A DNA stretch of 64,000 nucleotides from an uncultured Flavobacteriales bacterium (lineage in GTDB: Bacteria > Bacteroidota > Bacteroidia > Flavobacteriales_D > Crocinitomicaceae): contig CAJXJK010000012.1 of the NCBI GenBank assembly GCA_913054135.1, positions 62,001 through 126,000 of the forward strand. The letters run 5' to 3'. This document shows, piece after piece, positions 1 to 64,000 of this stretch. Each line of letters opens with the position of its first letter. Within the stretch, counting starts at the first letter, position 1. The position numbers and the translations under genes are program-made. Below the pieces are notes generated by a model. That model worked only from the letters and a program-made list of their open reading frames with translations, was not told where the DNA came from and did not search any database.

Positions 1-207
1 GTACCCTCCTAAAGGAATCCATCCAATCCCCCACTCTGTATCATTTACCTTCTTTTTGAACAATGAAAATTTCCAATCGAAAAACAAATAGAATTTCTCT
101 ACCCTCGTTTTGAATATTCGCGCTGGTATATAATGACCGAACTCGTGAAGAACAATGAGCAACGATAAACTAAGAATTAGCTGTCCAGCTTGTATTAAAA
201 TATCCAT
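1..207 (-). CDS. rseP: Site-2 protease RseP-like (M50), N-terminal fragment
   Basis: A 69-codon frame opens with ATG at 207 and runs off the left edge without a stop, so only the N-terminus is visible. An N-terminal hydrophobic helix (about residues 4-24) carries HEFGH (about residues 21-25), the zinc-binding HExxH of M50 intramembrane metalloproteases. The downstream residues ending in WIPLGGY match the conserved 'PLGGY' of the RseP family. Family members sit in the inner membrane and cut transmembrane substrates such as anti-sigma factors. The gene is incomplete, so PDZ domains and the second active-site motif cannot be checked. Family assignment is strong; the rseP orthology is inferred. 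Confidence 0.85.
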   Translation of the reverse strand, partial: MDILIQAGQLILSLSLLIVLHEFGHYIPARIFKTRVEKFYLFFDWKFSLFKKKVNDTEWGIGWIPLGGY

Positions 208-236
208 TCAAAAAAATTTAGCTTCAAAGATACGGT

Positions 237-602
237 TTATAAGTAATCGTTCGCTCTGAAATATTGGGTGATAGCTTCTTTTAACAAATACTCTTGCTCT
301 TTAGGCTTTAAAGCAGGTAAATTCTCAACCTTATCAAAGTGAGGCCAACCATCTTCGTCATCTTTGACAAACTTATAATAACCAAAGGGTTCAAGAATTG
401 TACAGATAGCAATATGCATCAAATTCATCTTCTCATCTTTCGAAAACTCTTCATATCCCTTACCTAATTCTTGAATTCCGACAAGTAACAAAATGGCATC
501 TAGTTCAAGCCCTTCTCCGAACTTTACTTCTAGCTCTTTTACCACAGCTTGATATTCAATGACGATTTTATGATCCACAAATAAACAGTTTGATGTTCGC
601 AA
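237..602 (-). CDS. Small conserved hypothetical protein
   Basis: An acidic soluble protein of up to 121 residues that I do not recognise. No signal peptide or membrane segment is seen, and the sequence reads as a compact helical domain. The start is uncertain: the longest frame begins with TTG at 602, GTG at 578 is an alternative, and no ATG lies in the first third. It is divergent from the CvpA-family gene (start 655), with about 50 bases between them. The coding frame is clean with typical codon use, so I treat it as real, function unknown. Confidence 0.6.
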   Translation of the reverse strand: MRTSNCLFVDHKIVIEYQAVVKELEVKFGEGLELDAILLLVGIQELGKGYEEFSKDEKMNLMHIAICTILEPFGYYKFVKDDEDGWPHFDKVENLPALKPKEQEYLLKEAITQYFRANDYL

Positions 603-640
603 TTAGTATTGATTTCAACGAACACTGCAAAATTCAGAAT

Positions 641-648
641 TATTTTTG
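641..648 (+). promoter_or_regulatory. -7 promoter box before cvpA-like gene
   Basis: TATTTTTG matches the Bacteroidota -7 consensus TAnnTTTG exactly and ends 6 bases before the ATG at 655, so the transcript would be essentially leaderless. No TTG sits at the ideal -33 spacing. Confidence 0.4.
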
Positions 649-654
649 TGGATA

Positions 655-1161
655 ATGAATTATCTTGACATTTTATTATTTATACCCATTGTGTATGGCG
701 CCTGGCGAGGTTTCAAAAAGGGATTTATAATTGAATTGTTCACGCTACTTGCTTTGCTTGTAGGGATCTATGCCGGAATTCATTTTTCTGATTTTATGTC
801 TGAAATTCTCAGAGAGAATCTTTCCATGACCTCTAAATATTTACCTGCCATCTCGTTCACAATTACATTTCTAGCAGTTGGCGCAATGGTTTTCTTCGGA
901 GGCAAAATGCTTGAAAAAGTTATAAAACTTGCTGCTCTGGGTCCGTTTAACAGAATTGCAGGATTAATTTTTGGAGCAACCAAAATGCTCTTCATCTTAA
1001 GTGCAGTACTCGTGATTTTTGAATCAATAGATGAAAAAAATGATTTCATCCCTCAAGATCTCAAAGACACATCTCTTTTATATGGGCCAGTAAAACACAC
1101 TTCTCTTAGTGCTATTCCAGCACTGAAATATAGTTCCCTTTTTGTCAAAACATTTCAGTAG
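655..1161 (+). CDS. CvpA family membrane protein
   Basis: A 168-residue inner-membrane protein with about four hydrophobic segments. The N-terminus (MNYLDILLFIPIVYGAWRG, then KKGF) is the typical opening of CvpA/colicin V production family proteins, with the conserved 'GxxxGF' turn. The frame extends upstream to a TTG at 646, but ATG at 655 gives the canonical family start and lies just behind a -7 box. CvpA proteins are linked to colicin V export and envelope stress; their biochemical role is unclear. It stands alone, divergent from the small gene at 237-602. Confidence 0.8.
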   Translation: MNYLDILLFIPIVYGAWRGFKKGFIIELFTLLALLVGIYAGIHFSDFMSEILRENLSMTSKYLPAISFTITFLAVGAMVFFGGKMLEKVIKLAALGPFNRIAGLIFGATKMLFILSAVLVIFESIDEKNDFIPQDLKDTSLLYGPVKHTSLSAIPALKYSSLFVKTFQ

Positions 1162-1220
1162 ATAAGCTTGTTAATTATTTGACAGCTTAATATTGTTTCG
1201 TAAATTGTGTAAGCTCAAGC

Positions 1221-1252
1221 TTGCATGCACATCTATATTAATGCTAAATTTG
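1221..1252 (+). promoter_or_regulatory. Promoter (-33 TTG, -7 TAAATTTG)
   Basis: TTG at 1221-1223, a 21-base spacer, then TAAATTTG at 1245-1252: both elements of the Bacteroidota promoter at consensus spacing. The box ends 4 bases before the ATG at 1257, predicting a leaderless transcript. Confidence 0.55.
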
Positions 1253-1256
1253 CAGT

Positions 1257-1985
1257 ATGTTAAAGAAATTTGCCTTCATTTTATCTATCGCTCTTGTCCA
1301 GCTTTCTTGGGCTCAAGAGCCAGATAATGGTGAGGTCAAAACTTTGATGACAAGAGATTATACTCTGGGTCTAAACTTTAACACATCTGGTTGGGGATTT
1401 GCATTTGATTACGGATGGCAAAAGAACTATAAATACAAACAGACTGCTGGATTCACTGCTACCAACATAAGACATCAAAAAGAACACAAGATTTACGGAG
1501 CACTATCTAACTCTAAAGGTTATTACTTAGGTAAACTAAATTCTTTGGTTTCTTTCAGACCTCATTATGGCGGAAAACTAATTTTATTTAAAGCAAAAAG
1601 AGAGAACGGAATCGAGATTTCAGCTAAGTGGTCAGCTGGTCCTTCTTTTGGACTAGTCAAACCAGTTTACCTAAAAATTGATCAAATCAATTCAAATTCA
1701 ATTGACTCAAAATATAATCCTGAGATTCATAACTCTGGAAATATCTCTTCACGCTCATCTTGGTTCAGAGGATTAGGAGAAGCGAAGATTAGACCAGGAG
1801 TATTCGGGAAATTAGGTTTCGATTTTAATTTCTCAGCATTGAAAAACGGAATATCAGGAGGAGAGTTTGGTATCATGGCGGATTATTTCCCGGGACCAGA
1901 AATTGTCGTAATGCACAATAACGATAATTCGAATTTTTATTCGGCTCTTTACTTACAATTCAATATCGGACAGAAACTGTACTAA
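1257..1985 (+). CDS. Predicted outer-membrane/secreted protein, unknown
   Basis: A 242-residue protein with a clear signal peptide ([20 protein letters not shown], cleavage near residue 19). The mature part is rich in alternating hydrophobic/aromatic strands and Gly/Asn/Ser turns and ends in an aromatic residue (...NIGQKLY), as expected for a small outer-membrane beta-barrel. I do not recognise a named family. It ends 5 bases before lipA and is probably co-transcribed with it, though no functional link is evident. The localisation is inferred from composition. Confidence 0.7.
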
Positions 1986-1990
1986 TTCAA

Positions 1991-2869
1991 ATGGAAACAA
2001 CTGAAAAAGTTATAGACGACAATGTCGTACGAATCAAAAAACCTAAATGGTTAAGGGTTAAACTGCCAACTGGTGAGAAGTATAAAAAAGTTCGATCACT
2101 AGTTGATGAACATCAATTACATACGATTTGTCAAAGTGGAAATTGCCCAAACATGGGTGAATGTTGGGGAGAAGGAACGGCAACCTTTATGATTCTAGGT
2201 AATATCTGTACCCGATCATGTGGATTCTGTTCTGTAAACACTGGTAAGCCACTTGATGTTGACATGTTTGAACCAGCAAAAGTAGCTCAATCAGTGAAGC
2301 TGATGGAAGTTAAACATGCGGTGATCACTTCAGTAGACAGGGATGATTTAGAAGATGGCGGAGCTGATATTTGGGTAGCAACTGTTAAGTCTATCCGAAG
2401 AAAAAGTCCTGGCACAACAATGGAAACATTAATTCCTGATTTTGCTGGAAAATGGCAAAACCTTCAAAAAATTATAGATGTTGCCCCTGAAATAGTTTCA
2501 CACAATCTTGAGACAGTAAGAAGACTAACCAAGCAAGTAAGAATTCAAGCAAAATACGACCGTAGTCTAGAAGTATTAATGAGGCTTAAAAAGGGTGGTA
2601 TGAAAACTAAATCTGGTGTAATGCTTGGATTGGGCGAAACAGAAGAAGAAATCTATGAAACTATAGATGATTTATCGGCAATTAACTGTGATGTATTAAC
2701 CCTAGGTCAATACTTACAACCTACTCCAAAACATTTGCCGGTTGCAGAATTTGTTCCTCCCGAAAAATTTGATGAATACAGAGAATATGCACTGAAAAAA
2801 GGATTCAGATTTGTCGAATCCGGGCCACTTGTCCGCTCATCTTACCATGCTGAAAAGCACTTATTTTGA
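1991..2869 (+). CDS. lipA: Lipoyl synthase
   Basis: Radical SAM enzyme that inserts two sulfurs at C6 and C8 of octanoyl groups on lipoyl domains of pyruvate and 2-oxoglutarate dehydrogenases and the glycine cleavage H protein. Both [4Fe-4S] sites are visible: the auxiliary cluster cysteines C47, C52, C58 ([12 protein letters not shown]) and the radical-SAM CxxxCxxC at C73, C77, C80 (CTRSCGFC). The C-terminal RSSYHA segment holds the conserved serine that ligates the auxiliary cluster. At 292 residues it has family-typical length. It follows the preceding outer-membrane gene by 5 bases. No lipB lies nearby. Confidence 0.97.
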
Positions 2870-2874
2870 AGGGC

Positions 2875-2905
2875 TTAGAACAATATTGAAATTCTATTGT
2901 TCTAA
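2875..2905 (+). repeat. Perfect 11-bp inverted repeat behind lipA
   Basis: TTAGAACAATA (2875-2885), a 9-base loop, then TATTGTTCTAA (2895-2905) form a perfect AU-rich hairpin 5 bases after the lipA stop. No U-tract follows, so it is not a standard intrinsic terminator; it may end or protect the lipA mRNA 3' end. The rest of the gap to 3045 shows no gene. Confidence 0.5.
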
Positions 2906-3044
2906 TCTATGAACAGAAAACGCAAATTTTTAGGTTTTAGATGTGTATAAAAAAGGATCTTTTTGAGCCACTAATTTAAAGGTGATTAAGAAGTTTGTAC
3001 TATATTAGTGCCTAGAAAAAATCGTCCAGTCGAAAATTTACAAT

Positions 3045-6000
3045 ATGAAAAAGAATTTAATTCTATTAGGATCGCTTCCAATTGCTTTATTAGCAGGGAC
3101 TTTCGCTCTTAATTCAAACACACCAGAAGAAGGTGTTTATGAATCAAGAAGCAGTTCAAGTTTAGTTAATGTCAATGGAGCGTCAGGCATGCAAGAACTT
3201 CAAAGCATGCTGTTAGGAGAATATACTCGTGAAGATTACATGAGAGTATTCGCAGAAGCAAAGGCTATGCCTGAAAACAGAGCTTCAGTTACTTGGAACT
3301 CTCACGGACCTGACAATGTTGGTGGTAGAACAAGAGCGATATTAATTGACAATCAAGATTTCACTCATATCTATGCCGGTTCAGTATCAGGTGGATTATA
3401 CGAATCAAATGACAGAGCTAATTTCTGGACACCTGTTGTAGAGTTTTCTGACAACTTAGCTGTTTCTTCAATGTGTCAAACACTTGACGGAACAATGTAT
3501 GTTGCAACTGGTCATCAAAGAGATGATGCTGCCGGAGTTCAAGAAGCTTCAGCTGGTGCAAACGGAAACGGAGTTTATGTTAAGAACAGTGACGGAACAT
3601 TTTCAAGTGTTTCAGGAACTGAAGGTTTCTTATATGTAAACGAAATTGTTGCAGATACAGTTCATAATATCGTCTGGATGGCAACTCAAGATGGACTTAA
3701 GAAATATAATCCTTTAGATGGATCTATTACTGGAATGGAAACTGCAAACGGAATTCCAGCTTCACACAATGGTCAGTGTACTGCTTTATCAATCGCACCA
3801 GATGGTGGAGCTATGGTAGCAGCAATGGCATCAAACGGAACGTTTATTTCTGAAGACAATGGAACTACTTGGGAGAAAGTAAGTACTGGTTCTGGTACCG
3901 TTTCTTCTAACCCAATTCCTTCAAGCTTTAGTAGAGTTGAGTATGCAGTTTCTCATGAAAGAGATGAAACTACTGGTGATTACTTCATTTACGCTTCTTG
4001 TGCAACTTCAGTGTTAAGTGGAGTTTATATGTCAGAAAATAACGGGCGTGATTGGTCACAAATTGCTCCGGCAAATGATGGTCAACCTGGTTCTTTCTCT
4101 CCTTTCTCAACTGGATCTGGAAATGGACAAGGAACTTATAACAACATTATTACAGCAGTTAAAGGAAACCACAAGAAATTAATCCTTGGTGGTATTGACA
4201 CTTACTCTTGGGCAACTACAGGTAACTGGACTCAACTTTCTCAATGGTTTTTACCTCCGCAATCTGATCAATACGTTCACGCGGATAACCACGAAATGAA
4301 ATGGGATAAGTACGGTCGTCTTTATGTAGGTAATGACGGTGGAATCCAAATTTCTGATGATGAAGGTGAAACTTTCTTCCCAGCAAATAGAGGATATAAC
4401 GCTACACAATTCTACGCTATTGGTGTTTCAGCTCACGGTGATGTGATTGGTGGAACTCAAGATAACGGAACACAAGCTAATTACCATGACAATTCTACAT
4501 GGCATGAGTTTGAAGAAGTTGGTGGTGGTGATGGATTCTCTTCTGAGATCTCATTTATCAATAGAAACTTATTAATGTCTTCAGTTTACCATGGTGCAGT
4601 TGTAAGATCTGCAGATAGAGGAGAAAACTCTACTTTATTCGTACCAGACGAGTTTGCTCCTGACACAAACGGAGATAACATTAACTGTTCTCCAGGATCT
4701 ACATCTTCAGGTGAAGGTTGTGGACAGTTCTTCACAAACTTTAAATTATGGGAAAATCCAAATGATTTGAATTCTAAAGATTCTATTTCATATATCCCTT
4801 CTCAATCATATAACATTGGAGATACGATTTTCATTCCTTCAATGACTTCACAAGTGAACATTAATCACATTGCAACTTTCGTTAACACTTATGATGATAC
4901 ATTAAATTTCAATGCAGGATTGACAGCTGATGATTCAATTATTACTTCAGTAGTTGGTACAGATTATAACTTGGCTGTATTTGATTATACTATCATTACA
5001 GGTGCACATCCTCTTGCTGCAGGAGATTCACTTTACATTGTTGGTATTGACACAATCGTAGTTGATGCAACTAACACAATTGATCACTATTTTGGAACAA
5101 ACCCTGCTGAGCCAGGAGAAGTTGTTGATATGGGTAACGAGCCACAGGTTTACGGAATCTCATGGGATACTTTATTAGTTCAAGATACTTACCAATCATG
5201 GTTTGCAATTGGACTTGGTGGATCTGATGGTGTTTGGATGACAAGAAATGCACTTAGATTTTCAGCAAGCGCTTCTGAATGGTTTAAAGTAACTGATGTT
5301 CCCGGTACAGTAAGTACAATGGAATTCTCAAGAGACGGTAACCACTTATTCATTGGTACTTGGAATGGTAAGCTTTATAGATTAAGCGGATTTGGAGATG
5401 TTTATTCTCCTGCCAAAGAAGATGATCCTTTAACAGGAGCTGTTGCAGATACATTAATTGACATCAATGAAGTTGTTGTTCAATCTAACTTGGTAACAAC
5501 TCTTACTGACATTGGAACATTTAGCGGTAGCCCAGTTACTGGAATTGCTGTTGAAGATGACCCTACGCATGTTGTTGTAACTCTTGGTGGATTCTCTGGA
5601 TCTGGAAAAATTCAAGAGTCAACTGATGCTTTAGGTGTTTCAGGATCTTCATTCTCTTCAGCTGCTGGAGATTTACCAAACGGTTTACCTGCATTCTCTG
5701 TAGTAATGGTTGACCCTGACACTTGGATTGTTGGTACTCTTTTAGGAGCTTATATTACTGAAAACGGAACTGCTGGTTCTCCAACTTGGGAAAATTGCTC
5801 AGGTGGAATTGGAAACACTGCAGTTTACGATCTTAAAATCAACTGGAGAACTTGGGATGAAGGATGTTTCAGACCAAATGAAGTTTACGCAGGTACTTAC
5901 GGAAGAGGAATCTGGAGTACAGCTGATTACTTGTCTACTCCTTCAGAGCAAGACAATTTAACTACTGCTAAGTTTATTCCAAATATCAATGTGTATCCTA

Positions 6001-6230
6001 ACCCTATGTCGGATCAAGGAAACATTGGATTCTCATTAGAGAATGCTGGAAACGTAAACGTTCAAATCTTTAACCTTAACGGACAGTTAGTAAGAGAGAT
6101 TAAAGAAGGAAACTTACCAGCAGGTAATAACAATATTCAGTTCAATGCTGATGACTTAACTAAAGGAACTTATATCATCAGATTACAAGCTGGTGAGAGA
6201 GTTGAAACTTCTAAGTTTATCAAGCATTAG
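3045..6230 (+). CDS. T9SS-secreted BNR/sialidase-fold repeat protein
   Basis: A 1061-residue exported protein. Signal peptide at residues 1-22 (MKKNLILLGSLPIALLAGTFA). The body has repeated Asp-box-like segments (e.g. SNDRANFW, SEDNGTTWE, SENNGRDWS, SDDEGETFF), typical of beta-propeller BNR/VPS10-like domains. An interruption of unclear fold lies around residues 550-730. The last ~75 residues, from INVYPNP onward and ending in TSKFIKH, are a type A sorting domain that targets the protein to the type IX secretion system for surface attachment or release. No catalytic residues can be assigned. A strong intrinsic terminator follows, so it is transcribed alone. Confidence 0.88.
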   Translation: MKKNLILLGSLPIALLAGTFALNSNTPEEGVYESRSSSSLVNVNGASGMQELQSMLLGEYTREDYMRVFAEAKAMPENRASVTWNSHGPDNVGGRTRAILIDNQDFTHIYAGSVSGGLYESNDRANFWTPVVEFSDNLAVSSMCQTLDGTMYVATGHQRDDAAGVQEASAGANGNGVYVKNSDGTFSSVSGTEGFLYVNEIVADTVHNIVWMATQDGLKKYNPLDGSITGMETANGIPASHNGQCTALSIAPDGGAMVAAMASNGTFISEDNGTTWEKVSTGSGTVSSNPIPSSFSRVEYAVSHERDETTGDYFIYASCATSVLSGVYMSENNGRDWSQIAPANDGQPGSFSPFSTGSGNGQGTYNNIITAVKGNHKKLILGGIDTYSWATTGNWTQLSQWFLPPQSDQYVHADNHEMKWDKYGRLYVGNDGGIQISDDEGETFFPANRGYNATQFYAIGVSAHGDVIGGTQDNGTQANYHDNSTWHEFEEVGGGDGFSSEISFINRNLLMSSVYHGAVVRSADRGENSTLFVPDEFAPDTNGDNINCSPGSTSSGEGCGQFFTNFKLWENPNDLNSKDSISYIPSQSYNIGDTIFIPSMTSQVNINHIATFVNTYDDTLNFNAGLTADDSIITSVVGTDYNLAVFDYTIITGAHPLAAGDSLYIVGIDTIVVDATNTIDHYFGTNPAEPGEVVDMGNEPQVYGISWDTLLVQDTYQSWFAIGLGGSDGVWMTRNALRFSASASEWFKVTDVPGTVSTMEFSRDGNHLFIGTWNGKLYRLSGFGDVYSPAKEDDPLTGAVADTLIDINEVVVQSNLVTTLTDIGTFSGSPVTGIAVEDDPTHVVVTLGGFSGSGKIQESTDALGVSGSSFSSAAGDLPNGLPAFSVVMVDPDTWIVGTLLGAYITENGTAGSPTWENCSGGIGNTAVYDLKINWRTWDEGCFRPNEVYAGTYGRGIWSTADYLSTPSEQDNLTTAKFIPNINVYPNPMSDQGNIGFSLENAGNVNVQIFNLNGQLVREIKEGNLPAGNNNIQFNADDLTKGTYIIRLQAGERVETSKFIKH

Positions 6231-6250
6231 AATTATTTAAAAAAATTAAA

Positions 6251-6283
6251 GGTTGGTCATTCATTTGGCCAACCTTTTTTTTT
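6251..6283 (+). terminator. Intrinsic terminator after BNR protein
   Basis: GGTTGGTC (6251-6258), 8-base loop, GGCCAACC (6267-6274), then nine T. It lies 20 bases after the 6230 stop and ends that transcription unit. Confidence 0.9.
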
Positions 6284-6284
6284 G

Positions 6285-6292
6285 CATTTTTG
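6285..6292 (+). promoter_or_regulatory. Possible -7 box for the glycosyltransferase operon
   Basis: CATTTTTG matches TAnnTTTG at 7 of 8 positions, immediately behind the terminator T-run and 26 bases before the ATG at 6319. A terminator-promoter junction is inferred; no well-spaced -33 element was found. Confidence 0.3.
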
Positions 6293-6318
6293 TAAGGAAA
6301 CAACCCTATTTACGACTT

Positions 6319-7848
6319 ATGGTTTTACTAAAACCAATGAGCTTAACAGTACTAATAATTTTTGCCCTTTGCATGGGCTTTATTTTCGTGTACAGCCTTG
6401 TTCAGTTAAGTCTCATTATTAATTACGTTCGTTCAAAAAAAGCTACTGCAAGTAAAGAGACTTCTAAGAAGGTTCTTAGCGAAGACGAACTTCCTGTTCT
6501 TACAGTTCAACTTCCGGTCTACAATGAGCTCTATGTAGTAGAAAGACTAATAGAATGTGTTTGTGAATTCGATTATCCGAAATCAAAATTAGAAATACAG
6601 GTTTTAGACGATTCTACTGATGAATCAATTGAAATTATTGCTAACAAGGTTAAAGTATTTCAATTGCAGGGGTTTGACATTCAACATATCAGACGTCCTG
6701 AGAGAATCGGCTATAAAGCGGGCGCCCTGAAGTATGGAACAGCTCTTTGCAAAGGGGAGTTTATTGCGATCTTTGATGCCGACTTTCTTCCTAACCGAGA
6801 TTTCTTAAAAACGGCCCTACCCCATTTCAGTGATGACAATGTCGGCGTAGTTCAATCTAAATGGGAATACACCAATGCAGATTATTCTTTCTTGACAAAA
6901 GTACAAGCCTTTGGTTTGAATGCTCATTTCTCTATTGAACAAGTAGGAAGAAATTATGGTGATCACTTCATCAATTTCAATGGCACAGCTGGTATTTGGA
7001 GAAAGACTTGTATTGAAGATGCCGGAGGATGGCACTCAGATACGCTTACCGAAGATTTAGACTTGAGCTACAGAGCTCAACTTAAGAATTGGAAATTCAT
7101 TTACCGCGAAGAGATAGGTTCTCCTTCAGAGTTGCCGGTAGAAATTAACGCCCTTAAGGCTCAGCAATTCAGATGGACAAAAGGTGCCGCCGAATGCGTG
7201 AGAAAAAACCTATTCAAGGTGCTAAGAGCTAAGAATGTAAATCTCAAAACGAAGATTCATGCTTCTTTTCATTTAATGAACAGTTCTATATTCCTATTTA
7301 TTTTGACACTTAGCTTATTAAGCTTACCACTAATCTTAGTAAAACCGCTCTATCCTGAATTTGATTTTATTTTAAAATTGTCTGCAATATTTATGATCTC
7401 TTGGGTTATTCTGGGATTGTTTTATTGGGTATCCTATTCATATAACAAGCAAAACAAAATGCAACTTCTTGGAAGTTTCATTTGGAAATTCCCGCTCTTC
7501 TTGAGCATATCAATGGGGCTTGGGCTTCATAACGCACTGGCAGTCTTTGAGGGATATATCGGTAAGAAAAGTCCGTTTATTCGAACGCCCAAATTCAATA
7601 TTCAAGAAAAAGGAGACAAATGGGAAAACAATAAATACAATGTCAAGAAAGTTGGCATACTTACCTATTTTGAAGGCATCCTATTTTTATACTTTGTTTT
7701 CGCTTTTGAAAAAGCAATTGAATATGCCGATTATGGTATGATGCCTCTACTTTTGTTTTTAATTGTAGGATATGGAGTGGTGTTCTTCTCTTCAATATTT
7801 CATTGGAAAAAATCATCTAAAACTGTGAGCTATGGTCAAGCTTTTTAG
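6319..7848 (+). CDS. Processive family 2 glycosyltransferase
   Basis: A 509-residue membrane glycosyltransferase of the cellulose-synthase-like GT2 group. N-terminal TM helix (~8-36); the catalytic domain carries all processive-GT signatures: DD (97-98), DxD within FDADF (152-156), TED (244-246) and QQFRW (282-286); then about four C-terminal TM helices (from ~330). Such enzymes polymerise or transfer sugars from UDP-sugars at the cytoplasmic face and pass the product across the membrane; donor and product cannot be read. The frame extends to a TTG at 6253, but that lies inside the upstream terminator, so ATG 6319 (or 6337) is preferred. It overlaps the next gene by 17 bases and heads a four-gene envelope operon. 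Confidence 0.88.
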   Translation: MVLLKPMSLTVLIIFALCMGFIFVYSLVQLSLIINYVRSKKATASKETSKKVLSEDELPVLTVQLPVYNELYVVERLIECVCEFDYPKSKLEIQVLDDSTDESIEIIANKVKVFQLQGFDIQHIRRPERIGYKAGALKYGTALCKGEFIAIFDADFLPNRDFLKTALPHFSDDNVGVVQSKWEYTNADYSFLTKVQAFGLNAHFSIEQVGRNYGDHFINFNGTAGIWRKTCIEDAGGWHSDTLTEDLDLSYRAQLKNWKFIYREEIGSPSELPVEINALKAQQFRWTKGAAECVRKNLFKVLRAKNVNLKTKIHASFHLMNSSIFLFILTLSLLSLPLILVKPLYPEFDFILKLSAIFMISWVILGLFYWVSYSYNKQNKMQLLGSFIWKFPLFLSISMGLGLHNALAVFEGYIGKKSPFIRTPKFNIQEKGDKWENNKYNVKKVGILTYFEGILFLYFVFAFEKAIEYADYGMMPLLLFLIVGYGVVFFSSIFHWKKSSKTVSYGQAF

Positions 7849-8275
7849 CATCCTACTTCTTGGCTTTCTCATTGCTCCGCCTAATGAAGTGGAGAAAGAT
7901 GATAACTGCACTCTTTCTGTAGAATTTTCAAATTTTAGATCTCAAGAGGGAAAGCTATTCATCTTTATTTATAATTACGAAAATCAATACCCTAAAAACC
8001 CTTACAAGTATTACTCTGTAGACAAAAGCTTAGTACGAAATAGCCGACTTTTAGTCAATATTAATGATTTGTCTAAGGGCAAATATGCGATTTCAATTAT
8101 TGATGACGAAAACAGTAATGAAGATTTAGATAGGTTTTTAGGTATTCCTACTGAGGGATATGGATTCTCAAATAATGTGCGTCCAATGCTTTCAATGCCT
8201 GATTATGAGGAGTTAATCTTTGATTTGAACCAAAAATGGCTTAAACTTGATTTAGAATTACAATACGCTTTATGA
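7832..8275 (+). CDS. DUF2141 domain secreted protein
   Basis: A 147-residue protein: short N-terminal hydrophobic signal (~1-15) followed by one DUF2141 domain. Diagnostic segments are GKYAISIIDDENSNEDLD and LGIPTEGYGFSNN, matching the family pattern of an HDEN-like turn followed by GIPxEGYGFSNN. DUF2141 proteins are small predicted periplasmic/outer-membrane-associated beta-sandwich proteins with no known biochemical role. It begins 17 bases inside the glycosyltransferase gene and ends by ATGA overlap with the next, so it is certainly co-translated with the operon and probably works in the same envelope pathway (inference). Confidence 0.85.
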   Translation: MVKLFSILLLGFLIAPPNEVEKDDNCTLSVEFSNFRSQEGKLFIFIYNYENQYPKNPYKYYSVDKSLVRNSRLLVNINDLSKGKYAISIIDDENSNEDLDRFLGIPTEGYGFSNNVRPMLSMPDYEELIFDLNQKWLKLDLELQYAL

Positions 8276-9870
8276 AACTAGTTTTTATTATTCTTTTCAG
8301 CTTCTCATTGTCTTCTTTTGGGCAAGACTTCAACTTTTTTGATGCATGCGACAAATTCATGTCAAAAAATGTCTCATCTGGCCAGGTCAATTATTCAGGC
8401 ATCAAGGCAGAACCTGCCGAATTGAATGAGTTAATAAAACACATTTCAAAGAATGAATGGTCTAAAGAAGAAGGGAAAGCCTACTTAATTAATGTCTACA
8501 ACTTAGGTGTCATCAACAAAGTGATTCAGAACTACCCTGTGAATTCTCCTATGGATATTACAAATTTCTTTGAAGGGAAAGATCTAATACTGAATGGTAA
8601 GAAGACCTCACTAAACCTTGTAGAAAATGAAATGCTACGTCCAGTGCACAATGACCCAAGATTTCACTTCGTGTTAGTTTGTGGTGCAGTGAGCTGCCCT
8701 GTTATAACGAACTTTGCTTATACGCCTGAAAAACTTGAAGCACAATTAGAGACCCAAGCTAAAATTGCTTTGAACAATGGCTCTTTCGTTTACCAGGACA
8801 GAGATAAGCGTAATATCTTTTTAAGTGAAATCTTTAAGTGGTATTCAACTGACTTTGGTAAAAACGAAAAAGAAGTTGTTGCATATATTAATGGATTTAG
8901 AGAGGCGCCCTTTTCTAATGATGCTAAAGTTCAATACTACGATTACGATTGGTCATTGAATACTCAAAAACCAATCACAACTATTACTGATGTGAGCAAT
9001 ATAAAACCAGCTGACGGAGGGTTTAACTTGCAAACATTCACGGCGGGATCATTATTAGGAAAGAACAAATTTGACTTTACATTATTCAATACATTGTACA
9101 CAGAGACAAAGTCTAATTGGCAAGGGCAGGACTTCACTGGCTTTAGAGCAACTTTCGTTACGCATCTTTTCCAAGTAACTTATGGCATCTCAAAATCAAA
9201 AAGAATTAATGTCGGCTTAGATATCAACCTAAAGAATTCAGGAAGATCTGTTGACTCTTCAATCAAAGGATTAGCACCAGCTTTTCAATACAACAACACG
9301 GACAGTTCTAGATTTGCTGTTACTTCAATAGGCGCAAGAGTCAAAGTTCAACCATTTAAAAAAGTTCAAGATTTCTCAATTCAATCTACGTTCTATTTAC
9401 CTACTGTTCAAAACCCTGAAGGCTCTAATCCTTTAGCCGGCAATCCAGCTTTGTATTGGGCAGATTGGGATAGATATATCTGGTGGAATCAATTGTTTTA
9501 TACTAAAACGTGGGGAAAAGTTCAGCTCTTTACTGAAGTAGATCTTCTTTTTAGATTCAAGCGAAGAAGCTCACAAATAGGTATGCTTGACATTCCTATG
9601 TCGGCCTTTATCAGCTACTTCCCTACTAATAAGATTACACTTTATGCCATGACACAGCACGTGCCTAGGTTCACAAACAACATAAATCCGCAAGACCCTC
9701 AAGTGACTGATTGGGTTATTCCAATGAACTATACAGCATCTGGATTAGGAATGAAATACAACTTTACGCCATCTTTTAACATTGAATTGCTCTACACCAA
9801 TTTTTGGAGAGGAAAAAACTCTGGACTTGGAAGTACATTTAACCTCGGTATAAAATACGTCATGTTCTAA
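8272..9870 (+). CDS. DUF547 domain fused to a C-terminal beta-barrel-like domain
   Basis: A 532-residue two-part exported protein. Signal peptide 1-17 (cleavage after SSFG/Q). Residues ~20-235 are a DUF547 domain, with LINVYNLGVI and DPRFHFVLVCGAVSCP motifs; the Cys pair in CGAVSC is conserved in the family. Residues ~250-532 look like an outer-membrane barrel: alternating aromatic strands, turns rich in N/S/G, closing with LGIKYVMF and a terminal Phe. The domain combination suggests a periplasmic DUF547 module tethered to an outer-membrane channel or anchor. The start overlaps DUF2141 (ATGA) and the stop overlaps the next start (TAATG). The barrel assignment is inference from composition. 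Confidence 0.8.
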   Translation: MKLVFIILFSFSLSSFGQDFNFFDACDKFMSKNVSSGQVNYSGIKAEPAELNELIKHISKNEWSKEEGKAYLINVYNLGVINKVIQNYPVNSPMDITNFFEGKDLILNGKKTSLNLVENEMLRPVHNDPRFHFVLVCGAVSCPVITNFAYTPEKLEAQLETQAKIALNNGSFVYQDRDKRNIFLSEIFKWYSTDFGKNEKEVVAYINGFREAPFSNDAKVQYYDYDWSLNTQKPITTITDVSNIKPADGGFNLQTFTAGSLLGKNKFDFTLFNTLYTETKSNWQGQDFTGFRATFVTHLFQVTYGISKSKRINVGLDINLKNSGRSVDSSIKGLAPAFQYNNTDSSRFAVTSIGARVKVQPFKKVQDFSIQSTFYLPTVQNPEGSNPLAGNPALYWADWDRYIWWNQLFYTKTWGKVQLFTEVDLLFRFKRRSSQIGMLDIPMSAFISYFPTNKITLYAMTQHVPRFTNNINPQDPQVTDWVIPMNYTASGLGMKYNFTPSFNIELLYTNFWRGKNSGLGSTFNLGIKYVMF

Positions 9871-11132
9871 TGAAGCTCTTCGTTAGAATAGCACTCTTTC
9901 TTTTTCTGCTTACTCCTCTGAATTCAAAGGCTGACGTTATAACATCTGTATCCATTAGTGGATTAACTAAAACCAAAGAATCCTACCTAAGAGACATTAT
10001 CTTTTGTAAAAAAGGCGCAGAATTTTCATATGAGCTGCTAAAAGAAGACGAACTCATTCTTAGAAATTTAAATCTATTTTTTCATGTCTCAAGTTCGTAC
10101 GAAAGAGATAGCACAGACATAGGTTGGGATGTCTATTTTAAGGTTGAAGAAGCCAAATACCTTTACCCTATTCTTTCAATCTCGGGTTTCAGAGAACAAC
10201 TTAAAATTCAGGCCGGCTTTAATCAAATCAACTTTAGAGGAAGAGCTGAAAGTGTTGGCCTAGTATACCAATACTATGACAGACATTCAATTTCATTTTT
10301 TTACAATGCCAACAAACACAAAAATCAAAAAACTGGCCATGAACTAGCCCTCACAAAATATTCAACTGTTGAACCGCTATACTTCGCCGACACTGCCACG
10401 AACTTCAATTTTGATAACTATAATGTTTCTTTAGGTGGCCACTATTGGATAGGGAAATTCATGAAGGTCGGTTTAGGAGGCATGTATATGTATGAGAATT
10501 ATAAACAGCTTGATACCACAGTTTTTGATCTTGGACAGTTTGACTTTTTCTTTCACAAATATCAAATCCGTGGATTTTTCGAATTCAATAAACTAAATCA
10601 AAATTATGAAAGGGTTGAAGGATTCAGAGGTTGCACCTACTTAGAAACAATCCAAACCATAGATTATCCAGGAATAAGCTTTATCAAATTTACCAATGAC
10701 CTAAGCTGGAACAAAGAAATAGGTGAAAGAGGAAATCTTTCACTTCATAATAGATTCGGAATATCTACCAATAATAATTCGCCCTTCTCTCCTTTCGTCT
10801 TAGACGGCTTCTTAAATGTCAGAGGAGTTGGTAATAGAATTTCGAGAGGAACAGCTGAAGCCATCTTAAACGCAGAATATCGACATACTATCTGGGACCA
10901 TAAATGGTTCTACCTTCAATTAGCCGGTTTTACTGATTTCGGGACATTAAGACAACCAGGTGATCGCTTAGTTGACATGTTTAACTACAATGAGATGAAA
11001 TTGTTTCTGGGTGGAGGCATAAGAGTGCATTCAAAAGTTTTCTATAAGGTAATTTTCAGGGTGGATTATTCAGTCAACCCAATTAATCCTCAAGAACACG
11101 GTTTGACTTTTGGTGTTGGACAATTTTTCTAA
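9870..11132 (+). CDS. Omp85/BamA-TamA-like outer-membrane protein, short
   Basis: A 420-residue protein with a signal peptide (1-21), one POTRA-like domain (~22-95: VITSVSISGLTKTKESYLRD then LNLFFHV, as in BamA/TamA POTRAs) and a C-terminal Omp85 barrel (~100-420). The lid-lock VRG motif sits at 317-319, followed by an AEYRH strand, and the protein ends in a terminal Phe (VGQFF). BamA has about five POTRAs and TamA three; one POTRA makes this a minimal Omp85 protein such as a dedicated secretion pore or lipid/glycan translocator. It is the last gene of the operon and overlaps the convergent CAP gene by 4 bases at the stops. Confidence 0.8.
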   Translation: MKLFVRIALFLFLLTPLNSKADVITSVSISGLTKTKESYLRDIIFCKKGAEFSYELLKEDELILRNLNLFFHVSSSYERDSTDIGWDVYFKVEEAKYLYPILSISGFREQLKIQAGFNQINFRGRAESVGLVYQYYDRHSISFFYNANKHKNQKTGHELALTKYSTVEPLYFADTATNFNFDNYNVSLGGHYWIGKFMKVGLGGMYMYENYKQLDTTVFDLGQFDFFFHKYQIRGFFEFNKLNQNYERVEGFRGCTYLETIQTIDYPGISFIKFTNDLSWNKEIGERGNLSLHNRFGISTNNNSPFSPFVLDGFLNVRGVGNRISRGTAEAILNAEYRHTIWDHKWFYLQLAGFTDFGTLRQPGDRLVDMFNYNEMKLFLGGGIRVHSKVFYKVIFRVDYSVNPINPQEHGLTFGVGQFF

Positions 11133-11659
11133 TAAACTTCTTCGTCAATATAATTTCCTGGAGGGTCATAATTACAAACCCATATCTGAGAGCCATCTTT
11201 ACACAATCTAACTGCAGCTCCAATTTTTGTTGTCTTAGCCCAAATAATTTGGCTGTAATGTCCATACTTTTGACCTTCCTTAAAACGGTACTTTCTTTTT
11301 TTGTGATTGAAAAACTCCTCTTCTGAAGCCCATAGATCAACAACTTTGTATTCGTTACCGCCACTTGGATACTTACAAATATTCTCCCCGTACTTATGAC
11401 TTTTTCTATGCTGTAATTGACATCTTTGAGCCAATCGCTTCGCCCATCCATCAGCATAAACAGCTAGCTCATCAGACCATTCAACAGGCGGCACTCCCAC
11501 CTTTTTTCGATAATAATTATGTCGCTCTACAAACTTTTCTTTATCCAATTTATAAGCCGCATTTTGTGCAGGAATATGAAACACTGCAGTAAAACTCTGC
11601 AAGCCCATAAAGAGAATGCAAAACATGAGAATAAAAGTGATTTTATAAAATGCCTTCAT
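11129..11659 (-). CDS. CAP (SCP/PR-1-like) family secreted protein
   Basis: A 176-residue exported CAP-domain protein. The N-terminal hydrophobic segment (MKAFYKITFILMFCILFMG) is a signal peptide or anchor. CAP signatures are present: RHNYYRKKVGVPPVEW, a GENI motif, HYSQIIWAKTTKIGAA with the first catalytic-type His, and VCNYDPPGNY. The family fold has a His/Glu cavity; bacterial roles are poorly known. An upstream in-frame ATG at 11692 adds 11 residues, but 11659 gives a cleaner signal peptide. Several overlapping frames here are shadows. It is divergent from pheT. Confidence 0.85.
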   Translation of the reverse strand: MKAFYKITFILMFCILFMGLQSFTAVFHIPAQNAAYKLDKEKFVERHNYYRKKVGVPPVEWSDELAVYADGWAKRLAQRCQLQHRKSHKYGENICKYPSGGNEYKVVDLWASEEEFFNHKKRKYRFKEGQKYGHYSQIIWAKTTKIGAAVRLCKDGSQIWVCNYDPPGNYIDEEVY

Positions 11660-11719
11660 AATACCTTTAAATTTATCATTTTTAGCTGACATTTAAATAA
11701 CAATTAGCTTGCTAATCGT

Positions 11720-11727
11720 TACATTTG
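11720..11727 (+). promoter_or_regulatory. -7 box for pheT
   Basis: TACATTTG matches TAnnTTTG exactly and ends 20 bases before the pheT ATG. No TTG is at ideal -33 spacing. Confidence 0.4.
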
Positions 11728-11747
11728 TGGCTTCAATTTAAGACAAG

Positions 11748-14174
11748 ATGAAAATATCCCTCAACTGGTTAAAAGACTATATCCAACTAGATTTAAGCGC
11801 TAAGAGAATTGCTGAGATTCTAACTGATACCGGTTTAGAAGTTGAAGGTCTTGAGAAAATTGAAACGATCAAAGGAGGATTAGAAGGAGTGGTGACTGGT
11901 GAAGTTCTTTCAAAAGAAAAACATCCTGACGCCGACAGACTGAATATCACAACTGTCAATATCGGAGCTGATGAACCATTACAAATTGTTTGTGGCGCCC
12001 CTAATGTTGAGACTGGTCAAAAAGTAGTTGTTGCCACTGTCGGAACAACTCTTTACCCAAATCCTGAAGAGGCTTTTAAGATTAAAAAATCCAAAATTAG
12101 AGGAGTTGAATCGGCCGGAATGATTTGTGCTGAAGATGAGTTAGGGCTTGGTACATCACATGATGGTATCATGGTTCTTGACGCAAAAACTGATGTCGGA
12201 TTATCTGCTAAAGACTTTTTCAATATTGAAGATGACTACCTTATTGAGATTGGCCTAACTCCCAACAGAGCAGACGCCATGGGGCATATTGGTGTCGCAA
12301 GGGACCTTAAAGCTTACCTAAACTTTCATGATAAGCAAAGTTTGAAAGTTTCAATTCCAGAAGTATCTGTTAATAGCGAAACAACTGAAACAGTTGAAAT
12401 TGAGGTAAAAGACCATAACGCTTGTGTTAGATATTCAAGTGCGGTTATTAGTGGAATTGAAGTTAAAGAATCACCTGATTGGTTAAAAAATAGATTGAGA
12501 GCAATTGGATTGAGTCCAATTAATAATGTTGTTGACATCACGAATTATGTGATGCATGAAACGGGTAATCCTTTGCATGCTTTTGACTTGAATGATGTCA
12601 ATGGTAAAATTGTAGTTCGTCCTGCCAAAAAAGGAGAAAAAATTATCACGCTTGACGAAGTTGAAAGAGAGCTAGATGAAGCAGATCTTATGATTTGTAA
12701 TGAATCTGAAGCAATGTGTATTGCAGGAACCTTTGGAGGTTTGCAATCAGGTGTAAAAGACTCAACTACAGCTATCTTTCTTGAAGCAGCTTACTTCAAC
12801 CCTGTTTCTGTTAGAAAAACGGCTAAAAGACACGGATTGAATACCGACTCATCTTTCAGATTTGAAAGAGGTGTTGATCCTGATACTGTAATTTACTCTA
12901 GAGATAGAGCTATCTCAATGATTCTTGAAATTGCTGGAGGTAAATTAGGAACCACACAAGATATTTATCCTGAACCTATTAAGTTCACTGAAGTTCTTTT
13001 TAATCCGCATAGGTCAAGAGCTCACATGGGAGTTGATATCAAGGATGAGGATATGTTTAAAATTCTTGGTGAATTGGACATAGAGATGATTTCTGAATCT
13101 GATGAAGAAGTAATCTTAAAAGTGCCTGCATATAGAGTTGACGTAACAAGAGAGGCTGACATTACTGAAGAGGTATTGAGAATTTATGGATTCAACAATG
13201 TTCCGATTCCTCAAAAGCTAAATACTTCAATTACTTTCAGACAAGATCCAGACGAAGAAAAACTTTATAACACAACTGCTGACTTCTTGGTTGCAAGAGG
13301 CTTTAATGAGATAATGAACAACTCATTAACTTCATCTGCGATATGGGATAAGGTAGAATCTAATTCTTTCAAACATGAAAGAGATGTGAAAATATTGAAT
13401 CCGCTTTCAAATGAACTTGACGTTTTAAGACAGACAATGTTATTTGGAGGGCTAAGAAATATTGAACACAATCAAAATAGACAGCACGCCAACATCAAAT
13501 TTTTTGAATTCGGAAACGACTATAGAAAGGGAGAAGACGGATACGCTCAAAGAAAGAAATTGAACATCTGGGTAACCGGAGATAAGCATGAAGATAACTG
13601 GAGAGCAGAAAAAGGCAAGGCTGATTTCTATTATTTGAAAGGCATTGTAGAAGCTGTATTACAAAAACTAGGAATTTACAAAGGACCAATCGTAGCAGCA
13701 CTTTTAAATGATTTGTTTGAAGACGGATACAATATCGCCATAGCTAAAAAATCAGTGGTTGACTTAGGTTGGGTGCGAAGAGATATCTTAAAAGAATTCG
13801 GAATTAAAAATGATGTGTACTACGCCAGCTTCGATTGGAAAGTAATTACAGACATCTCAATTTTGAATAGAATTTCAACCAAGAACATTCCAAAAACGCA
13901 ATTCATAAGAAGAGATTTCTCTTTGCTAATAAAGAAAGAGGTTCGATTTGCAGATATTCAAAAACTTTCAAAATCAGTTGACAAAAGAATACTAAAAGAA
14001 GTTGGCCTTTTTGATGTTTACGAAGGTGATAAATTGCCGAATGGTAAAAAATCATATGCTGTTAACTTCACTTTTCAAGACAATGAGAAAACACTGAAGG
14101 ACAGCCAGGTGGATGCCATCATGGGGAACATCAGAACCAAGTTAGAGCAAGAGTTAGGGGCTGAGTTGAGATAG
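11748..14174 (+). CDS. pheT: Phenylalanine--tRNA ligase beta subunit
   Basis: An 808-residue bacterial-type PheT, the tRNA-binding and editing subunit of the (alpha-beta)2 phenylalanyl-tRNA synthetase. In order: N-terminal half of B1 (MKISLNWLKDYI...), an OB-fold EMAP-like tRNA-binding domain (~40-155), B3/B4 editing domain with the family-typical NNVVDITNYVMHETGNPLHAFD segment (~255-280, conserved pieces NVVDITNYV and PLHAFD), B5 DNA-binding-like domain, a catalytic-like core and the C-terminal anticodon-binding FDX-ACB domain (~710-808). Length is normal. pheS is not in the window, as is common in Bacteroidota where the two are unlinked. Confidence 0.97.
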   Translation: MKISLNWLKDYIQLDLSAKRIAEILTDTGLEVEGLEKIETIKGGLEGVVTGEVLSKEKHPDADRLNITTVNIGADEPLQIVCGAPNVETGQKVVVATVGTTLYPNPEEAFKIKKSKIRGVESAGMICAEDELGLGTSHDGIMVLDAKTDVGLSAKDFFNIEDDYLIEIGLTPNRADAMGHIGVARDLKAYLNFHDKQSLKVSIPEVSVNSETTETVEIEVKDHNACVRYSSAVISGIEVKESPDWLKNRLRAIGLSPINNVVDITNYVMHETGNPLHAFDLNDVNGKIVVRPAKKGEKIITLDEVERELDEADLMICNESEAMCIAGTFGGLQSGVKDSTTAIFLEAAYFNPVSVRKTAKRHGLNTDSSFRFERGVDPDTVIYSRDRAISMILEIAGGKLGTTQDIYPEPIKFTEVLFNPHRSRAHMGVDIKDEDMFKILGELDIEMISESDEEVILKVPAYRVDVTREADITEEVLRIYGFNNVPIPQKLNTSITFRQDPDEEKLYNTTADFLVARGFNEIMNNSLTSSAIWDKVESNSFKHERDVKILNPLSNELDVLRQTMLFGGLRNIEHNQNRQHANIKFFEFGNDYRKGEDGYAQRKKLNIWVTGDKHEDNWRAEKGKADFYYLKGIVEAVLQKLGIYKGPIVAALLNDLFEDGYNIAIAKKSVVDLGWVRRDILKEFGIKNDVYYASFDWKVITDISILNRISTKNIPKTQFIRRDFSLLIKKEVRFADIQKLSKSVDKRILKEVGLFDVYEGDKLPNGKKSYAVNFTFQDNEKTLKDSQVDAIMGNIRTKLEQELGAELR

Positions 14175-14230
14175 ATAGAGAATCATATTCTTAACTGACA
14201 AATTTCATTAATCTTTCAAAGACATTGCAA

Positions 14231-14238
14231 TACCTTTG
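14231..14238 (+). promoter_or_regulatory. -7 box for the ABC transporter operon
   Basis: TACCTTTG matches TAnnTTTG exactly and ends 5 bases before the ATG at 14244, predicting a leaderless mRNA. The -33 element is not obvious. Confidence 0.45.
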
Positions 14239-14243
14239 TTTCA

Positions 14244-15119
14244 ATGTTAGCAATTTCAACAAAAAATCTCAGTAAGTTTTACGGAGAGCAAGTCGGAATA
14301 AAAGATGTCAATCTTGAGGTCAACCAAGGTGAAATCTTCGGCTTCGTGGGCCCAAATGGTTCAGGTAAATCAACAGCAATTAGAACATTTCTAGGCTTAT
14401 TAAAACCAACAAGCGGTTCAGCTTCAATTCTTGGACAAGATATAGATTCAGAGGGAGCCGAGCTAAGAAAGAAGATTGGATACTTACCCTCAGAAGTGCA
14501 TTATTACGAAGAAATGTCTTCACTTGAACTTCTTAACTATCACGCCAGATTCTACGACAATGTTGATGTTTCGAAAATCCATGAACTTGCTGAATATTTT
14601 GAATTACAATTAGACAGAAAGATAACAGACTTGTCATTCGGGAATAAAAAGAAGTGCGCCATCATTCAAGCGATTGTTCACAAACCCGAATTATTGATTC
14701 TGGACGAACCGACTTCAGGCCTAGATCCTTTAATGCAAAATAGATTTTTTGAATTACTCGAAAAGGAGAATGAAAATGGCACAACCATATTTTTTAGTTC
14801 GCACATACTCTCTGAAGTCCAAAGGCTTTGCGATCGTGCTGCGGTTATCAGAAATGGTGAGATCATAGCAGTTGAGAATATTCAAGACTTGCTGATGAAA
14901 CAAATGAAAAAAGTTACTCTTATTTTCAAAGAGCAGCAATTAGATCTTAAAATTCCTTCGGGCTGTCAACATAAAAAGTGGCACAACAAAAAACTAACAT
15001 TTGATTATGTAGGCCCTATCGACCTACTTGTTGATTGGATGAGTCAACAAGAGCTGATTGATGCCGTACTAGAAGAACCAGACTTGGAATCAATATTTAT
15101 GAACTATTACGAACGCTAA
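14244..15119 (+). CDS. ABC transporter ATP-binding protein
   Basis: A 291-residue ATPase subunit. Walker A GPNGSGKST (~36-44), Q-loop region near 85, signature LSFGNKKK (~133-140; divergent from LSGGQ but usual for ABC-2 drug/lipid exporters), Walker B LLILDEPTSGLDP (~152-164) and H-loop SSHILSEVQ (~188). The ~80-residue C-terminal extension is typical of CcmA/BcrA-type exporters. It partners the permease that starts 5 bases downstream. The substrate cannot be predicted. Confidence 0.93.
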   Translation: MLAISTKNLSKFYGEQVGIKDVNLEVNQGEIFGFVGPNGSGKSTAIRTFLGLLKPTSGSASILGQDIDSEGAELRKKIGYLPSEVHYYEEMSSLELLNYHARFYDNVDVSKIHELAEYFELQLDRKITDLSFGNKKKCAIIQAIVHKPELLILDEPTSGLDPLMQNRFFELLEKENENGTTIFFSSHILSEVQRLCDRAAVIRNGEIIAVENIQDLLMKQMKKVTLIFKEQQLDLKIPSGCQHKKWHNKKLTFDYVGPIDLLVDWMSQQELIDAVLEEPDLESIFMNYYER

Positions 15120-15124
15120 GAATC

Positions 15125-15931
15125 ATGAATAAAAATCTATTTACAAAGGAACTTAGGCGTAACCGAAAAAACTTGATGATTTGGACAACTATTGTTGTCG
15201 GATTCACGGTTATGGTTTTGTCCATTTTCCCTTTCATGGCAGATATGGGAAAAGACATGACTCAGCTCATTGATAACATGCCGGTTGAGCTTCAAAAAGC
15301 AATGGGAATGGATGCCCAAACATGGTCAAACATCCTTGGTTTTTATAGTACTTACTTCGGAATTTACATTGTCGTTCTTGTGGCTATTTATACAACTTCG
15401 ACTGGGGCTACCATTATTTCAAAAGAAGAAAAGGATGGCACTTCAGAATTCTTAATGACAAAACCAATTTCAAGACTTACTATCTTCAAAACTAAGATGA
15501 TGAGCTTATTGGTTTTGACCATTCTCATCTATGTTATTCAAACACTTTCTGCAATAATTGGAATTTCGGCCTTTGCCCAATCTGAAGTTCTTTGGAGCAA
15601 ATTAGCTACCATGCAAATCAGTGGTTTCTTTTTGGTGCTATTCTTTACCTCTATTGGTGTTTTACTTTCAATGTTTGTAAAACCAAAAAAGAACTTCATG
15701 GGAATAGTTGTTGGTTTAACTTTCGGATCATATTTTCTGAATGCAATTGCAAAATCAACTGATGCCACTTCATGGCTCGGGTATTTCTCTCCATTCAACT
15801 ATGTAGACTTTACCGTTCTGGCTAGTGATTACGAGATTAACTATATGGCAATCATAGGATTCGTAGCGATCGCAGCTGTTTTACTCTTCATTGCTTTTAA
15901 GAGCTATGCTAAGAAAGACATTGCAGGGTAA
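15125..15931 (+). CDS. ABC-2 type permease
   Basis: A 268-residue integral membrane protein with about six TM helices, beginning MNKNLFTKELRRNRK, typical for ABC-2 permeases, and containing ISKEEKDGTSEFLMTKPISR, the cytoplasmic coupling segment of this family (shortened here to ISKEEKDGTSEFL then KPISR). Forms a transporter with the preceding ATPase. Ends exactly where the convergent GT4 gene's stop begins (no intergenic base), so no terminator fits between them. Confidence 0.88.
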   Translation: MNKNLFTKELRRNRKNLMIWTTIVVGFTVMVLSIFPFMADMGKDMTQLIDNMPVELQKAMGMDAQTWSNILGFYSTYFGIYIVVLVAIYTTSTGATIISKEEKDGTSEFLMTKPISRLTIFKTKMMSLLVLTILIYVIQTLSAIIGISAFAQSEVLWSKLATMQISGFFLVLFFTSIGVLLSMFVKPKKNFMGIVVGLTFGSYFLNAIAKSTDATSWLGYFSPFNYVDFTVLASDYEINYMAIIGFVAIAAVLLFIAFKSYAKKDIAG

Positions 15932-17083
15932 TTACTGAATCATTTTCTTGAAGTCTTTCACCTTTTGATCAGCAATAACCGACCATAAGAACTTCTTCTT
16001 CACTAACTCAATTGATTTCGTTTTCATTCGATTGATGTCTTCGGCTGAACAGTTAACCATTTCAAAAAGTGCTTCTTGCAAGGCTGCTGGATCAGGCTCA
16101 TCCAACAAAATTCCATTCTCCTTAATCTGCCTTGAAACCGCACCTACGTCAGTAGCAATGATAGCCAAGCCACTTGCCATGGCTTCTAGAATAACAGTAG
16201 GCATTCCTTCTGAATGTGATGGGCAAACCAAAACGTCTGAATGATGCAACACCTCTTTTATTTTGTCTGCTTCTCGAATCTCACCATGATAAATCAATCT
16301 ATCATCTTTGATTCTAACCTCTTCAGGAATTGGTCCTATGAAATGAAAATCAAAATTGAGATCTTCTCTCTTTAGCAAGTTAGTAAGGGCAGTATTCAAC
16401 TCCTCTACCCCTTTTCTTCTCTCGTTTCTACCAATAAATACAAGTGTTCTCTTTTGATTACGTACTTGATTTGCATCAGTCCCTGTCAACCAGTCTTCAG
16501 TGATACCATTTGATTGAAGAAGAATTTTTTCTTCCCTGATTCCGAGCTCTCTAATTATTTTCCCAATCTGACCACCAAACGAATACACGTAATCTGCATT
16601 CATGATGTTGTACTTTACCGCTTTCCTGAAAAGTTTATACTCCCACTTCACCCTATTGTTTGGAGGTTTTTGAAACATCTCAAAGCCATGAAAATTAACG
16701 GCAATTGGGATACTAATCTTCCCTTTGGTTTTTTGCAAAATCATGTACCAGGCAGTGAAGCCCTGAGCATATACCAAATCAAATTCATCAAGTCGATCTT
16801 TCACAGCTTCATAAATCAACTTTGAATATTTTTTGTTTTCTCGAATGTAATGTCCGGGAAGAGGATCCGTTTTCGGAAAAGGAATCATTGTCTCTTGCAC
16901 TCTATCTTCAAATCCAGAAAACTCTTGCATAAATGCTGCTGATGAATAGCCTTCTCCCCCAATGTGAAAAATGTGCAAATCCAATCCTTTCTCTGCTAAT
17001 AACTTAGTCAGAATCAAGGAATGCTTCTGCATCCCTCCTATTTGAAAAGGATAAATTCCGTCTGTTAGAAATAGGACTTTCAT
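15932..17083 (-). CDS. Glycosyltransferase family 4 protein
   Basis: A 383-residue GT-B fold glycosyltransferase. The N-terminus has MKVLFLTDGIYPFQIGGMQ with the GG loop of the nucleotide-sugar/acceptor cleft; the C-terminal half has VFIGRNERRKGVEEL and SEGMPTVILEAMASG, the EX7E motif of GT4 retaining enzymes. Likely acts on cell-surface glycan, lipopolysaccharide or capsule precursors at the cytoplasmic membrane. There are no neighbouring sugar genes, so donor and acceptor are unknown. The DUF2306 gene lies just upstream on the same strand (24 bases) and may be co-transcribed. Confidence 0.9.
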   Translation of the reverse strand: MKVLFLTDGIYPFQIGGMQKHSLILTKLLAEKGLDLHIFHIGGEGYSSAAFMQEFSGFEDRVQETMIPFPKTDPLPGHYIRENKKYSKLIYEAVKDRLDEFDLVYAQGFTAWYMILQKTKGKISIPIAVNFHGFEMFQKPPNNRVKWEYKLFRKAVKYNIMNADYVYSFGGQIGKIIRELGIREEKILLQSNGITEDWLTGTDANQVRNQKRTLVFIGRNERRKGVEELNTALTNLLKREDLNFDFHFIGPIPEEVRIKDDRLIYHGEIREADKIKEVLHHSDVLVCPSHSEGMPTVILEAMASGLAIIATDVGAVSRQIKENGILLDEPDPAALQEALFEMVNCSAEDINRMKTKSIELVKKKFLWSVIADQKVKDFKKMIQ

Positions 17084-17107
17084 CTGACCAAAGATAACTA
17101 AATATGA

Positions 17108-17716
17108 CTATTGCCTTTTCGTCTTATTCAACAATCTAAGGTGATTCTTCAAATAGATTAAAATCAATGCCACGACTAGATTTGGAACCCATCCGAGCCA
17201 TGCAACAATCCTATATAAATCCATTGGTCGGAAATCAAAATCCATGTTTGCGAAGAAGAATTTCCATGCTCTCAAAGTCAAAGCTGAAAGGGTCAGAGCA
17301 TAACTTAGGTACATAAATATCGCATGTCGCTCAAATTGTTTTTTGCGAATTGAACGATAAGCTTCAAATGTGAAATACCACCACAATAATGCCAATAGAA
17401 CGAATGCAGTGACAGAATACGGTCCTCCGTTGGCTACCATCCCCATAACTAATCCCGTTGGCGCAGCAAAGAGTAAGACGGCAACAATATAGATTTTACC
17501 AAAAGTGCGGTGAAGATTACCCCAAATCAACTTCTTATTGAACTGAGTAAAACCGGCTATCACAGAAAAGATGGAGGTAAACACATGGATAAAAAAGGCA
17601 ACTATCCAAATATTCGAAATTACGTTAGAATAATCTTTAAACACCCACTGTTTGATTCTTAAAAAAGCAACATCAGTTTCTAAACTCAAATAGGGCACAG
17701 ATAATCGAACCATCAA
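17108..17716 (-). CDS. DUF2306-like membrane protein
   Basis: A 202-residue protein with about five TM helices and conserved histidines between them (e.g. HRTFGKIY and RHAIFMYLSYA), resembling DUF2306 predicted membrane proteins, in which paired histidines suggest a haem- or cation-binding membrane bundle. Function is unknown. The start may be ATG 17716 or the next codon. It is divergent from the YARHG lipoprotein gene and upstream of the GT4 gene. Confidence 0.65.
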   Translation of the reverse strand: MMVRLSVPYLSLETDVAFLRIKQWVFKDYSNVISNIWIVAFFIHVFTSIFSVIAGFTQFNKKLIWGNLHRTFGKIYIVAVLLFAAPTGLVMGMVANGGPYSVTAFVLLALLWWYFTFEAYRSIRKKQFERHAIFMYLSYALTLSALTLRAWKFFFANMDFDFRPMDLYRIVAWLGWVPNLVVALILIYLKNHLRLLNKTKRQ

Positions 17717-17804
17717 TACACTTAAAAATGCGAGAAGAAGAATTAGTGAAATATGGTAAGCTTTTCTAAGAATTTCGTAATTTGCTTTAAAGAAAACCTA
17801 AGAT

Positions 17805-18647
17805 ATGAATAAGAAATATAAATCACTTTACTTTTTGCCACTTGCATTTGTAATGTTCGCTTGTGGCGGCGAGGCAGAAGAAACTTCTGAATCGGCACCA
17901 GATGATTCAGTAGAATTAATTGAAGATAATGATGACACCGACCTTTTGGCTTCAACCAATATGGACCCAAGAACATTTGGCGGTGACAAAAATGAGAATC
18001 AAGATTTTATTGATGAAATAAACTTAACTGAAGGTCAAAACAGTAATAATGTTGGTTCTTATGTTGGATCATTCGGAAAGAATATGATAAACATTTCCAT
18101 TTTTGAAATGACAGATGGTAAGGCCTCTGGATACTCTGTTTGTGCAGGTAACTTCAGAAAAATTTTAGGAACATATTCTGAAGACAGAGCAGATGCGATC
18201 CATTTTGTGATGGAAGAACCAGGAGATGATAAGTATGATGGTTCTTTTGACTTTGAACTTATCACCAGAGAAGAATTCATTGAAGGATCTTGGACACCAT
18301 TTAATGAAGGTCAGTCTTCTAAGGAATTCCAACTCAGCAAAAGATTTTACTCATACAATGCTTCTGTAGGTAAATATCCTCAGGCATCTCAAAGAGAACT
18401 CACTGCTGATGACGTCAATAACTTGACTGAAGATGAATTAACTGAAATGAGAAACGAAATTTATGCGCGTCATGGATACAGTTTCAAAAACAAAGATTGG
18501 AGATATCACTTTGAATCTCTTGATTGGTACATGCCAACTGGAGTAGATATAAGAGAAAAACTTACTGACACCGAGGTTATCAATATTGAACTCATTTATG
18601 AGTACGAAAGCTACTTTGAAGAGTATTATGACGACTACGGAAGATAG
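17805..18647 (+). CDS. Lipoprotein with C-terminal YARHG domain
   Basis: A 280-residue predicted lipoprotein: signal with lipobox AFVMFACGG (Cys at ~20), then an acidic Glu/Asp/Ser linker (~22-70), a central beta-rich domain (~80-185) and a YARHG domain (~205-270) with EIYARHGYSFKN, YARHG being its name-giving motif. YARHG domains are extracytoplasmic modules of unknown function, often in lipoproteins. The absence of Asp at +2 favours outer-membrane sorting (inference). A 7-base TAATTTG at 17778 may be its -7 box. A bidirectional terminator follows. Confidence 0.85.
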   Translation: MNKKYKSLYFLPLAFVMFACGGEAEETSESAPDDSVELIEDNDDTDLLASTNMDPRTFGGDKNENQDFIDEINLTEGQNSNNVGSYVGSFGKNMINISIFEMTDGKASGYSVCAGNFRKILGTYSEDRADAIHFVMEEPGDDKYDGSFDFELITREEFIEGSWTPFNEGQSSKEFQLSKRFYSYNASVGKYPQASQRELTADDVNNLTEDELTEMRNEIYARHGYSFKNKDWRYHFESLDWYMPTGVDIREKLTDTEVINIELIYEYESYFEEYYDDYGR

Positions 18648-18667
18648 TCTTCGTTAAACAGAATAAA

Positions 18668-18697
18668 AAAAGGCCGCTATTTTCATAGCGGCCTTTT
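18668..18697 (+). terminator. Bidirectional intrinsic terminator
   Basis: GGCCGCTAT (18672-18680), loop TTTC, ATAGCGGCC (18685-18693), flanked by A-run and T-run, so it serves both the YARHG gene (+) and the convergent DUF4197 gene (-). Confidence 0.9.
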
Positions 18698-18719
18698 AAA
18701 TTTTAAAGAAGGTGAGAGA

Positions 18720-19469
18720 CTAGTTGCCCATTACACTTCCGAATACTTTCTTCAATAAGTCAGTTACCTGAGCGATAGGGTCTTTTCTGATTTTTCTTTC
18801 TTCAGCCTTAACTAAAGTGAATAATCCCTTCATTCCCTTATCAGTAGTATACTCTACTAAGTCAGTGTTTACTTGTTCTTTACCTGTGAACTTTGCAACT
18901 TTGTTATATCCATTTGCAACTGGCTCCCAGTATGTAGTCAATTTAACTTTGTCAATCGCATCCTTAACAACTGGTTTAAAAGCTGTTTTTAATGGTCCTG
19001 ATGTTGTTTTTTGTAAGAACATTGTTGCTGCTGTATCTGCACCTTTTAAGATCTCAAATCCATCAGAAACACTCATACTAGTTATTGCGTCTACAAAGAT
19101 TGGAACTGCTTTCTTAGAAGCTTCTTCAGCTGCTCTGTTGAAACTAGTTTCAATTTCATTTACTTTTCCGTCAAAACCATTCTTCACCCCCCATTCTTTC
19201 ACTTTTACAGCTTCTTCAGGCCATGGAATATAAATAAGTGGGTTCTTGTTAAAACCGTCTAAAGCTGATGCCTTTGACGCTCCGTTTTTGATCCCAACTT
19301 GTAATGCTTCTTTTAATCCTGCAATTACCTCATCATTTGTTAATGCCGGTGTTGATGTTCCTCCATCAGATCCTCCTCCTAATGCCGTCCCTGCAACATC
19401 TTCTAATACATCACATGAACCGATAGTAAATGCGATTAATAAACTTGTTAATATCCCTAGTTTCTTCAT
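18720..19469 (-). CDS. DUF4197 lipoprotein
   Basis: A 249-residue protein. The start at 19469 gives MKKLGILTSLLIAFTIGSC, a lipoprotein signal with Cys at 19; a longer frame from 19535 adds 22 charged residues ahead of the signal and is unlikely. The mature part is a single alpha-helical DUF4197 domain (segments ALTNDEVIAGLKEALQVG and LQKTTSGPL are typical). The family is secreted or periplasmic with no known function. Convergent with the YARHG gene and divergent from cinA. Confidence 0.85.
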   Translation of the reverse strand: MKKLGILTSLLIAFTIGSCDVLEDVAGTALGGGSDGGTSTPALTNDEVIAGLKEALQVGIKNGASKASALDGFNKNPLIYIPWPEEAVKVKEWGVKNGFDGKVNEIETSFNRAAEEASKKAVPIFVDAITSMSVSDGFEILKGADTAATMFLQKTTSGPLKTAFKPVVKDAIDKVKLTTYWEPVANGYNKVAKFTGKEQVNTDLVEYTTDKGMKGLFTLVKAEERKIRKDPIAQVTDLLKKVFGSVMGN

Positions 19470-19538
19470 TTTCAATTTTTTTAATTGGTTGTCAAACTTA
19501 ATTAGTTTCTTATTGTTTAGCAAATAGAATACCAAGAT

Positions 19539-19546
19539 TATCTTTG
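19539..19546 (+). promoter_or_regulatory. -7 box for cinA
   Basis: TATCTTTG matches TAnnTTTG exactly, 18 bases before the cinA ATG; a TTG at 19513-19515 is a loosely spaced (23 bases) -33 candidate. Confidence 0.4.
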
Positions 19547-19564
19547 TACTGAAAATAAAATTCT

Positions 19565-20800
19565 ATGACTGCAGATATTATTACGATAGGTGACGAAATT
19601 TTAATTGGTCAAACAGTTGATACAAATTCAGCCTGGATGGGCTCGTATTTAAACTCTTTCGGGATTTCTGTGCGACAAATAACAAGTATCTCCGATTCAA
19701 GAACAGCTATCATTTCTGCACTAGAAAACTCAATTTCAGGAGCAGACATTATTTTCATTACAGGTGGTTTAGGACCTACAAAAGATGACATCACTAAACA
19801 TGTGCTCACATCATATTTCAAAGATGAATTGATAATGTATCAAGATATTTGCGACGAAATTGAAGAATACTTTACCTCAAATGGTCGCGACTTTTTAGAA
19901 GTGAACAAGCAGCAAGCAATGTTACCTAAAAGAGCTAAGATTGTTAGAAACGACTTAGGCACGGCTTCAGGAATGTGGTTCGAATCAATGGGAAAACAAG
20001 TTTTTTCACTACCTGGTGTGCCTTATGAGATGAAAGGATTGATGCAAAAGATTCTACCACAACTTCAAGAAAAATTTGATTTAGGTGAATTCTATCATAG
20101 CACCATTCATTTTCAAGGAATCGGAGAATCAACCTTGGCTGAAGGCATCAGTGATATTGAGGATGGTATTCGAGCAAAAGGAATTGATATGGCCTATTTG
20201 CCTTCAGTTGGTATTGTTAAAATTAGACTGACCGGAAGTGAGAGTCAAAAAGACGAAATCGAAAACTTCTTAGCCGACATAAAAGAAAGGTATCCGAAAA
20301 AGTATTTTGGCAAAGGAAGCCAAACAATTCAGTCAGCCCTTGCTGACCAGCTCATTAAAAACAAACTCAAAATTGGAACCATTGAAAGTTGTACAGGTGG
20401 AGCATTAGGTAAGCGAATAGTGAGCGTTCCTGGTTCGTCTGCCTATTACGAAGGTTCAATTGTGACCTATTCTTATGACCTCAAAGAAAAATTGGTTCAA
20501 GTTGATCATGATGAACTTTGGAAACATGGTGCTGTTAGTCAAAAGGTCGTTGAGCAAATGGCTGTTGGTGGATTACAACAATTAGGAGTGGACGTTTGTA
20601 TTTCTACTTCAGGAATTGCAGGCCCGGATGGCGGAACAGAAGAAAAGCCAGTAGGAACAGTTTGGATGGCAGTCGCAACAAAAGATAAAATTGTATCAAA
20701 ACGATTCAATTTCAGACACAACAGAGAACGAAATATTGAATCGTCTGTGGTATACGGATTGAGTTTTGTAAGAAGAGTATTATTGGGCTACGAAGATTAA
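19565..20800 (+). CDS. cinA: CinA family nicotinamide-nucleotide amidohydrolase
   Basis: A 411-residue two-domain CinA protein. The N-terminal ~170 residues are MoaB/MogA-like (MTADIITIGDEILIGQ; FITGGLGPTKDD), linked in the family to ADP-ribose pyrophosphatase activity. The C-terminal ~160 residues are PncC-like (ESCTGGALGKRI; SGIAGPDGG; KPVGTVWMAV), which deamidates nicotinamide mononucleotide to recycle NAD. Length is standard. Its stop overlaps the convergent adenine deaminase stop by 4 bases. Confidence 0.94.
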   Translation: MTADIITIGDEILIGQTVDTNSAWMGSYLNSFGISVRQITSISDSRTAIISALENSISGADIIFITGGLGPTKDDITKHVLTSYFKDELIMYQDICDEIEEYFTSNGRDFLEVNKQQAMLPKRAKIVRNDLGTASGMWFESMGKQVFSLPGVPYEMKGLMQKILPQLQEKFDLGEFYHSTIHFQGIGESTLAEGISDIEDGIRAKGIDMAYLPSVGIVKIRLTGSESQKDEIENFLADIKERYPKKYFGKGSQTIQSALADQLIKNKLKIGTIESCTGGALGKRIVSVPGSSAYYEGSIVTYSYDLKEKLVQVDHDELWKHGAVSQKVVEQMAVGGLQQLGVDVCISTSGIAGPDGGTEEKPVGTVWMAVATKDKIVSKRFNFRHNRERNIESSVVYGLSFVRRVLLGYED

Positions 20801-21801
20801 TTCTCTTTGGCGTAGGCCTCTAGTTCATTTAGTAACAAAGTCTTCTTACCATCCTCTAAGAGAGAATACTGAAAAGAATTCCTTGCCAGTTCAATTAATT
20901 CATCTTTTGTCAAATCAAGCGCAGCTTGAGTATCAATGTAGTTTTGATTCACCTGCCCACCAAAATAGGCTGGGTCATCAGAGTTTATGGTTGCCTTTAA
21001 ACCTAATGCCATCATTTTTTTAAGCGGATGATCTTTCAAATCTTTCACTACTTGTAAAGCTGTGTTTGAAAGTGGACAAACTGTTAAAGCCATATCTCTT
21101 TTCACAATTTCATTTACCAACTCTTCATCTTGAAGACAATTGTTACCATGATCGATTCTCACAATCTTCAAAACATCAAGTGCTTCCCAAACATAATCAG
21201 CATCACCTTCTTCACCAGCATGTGCCAAAGGAATATAACCCTCTTTTACAGATGCTTCAAATACTTTTTTGAATTTTGAAGGTGGATTACCTTTCTCTGA
21301 AGAATCCAGGCCTACAGCTTTAATTAGATGCTTGAAGGGTAATGACTGTTCCAATGTTTTGAAAGCCTCTTCTTCTGAAAGATGTCTTAAATAACTCATG
21401 ATCAGTAAAGAACTTACTCCAAGTTTTTCTTGAGCATCTTTACATGCTTTTGAGATACCATTAATCACAGTTTCAAATGAAACTCCTCTTTCAGTATGAG
21501 TTTGAGGATCGAACATAATCTCCGTATGCCTTACGTTTTGATCAGCACATTTTTGCAAATATGACCAAGTCAAATCATAAAAATCTTGTTCGTGGATAAG
21601 AACACCTGCACCTTGATAATAGATATCTAAAAAATCTTGTAGACAATCAAACTGATATGCATTTCTAATTTCTTCTACTGATTTGAAAGGAATTTCAATT
21701 GCGTTTCTTTTCGCAATTTCAAACATTAATTCAGGTTCAAAAGTTCCTTCAATGTGTAAATGCAACTCTGCTTTGGGTAGATTTTCTATAAAATTCTTCA
21801 T
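20797..21801 (-). CDS. Adenine deaminase (adenosine deaminase superfamily)
   Basis: A 334-residue amidohydrolase. Zn ligands: HLH in the first strand (H14, H16), HAGEEGD (~195-201) and NSDDPAYFGG (~270-279). The N-terminus LPKAELHLHIEGTFEPEL and segments DPQTHTERG and VGLDSSEKGNPPSKF match the bacterial/fungal ADE-type subgroup that deaminates adenine to hypoxanthine rather than the true adenosine deaminases. Purine salvage, cytosolic. Subgroup assignment is from memory of family sequences; adenosine as substrate is the alternative. Confidence 0.85.
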   Translation of the reverse strand: MKNFIENLPKAELHLHIEGTFEPELMFEIAKRNAIEIPFKSVEEIRNAYQFDCLQDFLDIYYQGAGVLIHEQDFYDLTWSYLQKCADQNVRHTEIMFDPQTHTERGVSFETVINGISKACKDAQEKLGVSSLLIMSYLRHLSEEEAFKTLEQSLPFKHLIKAVGLDSSEKGNPPSKFKKVFEASVKEGYIPLAHAGEEGDADYVWEALDVLKIVRIDHGNNCLQDEELVNEIVKRDMALTVCPLSNTALQVVKDLKDHPLKKMMALGLKATINSDDPAYFGGQVNQNYIDTQAALDLTKDELIELARNSFQYSLLEDGKKTLLLNELEAYAKEN

Positions 21802-21895
21802 GCCTTTATTCTATTAATCCTTTATAAAAAGGGCGTACGAAGATAGGTCTTTTTTAAAACTATCTCATGATTGATTGCGAGTGGATTTAAAACCT

Positions 21896-21903
21896 TATTT
21901 TTG
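21896..21903 (+). promoter_or_regulatory. Second -7 box upstream of rpmB
   Basis: TATTTTTG matches TAnnTTTG exactly; TTG at 21871-21873 lies 22 bases upstream of it. About 150 bases before rpmB, it could be a distal tandem promoter. No ORF or RNA was recognised between. Confidence 0.35.
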
Positions 21904-21975
21904 CATTCTAATTCGTTAATAAACGTTGGATTCGGGTAAATACTGAAATAAATTATCACATTTTTAAAGTATTAC

Positions 21976-22006
21976 TTGTTAAACAAGAAAATAGTTAGTT
22001 ACTTTG
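21976..22006 (+). promoter_or_regulatory. Promoter of the rpmB-rpmG operon
   Basis: TTG at 21976-21978, 20-base spacer, then TTACTTTG (21999-22006; 7 of 8 to TAnnTTTG) followed by C. Start of transcription is expected near 22011, giving a leader of about 40 bases. Confidence 0.5.
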
Positions 22007-22050
22007 CACTCCCAAATTTTGGGTAGAAATAAGATTTAAATACAAGAGAA

Positions 22051-22287
22051 ATGGCGAGAGTTTGTCAATTAACAGGAAAGAAAGTAATGAGCGGGAACAA
22101 TGTGTCTCACGCATTGAACAGAACTAGAAGAAAGTTCTACCCTAACTTAATTACTAAGAAGTTTTATATTCCTGAAGAAGATTCGTACATCACTTTGAAG
22201 ATTAGTACATCTGCTTTAAGAAACATAAACAAAAAAGGAATCTCTGCTTGTATTAAAGAAGCAAGAGCAAAAGGATTTTTAAAATAA
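22051..22287 (+). CDS. rpmB: 50S ribosomal protein L28
   Basis: A 78-residue bL28. [21 protein letters not shown] and the N-R-RKFYPNL segment (with [10 protein letters not shown]) are diagnostic. Part of the large ribosomal subunit near the E site. First gene of the L28-L33-DUF4295-ftsY-rimO cluster, an order common in Bacteroidota. Confidence 0.97.
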
Positions 22288-22321
22288 CGGACCGATTTAT
22301 CGGTAAGTAGATAATAAGAAG

Positions 22322-22504
22322 ATGGCAAAAAAAGGAAACAGAGTTCAGGTGATTTTAGAGTGCACAGAGCACAAAGAATCAGGACAGCCAGGAACATCAA
22401 GATACGTTACGACTAAGAATCGTAAGAACACTCCAGATAGATTAGAGTTGAAAAAATTCAACCCAATCTTGAAGAAATACACTGTTCACAAAGAAATTAA
22501 GTAA
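22322..22504 (+). CDS. rpmG: 50S ribosomal protein L33
   Basis: A 60-residue bL33 ([18 protein letters not shown]...). It has a single Cys in VILECTEH and lacks the paired CxxC zinc motifs, so this is a zinc-independent (C-) form. The segment [19 protein letters not shown] is the family core. 34 bases after rpmB. Confidence 0.96.
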
Positions 22505-22561
22505 TAATTAAGATGAAAAGTTAAAGCGAAAGCTTTCTCTTTAATCGTAAATATATAAGAC

Positions 22562-22717
22562 ATGGCTAAGAAGACGGTAGCATCATTACAAACAGGTGGT
22601 GGAAAAGAGCACACAAAGTGCATCAAAATGATTAAGAACGAAGTAAGTGGTTCTTACTCTTTCAAAACTGAAATCGTGCATAACGATAGAGTAAAAGACT
22701 TTTTTGCTAAAAAGTAA
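22562..22717 (+). CDS. DUF4295 small ribosome-cluster protein
   Basis: A 51-residue basic protein (MAKKTVASLQTGGGKEHTK ... RVKDFFAKK). It matches DUF4295, a tiny Bacteroidota-specific family always found behind rpmB-rpmG and suspected to be ribosome-associated. ATG at 22562, stop TAA at 22715. It ends 27 bases before a strong terminator. Confidence 0.9.
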   Translation: MAKKTVASLQTGGGKEHTKCIKMIKNEVSGSYSFKTEIVHNDRVKDFFAKK

Positions 22718-22744
22718 TTTTACGTTTTAAGAAAATTATAATTG

Positions 22745-22774
22745 AGCTTCTTCCATCTTGGGGGAAGCTTTTTT
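22745..22774 (+). terminator. Intrinsic terminator between DUF4295 and ftsY
   Basis: AGCTTCTTCC (22745-22754), loop ATCTT, GGGGGAAGCT (22760-22769), then T-run; 10-bp stem with two G-U pairs. ftsY starts 12 bases later, so some read-through may feed it. Confidence 0.8.
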
Positions 22775-22785
22775 GCTAAATACCA

Positions 22786-23739
22786 ATGGGATTATTCAAT
22801 AAAATATTTTCGAAAGAAAAAAAGGAGAAGTTAGACTCTGGTCTTGAAAAAACCAAAGAAAGCTTTTTATCTAAACTAACTAGAACAGTTGTTGGTAAAT
22901 CTACAGTTGATGCTGAAGTACTAGACAACCTTGAAGAGGTTTTGATTTCATCTGATGTTGGAGTTGATACCACTTTAAAAATCATTGATCGAATTGAAGC
23001 TAGAGTTTCAAAGGATAAATACATGGGAACTGATGAACTCAATAATATTCTTCGAGAAGAAATTGCGGCATTACTTTCTGAAAACAATACTGTTGACCAA
23101 GTTGAATTTAATGTTCCTGAAACCGAAGGACCTTATGTCATAATGGTTGTTGGAGTGAATGGTGTTGGTAAAACAACCACTATCGGAAAACTAGCAAATG
23201 CGCTTAAAAAACAAGGTAAATCAGTTGTACTAGGTGCTGCTGATACATTTAGAGCGGCAGCAGTTGATCAATTAATTATTTGGTCTGAAAGAGTTGGTGT
23301 ACCAATCGTACAACAGGGAATGAATGCTGACCCTGCCTCTGTGGCATTTGATACTTTACAATCTGCTAAAGCTCAAAATGCTGATGTGGCAATTATTGAT
23401 ACAGCCGGTAGACTTCACAATAAAGTGAACTTAATGAATGAGCTCACCAAAATTAAAACGGTGATGAACAAGGTTATCCCTGATGCCCCTCATGAAATTC
23501 TTTTAGTTCTTGACGGATCAACTGGTCAAAACGCATTTGAACAAGCCAAACAATTTTCATTAGCTACTGAAATAAACGCATTAGCAATTACAAAATTAGA
23601 CGGAACTGCTAAAGGTGGTGTCGTAATCGGTATTTCAGATCAAATGAAGATTCCGGTGAAATACATTGGTGTGGGAGAAGGAATTGAAGACTTACAGGTT
23701 TTCAATAAAACTGAATTTGTAGATTCATTATTTAGCTAA
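22786..23739 (+). CDS. ftsY: Signal recognition particle receptor FtsY
   Basis: A 317-residue SRP GTPase receptor: N domain helical bundle (~1-95), then NG domain with GVNGVGKTTTIGKL (P-loop, ~122-135), DTFRAAAVDQL, DTAGRL (~205-210) and TKLDGTAKGG (~267-276). Lacks the long acidic A domain of E. coli FtsY, as usual in Bacteroidota. Docks SRP-ribosome complexes at the membrane for co-translational insertion. rimO follows with no base between stop and start. Confidence 0.97.
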   Translation: MGLFNKIFSKEKKEKLDSGLEKTKESFLSKLTRTVVGKSTVDAEVLDNLEEVLISSDVGVDTTLKIIDRIEARVSKDKYMGTDELNNILREEIAALLSENNTVDQVEFNVPETEGPYVIMVVGVNGVGKTTTIGKLANALKKQGKSVVLGAADTFRAAAVDQLIIWSERVGVPIVQQGMNADPASVAFDTLQSAKAQNADVAIIDTAGRLHNKVNLMNELTKIKTVMNKVIPDAPHEILLVLDGSTGQNAFEQAKQFSLATEINALAITKLDGTAKGGVVIGISDQMKIPVKYIGVGEGIEDLQVFNKTEFVDSLFS

Positions 23740-25056
23740 ATGAAAACCAAGACGCTTAAAAAAAATAAAGTCAATGTTGTGACTTTAGGCTGTTCAAAGA
23801 ATATCTTTGATTCAGAAGTAATGATGGCCCAATTAAAAGGGAACAAGTTTGAAGTTGAACATGAAGCCAAACAAGATGATTCAGAGATTGTAATCATCAA
23901 CACCTGTGGGTTCATTGATAACGCCAAGCAAGAATCTATTGATACTATTCTTAGATATTCGGACGCTAAAAAAGAAGGTCTTGTAGAAAAGGTTTATGTC
24001 ACTGGATGTCTTTCAGAAAGATACAAAGATGACTTGAAAACCGAAATCCCTAACATTGATGGATATTTTGGTACAAGAGATTTACCAAGGCTTTTAAAAA
24101 CATTAAAAGCAGATTACAAAAAAGAATTAATCGGTGAGCGTCTTTTGACTACACCATCTCATTTTGCCTACTTCAAAATTGCTGAAGGTTGTGATCGCCC
24201 TTGCTCGTTTTGTGCAATTCCGCTCATGAGAGGTAAGCACGTGTCAACTCCTATTGAACAATTGGTTGATAGCGCTAAATCTCTTGCAGGTCAGGGCGTG
24301 AAAGAGTTGATGATGATTGCTCAAGATTTGACTTATTATGGATTAGACATCTATAAGAAGAGAAATCTTGCTGAATTAGTAGATAAGCTAGCTGACGTTA
24401 ACGGTATTGATTGGATAAGATTACATTATGCGTTTCCTTCAGGATTCCCAATGGACGTCTTAGACGTAATGAATGAGCGTGATAACGTAGCAAATTACCT
24501 AGATATGCCATTGCAACATGGATCAACTGATATGTTGAAAGCCATGAAACGTGGAATAACAAGAGAAAAAACTGAAAAGTTAATACAAGATATCAGAGCT
24601 AAAGTTCCAGACATTGCATTAAGAACTACTTTGATTTCTGGTTTCCCAGGTGAAACTGATAAGGATTTTCAAGAGATGTATGATTGGGTAGAGAGAAGTC
24701 GTTTTGAGCGCCTCGGAATCTTCACTTATTCACATGAAGAAAATACATCTGCCTATGCTTTAGAAGATGATGTACCTGCCGAACTGAAGCAAGAACGTGC
24801 TGATGCTATCATGGAACTTCAAGCAGGCATTTCTTACGATCTTAATCAAGCAAAAGTAGGTAAGACATTCAAAACTTTATTTGACAAAGCTGAAGGAGAT
24901 TACTTCATTGGGAGAACCGAATATGACTCACCTGAAGTAGATAATGAAGTACTCGTAAAAATTACTGAAGAGAATCACATCAGAATTGGAGACTTTGCAA
25001 ATGTTAAAATCGAATCAGCTGATCACTACGATTTATACGGTAAGATTGCAGACTAG
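23740..25056 (+). CDS. rimO: Ribosomal protein S12 methylthiotransferase RimO
   Basis: A 438-residue radical-SAM methylthiotransferase. N-terminal MTTase domain with three cluster cysteines (TLGCSKN, INTCGF, VTGCLSERY), radical SAM CxxxCxxC in CDRPCSFC (~152-159), and C-terminal TRAM domain. LGCSKN with Lys-Asn identifies RimO rather than MiaB. It adds a beta-methylthio group to Asp of ribosomal protein uS12. Begins immediately after the ftsY stop; stop overlaps the convergent gene by 4 bases. Confidence 0.96.
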   Translation: MKTKTLKKNKVNVVTLGCSKNIFDSEVMMAQLKGNKFEVEHEAKQDDSEIVIINTCGFIDNAKQESIDTILRYSDAKKEGLVEKVYVTGCLSERYKDDLKTEIPNIDGYFGTRDLPRLLKTLKADYKKELIGERLLTTPSHFAYFKIAEGCDRPCSFCAIPLMRGKHVSTPIEQLVDSAKSLAGQGVKELMMIAQDLTYYGLDIYKKRNLAELVDKLADVNGIDWIRLHYAFPSGFPMDVLDVMNERDNVANYLDMPLQHGSTDMLKAMKRGITREKTEKLIQDIRAKVPDIALRTTLISGFPGETDKDFQEMYDWVERSRFERLGIFTYSHEENTSAYALEDDVPAELKQERADAIMELQAGISYDLNQAKVGKTFKTLFDKAEGDYFIGRTEYDSPEVDNEVLVKITEENHIRIGDFANVKIESADHYDLYGKIAD

Positions 25057-25715
25057 TCTTTTTGACTCTTCTTATTCTTTCTTCGGTTTAACCACTTTTT
25101 GAAAAAACCTTCTTTCTTTGGTTCTATCTCATCATGGTATCTTGTTTCAACGGGCACGCCTCCTGACATTTGAAGATCACCAGATAATTTTTGACGAACT
25201 TCAGCACGAATCTCAATTGGATCTCCAACAATTTCTATAGGTTCCTTTTGTGTGCATTCATACTCGACATCACCGAACAGGTCTTCATCAAAAAGCTCAA
25301 TTGACGGAACTTCGTATTCAATCTCTTCTGCTCTCTTTGGTTTAACTGATATGAATTTCTCCTCAGCTATGTATGCATTCAATGATTTAGACTTCACTAA
25401 ACTCTTTTTTGTTGTACCGGTAGTTTGACACGAAAACATAATTAGAGAAAGTATAATGGTATTCAAATAATAAGAATACCTCCGCTTTCTAATCACTTTT
25501 CCGAAATAGGTTAGGTTGTAGTAATCTATTTGATCGACATAAAACTGACCGCAAATCTGTTTACCCCTTGATTCTTCCAACACCTCCCTAATTTCAAGGT
25601 TCGACATTCCCTTAAAATCATAAGTATCAATTTGACACTTGCCACAGTAAGCACCTCTTTCGGTAGTCGTCATTATTGAGAAGTCTTCATTACATGGTTT
25701 TGGAATACTTAACAT
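25053..25715 (-). CDS. Unknown protein with N-terminal Cys-rich Bacteroidota module
   Basis: A 220-residue protein. Residues ~1-60 form a recurring Bacteroidota module: IPKPC (C8), then GAYCGKCQIDTYDF (C-x2-C) and a QICGQF Cys, which looks like a small metal-binding knuckle. A single hydrophobic segment follows (~85-97, IILSLIMFSC), then a hydrophilic acidic region and a very basic C-terminus (FKKWLNRRKNKKSQK). In related proteins the module precedes extracytoplasmic domains. Function is unknown. It lies 71 bases downstream of the unknown operon 25787-27722 on the same strand. Confidence 0.65.
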   Translation of the reverse strand: MLSIPKPCNEDFSIMTTTERGAYCGKCQIDTYDFKGMSNLEIREVLEESRGKQICGQFYVDQIDYYNLTYFGKVIRKRRYSYYLNTIILSLIMFSCQTTGTTKKSLVKSKSLNAYIAEEKFISVKPKRAEEIEYEVPSIELFDEDLFGDVEYECTQKEPIEIVGDPIEIRAEVRQKLSGDLQMSGGVPVETRYHDEIEPKKEGFFKKWLNRRKNKKSQKD

Positions 25716-25786
25716 AACTTATAGATTCCTAAATAATAGAAAATCCATAAACTGAATATTAAGAAAACAGGACGTTTTGATTAAGA

Positions 25787-26449
25787 TTAACCGATCAACC
25801 AAAGAATCAATTCAACTAACCCCCAAACTACAAGTGAAATCCCGCCTATCAAAAAGGCTATTATTCCTGCTAAAGCTGCACCTAAACCTGCTCCTTTTCC
25901 GCCAACAAGTTCTGCTCCGGCAGCAAGCAAGAGGCAGCCTACAAATATAGTTCCCAAACCGATCAAGAACCACCACCAAGGCAAAATGGTTGTAAGAATA
26001 ATTAAGGCAAAGCCTCCTAATATAATAATGAAGCCTAAAAGCCCTACTAGTGACCCTACCCAATCTGCACCATAATATTGACGCTCATTTTGATTGGTTG
26101 AATTGGTTTCACTTTCGGCTTTTGACAGACCTTTTTCTAGGTGCTCATGTTTGATAGATCTTTCTAACTTTTCATGATGTTCAGTCATCTCATCCTGCAG
26201 TTCATTTTTAAAAATCTCTTCAGGCTCTTCATCTTCAGATAAAATGGATGAATTTGCAGCTTCTTCAGTTGTTTCAAAAACCAAATCTTGGTTTTTAGAA
26301 TCAACCTCTTCAACTTCAGATTGTGTTCCGAATACTTGTTTGAGATTTCCCTTTAGAAATTTCTGTTTACCGAATCCTTGATTAAATCCCCCGCATGAAA
26401 ACAGAGAAAGGGTAGTGATTACTACCAGCAATAAATGTGTTTTTTTCAT
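25787..26449 (-). CDS. Lipoprotein with C-terminal membrane helices, unknown
   Basis: A 220-residue protein. The N-terminal lipobox (LSLFSCGG, Cys ~19) marks a lipoprotein signal; residues ~40-120 are acidic and helical/disordered; the C-terminal ~90 residues contain three to four strongly hydrophobic Gly-rich segments. A lipoprotein N-terminus with a multi-TM C-terminus is an unusual architecture, common as unnamed Bacteroidota proteins. ATGA overlap with the upstream gene at 26446 shows coupled translation. Confidence 0.7.
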   Translation of the reverse strand: MKKTHLLLVVITTLSLFSCGGFNQGFGKQKFLKGNLKQVFGTQSEVEEVDSKNQDLVFETTEEAANSSILSEDEEPEEIFKNELQDEMTEHHEKLERSIKHEHLEKGLSKAESETNSTNQNERQYYGADWVGSLVGLLGFIIILGGFALIILTTILPWWWFLIGLGTIFVGCLLLAAGAELVGGKGAGLGAALAGIIAFLIGGISLVVWGLVELILWLIG

Positions 26450-26964
26450 TTTGTGATGTGTTTAGCAAACCAGTCTATATAGTCTGAGTCTTTAATTGCG
26501 ACACCATCATCACTTGGGTCTGGGTAATTAGTAGCTCCGAAACATATCGGGCCATTTGTTGAGTAATCTATTAATTTGTGCATTGGCACTGCCCACTTCA
26601 TATGGTGGTCATATGCAAACGTATAATTCATGTAAATAGTATATTCTACTTTTCTGTCTGCCGGGTCAGTATGATAGTCATCAATACCCTGCGCAGAAAC
26701 TTGAAAACGTGCAATTCTTGTTGCTTTAGCAACCACAGAGTACTGCTTTTTATCCCAAGTACACGGAACAATCTTGGTTGAATTTACTTTTAGTAAGTAG
26801 GCAGCTTCTCCCGATCCACAGCAATCGCACCAATCAATAATGAATGGGTTTTTCTTAAGGAAATTTTCAACCTTATGGGCTTGTTCATGAGTCAAATTAT
26901 CCCAAGCATCTGCCCTTGCAAATACTGAAATACCTAAAAACATTATGAACAATAATTTTCTCAT
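26446..26964 (-). CDS. Small secreted protein with WCDCCG motif, unknown
   Basis: A 172-residue exported protein: signal peptide ~1-19 (MRKLLFIMFLGISVFARA), then a domain with IDWCDCCGSGEAAYLL, a clustered three-cysteine motif that could bind metal or haem or form disulfides, and further Cys at the middle and end. I know no named family. ATG 26964 overlaps the upstream stop (TGATG); a TTG at 26967 is an alternative. Middle gene of a coupled three-gene unit. Confidence 0.7.
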   Translation of the reverse strand: MRKLLFIMFLGISVFARADAWDNLTHEQAHKVENFLKKNPFIIDWCDCCGSGEAAYLLKVNSTKIVPCTWDKKQYSVVAKATRIARFQVSAQGIDDYHTDPADRKVEYTIYMNYTFAYDHHMKWAVPMHKLIDYSTNGPICFGATNYPDPSDDGVAIKDSDYIDWFAKHITK

Positions 26965-27722
26965 CAATCTTCTTCAGTTACATCTTCATAGTCAGTGAAT
27001 CCTTCATCATCTACATAAGTTTCAGACTTTGGTTCTTCTCTTTGAGCAAAAGGATTTCCTCCTCCTCCACCAAACGGATTCCCACCACCTTGTCCAAAAT
27101 TCATGCCTTTCACTGAAGGCCCATCAAATGGTGACTTCCCTGCCAACAAATTCTGAATCAAATGCACAAATCTCATAATGATATTTATCAAAAATATGAA
27201 AGCTGCAATGTAGAATATCCAACCAATCAAAAATGCTTCTTGAAGAGAAAGAATTGCCTCTCTAAACCACAGTACAACAGGATTCATTACCATAACTGGA
27301 TTCCATAAGCAAAAAACAAAATAAAGCAATGAGCCAGCCAATAAATATCGTTCAACTTTAGGGTCCACTTTAGTAATTAATCTTTCAAACATTGGATTAT
27401 TACCCAGCTGTGCCATCATTGAACGCTTTTGTAATTTACCTAACAGATACAGACCCATTACTACTGATCCTAAGACCATATAAAAGACGTTCAATTCATA
27501 TAACTCAAAATTTCCATCATTTTTAAAGTACATCATTGAGTGGGCCGTTACCGAAACCAATAAGAAGTACTTTGTTATTCTCAAAATATAAGTGGTTACT
27601 TCACTTGATTTAGAGGATGAGCCCAATAGTTGTTTCGCAACAAACTGAAGAATTCCCCAAATAAAACCAAAAATTGTAAAGACAATTCCCAAATCAAATA
27701 TGAAGCGTAAAGATTCTGCCAT
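26964..27722 (-). CDS. Multi-pass membrane protein with Gly/Asn/Pro-rich tail
   Basis: A 252-residue integral membrane protein with about five TM helices (~10-30, 45-65, 75-95, 125-145, 165-185). The tail after residue ~205 has two GGGNPF repeats and an acidic end (DDEGFTDYEDVTEED). No recognised family. First gene of the translationally coupled trio, so its product probably assembles with the two exported partners (inference). The start is ATG 27722. Confidence 0.7.
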   Translation of the reverse strand: MAESLRFIFDLGIVFTIFGFIWGILQFVAKQLLGSSSKSSEVTTYILRITKYFLLVSVTAHSMMYFKNDGNFELYELNVFYMVLGSVVMGLYLLGKLQKRSMMAQLGNNPMFERLITKVDPKVERYLLAGSLLYFVFCLWNPVMVMNPVVLWFREAILSLQEAFLIGWIFYIAAFIFLINIIMRFVHLIQNLLAGKSPFDGPSVKGMNFGQGGGNPFGGGGGNPFAQREEPKSETYVDDEGFTDYEDVTEED

Positions 27723-27770
27723 TTTCTAATAATTCTTTTATTCTAGGACGTATACTAGTTGAATTTATGC

Positions 27771-28277
27771 TTAAAGTTTAGTTTTCACTTTTTTCCAATC
27801 CTTAATTTGCCAATTGGTATAACCGCTTGCCACATGGTTATTCGCAGTGTCAAATAATTTAATCTCACACTTCACCATAACTGATTCATTTGTCTTAAGT
27901 GGATTCTTTACTTTTTCATCTACCCAATTATCATCTAATTCAAAATGAGCTACAATATCAGTTTTAGCTTGATAAACATATTTCATTTCAAGAGATTCCA
28001 TAATCAATCTGTAATTCTTTGCTCCCAATTTTGTTAGCAATAAAAATCCAGATGCAAATTCGGCAGCAGTAGCCATACCGCAAGCATGCACTCCTTTAAT
28101 GTGATTAAAATTTCTCCTTTTATAAGGAATAATTGTTGTCACCTTATTGTCTTCAATTGTTTTGATTTTGATTCTGTGAGGCTTATTGAAAGGAATCATG
28201 TATCCTAATCCCATATTCAGCTTCCATAAACCAAAACTTGAAGCTTTTGCATTTGCTATGTATTTCTCAAAATTCAT
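27771..28277 (-). CDS. DUF4442 hotdog-fold thioesterase-like protein
   Basis: A 168-residue soluble protein of the DUF4442/PaaI-like hotdog group. Segments NHIKGVHACGMATAAEFASG (shortened: IKGVHACGMATAAE) hold the His/Glu region that in PaaI-type thioesterases faces the thioester. Possible acyl-CoA thioesterase; substrate unknown. Lies 48 bases upstream of the membrane trio on the same strand and is divergent from the S46 peptidase. Confidence 0.8.
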   Translation of the reverse strand: MNFEKYIANAKASSFGLWKLNMGLGYMIPFNKPHRIKIKTIEDNKVTTIIPYKRRNFNHIKGVHACGMATAAEFASGFLLLTKLGAKNYRLIMESLEMKYVYQAKTDIVAHFELDDNWVDEKVKNPLKTNESVMVKCEIKLFDTANNHVASGYTNWQIKDWKKVKTKL

Positions 28278-28390
28278 CTAATCAATTTACGAATCTAAAG
28301 ATACTGCTATCAAAACTCTAAGCAATTTTTTGGTGGATAAATTATTGCGAAGGATGTCTATTGCTATTCACCTTTCTAAAGAATCAGTGT

Positions 28391-28398
28391 TATATTTG
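28391..28398 (+). promoter_or_regulatory. -7 box for the S46 peptidase gene
   Basis: TATATTTG matches TAnnTTTG exactly, 22 bases before the ATG at 28421. No well-spaced -33 element. Confidence 0.4.
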
Positions 28399-28420
28399 TC
28401 TTTCTAAATAAACAAAACCA

Positions 28421-30553
28421 ATGAAGAAAGTATTAGCTCTTTTTATCACGATTATTACAATCAGTACATCCTTTGCTACCGAAGGAATGTGGATTCCGTC
28501 ATTAATTGACATGTTTCATTCTGACATGAAAACTTATGGTCTTAATTTATCGGCAGAACAGATTTACTCAACTAATTCGTCTTCATTAAAAGATGCCGTC
28601 ATTCAATTTAACGGAGGCTGTACAGCTGAAATAGTTTCAGATCAAGGATTAATATTAACCAATCATCACTGTGGATTTGATGCCATTCAAAAGCACTCTT
28701 CATTAGAAAATGATTATTTAAAAAATGGTTTTTGGGCTGGATCTAAACAAGAAGAATTGGCTTGCCCTTGGCTAAGAGTGACTTTCGTCAAAGAAATTAG
28801 AGATGTGACCAAAGATGTATTCAAAGGAATCTCTGATGACATGTCTGATTCTGAAAAGAATAAAATTATCTCTAAAAACATTAAAGCATTAGAAAAAGCT
28901 GAAAACAAAGGCGGATCAATCACAGCTAAAATCAAACCGTTTAGCTTAGGTAATGAATACTTCATGTTGATTACTGAAGATTTTAATGACATCAGATTAG
29001 TTGGCGCTCCACCTTCTGCGATTGGAAAATATGGTGGTGACACTGATAACTGGGTATGGCCAAGACACACTGGTGATTTTTCAGTGTTTAGAATTTACGC
29101 GAATGGCGAAAACAAATCTGCCAAACATAACGAAGCAAACGTACCTTTCAAACCAGCTCATTCTTTGCCAGTAAGTGTTGCTCCAAAACAAAAAGGAGAT
29201 TTCACTATGGTATATGGATTCCCTGGATCAACAGACCAGCATTATGTTTCAGGTAAGTTAGCTTGGATCATCAACAAAGAACGTCCTGCAAGAATAGACA
29301 TGAGAAACCATAGTTTAAATGTGATCAAACCGGCAATGAATGCTGATGACCTAACTAGAATTCAGTACTCATCAAAGCAAGCTAGAATAGCTAATGCTTG
29401 GAAAAAATGGATTGGTCAATTGAAAGGATTAAGAGAACTAGACGCTCTTGGAAAGAAGAGAAAGTTTGAGGAAGAATACATGGCCAAAGCAGCTGAAAGA
29501 ACTGAATGGAAAACTAAGTACTATAATGTAATTGGCGACCTAAACAAACTGCAAGAAGAAGGTGGGAAATATGAATTCGCACGTTCAATGTTCATTGAGT
29601 ATTTTTATGTTGGACCTGAGTTTGTGAAGTACTCATTCGAGTATTATAAGCTTGCGAATAGCTATGAGAAGCTAGAAGCAGAAGGAACACTTGACAAAGA
29701 AGTTGAGCGTCTTCAAAGCAAGTCAAAAGGCTTTTACAAAAACTACAACAGAGAAGTTGATCATGCGATTTTCAACGAACTAACTCAATTGTATATTGAC
29801 TATGTTGACCCTGAGTTATTACCACTTGGAATTAAGGATACATGGCAAAAGCAAGGTGATTTGATTTTTGAAAAATCTCTTATCATGAATCCAGAAAAAA
29901 TGGCGGCAGCACTTGAGAAATCACCAAAGAAAGCAGCTAAAAAATTAAAGAAAGATCCTGCGCTTAAATATGCTACTTCAATTTACATGGCGTTCGTGAA
30001 TAAAGTAAACGCGGGATATAGAGCGTTTGCTGACAAAGAAGAAAAATTGATGCAAACTTACGTTGCCGGTATGTTAGAGATGTTTCCTGAGAAAAACTTT
30101 TGGGCAGATGCAAATTCTACAATGAGAATCACATATGGTAAAATTGAAGGTTCGGCTCCTTATGACGGAATGAAATATACGCACTACACGACAATTGATG
30201 GTATAATGAGAAAGCATGATGAATCAAATCCTGATTTCAAGTTGACTTCAAGATTTGAAGAATTATATGAAGCTAAAGATTTCGGAAACTACATGCAAGA
30301 CAATGAACTATGGGTTTGTTTTACAGCTTCTAACCACACTACCGGTGGTAATTCTGGTTCACCAGTTATTGATGCTGATGGAAACTTAATCGGAATCAAC
30401 TTTGACAGAAGTTGGGAAAGTACCATGTCTGATTTTCAATTTGATGAAAGAAGATGTAGAAACATTGCCGTAGACATTAGATATGTTTTATGGGTAATTG
30501 ACAAGTACGGACAAGCTCCTCACTTAGTTGAAGAAATGAACATTATCAAGTAA
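28421..30553 (+). CDS. dpp11: S46 dipeptidyl-peptidase, DPP11-like (Asp/Glu-specific)
   Basis: A 710-residue exported serine peptidase of family S46. Signal peptide ~1-19. Catalytic motifs: NHHC (81-84, catalytic His), the helical insert domain in the middle, and TGGNSGSPV with catalytic Ser645. Family knowledge: DPP7 has Gly and DPP11 has Arg 18 residues after the catalytic Ser (Ser655/Arg673 in the Porphyromonas enzyme). Here residue 663, exactly 18 after Ser645, is Arg in NFDRSWES, so Asp/Glu at P1 is predicted. It releases dipeptides from peptide N-termini in the periplasm for amino-acid nutrition. Confidence 0.93.
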   Translation: MKKVLALFITIITISTSFATEGMWIPSLIDMFHSDMKTYGLNLSAEQIYSTNSSSLKDAVIQFNGGCTAEIVSDQGLILTNHHCGFDAIQKHSSLENDYLKNGFWAGSKQEELACPWLRVTFVKEIRDVTKDVFKGISDDMSDSEKNKIISKNIKALEKAENKGGSITAKIKPFSLGNEYFMLITEDFNDIRLVGAPPSAIGKYGGDTDNWVWPRHTGDFSVFRIYANGENKSAKHNEANVPFKPAHSLPVSVAPKQKGDFTMVYGFPGSTDQHYVSGKLAWIINKERPARIDMRNHSLNVIKPAMNADDLTRIQYSSKQARIANAWKKWIGQLKGLRELDALGKKRKFEEEYMAKAAERTEWKTKYYNVIGDLNKLQEEGGKYEFARSMFIEYFYVGPEFVKYSFEYYKLANSYEKLEAEGTLDKEVERLQSKSKGFYKNYNREVDHAIFNELTQLYIDYVDPELLPLGIKDTWQKQGDLIFEKSLIMNPEKMAAALEKSPKKAAKKLKKDPALKYATSIYMAFVNKVNAGYRAFADKEEKLMQTYVAGMLEMFPEKNFWADANSTMRITYGKIEGSAPYDGMKYTHYTTIDGIMRKHDESNPDFKLTSRFEELYEAKDFGNYMQDNELWVCFTASNHTTGGNSGSPVIDADGNLIGINFDRSWESTMSDFQFDERRCRNIAVDIRYVLWVIDKYGQAPHLVEEMNIIK

Positions 30554-30570
30554 TTTCCGTACTTTTAAAG

Positions 30571-30879
30571 GTGCGGACCTTATTCGTAGTCATATCTATT
30601 TGCGTTCTTGCCTCTTGTAAAAAAGAACCGGCAGCTCCATTACCAATCGCAAATTTCTTTGTTGAAAATGCTTTTTGCACTTCACCCTGCTATGTGAAGT
30701 TCTATGACCAATCTTATAATGCAATAGAATGGAAATGGTATTTTGGAAATAGCTTGACATCTCACAAAGAGAACGATTCAACATTGTTTCATACACCAGG
30801 CTATTACAATGTATCACTGAGCGTAAAGAATTCAGACGGAGTTAGAGACTCAATCACAAAACAGATTCAAGTGTACTAA
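30571..30879 (+). CDS. Small PKD-domain lipoprotein
   Basis: A 102-residue protein from a GTG start: lipobox LASCKK (Cys at ~16) and one PKD domain (~25-102) with IEWKWYFGNS in place of the usual YxWxFGDG and a GYYNVSLSVKN strand. Its job is probably to hold or bind at the cell surface; partner unknown. It starts 17 bases after the peptidase gene and is likely co-transcribed. No ATG fits before the signal peptide. Confidence 0.75.
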   Translation: MRTLFVVISICVLASCKKEPAAPLPIANFFVENAFCTSPCYVKFYDQSYNAIEWKWYFGNSLTSHKENDSTLFHTPGYYNVSLSVKNSDGVRDSITKQIQVY

Positions 30880-30888
30880 ATAAAAAAA

Positions 30889-30924
30889 AGCCGATTGTTT
30901 TGGGCAACCGGCTAAAATCTTTTT
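30889..30924 (+). terminator. Intrinsic terminator after PKD lipoprotein
   Basis: AGCCGATTG / CAACCGGCT stem (5 + 3 bp with one mismatch) with an A-run before and a T-run after. Ends the dpp11 unit. The remaining bases to 31053 show no gene. Confidence 0.65.
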
Positions 30925-31052
30925 GAGGTATCCCTCCTCTTCACTGACTAGGTGTATTGTTTGATTTTTAATAAAGATACGGTAGAAGATGTCTTATTAA
31001 AAACAATTAAGGCACACAAAAAACCAATTCTATACCTTTCAAAATGATCTCA

Positions 31053-31084
31053 TTTTGCGCTTTCATTGATTTAAGTGATATTTG
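31053..31084 (+). promoter_or_regulatory. Promoter of four-helix-bundle gene
   Basis: -33 TTTG (31053-31056), 20-base spacer, -7 GATATTTG (31077-31084; 7 of 8). The box ends 6 bases before the GTG start, predicting a leaderless mRNA. Confidence 0.5.
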
Positions 31085-31090
31085 TGATGA

Positions 31091-31465
31091 GTGAAGCCTA
31101 ACAAAGAGATATTACAAGCTAAAATTGATGCACGTCATTACTCACGTGAATTAATTAGAGATGTTTTTCAAGCAACTGAACATTTCCCAAAGAATGACCC
31201 TGAGCGCATTGCTTCTCAATTGAGAAAGAAAGTTCTTTCGGCCTCATCCTTTTTAGCGCACGGAACAGTAAAGCATGATGTTGATGAACAAAAACAAGAT
31301 TTGTTGATTGTTATGGGCGAACTTAGAGAAGTACTCAAATTCATCACAATTGCACATCATTTAAGATACGCTACCGATTTGGAAAAATCGAAAGTAAGAA
31401 ATTCAATTTCCAATGTCATCAATGCATTAGATAAGCTAGTAATTTCCCTGGGAGGCTTTGAATGA
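31091..31465 (+). CDS. Four-helix-bundle protein (S23/Avd-like)
   Basis: A 124-residue all-helical protein from a GTG start. Segments ARHYSRELIRDVFQATEHFP, then SQLRKKVLSASSFLAHG, fit the S23/Avd four-helix-bundle pattern (FPxxE...SQlRrA..S...nIAeG). Such proteins form pentamers with a basic pore in known members. Known members occur in 23S rRNA intervening sequences, in diversity-generating retroelements and as free-standing genes; neither an rRNA nor a reverse transcriptase is present here. Function unknown. Confidence 0.65.
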   Translation: MKPNKEILQAKIDARHYSRELIRDVFQATEHFPKNDPERIASQLRKKVLSASSFLAHGTVKHDVDEQKQDLLIVMGELREVLKFITIAHHLRYATDLEKSKVRNSISNVINALDKLVISLGGFE

Positions 31466-31529
31466 AATAATCTGTTCAAAATCAATTTGTATTCAAACTT
31501 TCATCAGAATAACCTTTTTAAATTCGAAC

Positions 31530-31537
31530 TAATTTTG
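31530..31537 (+). promoter_or_regulatory. -7 box for thioredoxin-family gene
   Basis: TAATTTTG matches TAnnTTTG exactly, 49 bases before the ATG at 31587. Confidence 0.35.
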
Positions 31538-31586
31538 TGTTCGTAAGTTATTGTACTAAGTAGCGTCAAAGCCTAAAAATAGAACA

Positions 31587-32132
31587 ATGTCAGATTATTT
31601 AGAATTCGTCAAAGACTTAGTTGAGCAAGGAAAAACAACAGGCACCAATCAAAGTGAAGCCATGATTGGATATACCAAAATGTCGCTTCAAAGAATGAAA
31701 CGTTGGAACAAAACTAGCAAGTTATTGCCCGAAATGGAGAATAGACTATCAGCCATTAATTCATCTCAAAAATGGATTTTAATTACTGAAGCATGGTGCG
31801 GTGATGCAGCTCATGCTTATCCGTTTATAAAAATGATGGCTGATAAAAGCGACCAAATATCATTTGAATGGAAACTGAGAGACGAAAATCTTGAATTAAT
31901 TGATCAGTACCTTACAAATGGAGGACGCTCTATCCCAAAGTTAATCGCCTTTGATGAAAAAGGAGAAGAATTATATAATTGGGGACCTAGACCTGCGCAT
32001 ATTCAAGAAGTCTATCTAAAAATGCGAGCAGATGAAACACCATATTCAGAAATCTCTATTGAACTTCAAAAAATGTATAATGCTGATAAAGGGGAAACAA
32101 TGCAGAAAGAGATATTGAATCTTATTCAGTAG
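31587..32132 (+). CDS. Thioredoxin-family protein, single cysteine
   Basis: A 181-residue cytosolic protein with a helical N-terminal extension (~1-60) and a thioredoxin fold (~60-160). The active-site region reads EAWCGDAAHAYP with one Cys (C71) and no resolving Cys, and the cis-Pro loop is RSIPKLIAF. This single-Cys WCGDA group is a common Bacteroidota/Firmicutes family of unknown partner; a monothiol or bacilliredoxin-like role is inference. Its stop overlaps the convergent small membrane gene by 11 bases. Confidence 0.85.
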   Translation: MSDYLEFVKDLVEQGKTTGTNQSEAMIGYTKMSLQRMKRWNKTSKLLPEMENRLSAINSSQKWILITEAWCGDAAHAYPFIKMMADKSDQISFEWKLRDENLELIDQYLTNGGRSIPKLIAFDEKGEELYNWGPRPAHIQEVYLKMRADETPYSEISIELQKMYNADKGETMQKEILNLIQ

Positions 32133-32379
32133 CCTCAGTTCCTGAAGGTGTTTCTTCTTCAGCTTCCTCTTCAGCCATTGATCTAGCTATCAAAACAGCC
32201 AACAAGGCAACTATGATGATGAAAATAAACATCTTCTTATCCTTATACAAAGGCTTTTTAGGACGCTTCACCACATTATCATATTCATGAGTTAAGCGAG
32301 AGAAGTCTTTGTACTTCGCCATGGCTTCTTTTGAAGGAAGCTTAACCGGTTGTTCTCTATTTACTTTATACTTTCTCAT
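32122..32379 (-). CDS. Small single-pass membrane protein coupled to ECF sigma factor
   Basis: An 85-residue protein: basic N-terminal ~50 residues in the cytoplasm, one TM helix (~52-70, FIFIIIVALLAVLIARSM), then an acidic tail (AEEEAEEE...). ATG 32379 overlaps the sigma factor stop as ATGA, so translation is coupled; an upstream start adds only five residues inside sigma. Position and topology fit an anti-sigma partner, but no ZAS/zinc-finger or FecR domain is seen, so that role is a guess. Confidence 0.7.
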   Translation of the reverse strand: MRKYKVNREQPVKLPSKEAMAKYKDFSRLTHEYDNVVKRPKKPLYKDKKMFIFIIIVALLAVLIARSMAEEEAEEETPSGTEATE

Positions 32380-32936
32380 GAATTGGTCTCCCAAGTCTTT
32401 TTAATTTTATCTAATATACGATAGAGTCTCATCTTCGCATTCGCCTCGGTGATTTCATAAAATTCGGCAATTTCTTTGAAAGAATACTGCATAAAAAATC
32501 TCAATTCTATAATCTCTACGTGCTCTGGCTTCAAATTACTAAGCACTTTCATTAATTTATCTTGATCACTTTCACTCTCTTCTGAACCAATCTTGATTTC
32601 AAGCATTACAGACTTTACATGCTTATCTTCTACCTCAACAGTCACCATTTTTTTCTGAGCTCTGAAATAAAGATTCACTTCATTTGAAGCAATTCTATAT
32701 AACCAGGCCGAAAAAGGAAAGCCTCTATCTTCATATTTTTTGATGTTGTGCATGGCCTTTAACATGGCATCTTGACAAACATCTCCAGCAACCGCCTCAT
32801 CTTGCACCCTTTTGTAAATGAATAAATAAATTCTTTCAAAGTATTTATCATACAAGCCTCCAAATGCACGCGCGTCTTTCTGAGCCGCAAGTACTAATGC
32901 TTTATCTTCTTGATATGATGACTTTGTTTTATCCAA
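32376..32936 (-). CDS. ECF-type RNA polymerase sigma factor
   Basis: A 186-residue sigma-70 family factor. Region 2 (~20-95) includes FGGLYDKYFERIYLF and DVCQDAMLKAMHNI with the core-binding and -10 recognition helices (FPFSAWLYRIASNEVNLYFR, conserved core FSAWLYRIASNE); region 4 (~125-180) has the helix-turn-helix in LRFFMQYSFKEIAEF. The reading frame opens with TTG at 32936; no in-frame ATG exists before the conserved part and a stop lies just upstream. Coupled to the small membrane gene by ATGA. Regulon unknown. Confidence 0.9.
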   Translation of the reverse strand: MDKTKSSYQEDKALVLAAQKDARAFGGLYDKYFERIYLFIYKRVQDEAVAGDVCQDAMLKAMHNIKKYEDRGFPFSAWLYRIASNEVNLYFRAQKKMVTVEVEDKHVKSVMLEIKIGSEESESDQDKLMKVLSNLKPEHVEIIELRFFMQYSFKEIAEFYEITEANAKMRLYRILDKIKKTWETNS

Positions 32937-32985
32937 AAAGGAGGGTTCTATATATCTCTAATTCAAATGAAGAATTAAAGTAACA

Positions 32986-33474
32986 CTATTTCTTCAACTC
33001 TTTCATTTTTTCAATGACTTCTAAAATAGAAACAAAGGTGTTAGATTCAATCTCCTCAAGTTCGTCCAACCCACAAAACCCTACTTCTGTAATCCCCTCT
33101 TCTCCTTGAGGCACCAATTCATGTACCTTATCGAGTTTTAAATGGTACCAATATGTTTTCTTCAATACATCTTTTCCTTTATGATTGTACGTATGAAATG
33201 TATTAAGCAGGTGCCCTACTATAACAGGATTCTCCACTCCACACTCCTCTTCAATTTCTCTTATTGCGCCCTCTTCAATACTCTCCCCCTTCTCCAGTTT
33301 ACCTTTCGGAATATCCCACAGTCCATTTCTTTTTATGAACAAGAACTTTTCATTAAACTCAACCAAGCCTCCAGCAGCTTCAATAAATTTGAAATTTTCG
33401 AACTGACTTTTCAACGATTCTTCTGATTCTAGTTGATAAGTTTTAGCAATATTATCTATAAAAACTTTATACAT
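32986..33474 (-). CDS. NUDIX hydrolase
   Basis: A 162-residue protein with a complete Nudix box at 58-80 (Gx5Ex7REUxEExGU: G58, E64, R72, E73, E76, E77, G79). It hydrolyses a nucleoside diphosphate linked to another moiety; substrate is not predictable. A ~30-residue N-terminal extension precedes the domain. Divergent from pyrE with only 8 bases between the two start codons, so both promoters must lie in or over the opposite gene. Confidence 0.88.
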   Translation of the reverse strand: MYKVFIDNIAKTYQLESEESLKSQFENFKFIEAAGGLVEFNEKFLFIKRNGLWDIPKGKLEKGESIEEGAIREIEEECGVENPVIVGHLLNTFHTYNHKGKDVLKKTYWYHLKLDKVHELVPQGEEGITEVGFCGLDELEEIESNTFVSILEVIEKMKELKK

Positions 33475-33477
33475 TTG
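33470..33477 (+). promoter_or_regulatory. -7 box for pyrE
   Basis: TACATTTG matches TAnnTTTG exactly and ends 5 bases before the ATG at 33483. It covers the start codon of the divergent NUDIX gene. The predicted pyrE mRNA is leaderless. Confidence 0.45.
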
Positions 33478-33482
33478 TGACC

Positions 33483-34124
33483 ATGATTTTGAACAAAGAT
33501 AAGGCCTTAAAAATAGCTGATTATTTATTACAGATTAAGGCGGTTAAATTACAACCAAATGATCCATTCACTTGGGCAAGCGGTTGGAAGTCCCCAATTT
33601 ACTGCGATAATAGAAAAACATTGTCTTATCCAAAAATCAGAACAGCAATACGTCAAACATTTGCTGAGCAAATTGCTGAAAAATATTCAAACATTGATGT
33701 GATTGCTGGAGTTGCAACTGGTGGAATAGCTATTGGAGCTTTAGTCGCAGAAGAGATGGGTTTACCATTTATCTACATTCGTTCTTCAGCTAAAGGTCAC
33801 GGATTAGGAAATCAAGTTGAAGGCGCATATGAAGCAGGCCAGAGAGTTGTAGTGATTGAAGATTTAATCTCTACAGGTGGTTCTTCATTACAAGCAATTG
33901 AAGCATTGAAAGAAGCGGATATGGAAGTACTTGGCTTAGGTGCAATATTCACATATGGTTTCGATAAGGCAGTATCTAATTTTTCTGAAGCGAATTGTGA
34001 TTTCTTCACCTTATCTGATTATGATCACTTGATCGAACAAGCAAAGAATACAAACTACGTTAGTGAATCTGATGTTGACTCATTAGTTGAATGGAAAGCT
34101 AACCCACAAATCTGGAAACAATAA
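33483..34124 (+). CDS. pyrE: Orotate phosphoribosyltransferase
   Basis: A 213-residue enzyme converting orotate and PRPP to OMP in de novo pyrimidine synthesis. The PRPP loop VVVIEDLISTGGSSLQA (~118-134) and the catalytic-loop Lys in SSAKGHGLGNQ are typical of PyrE; N-terminal WASGWKSPIYCDNR contacts orotate. GTG at 33477 adds two residues, but ATG 33483 is preferred. The SRPBCC gene follows with a 1-base overlap (TAATG). Confidence 0.96.
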   Translation: MILNKDKALKIADYLLQIKAVKLQPNDPFTWASGWKSPIYCDNRKTLSYPKIRTAIRQTFAEQIAEKYSNIDVIAGVATGGIAIGALVAEEMGLPFIYIRSSAKGHGLGNQVEGAYEAGQRVVVIEDLISTGGSSLQAIEALKEADMEVLGLGAIFTYGFDKAVSNFSEANCDFFTLSDYDHLIEQAKNTNYVSESDVDSLVEWKANPQIWKQ

Positions 34125-34543
34125 TGTCAACTTCAATTACAAGTAAGAAAGAAATAGTTAACGCATCTTCAAAAGAGGTATTTGAGTTTTTATGTGATTT
34201 CAACAACATAAAAGAATTACTTCCTCAAGACAAAATCTCTGATTGGAATTCAACGGTTGATGCTTGTTCATTCAAAATTCAAGGAGCTGCGATTATTCCA
34301 CTAAATAAAAAATCAGTGGAGCCAAATTCAAAAATCAATATCGTTTCAGGAGAAAAAGCTCCCTTTCCTTTCACATTAGTGGTGCATATCAACGAACTGG
34401 ATGGAGGTGATGGTAACTCTTGCGAAGGTCATTTGCAATTTGAAGGTGAAATCAACGCCTTCTTAAAAATGATGGTCGTGAAGCCTCTCACTAACCTTTT
34501 CGACTATATGGCTCACAAGCTTCAAAAGAAATTTGAAGGATAA
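34124..34543 (+). CDS. SRPBCC-family (START-like) protein
   Basis: A 139-residue protein of the START/Bet v1-like superfamily. EIVNASSKEVFEFLCDFNNIKELLP is the typical opening (pieces VNASSKEVFEFL and FNNIKELLP); a long C-terminal helix (LTNLFDYMAHKLQKKF) closes the hydrophobic cavity. Ligand unknown. Translationally coupled to pyrE. Its 3' end overlaps the convergent birA stop by 22 bases. Confidence 0.8.
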   Translation: MSTSITSKKEIVNASSKEVFEFLCDFNNIKELLPQDKISDWNSTVDACSFKIQGAAIIPLNKKSVEPNSKINIVSGEKAPFPFTLVVHINELDGGDGNSCEGHLQFEGEINAFLKMMVVKPLTNLFDYMAHKLQKKFEG

Positions 34544-35277
34544 GACATCCTGATTTCTTTTAAGTCAAACTCTTTTGTTCCTTCAGATGTCTGGATTTTT
34601 AAAAGACCAATTTCAGAAACCCCAGTGATTATTCCTCTGAATTTGATTCCTTTAGATTCGAATTCCCCCTCTTGATTCAAACCAAGCAGCTGTTCATAAT
34701 ATCTCTGTAAGAGTATTTTGTAATTAGATTCCATTAAAAGATTTAAATAAAAATCTAAGTAGCCGAATAGCTGCTCATAAATATCCATTACCTCAACTTC
34801 TTGTCCTATTTCATTCAGAATAGATGTTGCTTCTTTTAAGTCGCCAAAATCTTTTTGATTCACATTTAATCCAATCCCAATTATTGAAGATTGTATTTTA
34901 TCACCACTGAAAGAATTGTCTATTAAAATGCCGCAAATCTTTTTTCCTTGCACCAAAATGTCATTGGGCCACTTAATTTTTGATTCAATTTTTAAGTCTG
35001 ATAATGTCTTAAAAACAGCCAAAGAAGCCGCAATATTCAAATAAAAGGCCTTTTGAATTTTCTCGTTAGAAAAAAAAATAAGAGAAAACGTCAAATTTTT
35101 GTTTGCCTGAGTCGTCCACATGGCAGAGCGTTGACCTCTACCTTTTTGTTGATTAGATGTGACGATTGTTGTGCCACTAGGCACTTCTGACGTCTTAATC
35201 AAATTAGCAGCATAATCATTGGTAGAATCAACAATTGCTAAATGAATTAAATTTCGTTCTAATCTTTTATAGAGCAT
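34522..35277 (-). CDS. birA: Biotin--[acetyl-CoA-carboxylase] ligase
   Basis: A 251-residue BirA without the N-terminal DNA-binding domain (monofunctional). Catalytic motifs: STNDYA, NQQKGRGQRSAMW (biotinyl-AMP loop, GRGQR in place of GRGRR), KWPNDILVQGKKICGIL (core KWPNDI) and the C-terminal SH3-like domain. It attaches biotin to the carboxyl carrier protein. ATG 35277 gives MLYKRLERNLIHLAIVDSTN; an upstream ATG at 35316 is less likely. Confidence 0.94.
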   Translation of the reverse strand: MLYKRLERNLIHLAIVDSTNDYAANLIKTSEVPSGTTIVTSNQQKGRGQRSAMWTTQANKNLTFSLIFFSNEKIQKAFYLNIAASLAVFKTLSDLKIESKIKWPNDILVQGKKICGILIDNSFSGDKIQSSIIGIGLNVNQKDFGDLKEATSILNEIGQEVEVMDIYEQLFGYLDFYLNLLMESNYKILLQRYYEQLLGLNQEGEFESKGIKFRGIITGVSEIGLLKIQTSEGTKEFDLKEIRMSYPSNFF

Positions 35278-35322
35278 CCAACAAATGTTGTAAAAATTGG
35301 GACTAAAGTGAAACAAAACAAG

Positions 35323-35330
35323 TAATTTTG
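35323..35330 (+). promoter_or_regulatory. -7 box for rsfS-ftsH
   Basis: TAATTTTG matches TAnnTTTG exactly, 17 bases before rsfS; TTG at 35297-35299 gives a 23-base spacer. Confidence 0.4.
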
Positions 35331-35347
35331 TTCACCAAAATTATTTT

Positions 35348-35731
35348 ATGATTAAAACTGTTAAAGATAAAGAAGTGGCGACCAAAGCCTTGGTTGATAC
35401 AATTGTTGATGGCATTCAAGATATCAAAGGAAAAGACATTGTTGTTCTTGACTTGACCCATTTACAAAATTCTGTGACAGAATATTTTATCATATGTAGT
35501 GGTGAATCAAATACGCAAGTAGATGGAATATCTAGCTCAGTAACTCGCAAAACTAGAGAAGAGCTTAGAGAAAAACCTTGGCATACTGAAGGAATAAACA
35601 ATTCTGAATGGGTGCTTTTAGATTATGTAAATGTAGTTGTTCATGTGTTTTACAAAGAAGTAAGAGAGTTTTACAATCTCGAAGATCTTTGGGCAGATGC
35701 TGAAAGAACAGATATTCCAAACATTGATTAA
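35348..35731 (+). CDS. rsfS: Ribosomal silencing factor RsfS
   Basis: A 127-residue RsfS/Iojap protein. VVLDLTHLQNSVTEYFIICSG and WVLLDYVNVVVHVF (core HVF) are diagnostic, with EFYNLEDLWADA at the end. It binds uL14 of the 50S subunit and blocks joining with 30S under starvation. ftsH follows after 8 bases and cdsA, psd continue the operon, a common Bacteroidota order. Confidence 0.95.
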   Translation: MIKTVKDKEVATKALVDTIVDGIQDIKGKDIVVLDLTHLQNSVTEYFIICSGESNTQVDGISSSVTRKTREELREKPWHTEGINNSEWVLLDYVNVVVHVFYKEVREFYNLEDLWADAERTDIPNID

Positions 35732-35739
35732 GAAATATT

Positions 35740-37911
35740 ATGGCTGATAAACCTAAAAATAAGAAGGCATTTAATATGTATTGGATCTACGCGATCCTTG
35801 CAGTTGTATTAATTGGTTCCCAACTATTCCCAACGAAGGGAGCAACAATAGAAGTTGGTGAAAATGATTTTGAAAAGCTAGCCCTAAACGGCTATGTAAG
35901 TAAAGTACTCGTTATCAAAAATGAGCAAAAAGCAGAAGTGTTTTTAGATCATGACGACATTGAAGAAATCAATGAATTTGATGAGAAGTACGAAAAGATA
36001 AAAGAGAAAACCGGAGCTGCGCTTAATTCTCCTGATCTTAGCTTTGAAACTCCGCCATTAGATAATGACGTTTTTCAAGGTGACTTGAAGGCACTGAACG
36101 CAAGAGCTATTGCAATTGATCCTGATTACGAATTTGGTATCAAGTGGGAAAACAGAACAGATTGGTCAGACATGTTTGGCTGGTTATTATTCCCATTACT
36201 GTTAATCGTCTTCTGGATAGTAATCATGAGAAGAATGTCTGGTGGCGCCGGCGGCGGAGGCGGAGGTGGAAACATCTTCTCTATCGGAAAATCAAAAGCA
36301 AAGATTTTTGAAAAAGGAAAAGGAACAAACACTACTTTCAAAGATGTTGCAGGACTAGAAGGAGCGAAAGAAGAGATTGAAGAGATTGTTGACTTTTTAA
36401 AACAACCTAAAAAATATACTGAACTAGGAGCTAAAATTCCAAAGGGAGCATTACTTGTAGGACCTCCTGGAACAGGAAAAACTTTATTAGCAAAGGCCGT
36501 AGCTGGAGAAGCGAAGGTTCCATTCTTCTCACTTTCAGGATCTGATTTCGTAGAGATGTTTGTAGGAGTTGGTGCATCTAGAGTAAGAGACTTATTTAAA
36601 CAAGCTAAAGAGAAAGCGCCTTCAATTATTTTCATTGATGAGATTGATGCTATTGGACGTGCAAGAGGAAAGAACGCAAACATGGGTTCTAATGACGAGA
36701 GAGAAAACACATTGAATCAGTTATTAACTGAGATGGATGGATTCGGGACCAATTCGGGTGTGATCATCTTAGCAGCAACTAACAGAGCAGATGTCTTAGA
36801 TTCAGCCTTAATGAGAGCTGGTCGTTTTGACAGACAGATTTATGTGGATATGCCTGATCTGAATGAAAGAAAAGAGATTTTCCAAGTTCATTTAAAGCCA
36901 TTAAAACTTGAAAAAGAATTAGACGTAGATTTCTTGGCAAGACAAACTCCAGGATTTTCAGGAGCTGACATTGCAAACATTTGTAATGAGGCTGCACTAA
37001 TTGCTGCCAGAAAGAAAAAACAATTCGTAAACAAACAAGACTTCTTAGATGCGGTTGATAGAATTGTTGGTGGATTAGAAAAGAAAAACAAAATCATAAC
37101 ACCTCAAGAAAAGAAAACAATTGCTTTTCACGAAGCAGGTCATGCTACTACTTCATGGTTATTAGAGCATGCTTCACCACTTATTAAGGTGACAATTGTT
37201 CCTAGAGGAAGATCTCTTGGTGCTGCATGGTACTTGCCAGAAGAAAGACAAATTACTACAACTGAGCAATTGCTTGACGAAATGTGTTCGGCATTGGGAG
37301 GAAGAGCCGCAGAGCAAATTATGTTTGGTAAAATCTCTACGGGAGCATTAAGCGACCTTGAGAAAGTTACCAAGCAAGCTTACGCAATGGTTTCTATTTA
37401 TGGATTATCAGAAAAAGTTGGAAACATCTCTTACTATGATCCTAATGGCTCAGCATTTCAAAAACCTTACTCTGAAGAAAGAGCACAATTAATTGATGAA
37501 GAGGTAAGTAGAATTATCGAAGAACAATACCAAAGAGCAATTAATATTCTTACTGAGAATAAAGACAAACTTACTGCTTTGGCTGAGGAGTTGCTTAAAA
37601 ACGAAGTGATCTTCAAAGACAATCTAGTTAAGATTTTTGGAGAAAGAATCTGGGATATGAACAAGGACAAAACTGCCGAAGGCAAACTTGAAGAAGCTTT
37701 CAAAGAATCAGAAGGAGGTCCTGCTGCTACAATTGCTAAGCCCGATTATGTAAAACCAGAGTTTTCAAAACCAGCTGAATTTTCAAAGCCAGCAGACTTT
37801 CCAAAGACAGAAGCTTCTAAAAGTGAAGATAATTCCGTATCTTCTGATGAATCAACAACTGACGAAAGCAAGTCAGATGATTCAACTAACAAAGAAGAAG
37901 ATGGAGAATAG
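35740..37911 (+). CDS. ftsH: ATP-dependent zinc metalloprotease FtsH
   Basis: A 723-residue membrane AAA+ protease. TM1 (~13-29), periplasmic region, TM2 (~145-164), a Gly-rich linker (169-177), Walker A GPPGTGKT (241-248), Walker [12 protein letters not shown] (~297-306), SRH with two Arg (~361-364), zinc site HEAGH (464-468). The ~75-residue C-terminal tail is low-complexity with [12 protein letters not shown]-like repeats and an acidic Ser/Glu end. It degrades misassembled membrane proteins and regulatory substrates. The next gene begins inside its last 11 bases. Confidence 0.97.
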
Positions 37912-38104
37912 AAAACTAGTATACACAACTACGGTTGAGCATATGGCTCATTTAATGAGAGACAAGTTAGAGGGAGAAGGAATCAATACGCTTATCTTAA
38001 ATCAGAAAGATTCAACTTACGGAACCTTTGGTTCTATTGAGCTTTACGTTCAAGATGAAGACTTCGATAAAGCAAAAGAAATTGTCGGGCAAAGTCAAGA
38101 ATAA
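37901..38104 (+). CDS. DUF2007 small protein
   Basis: A 67-residue soluble protein: VYTTTVEHMAHLMRDKLEGEGI ... GSIELYVQDEDFDKAKEIV (in part), matching DUF2007, an ACT-like small domain of unknown ligand. ATG 37901 overlaps ftsH by 11 bases; the longer frame upstream is spurious. cdsA begins 1 base after its stop. Confidence 0.85.
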   Translation: MENRKLVYTTTVEHMAHLMRDKLEGEGINTLILNQKDSTYGTFGSIELYVQDEDFDKAKEIVGQSQE

Positions 38105-38105
38105 T

Positions 38106-38942
38106 ATGCTTCAAAGGGCAATTACAGGAACAGTTTATGTTGCTGCTATTGTTACATCTGTTTATTTTGGCGGATGGTATTTGCATATACTTTTTGGAAT
38201 CATAGCACTTCTGATGCTTCAAGAGTTTGCGGTGATGTTTAAGAAATCTGAATTTTCTCCGAATGCCATCTTAGGTCCTATTGTAGGCTTCTTACTTTAC
38301 ATTTTAGGTGTGTATATGCTCACTGGATCTCATGAAGAAGTTGAAACTCCCAAATGGGTTCCACTACTAATAGGATCTATTATAGCCTTTTCATGGCTTG
38401 CAATTGCTGAACTTTTCAGAAATAAAAAGAATCCGTTCGTTAACCTGGCAATTACATTCTCATCAATAATCTACATTGTAGTTCCCCTCCTACTCATTAA
38501 TTTGATGTCTATTCATGGCGAAGCTCAAGAGAGCGTATTTCCTCTGCTTGGAATTTTTATTATGATTTGGTGTTCTGACACCTTTGCTTACTTAGTTGGT
38601 CGAAAAATCGGAAAGCACAAAATGTTTGAACGTATTTCACCAAAAAAAAGCTGGGAAGGCTTCTTTGGCGGAATGACTTTTGCAATGATTGCAGGCCTAG
38701 TAATTGCTTATTTTGTTGACGAACAACCGTATATTCAATACGCTATAATAGGAATGTTGGCTGCGGTATTTGGCACTCTCGGAGACCTTATAGAATCTAT
38801 GCTAAAGAGAAGTTTAAATCTAAAAGATTCAGGCACTATCTTACCTGGTCACGGAGGTTTACTGGATAGATTAGATAGTGTTCTAGTAGTAATTCCTGTA
38901 ATTTTTGTCTTTCAACTCATCTCATTCTATTATTTCGCTTAA
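38106..38942 (+). CDS. cdsA: Phosphatidate cytidylyltransferase
   Basis: A 278-residue membrane enzyme making CDP-diacylglycerol from phosphatidate and CTP. Seven to eight TM helices; the C-terminal family signature is visible as SPKKSWEGFFGG (~179-190) and GDLIESMLKRSLNLKDSG ... PGHGGLLDRLDS (~230-260). ATG 38106 chosen since the upstream extension overlaps DUF2007 out of frame. Followed after 9 bases by psd. Confidence 0.95.
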   Translation: MLQRAITGTVYVAAIVTSVYFGGWYLHILFGIIALLMLQEFAVMFKKSEFSPNAILGPIVGFLLYILGVYMLTGSHEEVETPKWVPLLIGSIIAFSWLAIAELFRNKKNPFVNLAITFSSIIYIVVPLLLINLMSIHGEAQESVFPLLGIFIMIWCSDTFAYLVGRKIGKHKMFERISPKKSWEGFFGGMTFAMIAGLVIAYFVDEQPYIQYAIIGMLAAVFGTLGDLIESMLKRSLNLKDSGTILPGHGGLLDRLDSVLVVIPVIFVFQLISFYYFA

Positions 38943-38951
38943 TTTTGAGGC

Positions 38952-39611
38952 GTGAAAATTCATAAAGAGGGCTTCGGAATCATTGCAATCGCCACACTAA
39001 TATTGGGTGGAATATTTGCAGCAAATTTTATTTTTCTAAAAGAACTATTACCATGGCTCTTTTGGATATTGACAGCAGGTTGCATCATCATGCTATATCT
39101 GGTAATTCAATTTTTTCGAGTTCCGAAAAGAATCATTGAGAAAAATAACAATCTCATTTTATGCCCTGCGGATGGCAAGGTTGTTGTGATTGAAGAGGTT
39201 GAAGAAACTGAGTATTTCAAAGACAAAAGAATTCAAATCTCTATCTTTATGTCACCACTGAATGTGCATTGTCAGTGGAATCCAATCTCAGGATTGACCA
39301 AGTATTATAAATATCACAAGGGCAAGTATCTTGTAGCATGGCACCCAAAATCTTCTACCGAGAATGAGAGATCAACAATAGTTACTGAGCATTCATCAGG
39401 CAGAGAAATTTTGTACCGCCAAATTGCAGGTGCTGTAGCCAGAAGAATAAAATGTTACGCCGTTGAAGGAGAGAAAATAGAACAAGGCGAAGAATTCGGA
39501 TTCATAAAATTCGGTTCAAGAGTTGATGTTTTCTTGCCAATTGGCACTGATGTTAAAGTTAAAATTGATGATGTCGTTCAAGGAAAAAACACAATTTTGG
39601 CCTCATTTTAG
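38952..39611 (+). CDS. psd: Phosphatidylserine decarboxylase, short archaeal-type
   Basis: A 219-residue proenzyme from GTG 38952. Two N-terminal TM helices, then the decarboxylase domain with FMSPLNVHCQWNP (FMSPxNVH), YRQIAGAVARRI and the self-cleavage Gly-Ser in KFGSRVDVFLP (~190), where Ser becomes the pyruvoyl group. It makes phosphatidylethanolamine, using the CDP-DAG made via cdsA. The short form is normal for Bacteroidota. Confidence 0.94.
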   Translation: MKIHKEGFGIIAIATLILGGIFAANFIFLKELLPWLFWILTAGCIIMLYLVIQFFRVPKRIIEKNNNLILCPADGKVVVIEEVEETEYFKDKRIQISIFMSPLNVHCQWNPISGLTKYYKYHKGKYLVAWHPKSSTENERSTIVTEHSSGREILYRQIAGAVARRIKCYAVEGEKIEQGEEFGFIKFGSRVDVFLPIGTDVKVKIDDVVQGKNTILASF

Positions 39612-39666
39612 GCTGAATATTTGTAACTTGAGGTGTTAGAATTAAAAGAAATTTAAAACAATAGAA

Positions 39667-39831
39667 ATGAAAAAAGTATTGATGGCAGTTGCCTTAGCGG
39701 CATTTTTAGGTTCATTTACAACTTCTTACGCTCAAGACGGAGAGAAAAAAGTGAACAAGACTGAAAAGAAGAAATGTGACAAGAAAAAATGTTGCAGTGA
39801 CAAAAAGAAATGTGACGAGAAAAAGAAATAA
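39667..39831 (+). CDS. Tiny secreted Lys/Cys-rich peptide
   Basis: A 54-residue protein too short for routine calling. Signal peptide ~1-22 (MKKVLMAVALAAFLGSFTTS, cleaved near YAQ), mature part of about 31 residues that is almost half Lys, with four Cys spaced as KKCDKKKCCSDKKKCDEKK. ATG 39667, TAA 39829; a strong terminator follows. It could bind metal or anionic surface polymers; no family known. Similar tiny Bacteroidota peptides exist but are unnamed. Confidence 0.7.
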   Translation: MKKVLMAVALAAFLGSFTTSYAQDGEKKVNKTEKKKCDKKKCCSDKKKCDEKKK

Positions 39832-39856
39832 GTCTTTTTTAAGTCAAATATTGTAG

Positions 39857-39888
39857 GGCCTTGATGTTTAACATCAAGGCCTTTTTTT
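39857..39888 (+). terminator. Intrinsic terminator after small peptide gene
   Basis: GGCCTTGATGT (39857-39867), loop TTA, ACATCAAGGCC (39871-39881), T7. Perfect 11-bp stem. Confidence 0.92.
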
Positions 39889-39978
39889 GTTAAAGTACTT
39901 TGGCAACTAATTCATAACTTATACGTCTAAAGAAAAAGCTTTGGTCTACAGACCTAATATAACACTAAACAATCGATC

Positions 39979-40326
39979 ATGAAAAAAGTAATGTTAACCC
40001 TTTCTGTTATTGGATTAGCGGCAAGTTCTTTTGCCCAAACTCAAGATGTAATTGACGACAATTGTCCTGGTTTTAACCCTGAATTTAATGAAGAACATAT
40101 ATTACCAGCAGGTGGAATTCAGTTTACAGATGCCTCTGGATTGTTAACTTCTACGTCTTTAACGTACAGTTGGGATTTCGGACAAGGACATACTTCAGAC
40201 AAACAAAGCCCATTTATGGTTTTTGATAACGAAGCAGATTATCTAATAAAATTAACGGTTACAGACAATACAGGTTGTGTAGCTTCAATTGAAAAAGTTA
40301 TTACCTGGTCTTATAACAATTACTAG
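39979..40326 (+). CDS. Small secreted PKD-domain protein
   Basis: A 115-residue exported protein: signal peptide ~1-19 (cleaved at SSFA/Q), then one PKD domain with LTYSWDFGQGHTSDKQSP and ADYLIKLTVTDNTGC. PKD domains are beta-sandwich modules of surface proteins. It stops 4 bases before the first giant adhesin-like gene and is presumably co-transcribed, so it may be a soluble partner of the same surface structure. Confidence 0.8.
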   Translation: MKKVMLTLSVIGLAASSFAQTQDVIDDNCPGFNPEFNEEHILPAGGIQFTDASGLLTSTSLTYSWDFGQGHTSDKQSPFMVFDNEADYLIKLTVTDNTGCVASIEKVITWSYNNY

Positions 40327-40330
40327 TATC

Positions 40331-43300
40331 ATGAAAAATTTTCTTGCTCTAATCCTTATTGGGATTGTGGCCAACTTTAGTTTTGGTCAAGCTCCTATTA
40401 ACTGTGGACAATTTCAATCTACAGGAACAGTTAATCCATACGGAAGTGGATATACCGACCCCGGATGTGGAGGAAATGTTCCAGGAACAGTTTCAGGCCC
40501 TGGTGTTTGGACAGGTTCAGGTTGTGCAGGATTTATCACATCAACGGTTGTAGGACCTGCCGTAACATGTTTAGTAGTCTCTTATGGAGCGGTAAACACG
40601 AATGATTACGGTACAATTTCTACTAATACTGGTGGTACATTGACTCTTACAGGAGCCAACATGGGAATTAACGGAAACGTAGTTGGACCTTACAATTGTG
40701 GAGGTCAATCATACGGAAACGTACTTTTAACAGTATGCTCTGATGTTCCTTTTACTTCGGTGACATTAACTAACACAGGTTGTACATCAGGATGGGTAGT
40801 AAACTGTGCAAGTCAAGCGACTTGTCAAAATGGTAACTGCTCAGTGCCGTGTCTAATTACAAATATGACAGCTTCTGTTTCTGCTTGCGCAGCAGGAGCT
40901 TATTCTACTAGTGGAATTGTTGAATTTGCAGGTGCACCAACTACTGGCCAACTAATCGTTGAAGATTGTGATGGTAACCAACAAGTTTTTAACGCCCCTT
41001 TCACTTCTCCACAAGCATACAACATTACAGGTCAAGATCCTGATGGAGGAGCTTGTGACGTAACAGCATTTTTTACTGATGACTTAGGATGTAATCAACA
41101 AATAACTTACACAGCTCCAGTTTGCCTTTGTAACATAGACTTCTTTGAAGCCAATATAGGGTTGTGCGATCAGAATACGGACACCTATGGCATGTCCGGA
41201 TATGTGGACTTTACTAATGCCCCCCCCGGGGGTCTCCTAATTGTTGAAGTTGATAATGGAACCACAGTTTATGATACCGTCATAAACCCTCCTTTCGTCT
41301 CCGGACAAACTTACAGCATTAGCGGAATACCATCTGATGGTTCGGCCAGCACAATTACTGTTTATTTTTCAGATAATGCCGGTTGTACTAACACCATTGC
41401 TTACAATGCACCTACTTCTTGTGCGTGTGATGCCGATATCGGAACTTTCAACACAACTATTACAGGGTCGAGTCCGAATGACTACGTATTATGTTTTGGT
41501 GATCAATTAAATGTAAATACGAATAACGACTGGTCAGGTCCAGGAGAAATGTTTAATCCTCCAGGTCCGGCTTACAACCCTGGCATCTCTTGGTTAATGT
41601 ATAGCTGTCCTCCTACGGTGGCTGTGACTCCTAACCTTGTTGATAATGTGCCAGATGACCCTTGTTTCATAGGTTTAATTGCTGATGGAAATTTTGCTGA
41701 CTTAAATGACTTATTCTACATTAATGCATATCCTCCAGGAACATTTACTGACAACACTATTTATTGGGTGCCATTAACAATGTATGACCAAGTTGGAGGA
41801 ACATATAGTTTCGTGAATGGATCTATGCCTTGTTATGAGATGGGAACACCTTATGCCGTGCAATACTTACCTGAAATTACTTCAACTGATGTAGAAGATT
41901 GTATAGCTGGTACTGCTGTTGTTACCGTTAATGGTGGATTACCAGAAATTGATGGCTCTCAGTTCACAGCTTCTAACTTAATGCCTTTGACGGCAACTTT
42001 TGATAACACATCAGCCAATGATGGTGGAACAATTACTGTTTCAGGATTGAATGGTGGTGAAATGTGGTCTTTTGATATCACTGATGATAACGGTTGTCCT
42101 CACACGATTACTGGCGGACCTTTCCCTCCTTTAGAAGATCCTGGATTTTCATACACAGGTGGAACATGGTGTACTAATGATCCAAATCAAAACCCTACTC
42201 TAACTGGTGTTGGTGGTGGAACATATGTTGCTACTCCTGCTGGTCTCTCAATAAATGGAGCTTCGGGAACAATTACAACTTCTACTTCTACTCCTGGTGT
42301 TTATGATGTGACTTATACCACTCCTGGAGTATGCTTTGATGATTCAACAGTTACAGTAACAATTCTTGAGGTACCAACTGTAAATCCGATTCTTGATGAA
42401 ACAGTATGTGTTGGAGATAACTTCACGGCAATTACTTTCTCAGGCTCAATGGCTGGAGCGGCTTATGATTGGACGAACAGTAATACTGCTATTGGAGCAG
42501 CTGCTGCCGGATCTGGTGATATTGCTTCATTTGTTGGCGCTACTAATGGCGGAACTGAAGTTGGTAACTTCACTATTACTCCTTCTTTTGGAGGATGTAC
42601 AGGTCTTGCTGAAACTTTTGCCTTGACAGTAAATGATTTAGATGACGCTACTTTTGATTATACGCCAGGTCTAACTTATTGTCAAACTGCTGCTAACCCA
42701 ACAACTAATATTACAGGATTAAATGGAGGTACATTCTCATATGTTACTGTTTCTGGTGGACCGACATTAGATATCAATCCGGCTACTGGTGATATTATAT
42801 TGGCAAATTCTGATTTAGGAGCTTATGACATTACTTATAATACTACAGGTGCTGTTGGATCTCTTTGTCCTCAGACATTTACGCTTCAATTGGTAATCAC
42901 GCCTGCTCCTGTTGCAGACTTTACTCTAGACATTTATTGTGCAAATGATGCTGATCCTCTACCTACTTATTTTAACAATGGTAGTGGTGGAACATTCAGT
43001 TCCGCTCCAGCTGGACTGGTTATTAATGCTAATTCAGGATTAGTTGACTTGGATGCAAGTTTACCTGGTACGTATAATGTAACCAATGATATTAATGTAG
43101 CGGGATGTCCTCTTGCAACATATCTAGATGACATTACTGTTAATGAAATCCCAGATGCAAACATTGTAGGCTCTACTACAATTTGCCCTGGAGACCCATT
43201 ACCAAACATTGATATCAATATTACTGCCGGTATTCCGAATTGGGATGTAACTTATAACCTGAACGGTTCTGCTGTTACAACTAACACTGCGGTAAGTCCA

Positions 43301-44479
43301 TTAGTTATTAATGGAGCTGCCATAGGTACCTATGATTTAGTTTCTGTCACAGATGGTAATGGATGTACTAACGGAATTGCCGGACAAGTTGTGATTGACG
43401 AATTCGTGACTCCTGTAATGGATGTTATGAATGATCAAGCTATTTGTGAAGGCCTTAACTTAGATGTGAATCCGTTTAATTCGATTCCTCCTGGTTCAAC
43501 TTTTGCTTGGACTAATACATCAGGAACAGACGTAGGATATGGTTTAAATGGCGCAGGAGATATTGGATCATTCATTGGTGTTAATGGCACAGGTGCTTCT
43601 ATCCCTACAAATGTTCAAGTGATTCCTACTTCTGCTGATGGTTGTGTAGGACCGCCTTCAAATGTTCTAATCACTGTTAACCCAATTCCAATTATTGACT
43701 TTACAGGAGATCCACTAGTTGGATGCGAGCCTTTAGAAGTAACCTTCACTAATAACTCTGCACCAATGGGACAGAATTGTACTTGGACCTTTGGAGACGG
43801 AAATGTTATTATGGGATGTGGTCAGGTAAGTAATACTTACATGGCTGGAGATTATGATGTTTCATTGACAGTTACAACTGCTCAAGGTTGTTCAGCTAGT
43901 GATACCTATCTTAATTATGTGAATGTTACTCAAGTGCCTGAGGCATTGTTCTCATTTGCTCCGCAAGAAATTACTGTTGAAGATCCTGTAGTAGAATTCA
44001 CTAACAGCTCTTTATTTGCTGAAACGTACAATTGGGAATTTGGAGATAACTCTGTTAATTCTAGTGTTACTGATCCTATTCACCTCTACCCTGCCGAAGA
44101 GCCAGGACAATACTTGGTGACTTTATGGGCTTACAGTCCTAACCTAATGTGTTATGATTCAATATCACAATTAATTCAAATTGATGATGTAATCATTTTC
44201 TATGTTCCAAATATCTTCACACCTGATGGAGATGATTATAATGAAACGTTCCAACCAGTCTTCACATCAGGATTTGATAAATTTGATTACCACTTAACCA
44301 TCTTTAACCGTTGGGGTGAAATCATCTTTGAATCATATGATGCTTCGCAAGGATGGAATGGTCACTATGGTGATGGCGGACTCGTTCAAGACGGAGTTTA
44401 CATTTGGCAAATCGACTTTAAAGAAACAATGTCAGACAAACAACATACCCACAGAGGTCATGTCACAGTTCTGAAATAA
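40331..44479 (+). CDS. Giant T9SS type B cell-surface protein, paralog 1
   Basis: A 1382-residue exported protein. Signal peptide ~1-20 (ends FSFGQ), unique Gly/Cys-rich head (~21-172), then Ig-like/fibronectin-like beta modules, two PKD domains (~1117-1200 with CTWTFGDGN; ~1200-1286 with YNWEFGDNS) and a CHU_C gliding-motility-type sorting domain (~1289-1382: FYVPNIFTPDGDDYNE, FNRWGEIIFES, ending VTVLK). The sorting domain sends it through the type IX system to the surface. Homologous to the next gene from residue ~172 onward. An 8C-5G tract lies at 41220-41232. The start ATG 40331 is chosen over an upstream in-frame ATG at 40289 that overlaps the PKD gene. Confidence 0.88.
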   Translation: MKNFLALILIGIVANFSFGQAPINCGQFQSTGTVNPYGSGYTDPGCGGNVPGTVSGPGVWTGSGCAGFITSTVVGPAVTCLVVSYGAVNTNDYGTISTNTGGTLTLTGANMGINGNVVGPYNCGGQSYGNVLLTVCSDVPFTSVTLTNTGCTSGWVVNCASQATCQNGNCSVPCLITNMTASVSACAAGAYSTSGIVEFAGAPTTGQLIVEDCDGNQQVFNAPFTSPQAYNITGQDPDGGACDVTAFFTDDLGCNQQITYTAPVCLCNIDFFEANIGLCDQNTDTYGMSGYVDFTNAPPGGLLIVEVDNGTTVYDTVINPPFVSGQTYSISGIPSDGSASTITVYFSDNAGCTNTIAYNAPTSCACDADIGTFNTTITGSSPNDYVLCFGDQLNVNTNNDWSGPGEMFNPPGPAYNPGISWLMYSCPPTVAVTPNLVDNVPDDPCFIGLIADGNFADLNDLFYINAYPPGTFTDNTIYWVPLTMYDQVGGTYSFVNGSMPCYEMGTPYAVQYLPEITSTDVEDCIAGTAVVTVNGGLPEIDGSQFTASNLMPLTATFDNTSANDGGTITVSGLNGGEMWSFDITDDNGCPHTITGGPFPPLEDPGFSYTGGTWCTNDPNQNPTLTGVGGGTYVATPAGLSINGASGTITTSTSTPGVYDVTYTTPGVCFDDSTVTVTILEVPTVNPILDETVCVGDNFTAITFSGSMAGAAYDWTNSNTAIGAAAAGSGDIASFVGATNGGTEVGNFTITPSFGGCTGLAETFALTVNDLDDATFDYTPGLTYCQTAANPTTNITGLNGGTFSYVTVSGGPTLDINPATGDIILANSDLGAYDITYNTTGAVGSLCPQTFTLQLVITPAPVADFTLDIYCANDADPLPTYFNNGSGGTFSSAPAGLVINANSGLVDLDASLPGTYNVTNDINVAGCPLATYLDDITVNEIPDANIVGSTTICPGDPLPNIDINITAGIPNWDVTYNLNGSAVTTNTAVSPLVINGAAIGTYDLVSVTDGNGCTNGIAGQVVIDEFVTPVMDVMNDQAICEGLNLDVNPFNSIPPGSTFAWTNTSGTDVGYGLNGAGDIGSFIGVNGTGASIPTNVQVIPTSADGCVGPPSNVLITVNPIPIIDFTGDPLVGCEPLEVTFTNNSAPMGQNCTWTFGDGNVIMGCGQVSNTYMAGDYDVSLTVTTAQGCSASDTYLNYVNVTQVPEALFSFAPQEITVEDPVVEFTNSSLFAETYNWEFGDNSVNSSVTDPIHLYPAEEPGQYLVTLWAYSPNLMCYDSISQLIQIDDVIIFYVPNIFTPDGDDYNETFQPVFTSGFDKFDYHLTIFNRWGEIIFESYDASQGWNGHYGDGGLVQDGVYIWQIDFKETMSDKQHTHRGHVTVLK

Positions 44480-44501
44480 TATTACCTATGAATTGAAGAA
44501 A

Positions 44502-44531
44502 GGAGCTTAAGGTTATTTAAGCTCCTTTTTT
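44502..44531 (+). terminator. Intrinsic terminator after paralog 1
   Basis: GGAGCTTAA (44502-44510), loop GGTTAT, TTAAGCTCC (44517-44525), T6. Confidence 0.88.
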
Positions 44532-44627
44532 GTTTATAATATTCACAATTTCTTAATATTCAGACTTTGATTATATACCATTAATAGACTAGATTTGGGA
44601 CAGATTTAAATGTGTTCACCTTGAGAT

Positions 44628-44635
44628 TAGCTTTG
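44628..44635 (+). promoter_or_regulatory. Possible -7 box before paralog 2
   Basis: TAGCTTTG matches TAnnTTTG exactly, predicting a leader of about 100 bases that contains the inverted repeat at 44677-44735. No well-spaced -33. Confidence 0.35.
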
Positions 44636-44676
44636 CTTGTATCGAAACCGCATTAAAATTTAACCTCAAAAAAACA

Positions 44677-44735
44677 AATGAAGTAATATTGTAATCATTA
44701 CATTAGGTATCCTCACCACCACTGCTTACTTCATT
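44677..44735 (+). repeat. Inverted repeat in the 5' leader of paralog 2
   Basis: AATGAAGTAA (44677-44686) and TTACTTCATT (44726-44735) are perfect 10-bp complements around a 39-base loop, which itself holds a GTAAT...ATTAC pair. The stem ends 8 bases before the GTG start. Confidence 0.5.
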
Positions 44736-44743
44736 GCATTTCC

Positions 44744-47700
44744 GTGAAATTATTAATTACTTTATTCTGCGTTCTGACGTTTTCTTTCGTTGGGAATTCT
44801 CAAAGCATCTTTATTAATGAAGTTTCTCAAGGAGCTTCAGGTTCAAAAGAGTATGTAGAATTTATTGTCACAGGACCCGATTTGATAAATTGTGATGACA
44901 CACCACCTTGCCTAGATTTAAGAAATTACATTTTTGATGATAACAATGGTTATTTAAATGGCACTCCAACTTCTGGTGTAGGTATTGCCTCAGGGGCCTG
45001 CAGATTCGCCAATGATCCATTTTGGGCATGCATTCCCGCCGGAACAACAATCGTAATTTATAATGATTCTGACCCTAATCCTGACGTTCCTGTTTCTGAT
45101 GTTTCAATGACTGACGGCAACTGTGCTTTAAGTGTTCCTATCACTTCGACTTTATTCGAAAGACACCCCACACAGCCTTCCAGTTCCAACGGAACATATG
45201 CTGTTGCCGGATGGATACCTGGTGGATCTTGGACTCCAATTTCTATGGCAAATGGCGGTGACGGATTTCAGATTTATGAACCAGGAAACCTTACTACTCC
45301 GATTTCTTCGATTGGATGGGGTTCTGATAATACCTTGGGTGATATTTGGATGGGAAATGGCTCAGCAAGTGGAGATGTGTTTTACGCAACCGATTGTAAT
45401 TTTAACGATCAAGGATCTTGGGTGCAAGGCGCAGCAACAACCGATCAAACTCCTGGAGCAGTTAACAATGCTACACAAGCAGATTGTGTTGGAAATATGA
45501 ACGCCAATTGTAATCCACCAACTATTGCAATAAACACTACGCCAGAGACTTGTTTAGGAGATTGTGATGCCACGGCTGATGCAACAATTACTGGCGGTAC
45601 TCCTCCATTTAATTTAGTTTGGGCTCCAGCCCCTGGCACTGGACAGGGGACAACGAATGTCACAGGTTTATGTGCCGGAAATTTCACTCTAACACTAACA
45701 GATGACAACGGTACAGGCTGTTTACTGACCGAAAATTTTAATATTGGTGCTGGGCCACCTTGTATTCCATGCACTATTACCAACCTCACTGCTAACATTG
45801 GCGCATGTAATGCAGGTACAGGCGATTATCAAACTACAGGAACAGTTGAATTCACGAGCCCGCCGGCAACTGGTCAGTTAATTGTAGAAGATTGTAATGG
45901 TAATCAAGATGTTTTCAATGCACCATTTATAGGACCATTAAACTATACGATAACAGCTCAATCATCTGATGGATTAGCTTGTGACATAACAGCCTACTTC
46001 ACAGATGATATAGCTTGTACACAAACGATTCCTTATGTGGCACCGACTTGTCCTTGTAATATTGACTTTTTCGAAGCAAACATTGGCCTGTGTGATCAGT
46101 TAACAGACACCTACAGCATGTCAGGTTATGTTGATTTCACTGGCGCCCCAGCAGCTGGAACTATGATAGTAGAAGTAGATAATGGTACAACAGTTTATGA
46201 TACAATTATCAATCTTCCATTTGTTTCCGGTCAAACTTATAGTATTAGTGGTATCCCTTCAGATGGAGCAGCAAGTACAATTACTGTTTACTTTTCAAAC
46301 AATGCAGGTTGTACTAATGTGATAGCATACAACGCTCCAGCATCTTGTGCTTGTGCTGTAGATATAGGTACATTTTCGACTAACATAACAGGTGATTCAC
46401 CGAACAATGATGTGTTATGCTTTGGAGATGTGATAGACATTACCTCAAATGGAGATTGGACAGGTCCGACAGAAGCAACTAATCCACCGGGTCCAGTTTA
46501 TAGCCCAGGGGTGTCATGGCTAATGTATAGTTGTCCTCCAACGGTTGCATTAACACCAAATGTGATTGATAACGTACCAGACGATCCTTGTTACATTGGA
46601 TTGATTTCGGATACAGATATGAATGATTTAAATGACTTGGGTTGGATCAATGCGTTCCCTCCAGGAACATTTACAGATAACATTATTTATTGGGTACCTA
46701 TTACCATGTATAGTCAAGCAGGTGGAACTTACAGCTTTGTGAACGGAACCATTCCTTGTTATGAATTAGGAGCACCTTATCCGGTACAATACTTACCAGA
46801 GTTTACTTCTACAGATGTTGAAGATTGTCAAGCAGGAACTGCAGTGGTAACTGTAAACGGAGGTTTGCCAGAATTAGACGGCTCAAACTTTACCGCTTCA
46901 AACTTACTTCCAGCAACAGCAACTTTTGATAATACAACAGCTACTCATGGCGGAACAATAACAGTTTCAGGATTACAAGGAGGAGACATGTGGTCATTTA
47001 CAATAGATGATGGAAACGGATGTCCTTACACGGTAAGTGGCGGACCATTCCCTCCACTTGAAAACCCTGGATTCTCTTATACAGTAGGAGTTTGGTGTAC
47101 GAATGATCCAAACCAAGCTTCGAACTTAACGGGAACACCTGGCGGAACATATACATCTGCGCCAGCCGGTTTATCATTAAATGCAGGTAGTGGACAAATT
47201 AATCCATCCGCATCTACACCAGGAACTTATGACGTTACCTATACGACTCCAGGAGTTTGTTTTGATGATTCTACAGTAACAGTGACTATTAATCCAGTAC
47301 CAACAGTAGATCCTATTCTAGATCAAACAGTATGTGAAGGAGTTGATTTTACAGCTATTAACTTCACAGGAACTGCGGGAACAACATTTGATTGGGTAAA
47401 TGATAATGCAAATGTAGGCTTAGCAGCTGCAGGTTCAGGAAACATTGCAGCTTTCACAGGAGCAACAGTTGGAGTACAAGATGTGGCCAATATTGTTGTG
47501 ACGCCTACCTTAGGAGGATGTGTAGGAGCAACAGAGAACTTTACCTTAACAGTAGATCAGCAAGAAGATGCAGGATTTAACTATCCAGCAACAGCATGGT
47601 GTACAACAGAACCACCTGCACCTGCAGTTGTTACTGGAACAGCTGGTGGAGCATTTACAGCAGCACCTGCAGGCTTAACGATTAATGCTGCAACAGGACA

Positions 47701-50398
47701 AATCACTCCGAGTACATCAACGCCTGGTACTTATGATGTAACTTATACTACAACAGGAATTTGTTTTGATGATTCTACTATAACAGTGAACATAGCTGCA
47801 ACACCTTCGGTTAACCCGATAGCTGATCAAACAGTTTGTGAAGGAGTTGACTTTGCATTCATTGACTTTACAGGAAGTGCAGGAACTGTTTTTGACTGGG
47901 TAAATGACAATACAAACATTGGCTTAGCTGCGGCAGGCGCAAATGATATTGCAGCATTCACTGCAGCCACATTAGGAGGTCAAGAAGTAGCTAATGTTAC
48001 TGTGACGCCTACGGCAGGAACTTGTGCAGGAACACCAGAGAACTTTACTTTAACGGTTAACCCACAAGAGGATGCTTCATTTACATATCCTGCACCGCAA
48101 GGTTGGTGTACATCTGATGTTAATCAACTAGCGAATGTTACAGGAACTGCTGGTGGAGCCTTTACCTCGGTTCCGGCTGGATTAACACTTAATGCAGCAA
48201 CAGGAGAAATTACTCCATCAACATCCACTGCGGGTACTTATGACGTAACCTATACTACAACAGGAATTTGTAATGATGCCGTAACGGTTACTATTGATAT
48301 CTATGCTGTACCAACAGTTGACCCAATTGCAGACCAAACGGTTTGTGTAGGAGATGACTTTGTGGCTGTTGCCTTTACAGGAACAGGAGCACCAACATTT
48401 GATTGGGCAAATGATAATGCCAATGTCGGTTTAGCTGCAGTAGGAGCTGGAGACATTGCTGCCTTTACAGGAGCAACAACTGTCGGAACAGAGGTAGCAA
48501 ACATTACCGTGACACCTTCAACATTAAACTGCACGGGGGCTCAAGAAAGCTTTGTGCTTACCGTAAATGATTTAGATGATCCAACATTTGATTATCCAAC
48601 AGGTCTTACCCACTGTCAAACAGGAGCAGATCCTGCAACTAACATCACAGGTTTAGCTGGCGGAACATTTAGTTTTGTTGCTACAGCTGGAGGACCAACT
48701 TTAGATATCGATCCAGCAACTGGATTAGTAACATTAGCAACTTCTGATTTAGGTACTTATGATATTACGTACAATACCAACACAGCAGGTGGTTCACTTT
48801 GTCCGCAAACATTAACAGTGACAATGGTAATTACAGATGCACCAGTGGCTGACTTTACATTAGACATCTACTGTGCAAATGATACTGACCCATTACCAAC
48901 AATGATTAATAGTGGAACATCTGGAGCATGGTCTTCAACGCCAGGTTTAACAATCAACCCTGGAACTGGTGAAGTAGATTTAGATGCAAGTACTCCGGGT
49001 ACTTATACGGTAACCAATGATTTAAACATTCCTGGTTGTTCTTTAGCAACTTATGATGATGACATTGTGATTAATGGATTACCTGATGCAAACATCACAG
49101 GTGCGACAACCATTTGTCCTCTTGATCCACTGCCAGACCTTTCTATTAATTTCACTGCAGGTGTTGCCAACTGGGACATTACTTATAATGTAGATGGTGT
49201 GCCAACTACAATCAATACAGCAGCAAATCCATACACAATTGTTGGAGCTGGACTTGGAACATATGACATTGTTAGTGTAACAGACGGAAATGGATGTACA
49301 AACGCCTTAGTTGGTCAAGCAATTGTAGACGCCTTCCCAACGCCAGTTATAGATCCATTAGTGGATCAGGACCAATGTGAAGGTCAAGACTTATTGATTC
49401 AAAACATTTCAGTTAATCCTGCAGGTTCAATCTTAGATTGGACATCAACGCAAGATCTTGGATTTGGATTAAATGGTGCTGGTCAAATTGGAAACTTCAC
49501 TGCTGTGAACGGAACAGGAGTTGCTATTCAGACAACAGTTGATGTGACACCGACTTCACCTGATGGATGTCCAGGTGCAACAGAAAGCTTTGTTGTAACT
49601 GTTAATCCATTACCAACTGTGAGTTTCACTGGTGGACCATTATCAGGTTGTGAACCATTAGAGGTAACCTTTACAAATACAACAACAAGTAGTGCAAACT
49701 GCGAATGGTTGTTTGGAAACGGTAACTTCTCGAATGATTGCGGCCCTGTATCTAATGTATACATGGCAGGGGATTATGATGTGACCCTTACGGTAACTTC
49801 TAATGAAGGATGTACTGCGAGTGAAACATACAACTCTTATGTAAATGTTTCTCCGCAACCTCAAGCACAGTTCTCATACTCACCGCAAACGCTTACGATA
49901 GAAGACCCAGTGGTAGAGTTTACCAACTCTTCATTTAACGCTGATATTTACAATTGGGATTTTGGAGACAACTCAGTAAATTCTGCTGTTGAGAATCCAG
50001 TTCACTTGTTCCTTTCTGAACCAGGAGAATATCTTGTGACTTTATGGGCATACAATGCTTCAATGACTTGTTATGATTCTATACAACAACTTATTCCGAT
50101 TAATGATGTGTTGATCTTTTATGTACCTAATATAATGACACCTGATGGAGATGAGTTTAATGAAACTTTCCAACCGGTATTCACTTCAGGTTTTGATCCG
50201 TTTGATTATCACTTAACCATCTTTAACCGTTGGGGGGAAATCATATTTGAATCGTACAATGCTGCTCAAGGATGGAACGGTCACTATGGTGACGGTGGAT
50301 TAGTTCAAGATGGAGTTTATGTTTGGCAAATTGACTTTAAAGAGTCTATGTCAGATAGAAGGCATATACACAGAGGTCACGTTACTGTATTAAAATAA
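44744..50398 (+). CDS. Giant T9SS type B cell-surface protein, paralog 2
   Basis: An 1884-residue exported protein from GTG 44744. Signal peptide ~1-20 (ends VGNSQ); lamin-tail-like domain (~21-170, IFINEVSQGASGSKEYVEF); SprB-type repeat (~254-335, TPETCLGDCDATADATITGG); Ig-like modules homologous to paralog 1 from ~345; a ~168-residue composite module present three times in tandem (~774-1279); two PKD domains (~1621-1702, ~1703-1788) and a CHU_C type B sorting domain (~1789-1884). Likely a surface adhesin or gliding-related filament. No enzyme motif seen. Confidence 0.88.
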   Translation: MKLLITLFCVLTFSFVGNSQSIFINEVSQGASGSKEYVEFIVTGPDLINCDDTPPCLDLRNYIFDDNNGYLNGTPTSGVGIASGACRFANDPFWACIPAGTTIVIYNDSDPNPDVPVSDVSMTDGNCALSVPITSTLFERHPTQPSSSNGTYAVAGWIPGGSWTPISMANGGDGFQIYEPGNLTTPISSIGWGSDNTLGDIWMGNGSASGDVFYATDCNFNDQGSWVQGAATTDQTPGAVNNATQADCVGNMNANCNPPTIAINTTPETCLGDCDATADATITGGTPPFNLVWAPAPGTGQGTTNVTGLCAGNFTLTLTDDNGTGCLLTENFNIGAGPPCIPCTITNLTANIGACNAGTGDYQTTGTVEFTSPPATGQLIVEDCNGNQDVFNAPFIGPLNYTITAQSSDGLACDITAYFTDDIACTQTIPYVAPTCPCNIDFFEANIGLCDQLTDTYSMSGYVDFTGAPAAGTMIVEVDNGTTVYDTIINLPFVSGQTYSISGIPSDGAASTITVYFSNNAGCTNVIAYNAPASCACAVDIGTFSTNITGDSPNNDVLCFGDVIDITSNGDWTGPTEATNPPGPVYSPGVSWLMYSCPPTVALTPNVIDNVPDDPCYIGLISDTDMNDLNDLGWINAFPPGTFTDNIIYWVPITMYSQAGGTYSFVNGTIPCYELGAPYPVQYLPEFTSTDVEDCQAGTAVVTVNGGLPELDGSNFTASNLLPATATFDNTTATHGGTITVSGLQGGDMWSFTIDDGNGCPYTVSGGPFPPLENPGFSYTVGVWCTNDPNQASNLTGTPGGTYTSAPAGLSLNAGSGQINPSASTPGTYDVTYTTPGVCFDDSTVTVTINPVPTVDPILDQTVCEGVDFTAINFTGTAGTTFDWVNDNANVGLAAAGSGNIAAFTGATVGVQDVANIVVTPTLGGCVGATENFTLTVDQQEDAGFNYPATAWCTTEPPAPAVVTGTAGGAFTAAPAGLTINAATGQITPSTSTPGTYDVTYTTTGICFDDSTITVNIAATPSVNPIADQTVCEGVDFAFIDFTGSAGTVFDWVNDNTNIGLAAAGANDIAAFTAATLGGQEVANVTVTPTAGTCAGTPENFTLTVNPQEDASFTYPAPQGWCTSDVNQLANVTGTAGGAFTSVPAGLTLNAATGEITPSTSTAGTYDVTYTTTGICNDAVTVTIDIYAVPTVDPIADQTVCVGDDFVAVAFTGTGAPTFDWANDNANVGLAAVGAGDIAAFTGATTVGTEVANITVTPSTLNCTGAQESFVLTVNDLDDPTFDYPTGLTHCQTGADPATNITGLAGGTFSFVATAGGPTLDIDPATGLVTLATSDLGTYDITYNTNTAGGSLCPQTLTVTMVITDAPVADFTLDIYCANDTDPLPTMINSGTSGAWSSTPGLTINPGTGEVDLDASTPGTYTVTNDLNIPGCSLATYDDDIVINGLPDANITGATTICPLDPLPDLSINFTAGVANWDITYNVDGVPTTINTAANPYTIVGAGLGTYDIVSVTDGNGCTNALVGQAIVDAFPTPVIDPLVDQDQCEGQDLLIQNISVNPAGSILDWTSTQDLGFGLNGAGQIGNFTAVNGTGVAIQTTVDVTPTSPDGCPGATESFVVTVNPLPTVSFTGGPLSGCEPLEVTFTNTTTSSANCEWLFGNGNFSNDCGPVSNVYMAGDYDVTLTVTSNEGCTASETYNSYVNVSPQPQAQFSYSPQTLTIEDPVVEFTNSSFNADIYNWDFGDNSVNSAVENPVHLFLSEPGEYLVTLWAYNASMTCYDSIQQLIPINDVLIFYVPNIMTPDGDEFNETFQPVFTSGFDPFDYHLTIFNRWGEIIFESYNAAQGWNGHYGDGGLVQDGVYVWQIDFKESMSDRRHIHRGHVTVLK
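47065..48580 (+). repeat. Three tandem ~505-base coding modules
   Basis: Approximate boundaries 47065-47569, 47570-48073 and 48074-48580. Each encodes ~168 residues: a Y..WCT half with PAGL-x-NA-x-G-x-I-x-PS-STPGTYDVTY, then a PIADQTVCEG half with FDWVNDN and GLAAAG. Paralog 1 has one copy (about 42139-42650). Confidence 0.8.
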
Positions 50399-50418
50399 TA
50401 TTACCTATGAATTGTAAA

Positions 50419-50453
50419 AGCCGTCTTGACAATTAGTCGAGACGGCTTTTTTT
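50419..50453 (+). terminator. Intrinsic terminator after paralog 2
   Basis: AGCCGTCTTGAC (50419-50430), loop AATTA, GTCGAGACGGCT (50436-50447), T-run; 12-bp stem with one G-U pair. Confidence 0.92.
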
Positions 50454-50502
50454 ATGTTGTAAAGCATTGTGTTATTTACGAATGAGGATTACTTGGTTTT
50501 AC

Positions 50503-51471
50503 CTAACAGCAACCACCTCCATTATAATGAAAGTTTGATTCTGAAATGTAAATGTCATCTCGATTCAAATCGGCAAACTGCCCTGCCGTTTTATCACAAA
50601 CTGCCAAAGGTTGATTCAACAGTAAAGTATGACCTTTACCATCATCAAACAATTCTTCTTTCCCATAATAAATTGCTGTTTTACCTGTGAATACACAAGG
50701 TCCGTCAGCAGGCATTGGATCTTTAATTGCCGCCACTTCAACAGACTCAATAAAAATCAACTCATCAGTGTTATAGTGTTCAGGAGACAAAACTCTGTAA
50801 GCTCGTTTTGCACGAACTTCAATTGTTGCGAAGCCAGCATCAGTGATTGCCTTTATATAATCTTTAAGCGGAATTGCGCCGCTCAAACATGCAGCACGTA
50901 ATTTATCGTCATTTCTCAATTCATCTGACATTTCTTGCTCACAAGTCGGATCTGACATTACTAAACGACCGCCAGGCTTAAGAACTCTATAAGTTTCTTT
51001 CAAAGCTTTGCTTAAATCATCTAGTTTGAATATATTGAAAACACAGTTTTGAGCAGCAACATCAATTGTTTCATCTTCTATCGGTAAATCAAGTGCATCT
51101 CCCTTTCTGAGGTCAACAAAATCAGATTTAAACCAAGAATTACATTCTTCGGCAACTTTAAAGTTTTTTCGAGACGCCTCAAGCATTTCATCCAAAACAT
51201 CAACACCAATCACTCCACCTTTATTTCTATTGAAGTAAGCAAATTGAAGAAGCTCCATACCTCCTCCTACTCCAACATATAGAATCTTAGGATCATTTGA
51301 TAAATCAGATGGATTCACTGTAGACCCACAACCGTAATTCATCTCTTGCATGATTACCGGAATATCTAAACCTGGCAACTGCCAGATTGGATTTGTGGTA
51401 CAACAGAGACCTACATCTGGTGTTTCAGCAGCTGCTTTATAAAGATCATTTGTTGCGTCAAGATAGCTCAT
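50503..51471 (-). CDS. arsM: Arsenite methyltransferase, arsenosugar pathway
   Basis: A 322-residue SAM methyltransferase. Conserved ArsM cysteines: C23-C24 in GLCCTTNP, C48 in MNYGCGST and Cys in MSDPTCEQEM; SAM motif YVGVGGGMELLQ (~65-76) and GVDVLDEML; C-terminal GGGCC (318-322). The N-terminus YKAAAETPDVGLCCTTNP and the C-terminal Cys pair fit the arsenosugar-type ArsM rather than the stand-alone volatilising enzyme. It methylates As(III) using SAM. ATG 51471 chosen (14-base overlap with the glycosyltransferase gene). Last gene of the arsenosugar unit. Confidence 0.9.
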   Translation of the reverse strand: MSYLDATNDLYKAAAETPDVGLCCTTNPIWQLPGLDIPVIMQEMNYGCGSTVNPSDLSNDPKILYVGVGGGMELLQFAYFNRNKGGVIGVDVLDEMLEASRKNFKVAEECNSWFKSDFVDLRKGDALDLPIEDETIDVAAQNCVFNIFKLDDLSKALKETYRVLKPGGRLVMSDPTCEQEMSDELRNDDKLRAACLSGAIPLKDYIKAITDAGFATIEVRAKRAYRVLSPEHYNTDELIFIESVEVAAIKDPMPADGPCVFTGKTAIYYGKEELFDDGKGHTLLLNQPLAVCDKTAGQFADLNRDDIYISESNFHYNGGGCC

Positions 51472-52078
51472 AGTATTGTTTAAATTTATTTGAAACCGAA
51501 GATGCTTTAAGATCTTCAATATTATCAATATCGTTTAGTTCAGACAGTAGTTTAAATGAATAAGAATTAGCCGTCAAATCTTCTTGTGTAGCGGCTAACA
51601 ATCCTTCAGTACTCCATTCTTTATTATCGAAAATGCAATCTATCATACGGTTCATGCCGACTAAATAGTAGCCACCGTCTTCTGAAGGTCCAAAAACAGT
51701 ATCAGCATCAACTAGTGTCTCTAATCCCTCGTTCATTATATCAGCCGAAAGGTCAGGTAAGTCTGAACCAACACCTATTACACGCTTATAGCCCATATTA
51801 AAGCCGTTTTGAAAAGCATTCTTCATCCTTTCTCCCAAATCAGCTCCTTCTTGAACGAATTTAGGTTTATCTGGCCATTTAGATTCAATAACTTGATCAG
51901 AAAAATAAATGTGTACATCAACATCCTTAATTCTGTCAGTTTCTGCTTCGGTAATGGCTACTAATTCTTTGTAGACTTCAAAGGCTCCAAAATCTCCGAT
52001 TGATTTAGCCAACCTAGTTTTGACCTTGCCCAGCAAAATATTCTTTACAAAAACAATAAGTAGTTTTTCTGATTTCAT
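51458..52078 (-). CDS. TIGR04282-type glycosyltransferase, arsenosugar pathway
   Basis: A 206-residue GT-A-fold protein: MKSEKLLIVFVKNILLGKVKTRLAKSIG (core FVKNILLGKVKTRLA) is the nucleotide-binding opening, then GSDLPDLSADIM and GPSEDGGYYLVGM. It belongs to the DUF2064/TIGR04282 family found with arsS and arsM and is thought to act late in arsenosugar formation. ATG 52078 lies 1 base after the arsS stop; the 28-residue upstream extension is the arsS C-terminus in another frame. Confidence 0.9.
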   Translation of the reverse strand: MKSEKLLIVFVKNILLGKVKTRLAKSIGDFGAFEVYKELVAITEAETDRIKDVDVHIYFSDQVIESKWPDKPKFVQEGADLGERMKNAFQNGFNMGYKRVIGVGSDLPDLSADIMNEGLETLVDADTVFGPSEDGGYYLVGMNRMIDCIFDNKEWSTEGLLAATQEDLTANSYSFKLLSELNDIDNIEDLKASSVSNKFKQYYELS

Positions 52079-52079
52079 C

Positions 52080-53105
52080 TTATACAATTGCTCCTTGACA
52101 ACTTGATCCTTCTCCGGCAGTACATCCGTAGCAATGATTATTAAGGACGATATTTCTACCATTCATTTCTTGGCTATTAAAATCTTTGATATTTCTCGAA
52201 GTTTTAACTGCCACAGGTATCTCTAGCATCTGATTAAAATCGCAATCAAATAAATCACCGTTCCAATCTACAGAAATGGTATTCGTACACATCACACCTT
52301 TAGCAGCAGTCGCGTTAAAGCTATTTGCGAGCAGCATCATGTAATCGTCATACTTTTCTTCGGCCAATAAAAATTCTAAATATCTCGCAATTGGAAGATT
52401 AGTAATTGTATATAAATTATTGAAAACAATGTTAAATTTCTCTTTCAGTTCCCGATCATAGTCAGCTTTCAAAGCATCTTGATTAGGCGCTACAGAAGGT
52501 CCTCCTGGATTAAATACTAAATGAAGTTTTAAATCTTCTTCTTTTCCGTAGCCGAGATCATTCAAAATATTTAATGCTTTGATTGATTTTACAAATACGC
52601 CGTCTCCTCTTTGTGCATCTGTATTTTCTTCAGTATAACAAGGCAAAGAAGATATTACCGTCACCTTATGTTTTTTGAATAATTCAGGAAAGCCTTTAAA
52701 TCTTCCCTCAACTAAAATAGTCAAGTTAGAACGTACAATTATTTCTAGATCCCGCTTAGCTAACTCACCAAGAAACCATTCAAAATGTGGATTCATTTCT
52801 GGAGCTCCACCAGTCAAATCGACTGTTTTAACATTCTCAGAGTCAATCACTTTAAGACATTCTTCCATGATGTCTTTCGGCATAATCTCTTTTCTGTAAG
52901 GAGAGGCGTCAACATGGCAATGAACGCATTGCTGATTACACATATAGCCAACATTGATTTGTAATATCTCAAGTGTGGCAGCTTTGAGAGGGAATAATCC
53001 GCTCTGATGCATCTTTTCAGAAAATGCCACTGCACCTGTCTGTCTTTCAGACAAGATCTCTAATTGTTCGCTAGGACTTAGTTTAGTAATCGTAGTGTTA
53101 CTCAT
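52080..53105 (-). CDS. arsS: Radical SAM protein ArsS, arsenosugar biosynthesis
   Basis: A 341-residue radical SAM enzyme. CNQQCVHC at 56-63 binds the SAM cluster; the DUF3641-type C-terminus has CTNTISVDWNGDLFDCDFN and CYGCTAGEGSSCQGA (C325, C328, C336). ArsS transfers a 5'-deoxyadenosyl unit to dimethylarsinite on the way to arsenosugars. Some homologues are selenoproteins; this copy has no in-frame TGA. Start overlaps the upstream DUF547 gene by 8 bases. Confidence 0.93.
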   Translation of the reverse strand: MSNTTITKLSPSEQLEILSERQTGAVAFSEKMHQSGLFPLKAATLEILQINVGYMCNQQCVHCHVDASPYRKEIMPKDIMEECLKVIDSENVKTVDLTGGAPEMNPHFEWFLGELAKRDLEIIVRSNLTILVEGRFKGFPELFKKHKVTVISSLPCYTEENTDAQRGDGVFVKSIKALNILNDLGYGKEEDLKLHLVFNPGGPSVAPNQDALKADYDRELKEKFNIVFNNLYTITNLPIARYLEFLLAEEKYDDYMMLLANSFNATAAKGVMCTNTISVDWNGDLFDCDFNQMLEIPVAVKTSRNIKDFNSQEMNGRNIVLNNHCYGCTAGEGSSCQGAIV

Positions 53106-53814
53106 TCAATAACCAATTATATTCAAGGTACTCTACCTTTGCATCACTATTGACGGTCACTGCAGAGTATTTATTCAAAAATTTAACCAATGAATTATCG
53201 CCTTTAAAATCTTCGGCATACCATTCAAATATTTTTGAAACTTTAACTTTTTTAGGTGAGATTACATTATGTGTTTTATTCGCTAAAAACTTTTTTGTTG
53301 CTGAAGTTAATTGAGCACTCAATTTCTCAGGCATATAAGCCTCATTTAACAGCTTAGGACATGATTTCGCTCCACAATTAATAGCGAAGTGAATTCTAGG
53401 ATCTCCCATTTTTCTCAAAATATTATTTTCAATTTGCGTCAGGTTATATTTCGTTGGCCCTATTTGCACCATTCTAAAATCCCAAATGGTTTTACCCGAA
53501 AACTTAGCATCCTTTGGTGACTTAATTGGATATTTTGTAAGGATAAACTTTATCATGTATGCGTTATACGCATTGATATAAAAAGCTTTTCGCTCATTTT
53601 TTGTCCAGTCTTTCATTGGCGCATTTTCGCGCAGCTCCACTAAGTACTCATCAAATTTTCTAATGTCTTTTTTAAATCCTGGATAATCAACATTACCCGA
53701 AGAACTAACGTGAGCTTTTAATAATTCATTCCATTTTGTATGATCAGCTTTTGTAGACGCCATGATAGTTGTAAAGGCGAATAAAGTCAAGAATGCTGCT
53801 AATAAATTTTTCAT
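53098..53814 (-). CDS. DUF547 protein in arsenosugar operon
   Basis: A 238-residue exported protein: signal peptide ~1-19, DUF547 domain with FYINAYNAYMIKFIL, DPRIHFAINCGAKSCP and a final YNWLLNE. Similar to the N-terminal half of the 8272-9870 product but without the barrel. DUF547 genes recur beside arsS in Bacteroidota; their role in arsenic or thiol chemistry is unknown. The CGAKSC pair could hold a disulfide or metal. 99 bases after the cyclo-ligase gene. Confidence 0.88.
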   Translation of the reverse strand: MKNLLAAFLTLFAFTTIMASTKADHTKWNELLKAHVSSSGNVDYPGFKKDIRKFDEYLVELRENAPMKDWTKNERKAFYINAYNAYMIKFILTKYPIKSPKDAKFSGKTIWDFRMVQIGPTKYNLTQIENNILRKMGDPRIHFAINCGAKSCPKLLNEAYMPEKLSAQLTSATKKFLANKTHNVISPKKVKVSKIFEWYAEDFKGDNSLVKFLNKYSAVTVNSDAKVEYLEYNWLLNE

Positions 53815-53913
53815 TTTGAATAAAATTATAGTCTATTGGTCGCCTTTAGATTTAATAGCTTACAATAGAATTGGTTTGTGTTTTCTAAGATAACAATTAT
53901 CGGTCCAAAATTC

Positions 53914-54465
53914 TCAAAACTTGTAAACTCTTTGAGGACTTATGCAGTAGTTCAAAGGAGCATCAAATTCATTCAAATCTTCAATGCTTTCAATGCTTTC
54001 GAAAAAGCTCAATCCTATGAATACACAATCAGATTTACATTTGGCCAAAAAGCGATCATAAAATCCCTTACCATACCCTACTCTATAGCCATTCTTATCA
54101 AAGGCCAAAAGTGGCACAAAGACAAAATCAAAAAAATCTGCTTCAACCTCTTGTCCATGGGTAGGCTCTGGAATTCCCCAATCTGAAATCTCAATTTGTT
54201 CTTGTGATTCAAATAATATATGCTTCATCTCACCTTCAGGCTGAACAATCGGTAATCCAATACGAACATCTTCGATAACTAAAAGTGGTGAAGTTTCAAT
54301 TTCTACAAACCTTTCAATGGGAAGAAATACGCTAATATTTTTATTCTTTAAATCAAAATTAGCTTTCACTTTATCAATGATTTGGCGAGAAAGATCTAAT
54401 CGTTCGGTCTCAGAGAAATTCATTCTCTTTTTCAAAATAAGCTTTCGCGCATCTTCTTTCTTCAT
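53914..54465 (-). CDS. fau: 5-formyltetrahydrofolate cyclo-ligase
   Basis: A 183-residue ATP-dependent enzyme converting 5-formyl-THF to 5,10-methenyl-THF. N-terminal KKRMNFSETERLDLSRQI and ATP/folate loop GYRVGYGKGFYDRFLA (GYGKGFYD) are diagnostic. Cytosolic one-carbon metabolism. Starts 1 base after the TSUP transporter gene. It lies just upstream of the arsenosugar genes on the same strand, whose methyl groups ultimately come from this folate pool (inference). Confidence 0.94.
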   Translation of the reverse strand: MKKEDARKLILKKRMNFSETERLDLSRQIIDKVKANFDLKNKNISVFLPIERFVEIETSPLLVIEDVRIGLPIVQPEGEMKHILFESQEQIEISDWGIPEPTHGQEVEADFFDFVFVPLLAFDKNGYRVGYGKGFYDRFLAKCKSDCVFIGLSFFESIESIEDLNEFDAPLNYCISPQRVYKF

Positions 54466-54466
54466 A

Positions 54467-55243
54467 CTAATGATTTAATATTCCTGAAATTAAAGCTAAG
54501 CCAAAGACGATCATTGCGATAGAGACTATAAGATTTAGCGCTCTGATCTTTATTTTCTTTAAAAGTATCTTGCCTGTGATTGCACCCATTAATGCCGCGC
54601 CTAAGGCAATTGCAATATAAGTATAGCCATCAGATAAATCAGACAAATTCACTTCTGAAAAGTAAGTAGGTATCCTCACAATATCAACCACGAGAGCAAC
54701 AATGATTCCGGTAGCTATGAATACTTCTTTCTTAAGCTGATACTTAATTAGAAAAGCGGACCTCAGAGCACCTTGATGGCCAGATAGTCCACCAAAAAAA
54801 CCACTGATAACACCACCAATCCATAAGCTTTGTTTAGAAAAAGCAATACTCCATTTAGGAATCAGCTCTATCATGGCAAAGCAGATTAAAACAAATCCAA
54901 ACACTAAATTAATAAGCGAGATGCTTAATGTTCCTTCTGAAATCTCATAAGAGTAAAGCTCTATATCTTGAACGTAACCAATCAGAAAAGCACCTAAGAA
55001 AGCAGCCGGAATTGCGGCCAAACCAAAGGGAATTGCCACTTTCCAATTGACCGATTTTTTCATCAGAAAAAACTTGACCACATTATTCAAAAAATGAACA
55101 ATCGCAGTACCTGCAATTCCTAATAAAGGATCTTTGAATAATAAAATGAATACAGGAGTTAATAATGTTCCTAATCCGAATCCACTATAAAAGGTCAACC
55201 AGCTCGCTCCGAAAGCAACTAATATGAGCAAGAGTATTTCCAT
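54467..55243 (-). CDS. TSUP family (TauE/SafE) membrane transporter
   Basis: A 258-residue protein with about eight TM helices in two repeats, GLGTLLTPVFILLFKDPLLGI (in part) and GFFGGLSGHQGALRSAFL being the two half-repeat signatures of the TauE/SafE family. The family exports sulfite, sulfoacetate or other small organic anions. The neighbouring arsenosugar genes make an arsenic-linked substrate conceivable, but nothing in the sequence shows it. Confidence 0.88.
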   Translation of the reverse strand: MEILLLILVAFGASWLTFYSGFGLGTLLTPVFILLFKDPLLGIAGTAIVHFLNNVVKFFLMKKSVNWKVAIPFGLAAIPAAFLGAFLIGYVQDIELYSYEISEGTLSISLINLVFGFVLICFAMIELIPKWSIAFSKQSLWIGGVISGFFGGLSGHQGALRSAFLIKYQLKKEVFIATGIIVALVVDIVRIPTYFSEVNLSDLSDGYTYIAIALGAALMGAITGKILLKKIKIRALNLIVSIAMIVFGLALISGILNH

Positions 55244-55245
55244 TT

Positions 55246-55530
55246 TTACATACCAGGTAAAATTCCTTTAGCTGATTGAGCCATTTCCATTTCCTTAGTT
55301 TGATTTGCCTGACTTAAAGCCTGATTTGAGGCTGTCACAATGTTTTGGATCAATTCTTCTTGAGACATATCTCCATTCACCTGAATATCTTTCATCACTC
55401 CGTTACCATCAACATTTACTTTTACTCCTCCTGATTCAGCTCCAACTGTAATGTTAGCTAACCTAGCTTTTGACTCTTCCATTTTAAGTTGCATTTCTTG
55501 CATCTTTTTCATCATCCCGTTTCCAAACAT
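55246..55530 (-). CDS. YbaB/EbfC nucleoid-associated protein
   Basis: A 94-residue YbaB/EbfC protein: MKKMQEMQLKMEESKARLAN helix, then VGAESGGVKVNVDGNGVM (GGVKVxVDGNG) and a C-terminal helix. Dimeric nucleoid protein that binds DNA; often next to dnaX-recR, not so here. Divergent from dapD. A TAATTTTG box on this strand (55567-55560) may be its -7 element. Confidence 0.92.
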   Translation of the reverse strand: MFGNGMMKKMQEMQLKMEESKARLANITVGAESGGVKVNVDGNGVMKDIQVNGDMSQEELIQNIVTASNQALSQANQTKEMEMAQSAKGILPGM

Positions 55531-55591
55531 CTATTTCATTTTTAATTAAATAATAAACTCAAAATTAAGGAAGATAAATTTAAGCAACTTC

Positions 55592-55599
55592 TATATTTG
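55592..55599 (+). promoter_or_regulatory. -7 box for dapD
   Basis: TATATTTG matches TAnnTTTG exactly, 16 bases before the dapD ATG. Confidence 0.4.
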
Positions 55600-55615
55600 C
55601 TGTAAAATTCAAGGA

Positions 55616-56425
55616 ATGCAATCAATTATAGAAAAAGCGTGGGATGACAGGTCTCTTTTAGAAACTTCAGAAGTTCAAGAAGCAATCAATTCGGTAATAG
55701 CTCAAATTGATAGTGGTGAGCTGAGAGTTGCTCAACCATTAGAGAATGGCGAATGGCAAGTTAACGAATGGGTGAAGAAAGCAGTTGTCATGTATTTCCC
55801 AATGAGAAAAATGGAAACTATTGAAGTAGGACCGTTTGAGTTTCATGATAAGATGGCCTTGAAAACTGGTTATAAAGAAAAAGGAATTAGAGTGGTGCCT
55901 CATGCAATTGCAAGATATGGTGCATATATTTCAAAAGGTGTTATCATGATGCCTTCATATGTTAATATAGGCGCTTATGTTGATGAAGGAACTATGGTTG
56001 ACACTTGGGCTACAGTAGGCTCATGTGCCCAGATTGGAAGAAACGTACACCTCAGCGGTGGAGTTGGAATTGGCGGAGTTTTAGAACCTCTTCAAGCGGC
56101 ACCAGTGATTATAGAAGATAATGCATTCATAGGATCAAGATGTATAGTTGTTGAAGGTGTTCGTGTTGGCAAAGAAGCAGTGTTAGGTGCGAATGTTGTA
56201 CTGACCATGTCAACAAAAATAATTGACATCACAGGTGCTGAACCAGTTGAAACAAAAGGTTATGTTCCTGAAAGATCTGTAGTAATTCCTGGTTCTTATA
56301 CCAAAAAGTTCCCAGCTGGAGACTATCAAGTTCCATGTGCATTGATTATTGGTAAAAGAAAAGAAAGTACGGATAAAAAGACTTCTTTGAATAATGCTTT
56401 AAGAGAGAATGATGTTGCGGTATAA
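55616..56425 (+). CDS. dapD: Tetrahydrodipicolinate N-succinyltransferase
   Basis: A 269-residue left-handed beta-helix enzyme of lysine/diaminopimelate synthesis, adding succinyl from succinyl-CoA to tetrahydrodipicolinate. MPSYVNIGAYVDEGTMVDTW (in part), GVGIGGVLEPLQAAPVIIED (in part) and the hexapeptide-repeat region are typical. The N-terminal ~90 residues are helical. No other dap genes nearby. An IVS-like element begins 12 bases after its stop. Confidence 0.95.
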   Translation: MQSIIEKAWDDRSLLETSEVQEAINSVIAQIDSGELRVAQPLENGEWQVNEWVKKAVVMYFPMRKMETIEVGPFEFHDKMALKTGYKEKGIRVVPHAIARYGAYISKGVIMMPSYVNIGAYVDEGTMVDTWATVGSCAQIGRNVHLSGGVGIGGVLEPLQAAPVIIEDNAFIGSRCIVVEGVRVGKEAVLGANVVLTMSTKIIDITGAEPVETKGYVPERSVVIPGSYTKKFPAGDYQVPCALIIGKRKESTDKKTSLNNALRENDVAV

Positions 56426-56437
56426 TTATGAATTTGT

Positions 56438-56807
56438 AATTATAAATTATGAATAGAGGGAATCCCGTTGTGGACAAAAGCTTTGCTTTTGCTGTCAAAA
56501 TTGTAAACGCATGCAAGAAACTGAATTCAGAAAAAAAGGAATTTGTACTTTCCAAACAACTCTTGAGGAGCGGAACCGCAATAGGTGCTTTAATTAGAGA
56601 AAGTCAAAATGGTGAATCTAAAAAGGATTTCATTCATAAATTGGCAATAGCACAAAAAGAATGTGACGAATCTTTGTAGTGGATTGATCTTCTTTTCGAA
56701 ACTAACTATTTAATTAGAAGTGATTTCGAAGATCTTAAAAGAGATTGTACCGAACTCCTAAAATTGTTACGAAGCATTATTATTTCAACAAAAAACAATT
56801 TATAATT
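56438..56807 (+). repeat. Terminal inverted repeats around four-helix-bundle gene
   Basis: AATTATAAATT at 56438-56448, directly before the ATG, and its exact complement AATTTATAATT at 56797-56807, which contains the final TAA. Outward of both, TGAATT follows in inverted orientation, extending the match imperfectly to about 20 bases. The pair delimits the gene exactly. Confidence 0.65.
56449..56805 (+). pseudogene. Four-helix-bundle (S23/IVS-type) gene interrupted by TAG
   Basis: The frame codes for a TIGR02436/S23-like four-helix bundle: FAVKIVNACKKLNSEKKEF, SKQLLRSGTAIGALIRES (cf. QlLRSgtSiganirEa) and the C-terminal helix ECTELLKLL-like DCTELLKLLRSI. Codon 77 is TAG (56677-56679); the frame then runs on with WIDLLFETNYLI to TAA at 56803, giving the full ~118 residues. 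In relatives the broken site reads ETLYWL, so TAG probably replaced a Tyr codon. Called a pseudogene; read-through or sequencing error are alternatives. Known relatives lie in 23S rRNA intervening sequences. Confidence 0.8.
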
Positions 56808-56830
56808 CTGAATTCATCATTCATTATTAT

Positions 56831-57031
56831 TTAGGCTGCTACCTCATCAGAGAGACATTTTTCATCAGGACGAGCACCACAAAAGCTGCAGTTTTCACCT
56901 TCACCATTAATTAATGGGTTGTTGCTAGCACAAGTACCTTCAAATTCGCCTCCTTTTTTAGCCCATATTTTGATTGCGATTCCTGCGAATCCTAACGCTA
57001 ATAAACCTATTGCAATAAGTGCTAATTTCAT
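56831..57031 (-). CDS. Small membrane/secreted Cys-containing protein
   Basis: A 66-residue protein: one TM helix or uncleaved signal (~3-25, LALIAIGLLALGFAGIAIKIW), then a hydrophilic part with GTCASNNP and ENCSFCGARPDEKC, four cysteines resembling a small zinc or Fe-S site. It is a known type of short Bacteroidota 'membrane or secreted protein' without assigned function. Start at 57031; a 30-residue upstream extension overlaps a terminator and is rejected. Confidence 0.75.
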   Translation of the reverse strand: MKLALIAIGLLALGFAGIAIKIWAKKGGEFEGTCASNNPLINGEGENCSFCGARPDEKCLSDEVAA

Positions 57032-57085
57032 CTTGTTTGTTTTATACAAAATTAGACATTCTTTCTTCCATATCCTTACAATAAC

Positions 57086-57117
57086 AAAAAAAATCCTGCT
57101 CATTGCTGAACAGGATT
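57086..57117 (-). terminator. Intrinsic terminator after 57142-57603 gene
   Basis: On the minus strand AATCCTGTTC / GAGCAGGATT (57117-57108 and 57101-57092), loop of six, then T-run (57091-57086). Confidence 0.85.
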
Positions 57118-57141
57118 CCAAATTGTATTTATTAGCCTTGT

Positions 57142-57603
57142 TTAAGAAGGCATGTTTTTCATTTGAGTTCCCAAAGCGACAATGAAGCCACCTGAAGACA
57201 GCAAACTAATCACAACCAGTCCGACATTTCCGCCTTGTTGAGTTCCTTGAACCAGACTCATCAATAATAGTAGGCACCATAAACCTGTTACGATTGCATA
57301 CATGATAAAGGCTCCTTTTTTTCCATTCATCATCTTCACAGCAGCTATTAAGCCTAAAACGTGAAGTACGCTAATTCCTAGAATTATTGCCACAAACATT
57401 CCCATGAAGTCGCCCATCATTCCGCCAAAAGTTCCACCAAATGAGTTTGCTAATGACAAAAGCCAAAGTGTACCAATAAGAAACATTAACAACCAAAGGC
57501 TATTACCGACAATACTCAAGATTGAAAGCGTTTTAACTACTTGAGGTACCTCTTTGTTTCCAGTTGAAGCTACATCAACTAATTCATCTTCTAATTCATC
57601 CAT
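57142..57603 (-). CDS. Small four-TM membrane protein, paralog A
   Basis: A 153-residue protein: short acidic N-terminus (MDELEDELVDVASTGNKEVP), then about four TM helices with Gly/Met-rich loops. Start and fold match the next gene (57678-58124): both read VPQVVKTLSILSIVGNS and end in QMKNMPS/QLKNMPD. Unknown function; no catalytic residues. Each copy has its own terminator. Confidence 0.7.
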   Translation of the reverse strand: MDELEDELVDVASTGNKEVPQVVKTLSILSIVGNSLWLLMFLIGTLWLLSLANSFGGTFGGMMGDFMGMFVAIILGISVLHVLGLIAAVKMMNGKKGAFIMYAIVTGLWCLLLLMSLVQGTQQGGNVGLVVISLLSSGGFIVALGTQMKNMPS

Positions 57604-57622
57604 TCTTTTAAATTTTAAGGTT

Positions 57623-57657
57623 AAAAAAATCCCCGAAGGAATTAACCAACGGGGATT
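57623..57657 (-). terminator. Intrinsic terminator between membrane paralogs
   Basis: On the minus strand AATCCCCG / CGGGGATT with a 14-base loop, followed by T-run (57629-57623). Confidence 0.8.
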
Positions 57658-57677
57658 TAAATATAATTCAGCTCAGA

Positions 57678-58124
57678 TTAATCTGGCATGTTTTTCAATT
57701 GCATTCCGAATGCTACTATGAAACCAATAGATGACACAGCACATAATAAGGCTAAGATACTTCCTTGAAATCCAGAAAGTAACATTAAAAGACCCCAAAT
57801 ACCTGTTACGATAGCGTAAAGGATAAATGAACTTTTTTGACCTTTTCCTAATTTAATTGCAGCAATTAATCCAACCACGTTTAAGGCTAACATTAAAAGG
57901 AGAATAATAATGACGATACCCATCATTTCACCCATTCCTGCAGGCATCATTCTACCTAAAGAACTTGAAGCTCCAAGGAACCACAATGTAAATATTAACA
58001 TAATAAGAGCCCAAACACTGTTTCCAACGATACTTAAAATAGATAACGTTTTTACAACTTGAGGAACTCCGCCGTTAGATGTGCTTCCAGCATCAACTAA
58101 CTCATCTGATAATTCATCACTCAT
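57678..58124 (-). CDS. Small four-TM membrane protein, paralog B
   Basis: A 148-residue protein, paralog of 57142-57603 (shared VPQVVKTLSILSIVGNS near the N-terminus and a GFIVAFGMQLKNMP end). Acidic N-terminal ~20 residues, then four TM helices. The adjacent 58155-58589 gene is another small Gly-rich membrane protein, suggesting a local family of paralogs. Function unknown. Confidence 0.7.
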   Translation of the reverse strand: MSDELSDELVDAGSTSNGGVPQVVKTLSILSIVGNSVWALIMLIFTLWFLGASSSLGRMMPAGMGEMMGIVIIILLLMLALNVVGLIAAIKLGKGQKSSFILYAIVTGIWGLLMLLSGFQGSILALLCAVSSIGFIVAFGMQLKNMPD

Positions 58125-58154
58125 AATATATAGTTTAGTTTATTGGTTAAATTA

Positions 58155-58589
58155 TTAATCTTCGTTCGTTCCGTCAATATCTGCCTTGATAGTATCTTTA
58201 TTAGGCATTTCGAATGAACCGTCTCCTTTGATGATAAAAGGTGCAGCAACCATTGCTAGGGCAGCAATAAGTGCAAGCCAAGCTCCAATTCCAGCAGCTC
58301 CAACACCAATTCTTACAAATAATTCAAATAACATGAAACCTGCGGCACCACCAGCAATTCCCATTACTTTCTTTTTAGCGTCAGCATCTAACTCTAAAGT
58401 TTTATCTCCTTGAGTAAGAGCCATTACACCAGCAGCAACTGCTAATCCGAATAATACCCATCCGTCCCAAACTTGCCAACCAGCAGCATTAATGTTCATT
58501 CCGAAAAATTTAATACTTACCCATGGTAAGAATACTGAAATCAAGCCTAATCCGGCTCCGATCACGATTAATAGTCTCTGTTTATGCAT
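58155..58589 (-). CDS. Small four-TM membrane protein
   Basis: A 144-residue protein with about four hydrophobic segments, Ala/Gly-rich, and a charged C-terminus (SFEMPNKDTIKADIDGTNED). I recognise no family. It starts at ATG 58589 and lies 30 bases upstream of paralog B on the same strand, so co-transcription is likely. Confidence 0.65.
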   Translation of the reverse strand: MHKQRLLIVIGAGLGLISVFLPWVSIKFFGMNINAAGWQVWDGWVLFGLAVAAGVMALTQGDKTLELDADAKKKVMGIAGGAAGFMLFELFVRIGVGAAGIGAWLALIAALAMVAAPFIIKGDGSFEMPNKDTIKADIDGTNED

Positions 58590-58660
58590 TTCTCTTTTTT
58601 ATTTAAGGTTTAGTGAACCAAAAGTAGCATTATTAACTACAAATCAAAATTCTAAGGGCA

Positions 58661-59395
58661 TTAATATTCGAGAAGTTTTCCACTCCCTTTTCCTTGTAAA
58701 TCGATTTGGGTGGCAATTCCTCTGTAAAATACATCTCCTGTGCCCTCAATTAAAATAAGCGCATCAGCACTTTCAAAATTCACATATAAATCACCTGTTG
58801 AATTTTGAAAAGCGAATAGAGAGTTCGCTATCAGTCCACTGGCGTCACCAAATCCATTGTTCTGAACCTTTAGCTCAGCATAATTTGTTTGCCCTGCAAT
58901 TGTATAATCAGCCGTACCAAGGGAAACCACAATTTTCGTAGAATTGTTTGCCACATTTAATACCAAAGAGCCTCCACCATTTCTCATCTCAATTTGAATG
59001 TTAGAATGAATAGTATCTTGAAAAACCACTGAATCAGAAGCCTCTATATACATCTCACCATATGTTGGATAATAAATATCAACTTCAATTGAGCGTTCAC
59101 CAGATCTCAAGAAGTGACATTTATTTCTGTTTGAAACCGTTAGTTCGTTTGCGTCATATTCCAATCCAATTTGCTGAATCATGTTTTCGCCTCCTTTAAC
59201 CACCATCTTTTTCTCATCTGACTCATACAAATTGTATCTGATGTCTTTCATGAGTCTAAATGAATTAATCGAATCTAATCCCAGAACTAATGAATCACTG
59301 TTTCCTTGACCTTTCCAGCAAGTTCTTTCTCCCGCCTTCTTGCAAGAAGCCAAAGACAAACTCAAAATGATCAATATGTAGAGAAGCTGCTTCAT
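58661..59395 (-). CDS. GIN-domain (DUF2807) lipoprotein
   Basis: A 244-residue lipoprotein: MKQLLYILIILSLSLASCKK signal with lipobox Cys at 18, then a DUF2807/GIN beta-solenoid domain (~80-235; repeated V/I-x-N-x-G strands such as EASDSVVF, SLGTADYTIAG and NSTGDLYVNF). GIN domains form adhesin-like parallel beta-helices on the surface. Starts 2 bases after the PagL-like gene; a 5-residue upstream extension is possible but not needed. Confidence 0.82.
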   Translation of the reverse strand: MKQLLYILIILSLSLASCKKAGERTCWKGQGNSDSLVLGLDSINSFRLMKDIRYNLYESDEKKMVVKGGENMIQQIGLEYDANELTVSNRNKCHFLRSGERSIEVDIYYPTYGEMYIEASDSVVFQDTIHSNIQIEMRNGGGSLVLNVANNSTKIVVSLGTADYTIAGQTNYAELKVQNNGFGDASGLIANSLFAFQNSTGDLYVNFESADALILIEGTGDVFYRGIATQIDLQGKGSGKLLEY

Positions 59396-59397
59396 TC

Positions 59398-60507
59398 TTA
59401 TTTGTTCCACAGTTTATACCCTACTCCGAATTCTAAATAGTCTGCAATGCCTAAATGCGCCTTAATAGCAACTGTCGCAGTAATTTTATCACCAAAGTGA
59501 TACCTGAATCCAAGACGATTATACACCCAACCCCATGGATTAATGTGATTATAGGCATAGACACCTAAGCCCACTATGAATTCAGTATTGTAAAAATGAA
59601 TACTCCCACCTACGTAACCTCCCAATTGAAGGGTTTGGCCAAAAGTATAGGTAGTATCGTCATGGAAATATTTATTGGCATTGTTGTAAGTAACATCTAA
59701 GGCAAAGTCTAGCTTCCATCTTTGTCCAATCACTTTAGAGTACATTCCTTGAAGAGCAAATATCCCCCTATAAACAGGTTCTGACTGAGTAATTACATTC
59801 TGCTTTACACCTCCCAAAAGAGACAGATGAATGTCATCTCTCATAATCTCTTCATAATTTGAAGGATCATCTTTTTGTCGATTCGCAGAGTAGAAAGTCC
59901 TCTTAGCCAAACTGCAGCCCACATTAAAATTAAGAGATGGAATGTTCAATCCTAAATTTGGAGTTCTAATTGAAGCGTTAGAATAGTGAGTGAATTCAAG
60001 ACCTGCACCAATATGCCATTTATCAAAATGTTTCATCCAATTGAATTGCAAATTAACAAAGCCGTTCAGATGTGAACCAATCGCATTATTTTTAGGATTT
60101 AACTGAGCATCATATCTTCTGGTAACATAGCCAACCCCACTACCCAATCGAAAATCTAAGAATCCGAATTTTTGCCTTTGCACAAGCGGAAATGAAGTAT
60201 GACCAAATAAGGAAAAGCCTTGTCCAACAACTGTAGGATTCCCGAAATTCTGATACATTAAAGAAACACCACGTAAAGGGTTTTTATATAAACGTGACCA
60301 CCTCGTTAAACTTTTGTCTTGTTTAGAAAAATCAAGTTCAAAACTACCTACATTCTTCTCAGGCAAATGCGCCATATTCGCTCTGTGTGCAATTAAGAAT
60401 CCTCCTTTTGATTTGAGGGTAATTGTATTCGGCTTAAATTGTTGAAACTTTTGTCCAAAACTGCCAAAGGAGATTAATAATAAAAGAAAAATTGACAGTA
60501 ACTTCAC
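59398..60507 (-). CDS. Acyloxyacyl hydrolase / PagL-like lipid A deacylase
   Basis: A 369-residue outer-membrane protein from GTG 60507: signal peptide ~1-18, then a barrel with the PagL catalytic motif EFTHYSNASIRTPNLG (His174, Ser176, and the PN..G pattern). PagL removes the 3-O acyl chain from lipid A in the outer leaflet. It is longer than classical PagL (~150-190 residues), as usual for the Bacteroidota acyloxyacyl-hydrolase group. Its promoter overlaps the mazG start. Confidence 0.85.
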   Translation of the reverse strand: MKLLSIFLLLLISFGSFGQKFQQFKPNTITLKSKGGFLIAHRANMAHLPEKNVGSFELDFSKQDKSLTRWSRLYKNPLRGVSLMYQNFGNPTVVGQGFSLFGHTSFPLVQRQKFGFLDFRLGSGVGYVTRRYDAQLNPKNNAIGSHLNGFVNLQFNWMKHFDKWHIGAGLEFTHYSNASIRTPNLGLNIPSLNFNVGCSLAKRTFYSANRQKDDPSNYEEIMRDDIHLSLLGGVKQNVITQSEPVYRGIFALQGMYSKVIGQRWKLDFALDVTYNNANKYFHDDTTYTFGQTLQLGGYVGGSIHFYNTEFIVGLGVYAYNHINPWGWVYNRLGFRYHFGDKITATVAIKAHLGIADYLEFGVGYKLWNK

Positions 60508-60512
60508 AACAA

Positions 60513-60545
60513 CAAATTCAGTTTTGAAAACGCCAAATTAACAAA
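60513..60545 (-). promoter_or_regulatory. Promoter of the PagL-like gene
   Basis: On the minus strand -33 TTTG (60545-60542), 21-base spacer, -7 TGAATTTG (60520-60513; 7 of 8), ending 5 bases before the GTG at 60507. It abuts the divergent mazG ATG at 60546. Confidence 0.5.
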
Positions 60546-61316
60546 ATGGAAGAGAAACTTAAAGCTTTTGAAAGGCTTTTAATTATTATGGATGAGCTCA
60601 GAGCGCAATGCCCTTGGGACAAAAAACAAACGTTAGAATCTCTCAGACATCTCACTATTGAAGAGACTTATGAATTGGCTGACGCCATAACGGCAGGCGA
60701 TTTGAATGAATTAAAGGGCGAAATTGGTGACCTCTTGTTACACATGGTTTTCTACTCTAAAATTGCAGATGAGAAGGGTGAATTTGATATAGCAGATGTA
60801 CTAAACGCTATTTGCGATAAATTGGTACACAGACATCCTCATATTTACGGAGATGTTGAAGTTGCCGACGAAGAAGAAGTAAAAGCTAATTGGGAAAAAC
60901 TAAAACTGAAAGAAGGAAAAACCTCAGTTCTTCAGGGCGTTCCCAAATCATTGCCAGCCCTTGTAAAAGCAACAAGAATCCAAGATAAAGTAAAGGGAGT
61001 TGGTTTTGAATGGGACAATAAAGAACAAGTTTGGGATAAAGTAAAAGAAGAGATTCAAGAATTTCATGACGAAGTTGAAGCCGGCGACAAAGTAAAAATG
61101 GAAGAAGAGTTTGGAGATGTGCTCTTCTCCCTCATAAACTATGCTCGTTGGGTAGATATAAACCCTGAAGATGCTCTTTCTAAAACAAATCAAAAATTCA
61201 TTAACCGATTTCAATGGATGGAAAAAGCAACCAAATCTGATGGCAAAGAATTATCAGATATGTCTTTAGTTGAAATGGATGAATATTGGGAGAAATCTAA
61301 GTTGCATCACAAATGA
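60546..61316 (+). CDS. mazG: Nucleoside triphosphate pyrophosphohydrolase MazG
   Basis: A 256-residue tandem-domain MazG: first domain opens CPWDKKQTLESLRHLTIEETYEL (core CPWDKKQT and EETYEL, the EExxE metal site), with GEIGDLLLHMVF; second copy has VKEEIQEFHDEV and EEFGDVLFSLINYARW. It hydrolyses NTPs to NMP and PPi, cleaning aberrant nucleotides. Full length for the family. The next small gene overlaps its stop (ATGA). Confidence 0.95.
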   Translation: MEEKLKAFERLLIIMDELRAQCPWDKKQTLESLRHLTIEETYELADAITAGDLNELKGEIGDLLLHMVFYSKIADEKGEFDIADVLNAICDKLVHRHPHIYGDVEVADEEEVKANWEKLKLKEGKTSVLQGVPKSLPALVKATRIQDKVKGVGFEWDNKEQVWDKVKEEIQEFHDEVEAGDKVKMEEEFGDVLFSLINYARWVDINPEDALSKTNQKFINRFQWMEKATKSDGKELSDMSLVEMDEYWEKSKLHHK

Positions 61317-61489
61317 GTAATACCCTCAGCTTAATAATTATAGTCGGAGGCGGAGCACTGATCGGACTCATTGCCGCATTCATATTACGCAAACAAGGCT
61401 ATTCTTTTGTTAGATATTTTGTAACCGGCTTTTTGGCTGGATCAGGAATCCTCGGAATTATCGTCAAAATTTTGAGAGATTATTTATAG
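61313..61489 (+). CDS. 58-residue two-TM membrane protein
   Basis: A short frame (ATG 61313, TAG 61487) coupled to mazG by ATGA. It encodes two hydrophobic segments (~5-25 with IIIVGGGALIGLIAAFIL, ~33-52) separated by a basic turn (RKQGYSF), ending KILRDYL. Codon use and tight coupling support a real gene. Function unknown; possibly a small subunit or hairpin membrane peptide. Confidence 0.7.
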   Translation: MSNTLSLIIIVGGGALIGLIAAFILRKQGYSFVRYFVTGFLAGSGILGIIVKILRDYL

Positions 61490-61500
61490 ATTAAATGAAG

Positions 61501-61508
61501 TAAATTTG
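61501..61508 (+). promoter_or_regulatory. -7 box for mutA
   Basis: TAAATTTG matches TAnnTTTG exactly and ends 5 bases before the ATG at 61514. TTTG at 61471-61474 is a loosely spaced -33 candidate. Confidence 0.4.
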
Positions 61509-61513
61509 TTTTG

Positions 61514-62830
61514 ATGAAAAAATTATTTGACCAATTTGAAAGTGTAGATTTTGCTTCCTGGAAAGAGAAGATCACTACTGATTTAAAAGGAAAACCAATT
61601 GATGTATTAGCTTCTAAACCAGAAATGGATATAGATATTGTGGCTTATCATCATGCTGATCAAAATGCTACTCCAAGAAATATTGGAATAAGCAATTTGG
61701 CTAATTGGAAAATAAGAAGAATTTATAATTCAGAATCCAATAATGCAGACATTCTAAATGATTTGAATGAAGGAATTGACGCACTTGGTCTGCATTACTC
61801 TAATAATTTTGAAGCACAATCTGAAGGCATTCTTTTTGACCATATTCAAAGTGATATTCGTTTCACAGATTTGAATCAAGCTACATCAGCTAAAGTTCCA
61901 GATTCTGCACACTTGAATTGTGACATTTTTGCAAGAGCTGCCAAACGAGGAAGATGGCCAGAGAATAGAGGTAACTTTTCGGCCTACGTCAAAGCTTTTC
62001 CGAATAACAAAAGTATTTGGATTGCTGGAAATATTTATGGTGATGCTGGCGCAACAACAATTCAAGAATTGGCCGTAAGCCTGGCTGAAATAAATGATTA
62101 TGTTGAGCCCATGATAGCTTCAGGTCATTCTCTTGAAGAAGTCTATTCAAAACTAATTGTAGAACTTTCGGTTAACGAAAACTACTTTGTAAATATTGCA
62201 AAAATGAGAGTCATGCGACTATTGGTGGCCGGACTTTTTGAAGGACATTCTGCTGGTTTTAAAGGTGAACCAATCAGCTTATATGCAGCAACATCAGTTA
62301 GACACCTGGCAAAGAATGATGAAAACAATAACCTATTAAGGCAAACCACGCAGGCAATGTCTGCAATTATTGGTGGATGTGATGTCGTGACCATTCAGGC
62401 AGCTAAAGGTTACAATTCAGAACAAGATGACATTAATAAAAGAATGGCAAAAAACATTCAATTGGTTTTAAAAGAAGAAGCTTATTTAAATGTCGTAAAA
62501 GATCCTAGTGAAGGTTCTTACTATCTCAGTGCCTTAACCGAACAACTGCTTACAAAGGCATGGGAACTTTTTAAAGAAATTGAAAAAGAGGGTGGATTCT
62601 GTTCAGCACTTGAATCTAACTTTATCCAAAATAAAATAGAAACCAATCAACGATACATGATTGAGCAATTAAATGAGGATAAAAAAACCTTCTTAGGAAT
62701 CAATAAACATCAATCTAAATTAGAAGATTGGAAGGATGTTAGCCCTGAGACAGATGAAAATGAAACTGCCTTTAAGGCGATAAAGCCTTTTCATTTAGAA
62801 TCTTATTATAAAAACACCCAAATGGCATGA
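61514..62830 (+). CDS. mutA: Methylmalonyl-CoA mutase small subunit
   Basis: A 438-residue MutA, the non-catalytic beta subunit of the B12-dependent mutase that interconverts methylmalonyl-CoA and succinyl-CoA. Homologous TIM-barrel segments: [36 protein letters not shown] and [14 protein letters not shown]. It lacks the C-terminal B12-binding domain with DxHxxG, normal for this subunit. TTG at 61511 is an alternative start. Coupled to mutB by ATGA. Confidence 0.93.
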
Positions 62831-64000
62831 ATAGAGTAAATTTAGATCATATCAACATTCTAGACTATGCCTTATCTGCAGAGTCAAACAAAGAGAACAC
62901 AAATTTCGAAACAGCTGAGAAAATTGACATTAAGTCAACCTACAGCAAATTAGATTTAGCAGAGGTAGAACATCTTGGTTTTGTGTCAGGATTGGCACCT
63001 AATCTTAGAGGACCGTATTCTACTATGTATACAATGCGACCTTGGACGGTAAGGCAATATGCAGGATTCTCGACAGCCGAAGAATCAAATGCTTTTTACA
63101 GAAGAAATTTGGCGGCAGGTCAAAAAGGACTTTCGGTAGCCTTTGATTTGGCAACACACAGAGGATACGACTCTGATCACAAAAGAGTGGTTGGTGATGT
63201 AGGTAAAGCAGGGGTCGCAATTGATTCTGTTGAGGATATGAAAATCCTATTCGATCAAATTCCGCTTGATAAAATGTCTGTTTCAATGACAATGAACGGA
63301 GCAGTTATTCCGATTATGGCATTTTATATTGTTGCTGCTCAAGAACAAGGTGTATCAAAAGAATTATTGGCAGGAACTATACAAAACGACATTTTAAAGG
63401 AGTTTATGGTGAGGAACACTTACATCTATCCTCCAAAACATTCAATGACCATCATTGCTGATATTTTTAAATACACTTCTCAAAATATGCCCAAGTTTAA
63501 TTCGATTTCAATATCGGGTTATCACATGCAAGAAGCAGGAGCTACGGCTGATTTAGAACTGGCATACACCCTTTCAGATGGATTAGAATACATTAAGGCA
63601 GGTATTGCTTCAGGAATGAAGATTGATGACTTCGCTCCTAGATTATCTTTCTTTTGGGCAATTGGAATGAACCATTTCATGGAGATTGCAAAAATGAGAG
63701 CAGCTAGAATGATATGGGCCAAAATGGTTAATGAATTCAATCCTACAAATCCTAAATCATTGGCTTTGAGAACTCATTGCCAAACCTCAGGATGGAGTTT
63801 AACTGAGCAAGACCCTTACAATAATGTTGCGAGAACTTGTGTTGAAGCTTTAGCAGCAGCTTTAGGCGGAACGCAGTCTTTGCATACAAATGCTTTGGAC
63901 GAAGCGATTGCCCTGCCAACCGATTTCTCAGCAAGAATAGCAAGAAACACTCAAATCTATCTTCAAGAAGAAACAGGAATAACTAAAGTGATTGACCCTT
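62827..64000 (+). CDS. mutB: Methylmalonyl-CoA mutase large subunit, 5' part
   Basis: The first ~391 residues of the catalytic subunit, cut by the window edge without a stop. Diagnostic segments: [20 protein letters not shown] (RGPYxTMY, RPWTxRQYAG), [22 protein letters not shown]-like [11 protein letters not shown] and the [14 protein letters not shown] region. The B12 domain with DxHxxG should lie beyond 64000. Essential for propionate and odd-chain/valine breakdown or for making propionyl units. Overlaps mutA by ATGA. Confidence 0.94.

Follow-up and report, generated by a model that had tools for sequence, protein, structure and literature searches.

An S23-family gene behind dapD, set between matched arms of roughly 7-bp units, as a possible worn copy of a short selfish-type element

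The S23/IVP gene that lies behind dapD in the window (the whole stretch of 64,000 nucleotides that was analysed) is enclosed by two short arms that largely complement each other. Relatives of this gene are commonly enclosed in the same manner, and the two arms of one element vary together. With moderate confidence, we regard the copy behind dapD as a worn, ORF-broken representative of a short selfish-type element, in which an S23/IVP gene is bracketed by a pair of arrays of ~7-bp units, which as a rule are mutually inverted. The sequence-only reading had come upon a single, worn instance of what is a general element.

The features at the dapD site are listed in Table 1. The 5' arm has its edge at the dapD stop codon, and units like those of this arm can be read by eye in the 3' arm to about position 56830. 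A perfect inverted repeat of 11 bp had been reported earlier, and it is present: AATTATAAATT at 56438-56448 abuts the ATG (56449), and the TAA stop codon at 56803-56805 lies within its reverse complement, at 56797-56807. The repeat extends beyond these 11 bp to 25 nt with 84% complementarity (56424-56448 with 56797-56821). The 11-mer occurs three times in the window, compared with 0.28 expected occurrences, and none of 100 shuffles reached three. An exact inverted repeat of at least 11 within about 30 nt of start and stop was found at 7 of 118 relatives, the dapD copy included, and at 1 of 222 control ORFs. TRF reported no tandem array at the dapD copy, which is too degenerate for an array label.

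Table 1. Features at the dapD site of the window.
Feature	Position	Strand	Basis
dapD, upstream co-directional neighbour	55616..56425	+	ORF; NF008808, 365.4 bits (cut-off 204)
5' arm, degenerate 7-bp units (TAATTAT, GAATTTG, TAATTAT, AAATT; by eye)	56423..56448	+	
S23/IVP four-helix-bundle gene, TAG-broken	56449..56805	+	PF05635, TIGR02436, PDB 2RLD
In-frame TAG inside the S23 gene	56677..56679	+	
3' arm, complement of the 5' arm, overlaps the stop codon	56797..56821	-	inverted pair, exact 11-mer
Small convergent gene next to the S23 gene	56831..57031	-	ORF; no NCBIfam match

Three profile and structure matches place the gene in the S23/IVP protein family, as had been proposed from its sequence. 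Its first 76 aa match PF05635 with an E-value of 9.5e-18 and 64.8 bits (cut-off 33.8), and reading through the TAG improves the E-value to 2.5e-27. With the same readthrough, TIGR02436 ("four helix bundle protein") gives 105.6 bits, where the cut-off is 24, and the S23 protein of this copy matches PDB 2RLD with an E-value of 1.4e-34. On the coding strand between the arms there is only the S23 ORF, with no transposase.

PF05635 matches were present in at least 158 of 200 genomes of the same family, with at least 13 places in the richest genome and three in the source genome. To compare flanks, we assembled a first set of 122 loci, comprising the two other source-genome copies, two groups of 30 (the dapD copy included) and 60 picked by place, among the matches listed. 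Full flanks were available for 118 of these loci (L009, L070, L077 and L091 were left out). A second set held the best 80 of 575 GTDB loci, with groups assigned from record titles, and pooling gave 202 loci that represent 110 sites as defined by shared flanking genes. A further ten loci out of 35 records came from cyanobacterial plasmids; these were scored with 160-nt flanks and no control set, and two of them (L266 and L267) represent a single element sampled from two strains. All loci are good-scoring, non-random members; thus, the fractions given below need not hold for distant members. Six relatives of the S23 gene occur in viral contigs, and the only locus with an archaeal title (L208) has a flank too short for scoring.

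Flanks of 120 nt were scored by reverse-complementing the 3' flank and aligning the 5' flank with it, and a score of 15 or more was called strong. Strong inverted matches were found at 65.3% of the 118 loci, compared with 2.3% of 222 control ORFs. Direct matches were found at 23.7% of these loci and 2.7% of the controls, and matches in either orientation at 74.6% and 4.5%. The GTDB set gave strong inverted scores at 42 of 57 loci with Bacteroidota titles (controls, 4 of 51) and at 16 of the 21 loci whose titles name other phyla (controls, 0 of 20). The latter include SAR324, Phycisphaerales, Geobacter, Acidobacteriota, Marinamargulisbacteria, Omnitrophota, Nitrospirae, Elusimicrobia and Clostridia. 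One of them, L189 (titled Limnohabitans, score 13), has both flanks in common with Flavobacterium fluvii L177 and is probably mis-binned. Another, L164 (score 19), is titled Ignavibacteriales, a group near Bacteroidota. Without these two loci, the count is 15 of 19. Among the cyanobacterial plasmid loci, 8 of 10 have strong inverted scores, and the other two have only direct matches (73 and 16).

The earlier description of an IVS-like element bounded by inverted repeats therefore extends to relatives, which do carry flanking inverted repeats in the 118-locus, GTDB and plasmid sets. A search around other four-helix-bundle genes had been proposed as a check on that description, and the homologues examined here have such repeats. 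When loci are grouped by site, 68 of 104 sites have a median inverted score of 15 or higher, and either orientation reaches this score at 80 of 104. Among 196 loci, 87 match in inverted orientation only, 27 in both and 13 in direct orientation only, with 24 between cut-offs; the 45 that reach 15 in neither orientation count against a general element.

The dapD copy has an inverted score of 17. Lower scores, which again speak against a general element, belong to the two other source-genome copies (14 and 11) and to the copy that follows dapD in a related genome, G004 (11); by eye, the GAGTGATGAG-like arms of the G004 copy lie partly outside the 120-nt flank that was used. The source-genome copy with a score of 11 lies elsewhere in the window; it is a distant PF05635 member with a GTG start (31091-31465, plus strand; 43.6 bits) and no clear arms. 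The one with a score of 14 (L001, C1:113872-114168, minus strand) has a clear CGAAACA heptad array on its 3' side only.

The arms are built from units of about 7 bp. Autocorrelation of the flanks peaks at a lag of 7 (0.388, compared with 0.299 in controls) and again at 14, 21 and 28. Lags of 8, 15 and 22 form a second, weaker series, and the S23 ORFs themselves have no such peaks. In the GTDB set, the lag-7 values are 0.370 compared with 0.342 in controls for Bacteroidota titles, and 0.371 compared with 0.305 for the others. The raised value in the Bacteroidota-titled controls arises partly because control flanks overlap neighbouring arms. Strict tandem 7-bp arrays (81% self-match in 28 nt) are present at only 38 of 196 loci, compared with 11 of 222 controls, so most arms are degenerate; this low count, like the TRF result at the dapD copy, weighs against the proposed element. 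The 5' arms of one close pair (L024 and L030) differ by a 7-bp step.

At orthologous sites, the identity of the S23 protein tracks that of its neighbours, with a correlation of 0.73 in 553 pairs. The arms behave differently. We compared the match of an arm to the opposite arm of its own element (self) with its match to the opposite arm of the orthologue (cross). Where flank identity is 40-65%, the self score is 17.4 and the cross score is 10.0, with self higher in all 60 of 60 pairs. At 65-75% the scores are 17.7 and 10.6 (self higher in 189 of 195), and self remains higher in 83 of 100 pairs at 75-85%, 127 of 174 at 85-93% and 15 of 24 above 93%. Because orthologue pairs are non-independent, we also counted by multi-member site, where self is higher at 19 of 24; the 4 reversed sites and 1 tie are further points against a general element. 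The dapD-site copies of the source genome and G004 are not clearly orthologues: the G004 copy pairs with a copy of G027 (96/85), and the source-genome copy joins both (82/88). The self and cross scores indicate that the arm match is local to each element, and that its two arms vary together in cis.

A repeat dialect characteristic of each genome, which would point to a trans-acting process, was considered and rejected. Elements within one genome are no more alike in their arms (11.8, 75 pairs) than elements of different genomes (12.1, 4000 sampled pairs).

The elements are mostly placed in line with the genes around them. The upstream neighbour is co-directional at 177 of 202 loci, opposed at 15 and not found at 10, and both neighbours are co-directional at 161 of 202, compared with 26 of 57 ORFs in the window, the one stretch that served as control. 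At the dapD copy, the downstream neighbour is convergent. The protein encoded at shared sites is under purifying selection, with a median dN/dS of 0.30, a value that rests on 106 usable pairs of 553, many of the pairs having high dS.

Sites are occupied in some genomes and vacant in others. In relative G008, a homologue of the small convergent gene abuts dapD directly and no S23 element is present. One element of G004 has an enoyl-CoA hydratase-family gene on one side and a 3-hydroxyacyl-CoA dehydrogenase gene on the other; this site is empty in the source genome and in G011, with 3-4 bases from stop to start, and G008 and G026 also lack the element. A second G004 element, whose neighbours are presumably purM and prfA, is absent in six aligned relatives (G003, G005, G006, G011, G015 and G026), and the source genome has another gene at that site instead.

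Such presence and absence, along with the spread of 202 loci over 110 sites, is what a classical mobile element would produce, with the arms as terminal inverted repeats and a transposase supplied in trans. The arms are nevertheless unlike transposon ends, because they are neither shared between the copies of one genome nor conserved at orthologous sites. The unit also encodes no transposase, only the S23 ORF, and no clear target duplication was visible in two empty-site comparisons, whose sequences are too diverged for a firm result. We therefore consider a classical mobile element quite unlikely.

The arrays might alternatively have been there first, with the S23 gene inserting into them or staying beside them, so that they would not be part of the element. 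The dapD site of G026 has, directly after dapD, an array of more than 200 bp made of GAGTGAT and GAGTTGT units (L040, 2308 to about 2530) with no S23 gene, and direct-only arms would follow from insertion into a single array. However, inverted-only loci far outnumber direct-only ones (87 versus 13), and aligned empty sites show no arrays, with only a few bases from stop to start in the source genome and G011. This explanation appears very unlikely to us. At the dapD site of G042, GAGTGAT-like and GAGAATC units are visible in the 150 nt viewed. At the enoyl-CoA hydratase-family site, the same genome has heptad-like arms together with another gene and no S23 gene (L288); these arms are possibly a footprint left after S23 gene loss.

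If arms and gene form one unit, the match between the arms could be kept either by selection on RNA or by copying of DNA. In the first process, base pairing between the arms within the operon transcript would loop out the S23 cistron, RNase III would release it, and compensated mutations would preserve the match. Several observations are in keeping with such a stem, including the excess of inverted over direct matches (65.3% versus 23.7%) and the tendency of the elements to lie in sense orientation with co-directional genes on both sides. In the Coxiella IVS, the RNase III cut falls within the stem (PMC4990558). In minimum-energy folds, moreover, at least 10 flank-to-flank pairs form at 89 of 103 sites, compared with 51 of 103 when the 3' flank is swapped.

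The antisense strand, however, pairs almost as often (83 of 103 sites). Selection on a sense-strand stem would also be expected to leave G.U pairs, but mismatches in the arms of 135 loci comprise 188 G.U, 237 A.C and 631 others, which is no G.U excess and even a slight reversal (p 0.02). The ratio of G.U to A.C is 0.79, compared with 0.94 expected from composition. Arms that match only in direct orientation, at 13 of 196 loci, also speak against a stem. Thus, neither the G.U counts nor the antisense folds argue for selection acting on a stem in the sense strand, and we judge that explanation possible but doubtful. Copying in cis at the DNA level would fit the data better.

A folded RNA with the ORF in its loop had been suggested earlier for the dapD copy. 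As a working part of the element, a folded RNA is no more than possible: the predicted flank pairing speaks for it, and the antisense result and the lack of G.U excess weigh against it. The idea that the whole stretch folds remarkably did not hold up: positions 56425-56830 have a z-score of -1.59, and a fold of equal quality was obtained for 7 of 100 shuffles.

The TAG within the gene had been said to occupy an otherwise Tyr-like position, and five aligned relatives bear this out, with Y (4) or F (1) opposite. The reading frame of the S23 gene behind dapD is thus not intact. The part after the TAG is not visibly decayed when compared with intact pairs, since the ratio of post-TAG to pre-TAG identity is 0.72, versus 0.61 in intact pairs. 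This makes a recent nonsense mutation, or else a base error, the simplest account of the TAG. Undecayed sequence after the TAG would also be expected if the codon were recoded or read through and full protein were made. However, TAG is the terminator of 16 of the 51 window ORFs of at least 120 aa, and single stops of another kind occur in other copies (TAA in L144 and L242). Readthrough is accordingly a highly improbable explanation.

The construction of these elements resembles that of the Coxiella 23S IVS. According to PMC4990558, this IVS holds an S23p ORF, is bounded by terminal inverted repeats and has tandem heptamers ahead of the ORF, in strain-variable number. Both have an S23-family ORF inside terminal inverted repeats, and the heptamers of the IVS precede its start codon. 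Unlike the IVS, the elements reported here lie between protein genes, with no rRNA to cut, and their arms vary from element to element. An Rfam scan of the 64-kb window found no family and no rRNA, and no tRNA was found in the window either. Thus, the dapD copy, with dapD upstream and no rRNA in the window, falls outside the 23S IVS class on location, yet it is built like a member.

Two known groups of heptad repeats are also comparable. Cyanobacterial STRRs are usually 7 bp, hairpin-capable and intergenic, and their function is given as not known in PMC2670836. They share with the arms the 7-bp intergenic units and the capacity for hairpins, and clear arrays of this sort flank S23 genes on cyanobacterial plasmids; STRRs are described without an S23 gene, whereas here the arrays are paired around one. 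Intergenic arrays of the heptamer TAACTGA are known from Beggiatoaceae, Cyanobacteria and Bacteroidota (PMC4679880). These differ in having one unit sequence and direct repeats, and the main text of that paper makes no mention of S23, intervening or four-helix. Four helix bundle proteins of Flavobacterium columnare are listed in PMC5524665, where the portion cited does not remark on repeats. Our literature search, which left most subscription journals outside, returned no paper joining non-rRNA S23 genes with flanking heptad arrays, and one may exist.

Such an element could persist as follows. It would ride in a host operon transcript, much as the 23S IVS rides in pre-rRNA. Neither a stem nor cleavage by RNase III would do much harm between cistrons, and for this reason the element might be tolerated. 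The arms would lengthen and shorten as 7-bp units slip, and presumably they are rewritten onto each other by copying of DNA in cis, through template switching or conversion between the inverted arms. PF05635 resembles Avd of diversity-generating retroelements in sequence and structure, according to PMC10053308, and the S23 protein, as a relative of Avd, perhaps assists this arm copying. Neither a template repeat nor a variable repeat was seen here.

A broader proposal can be put forward tentatively, and we hold it to be somewhat unlikely as a whole. Free-standing S23/IVP elements might be the source of scattered heptanucleotide arrays, with the Avd-like S23 protein aiding the rewriting of arms in cis and with gene loss leaving arrays as footprints; the 23S IVS would then be a special case in an rRNA transcript. 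Matched arrays around S23 genes in several phyla link the question of what S23/IVP proteins do to that of what STRRs do, and both become testable. The arm pairs of S23 genes may thereby shed light on a kind of short DNA repeat that has been known for a long time. In addition, matched inverted arrays around a gene of ~120 codons offer a natural system for studying inverted-repeat copying.

Some individual loci have unusual contexts. On two cyanobacterial plasmids (L259 and L261), the S23 gene is part of a CRISPR operon, with cas6 on one side and cas4 on the other, and one of these copies has inverted arms while the other has long direct arms. In Nostoc edaphicum (L258), an S23 gene with long inverted arrays of the TAGGGAG type is located between two ribonucleotide reductase genes and runs in the opposite direction. 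Within the window, the adjacent minus-strand genes at 57142-57603 and 57678-58124 encode similar small membrane proteins and, by eye, are probably a tandem duplication.
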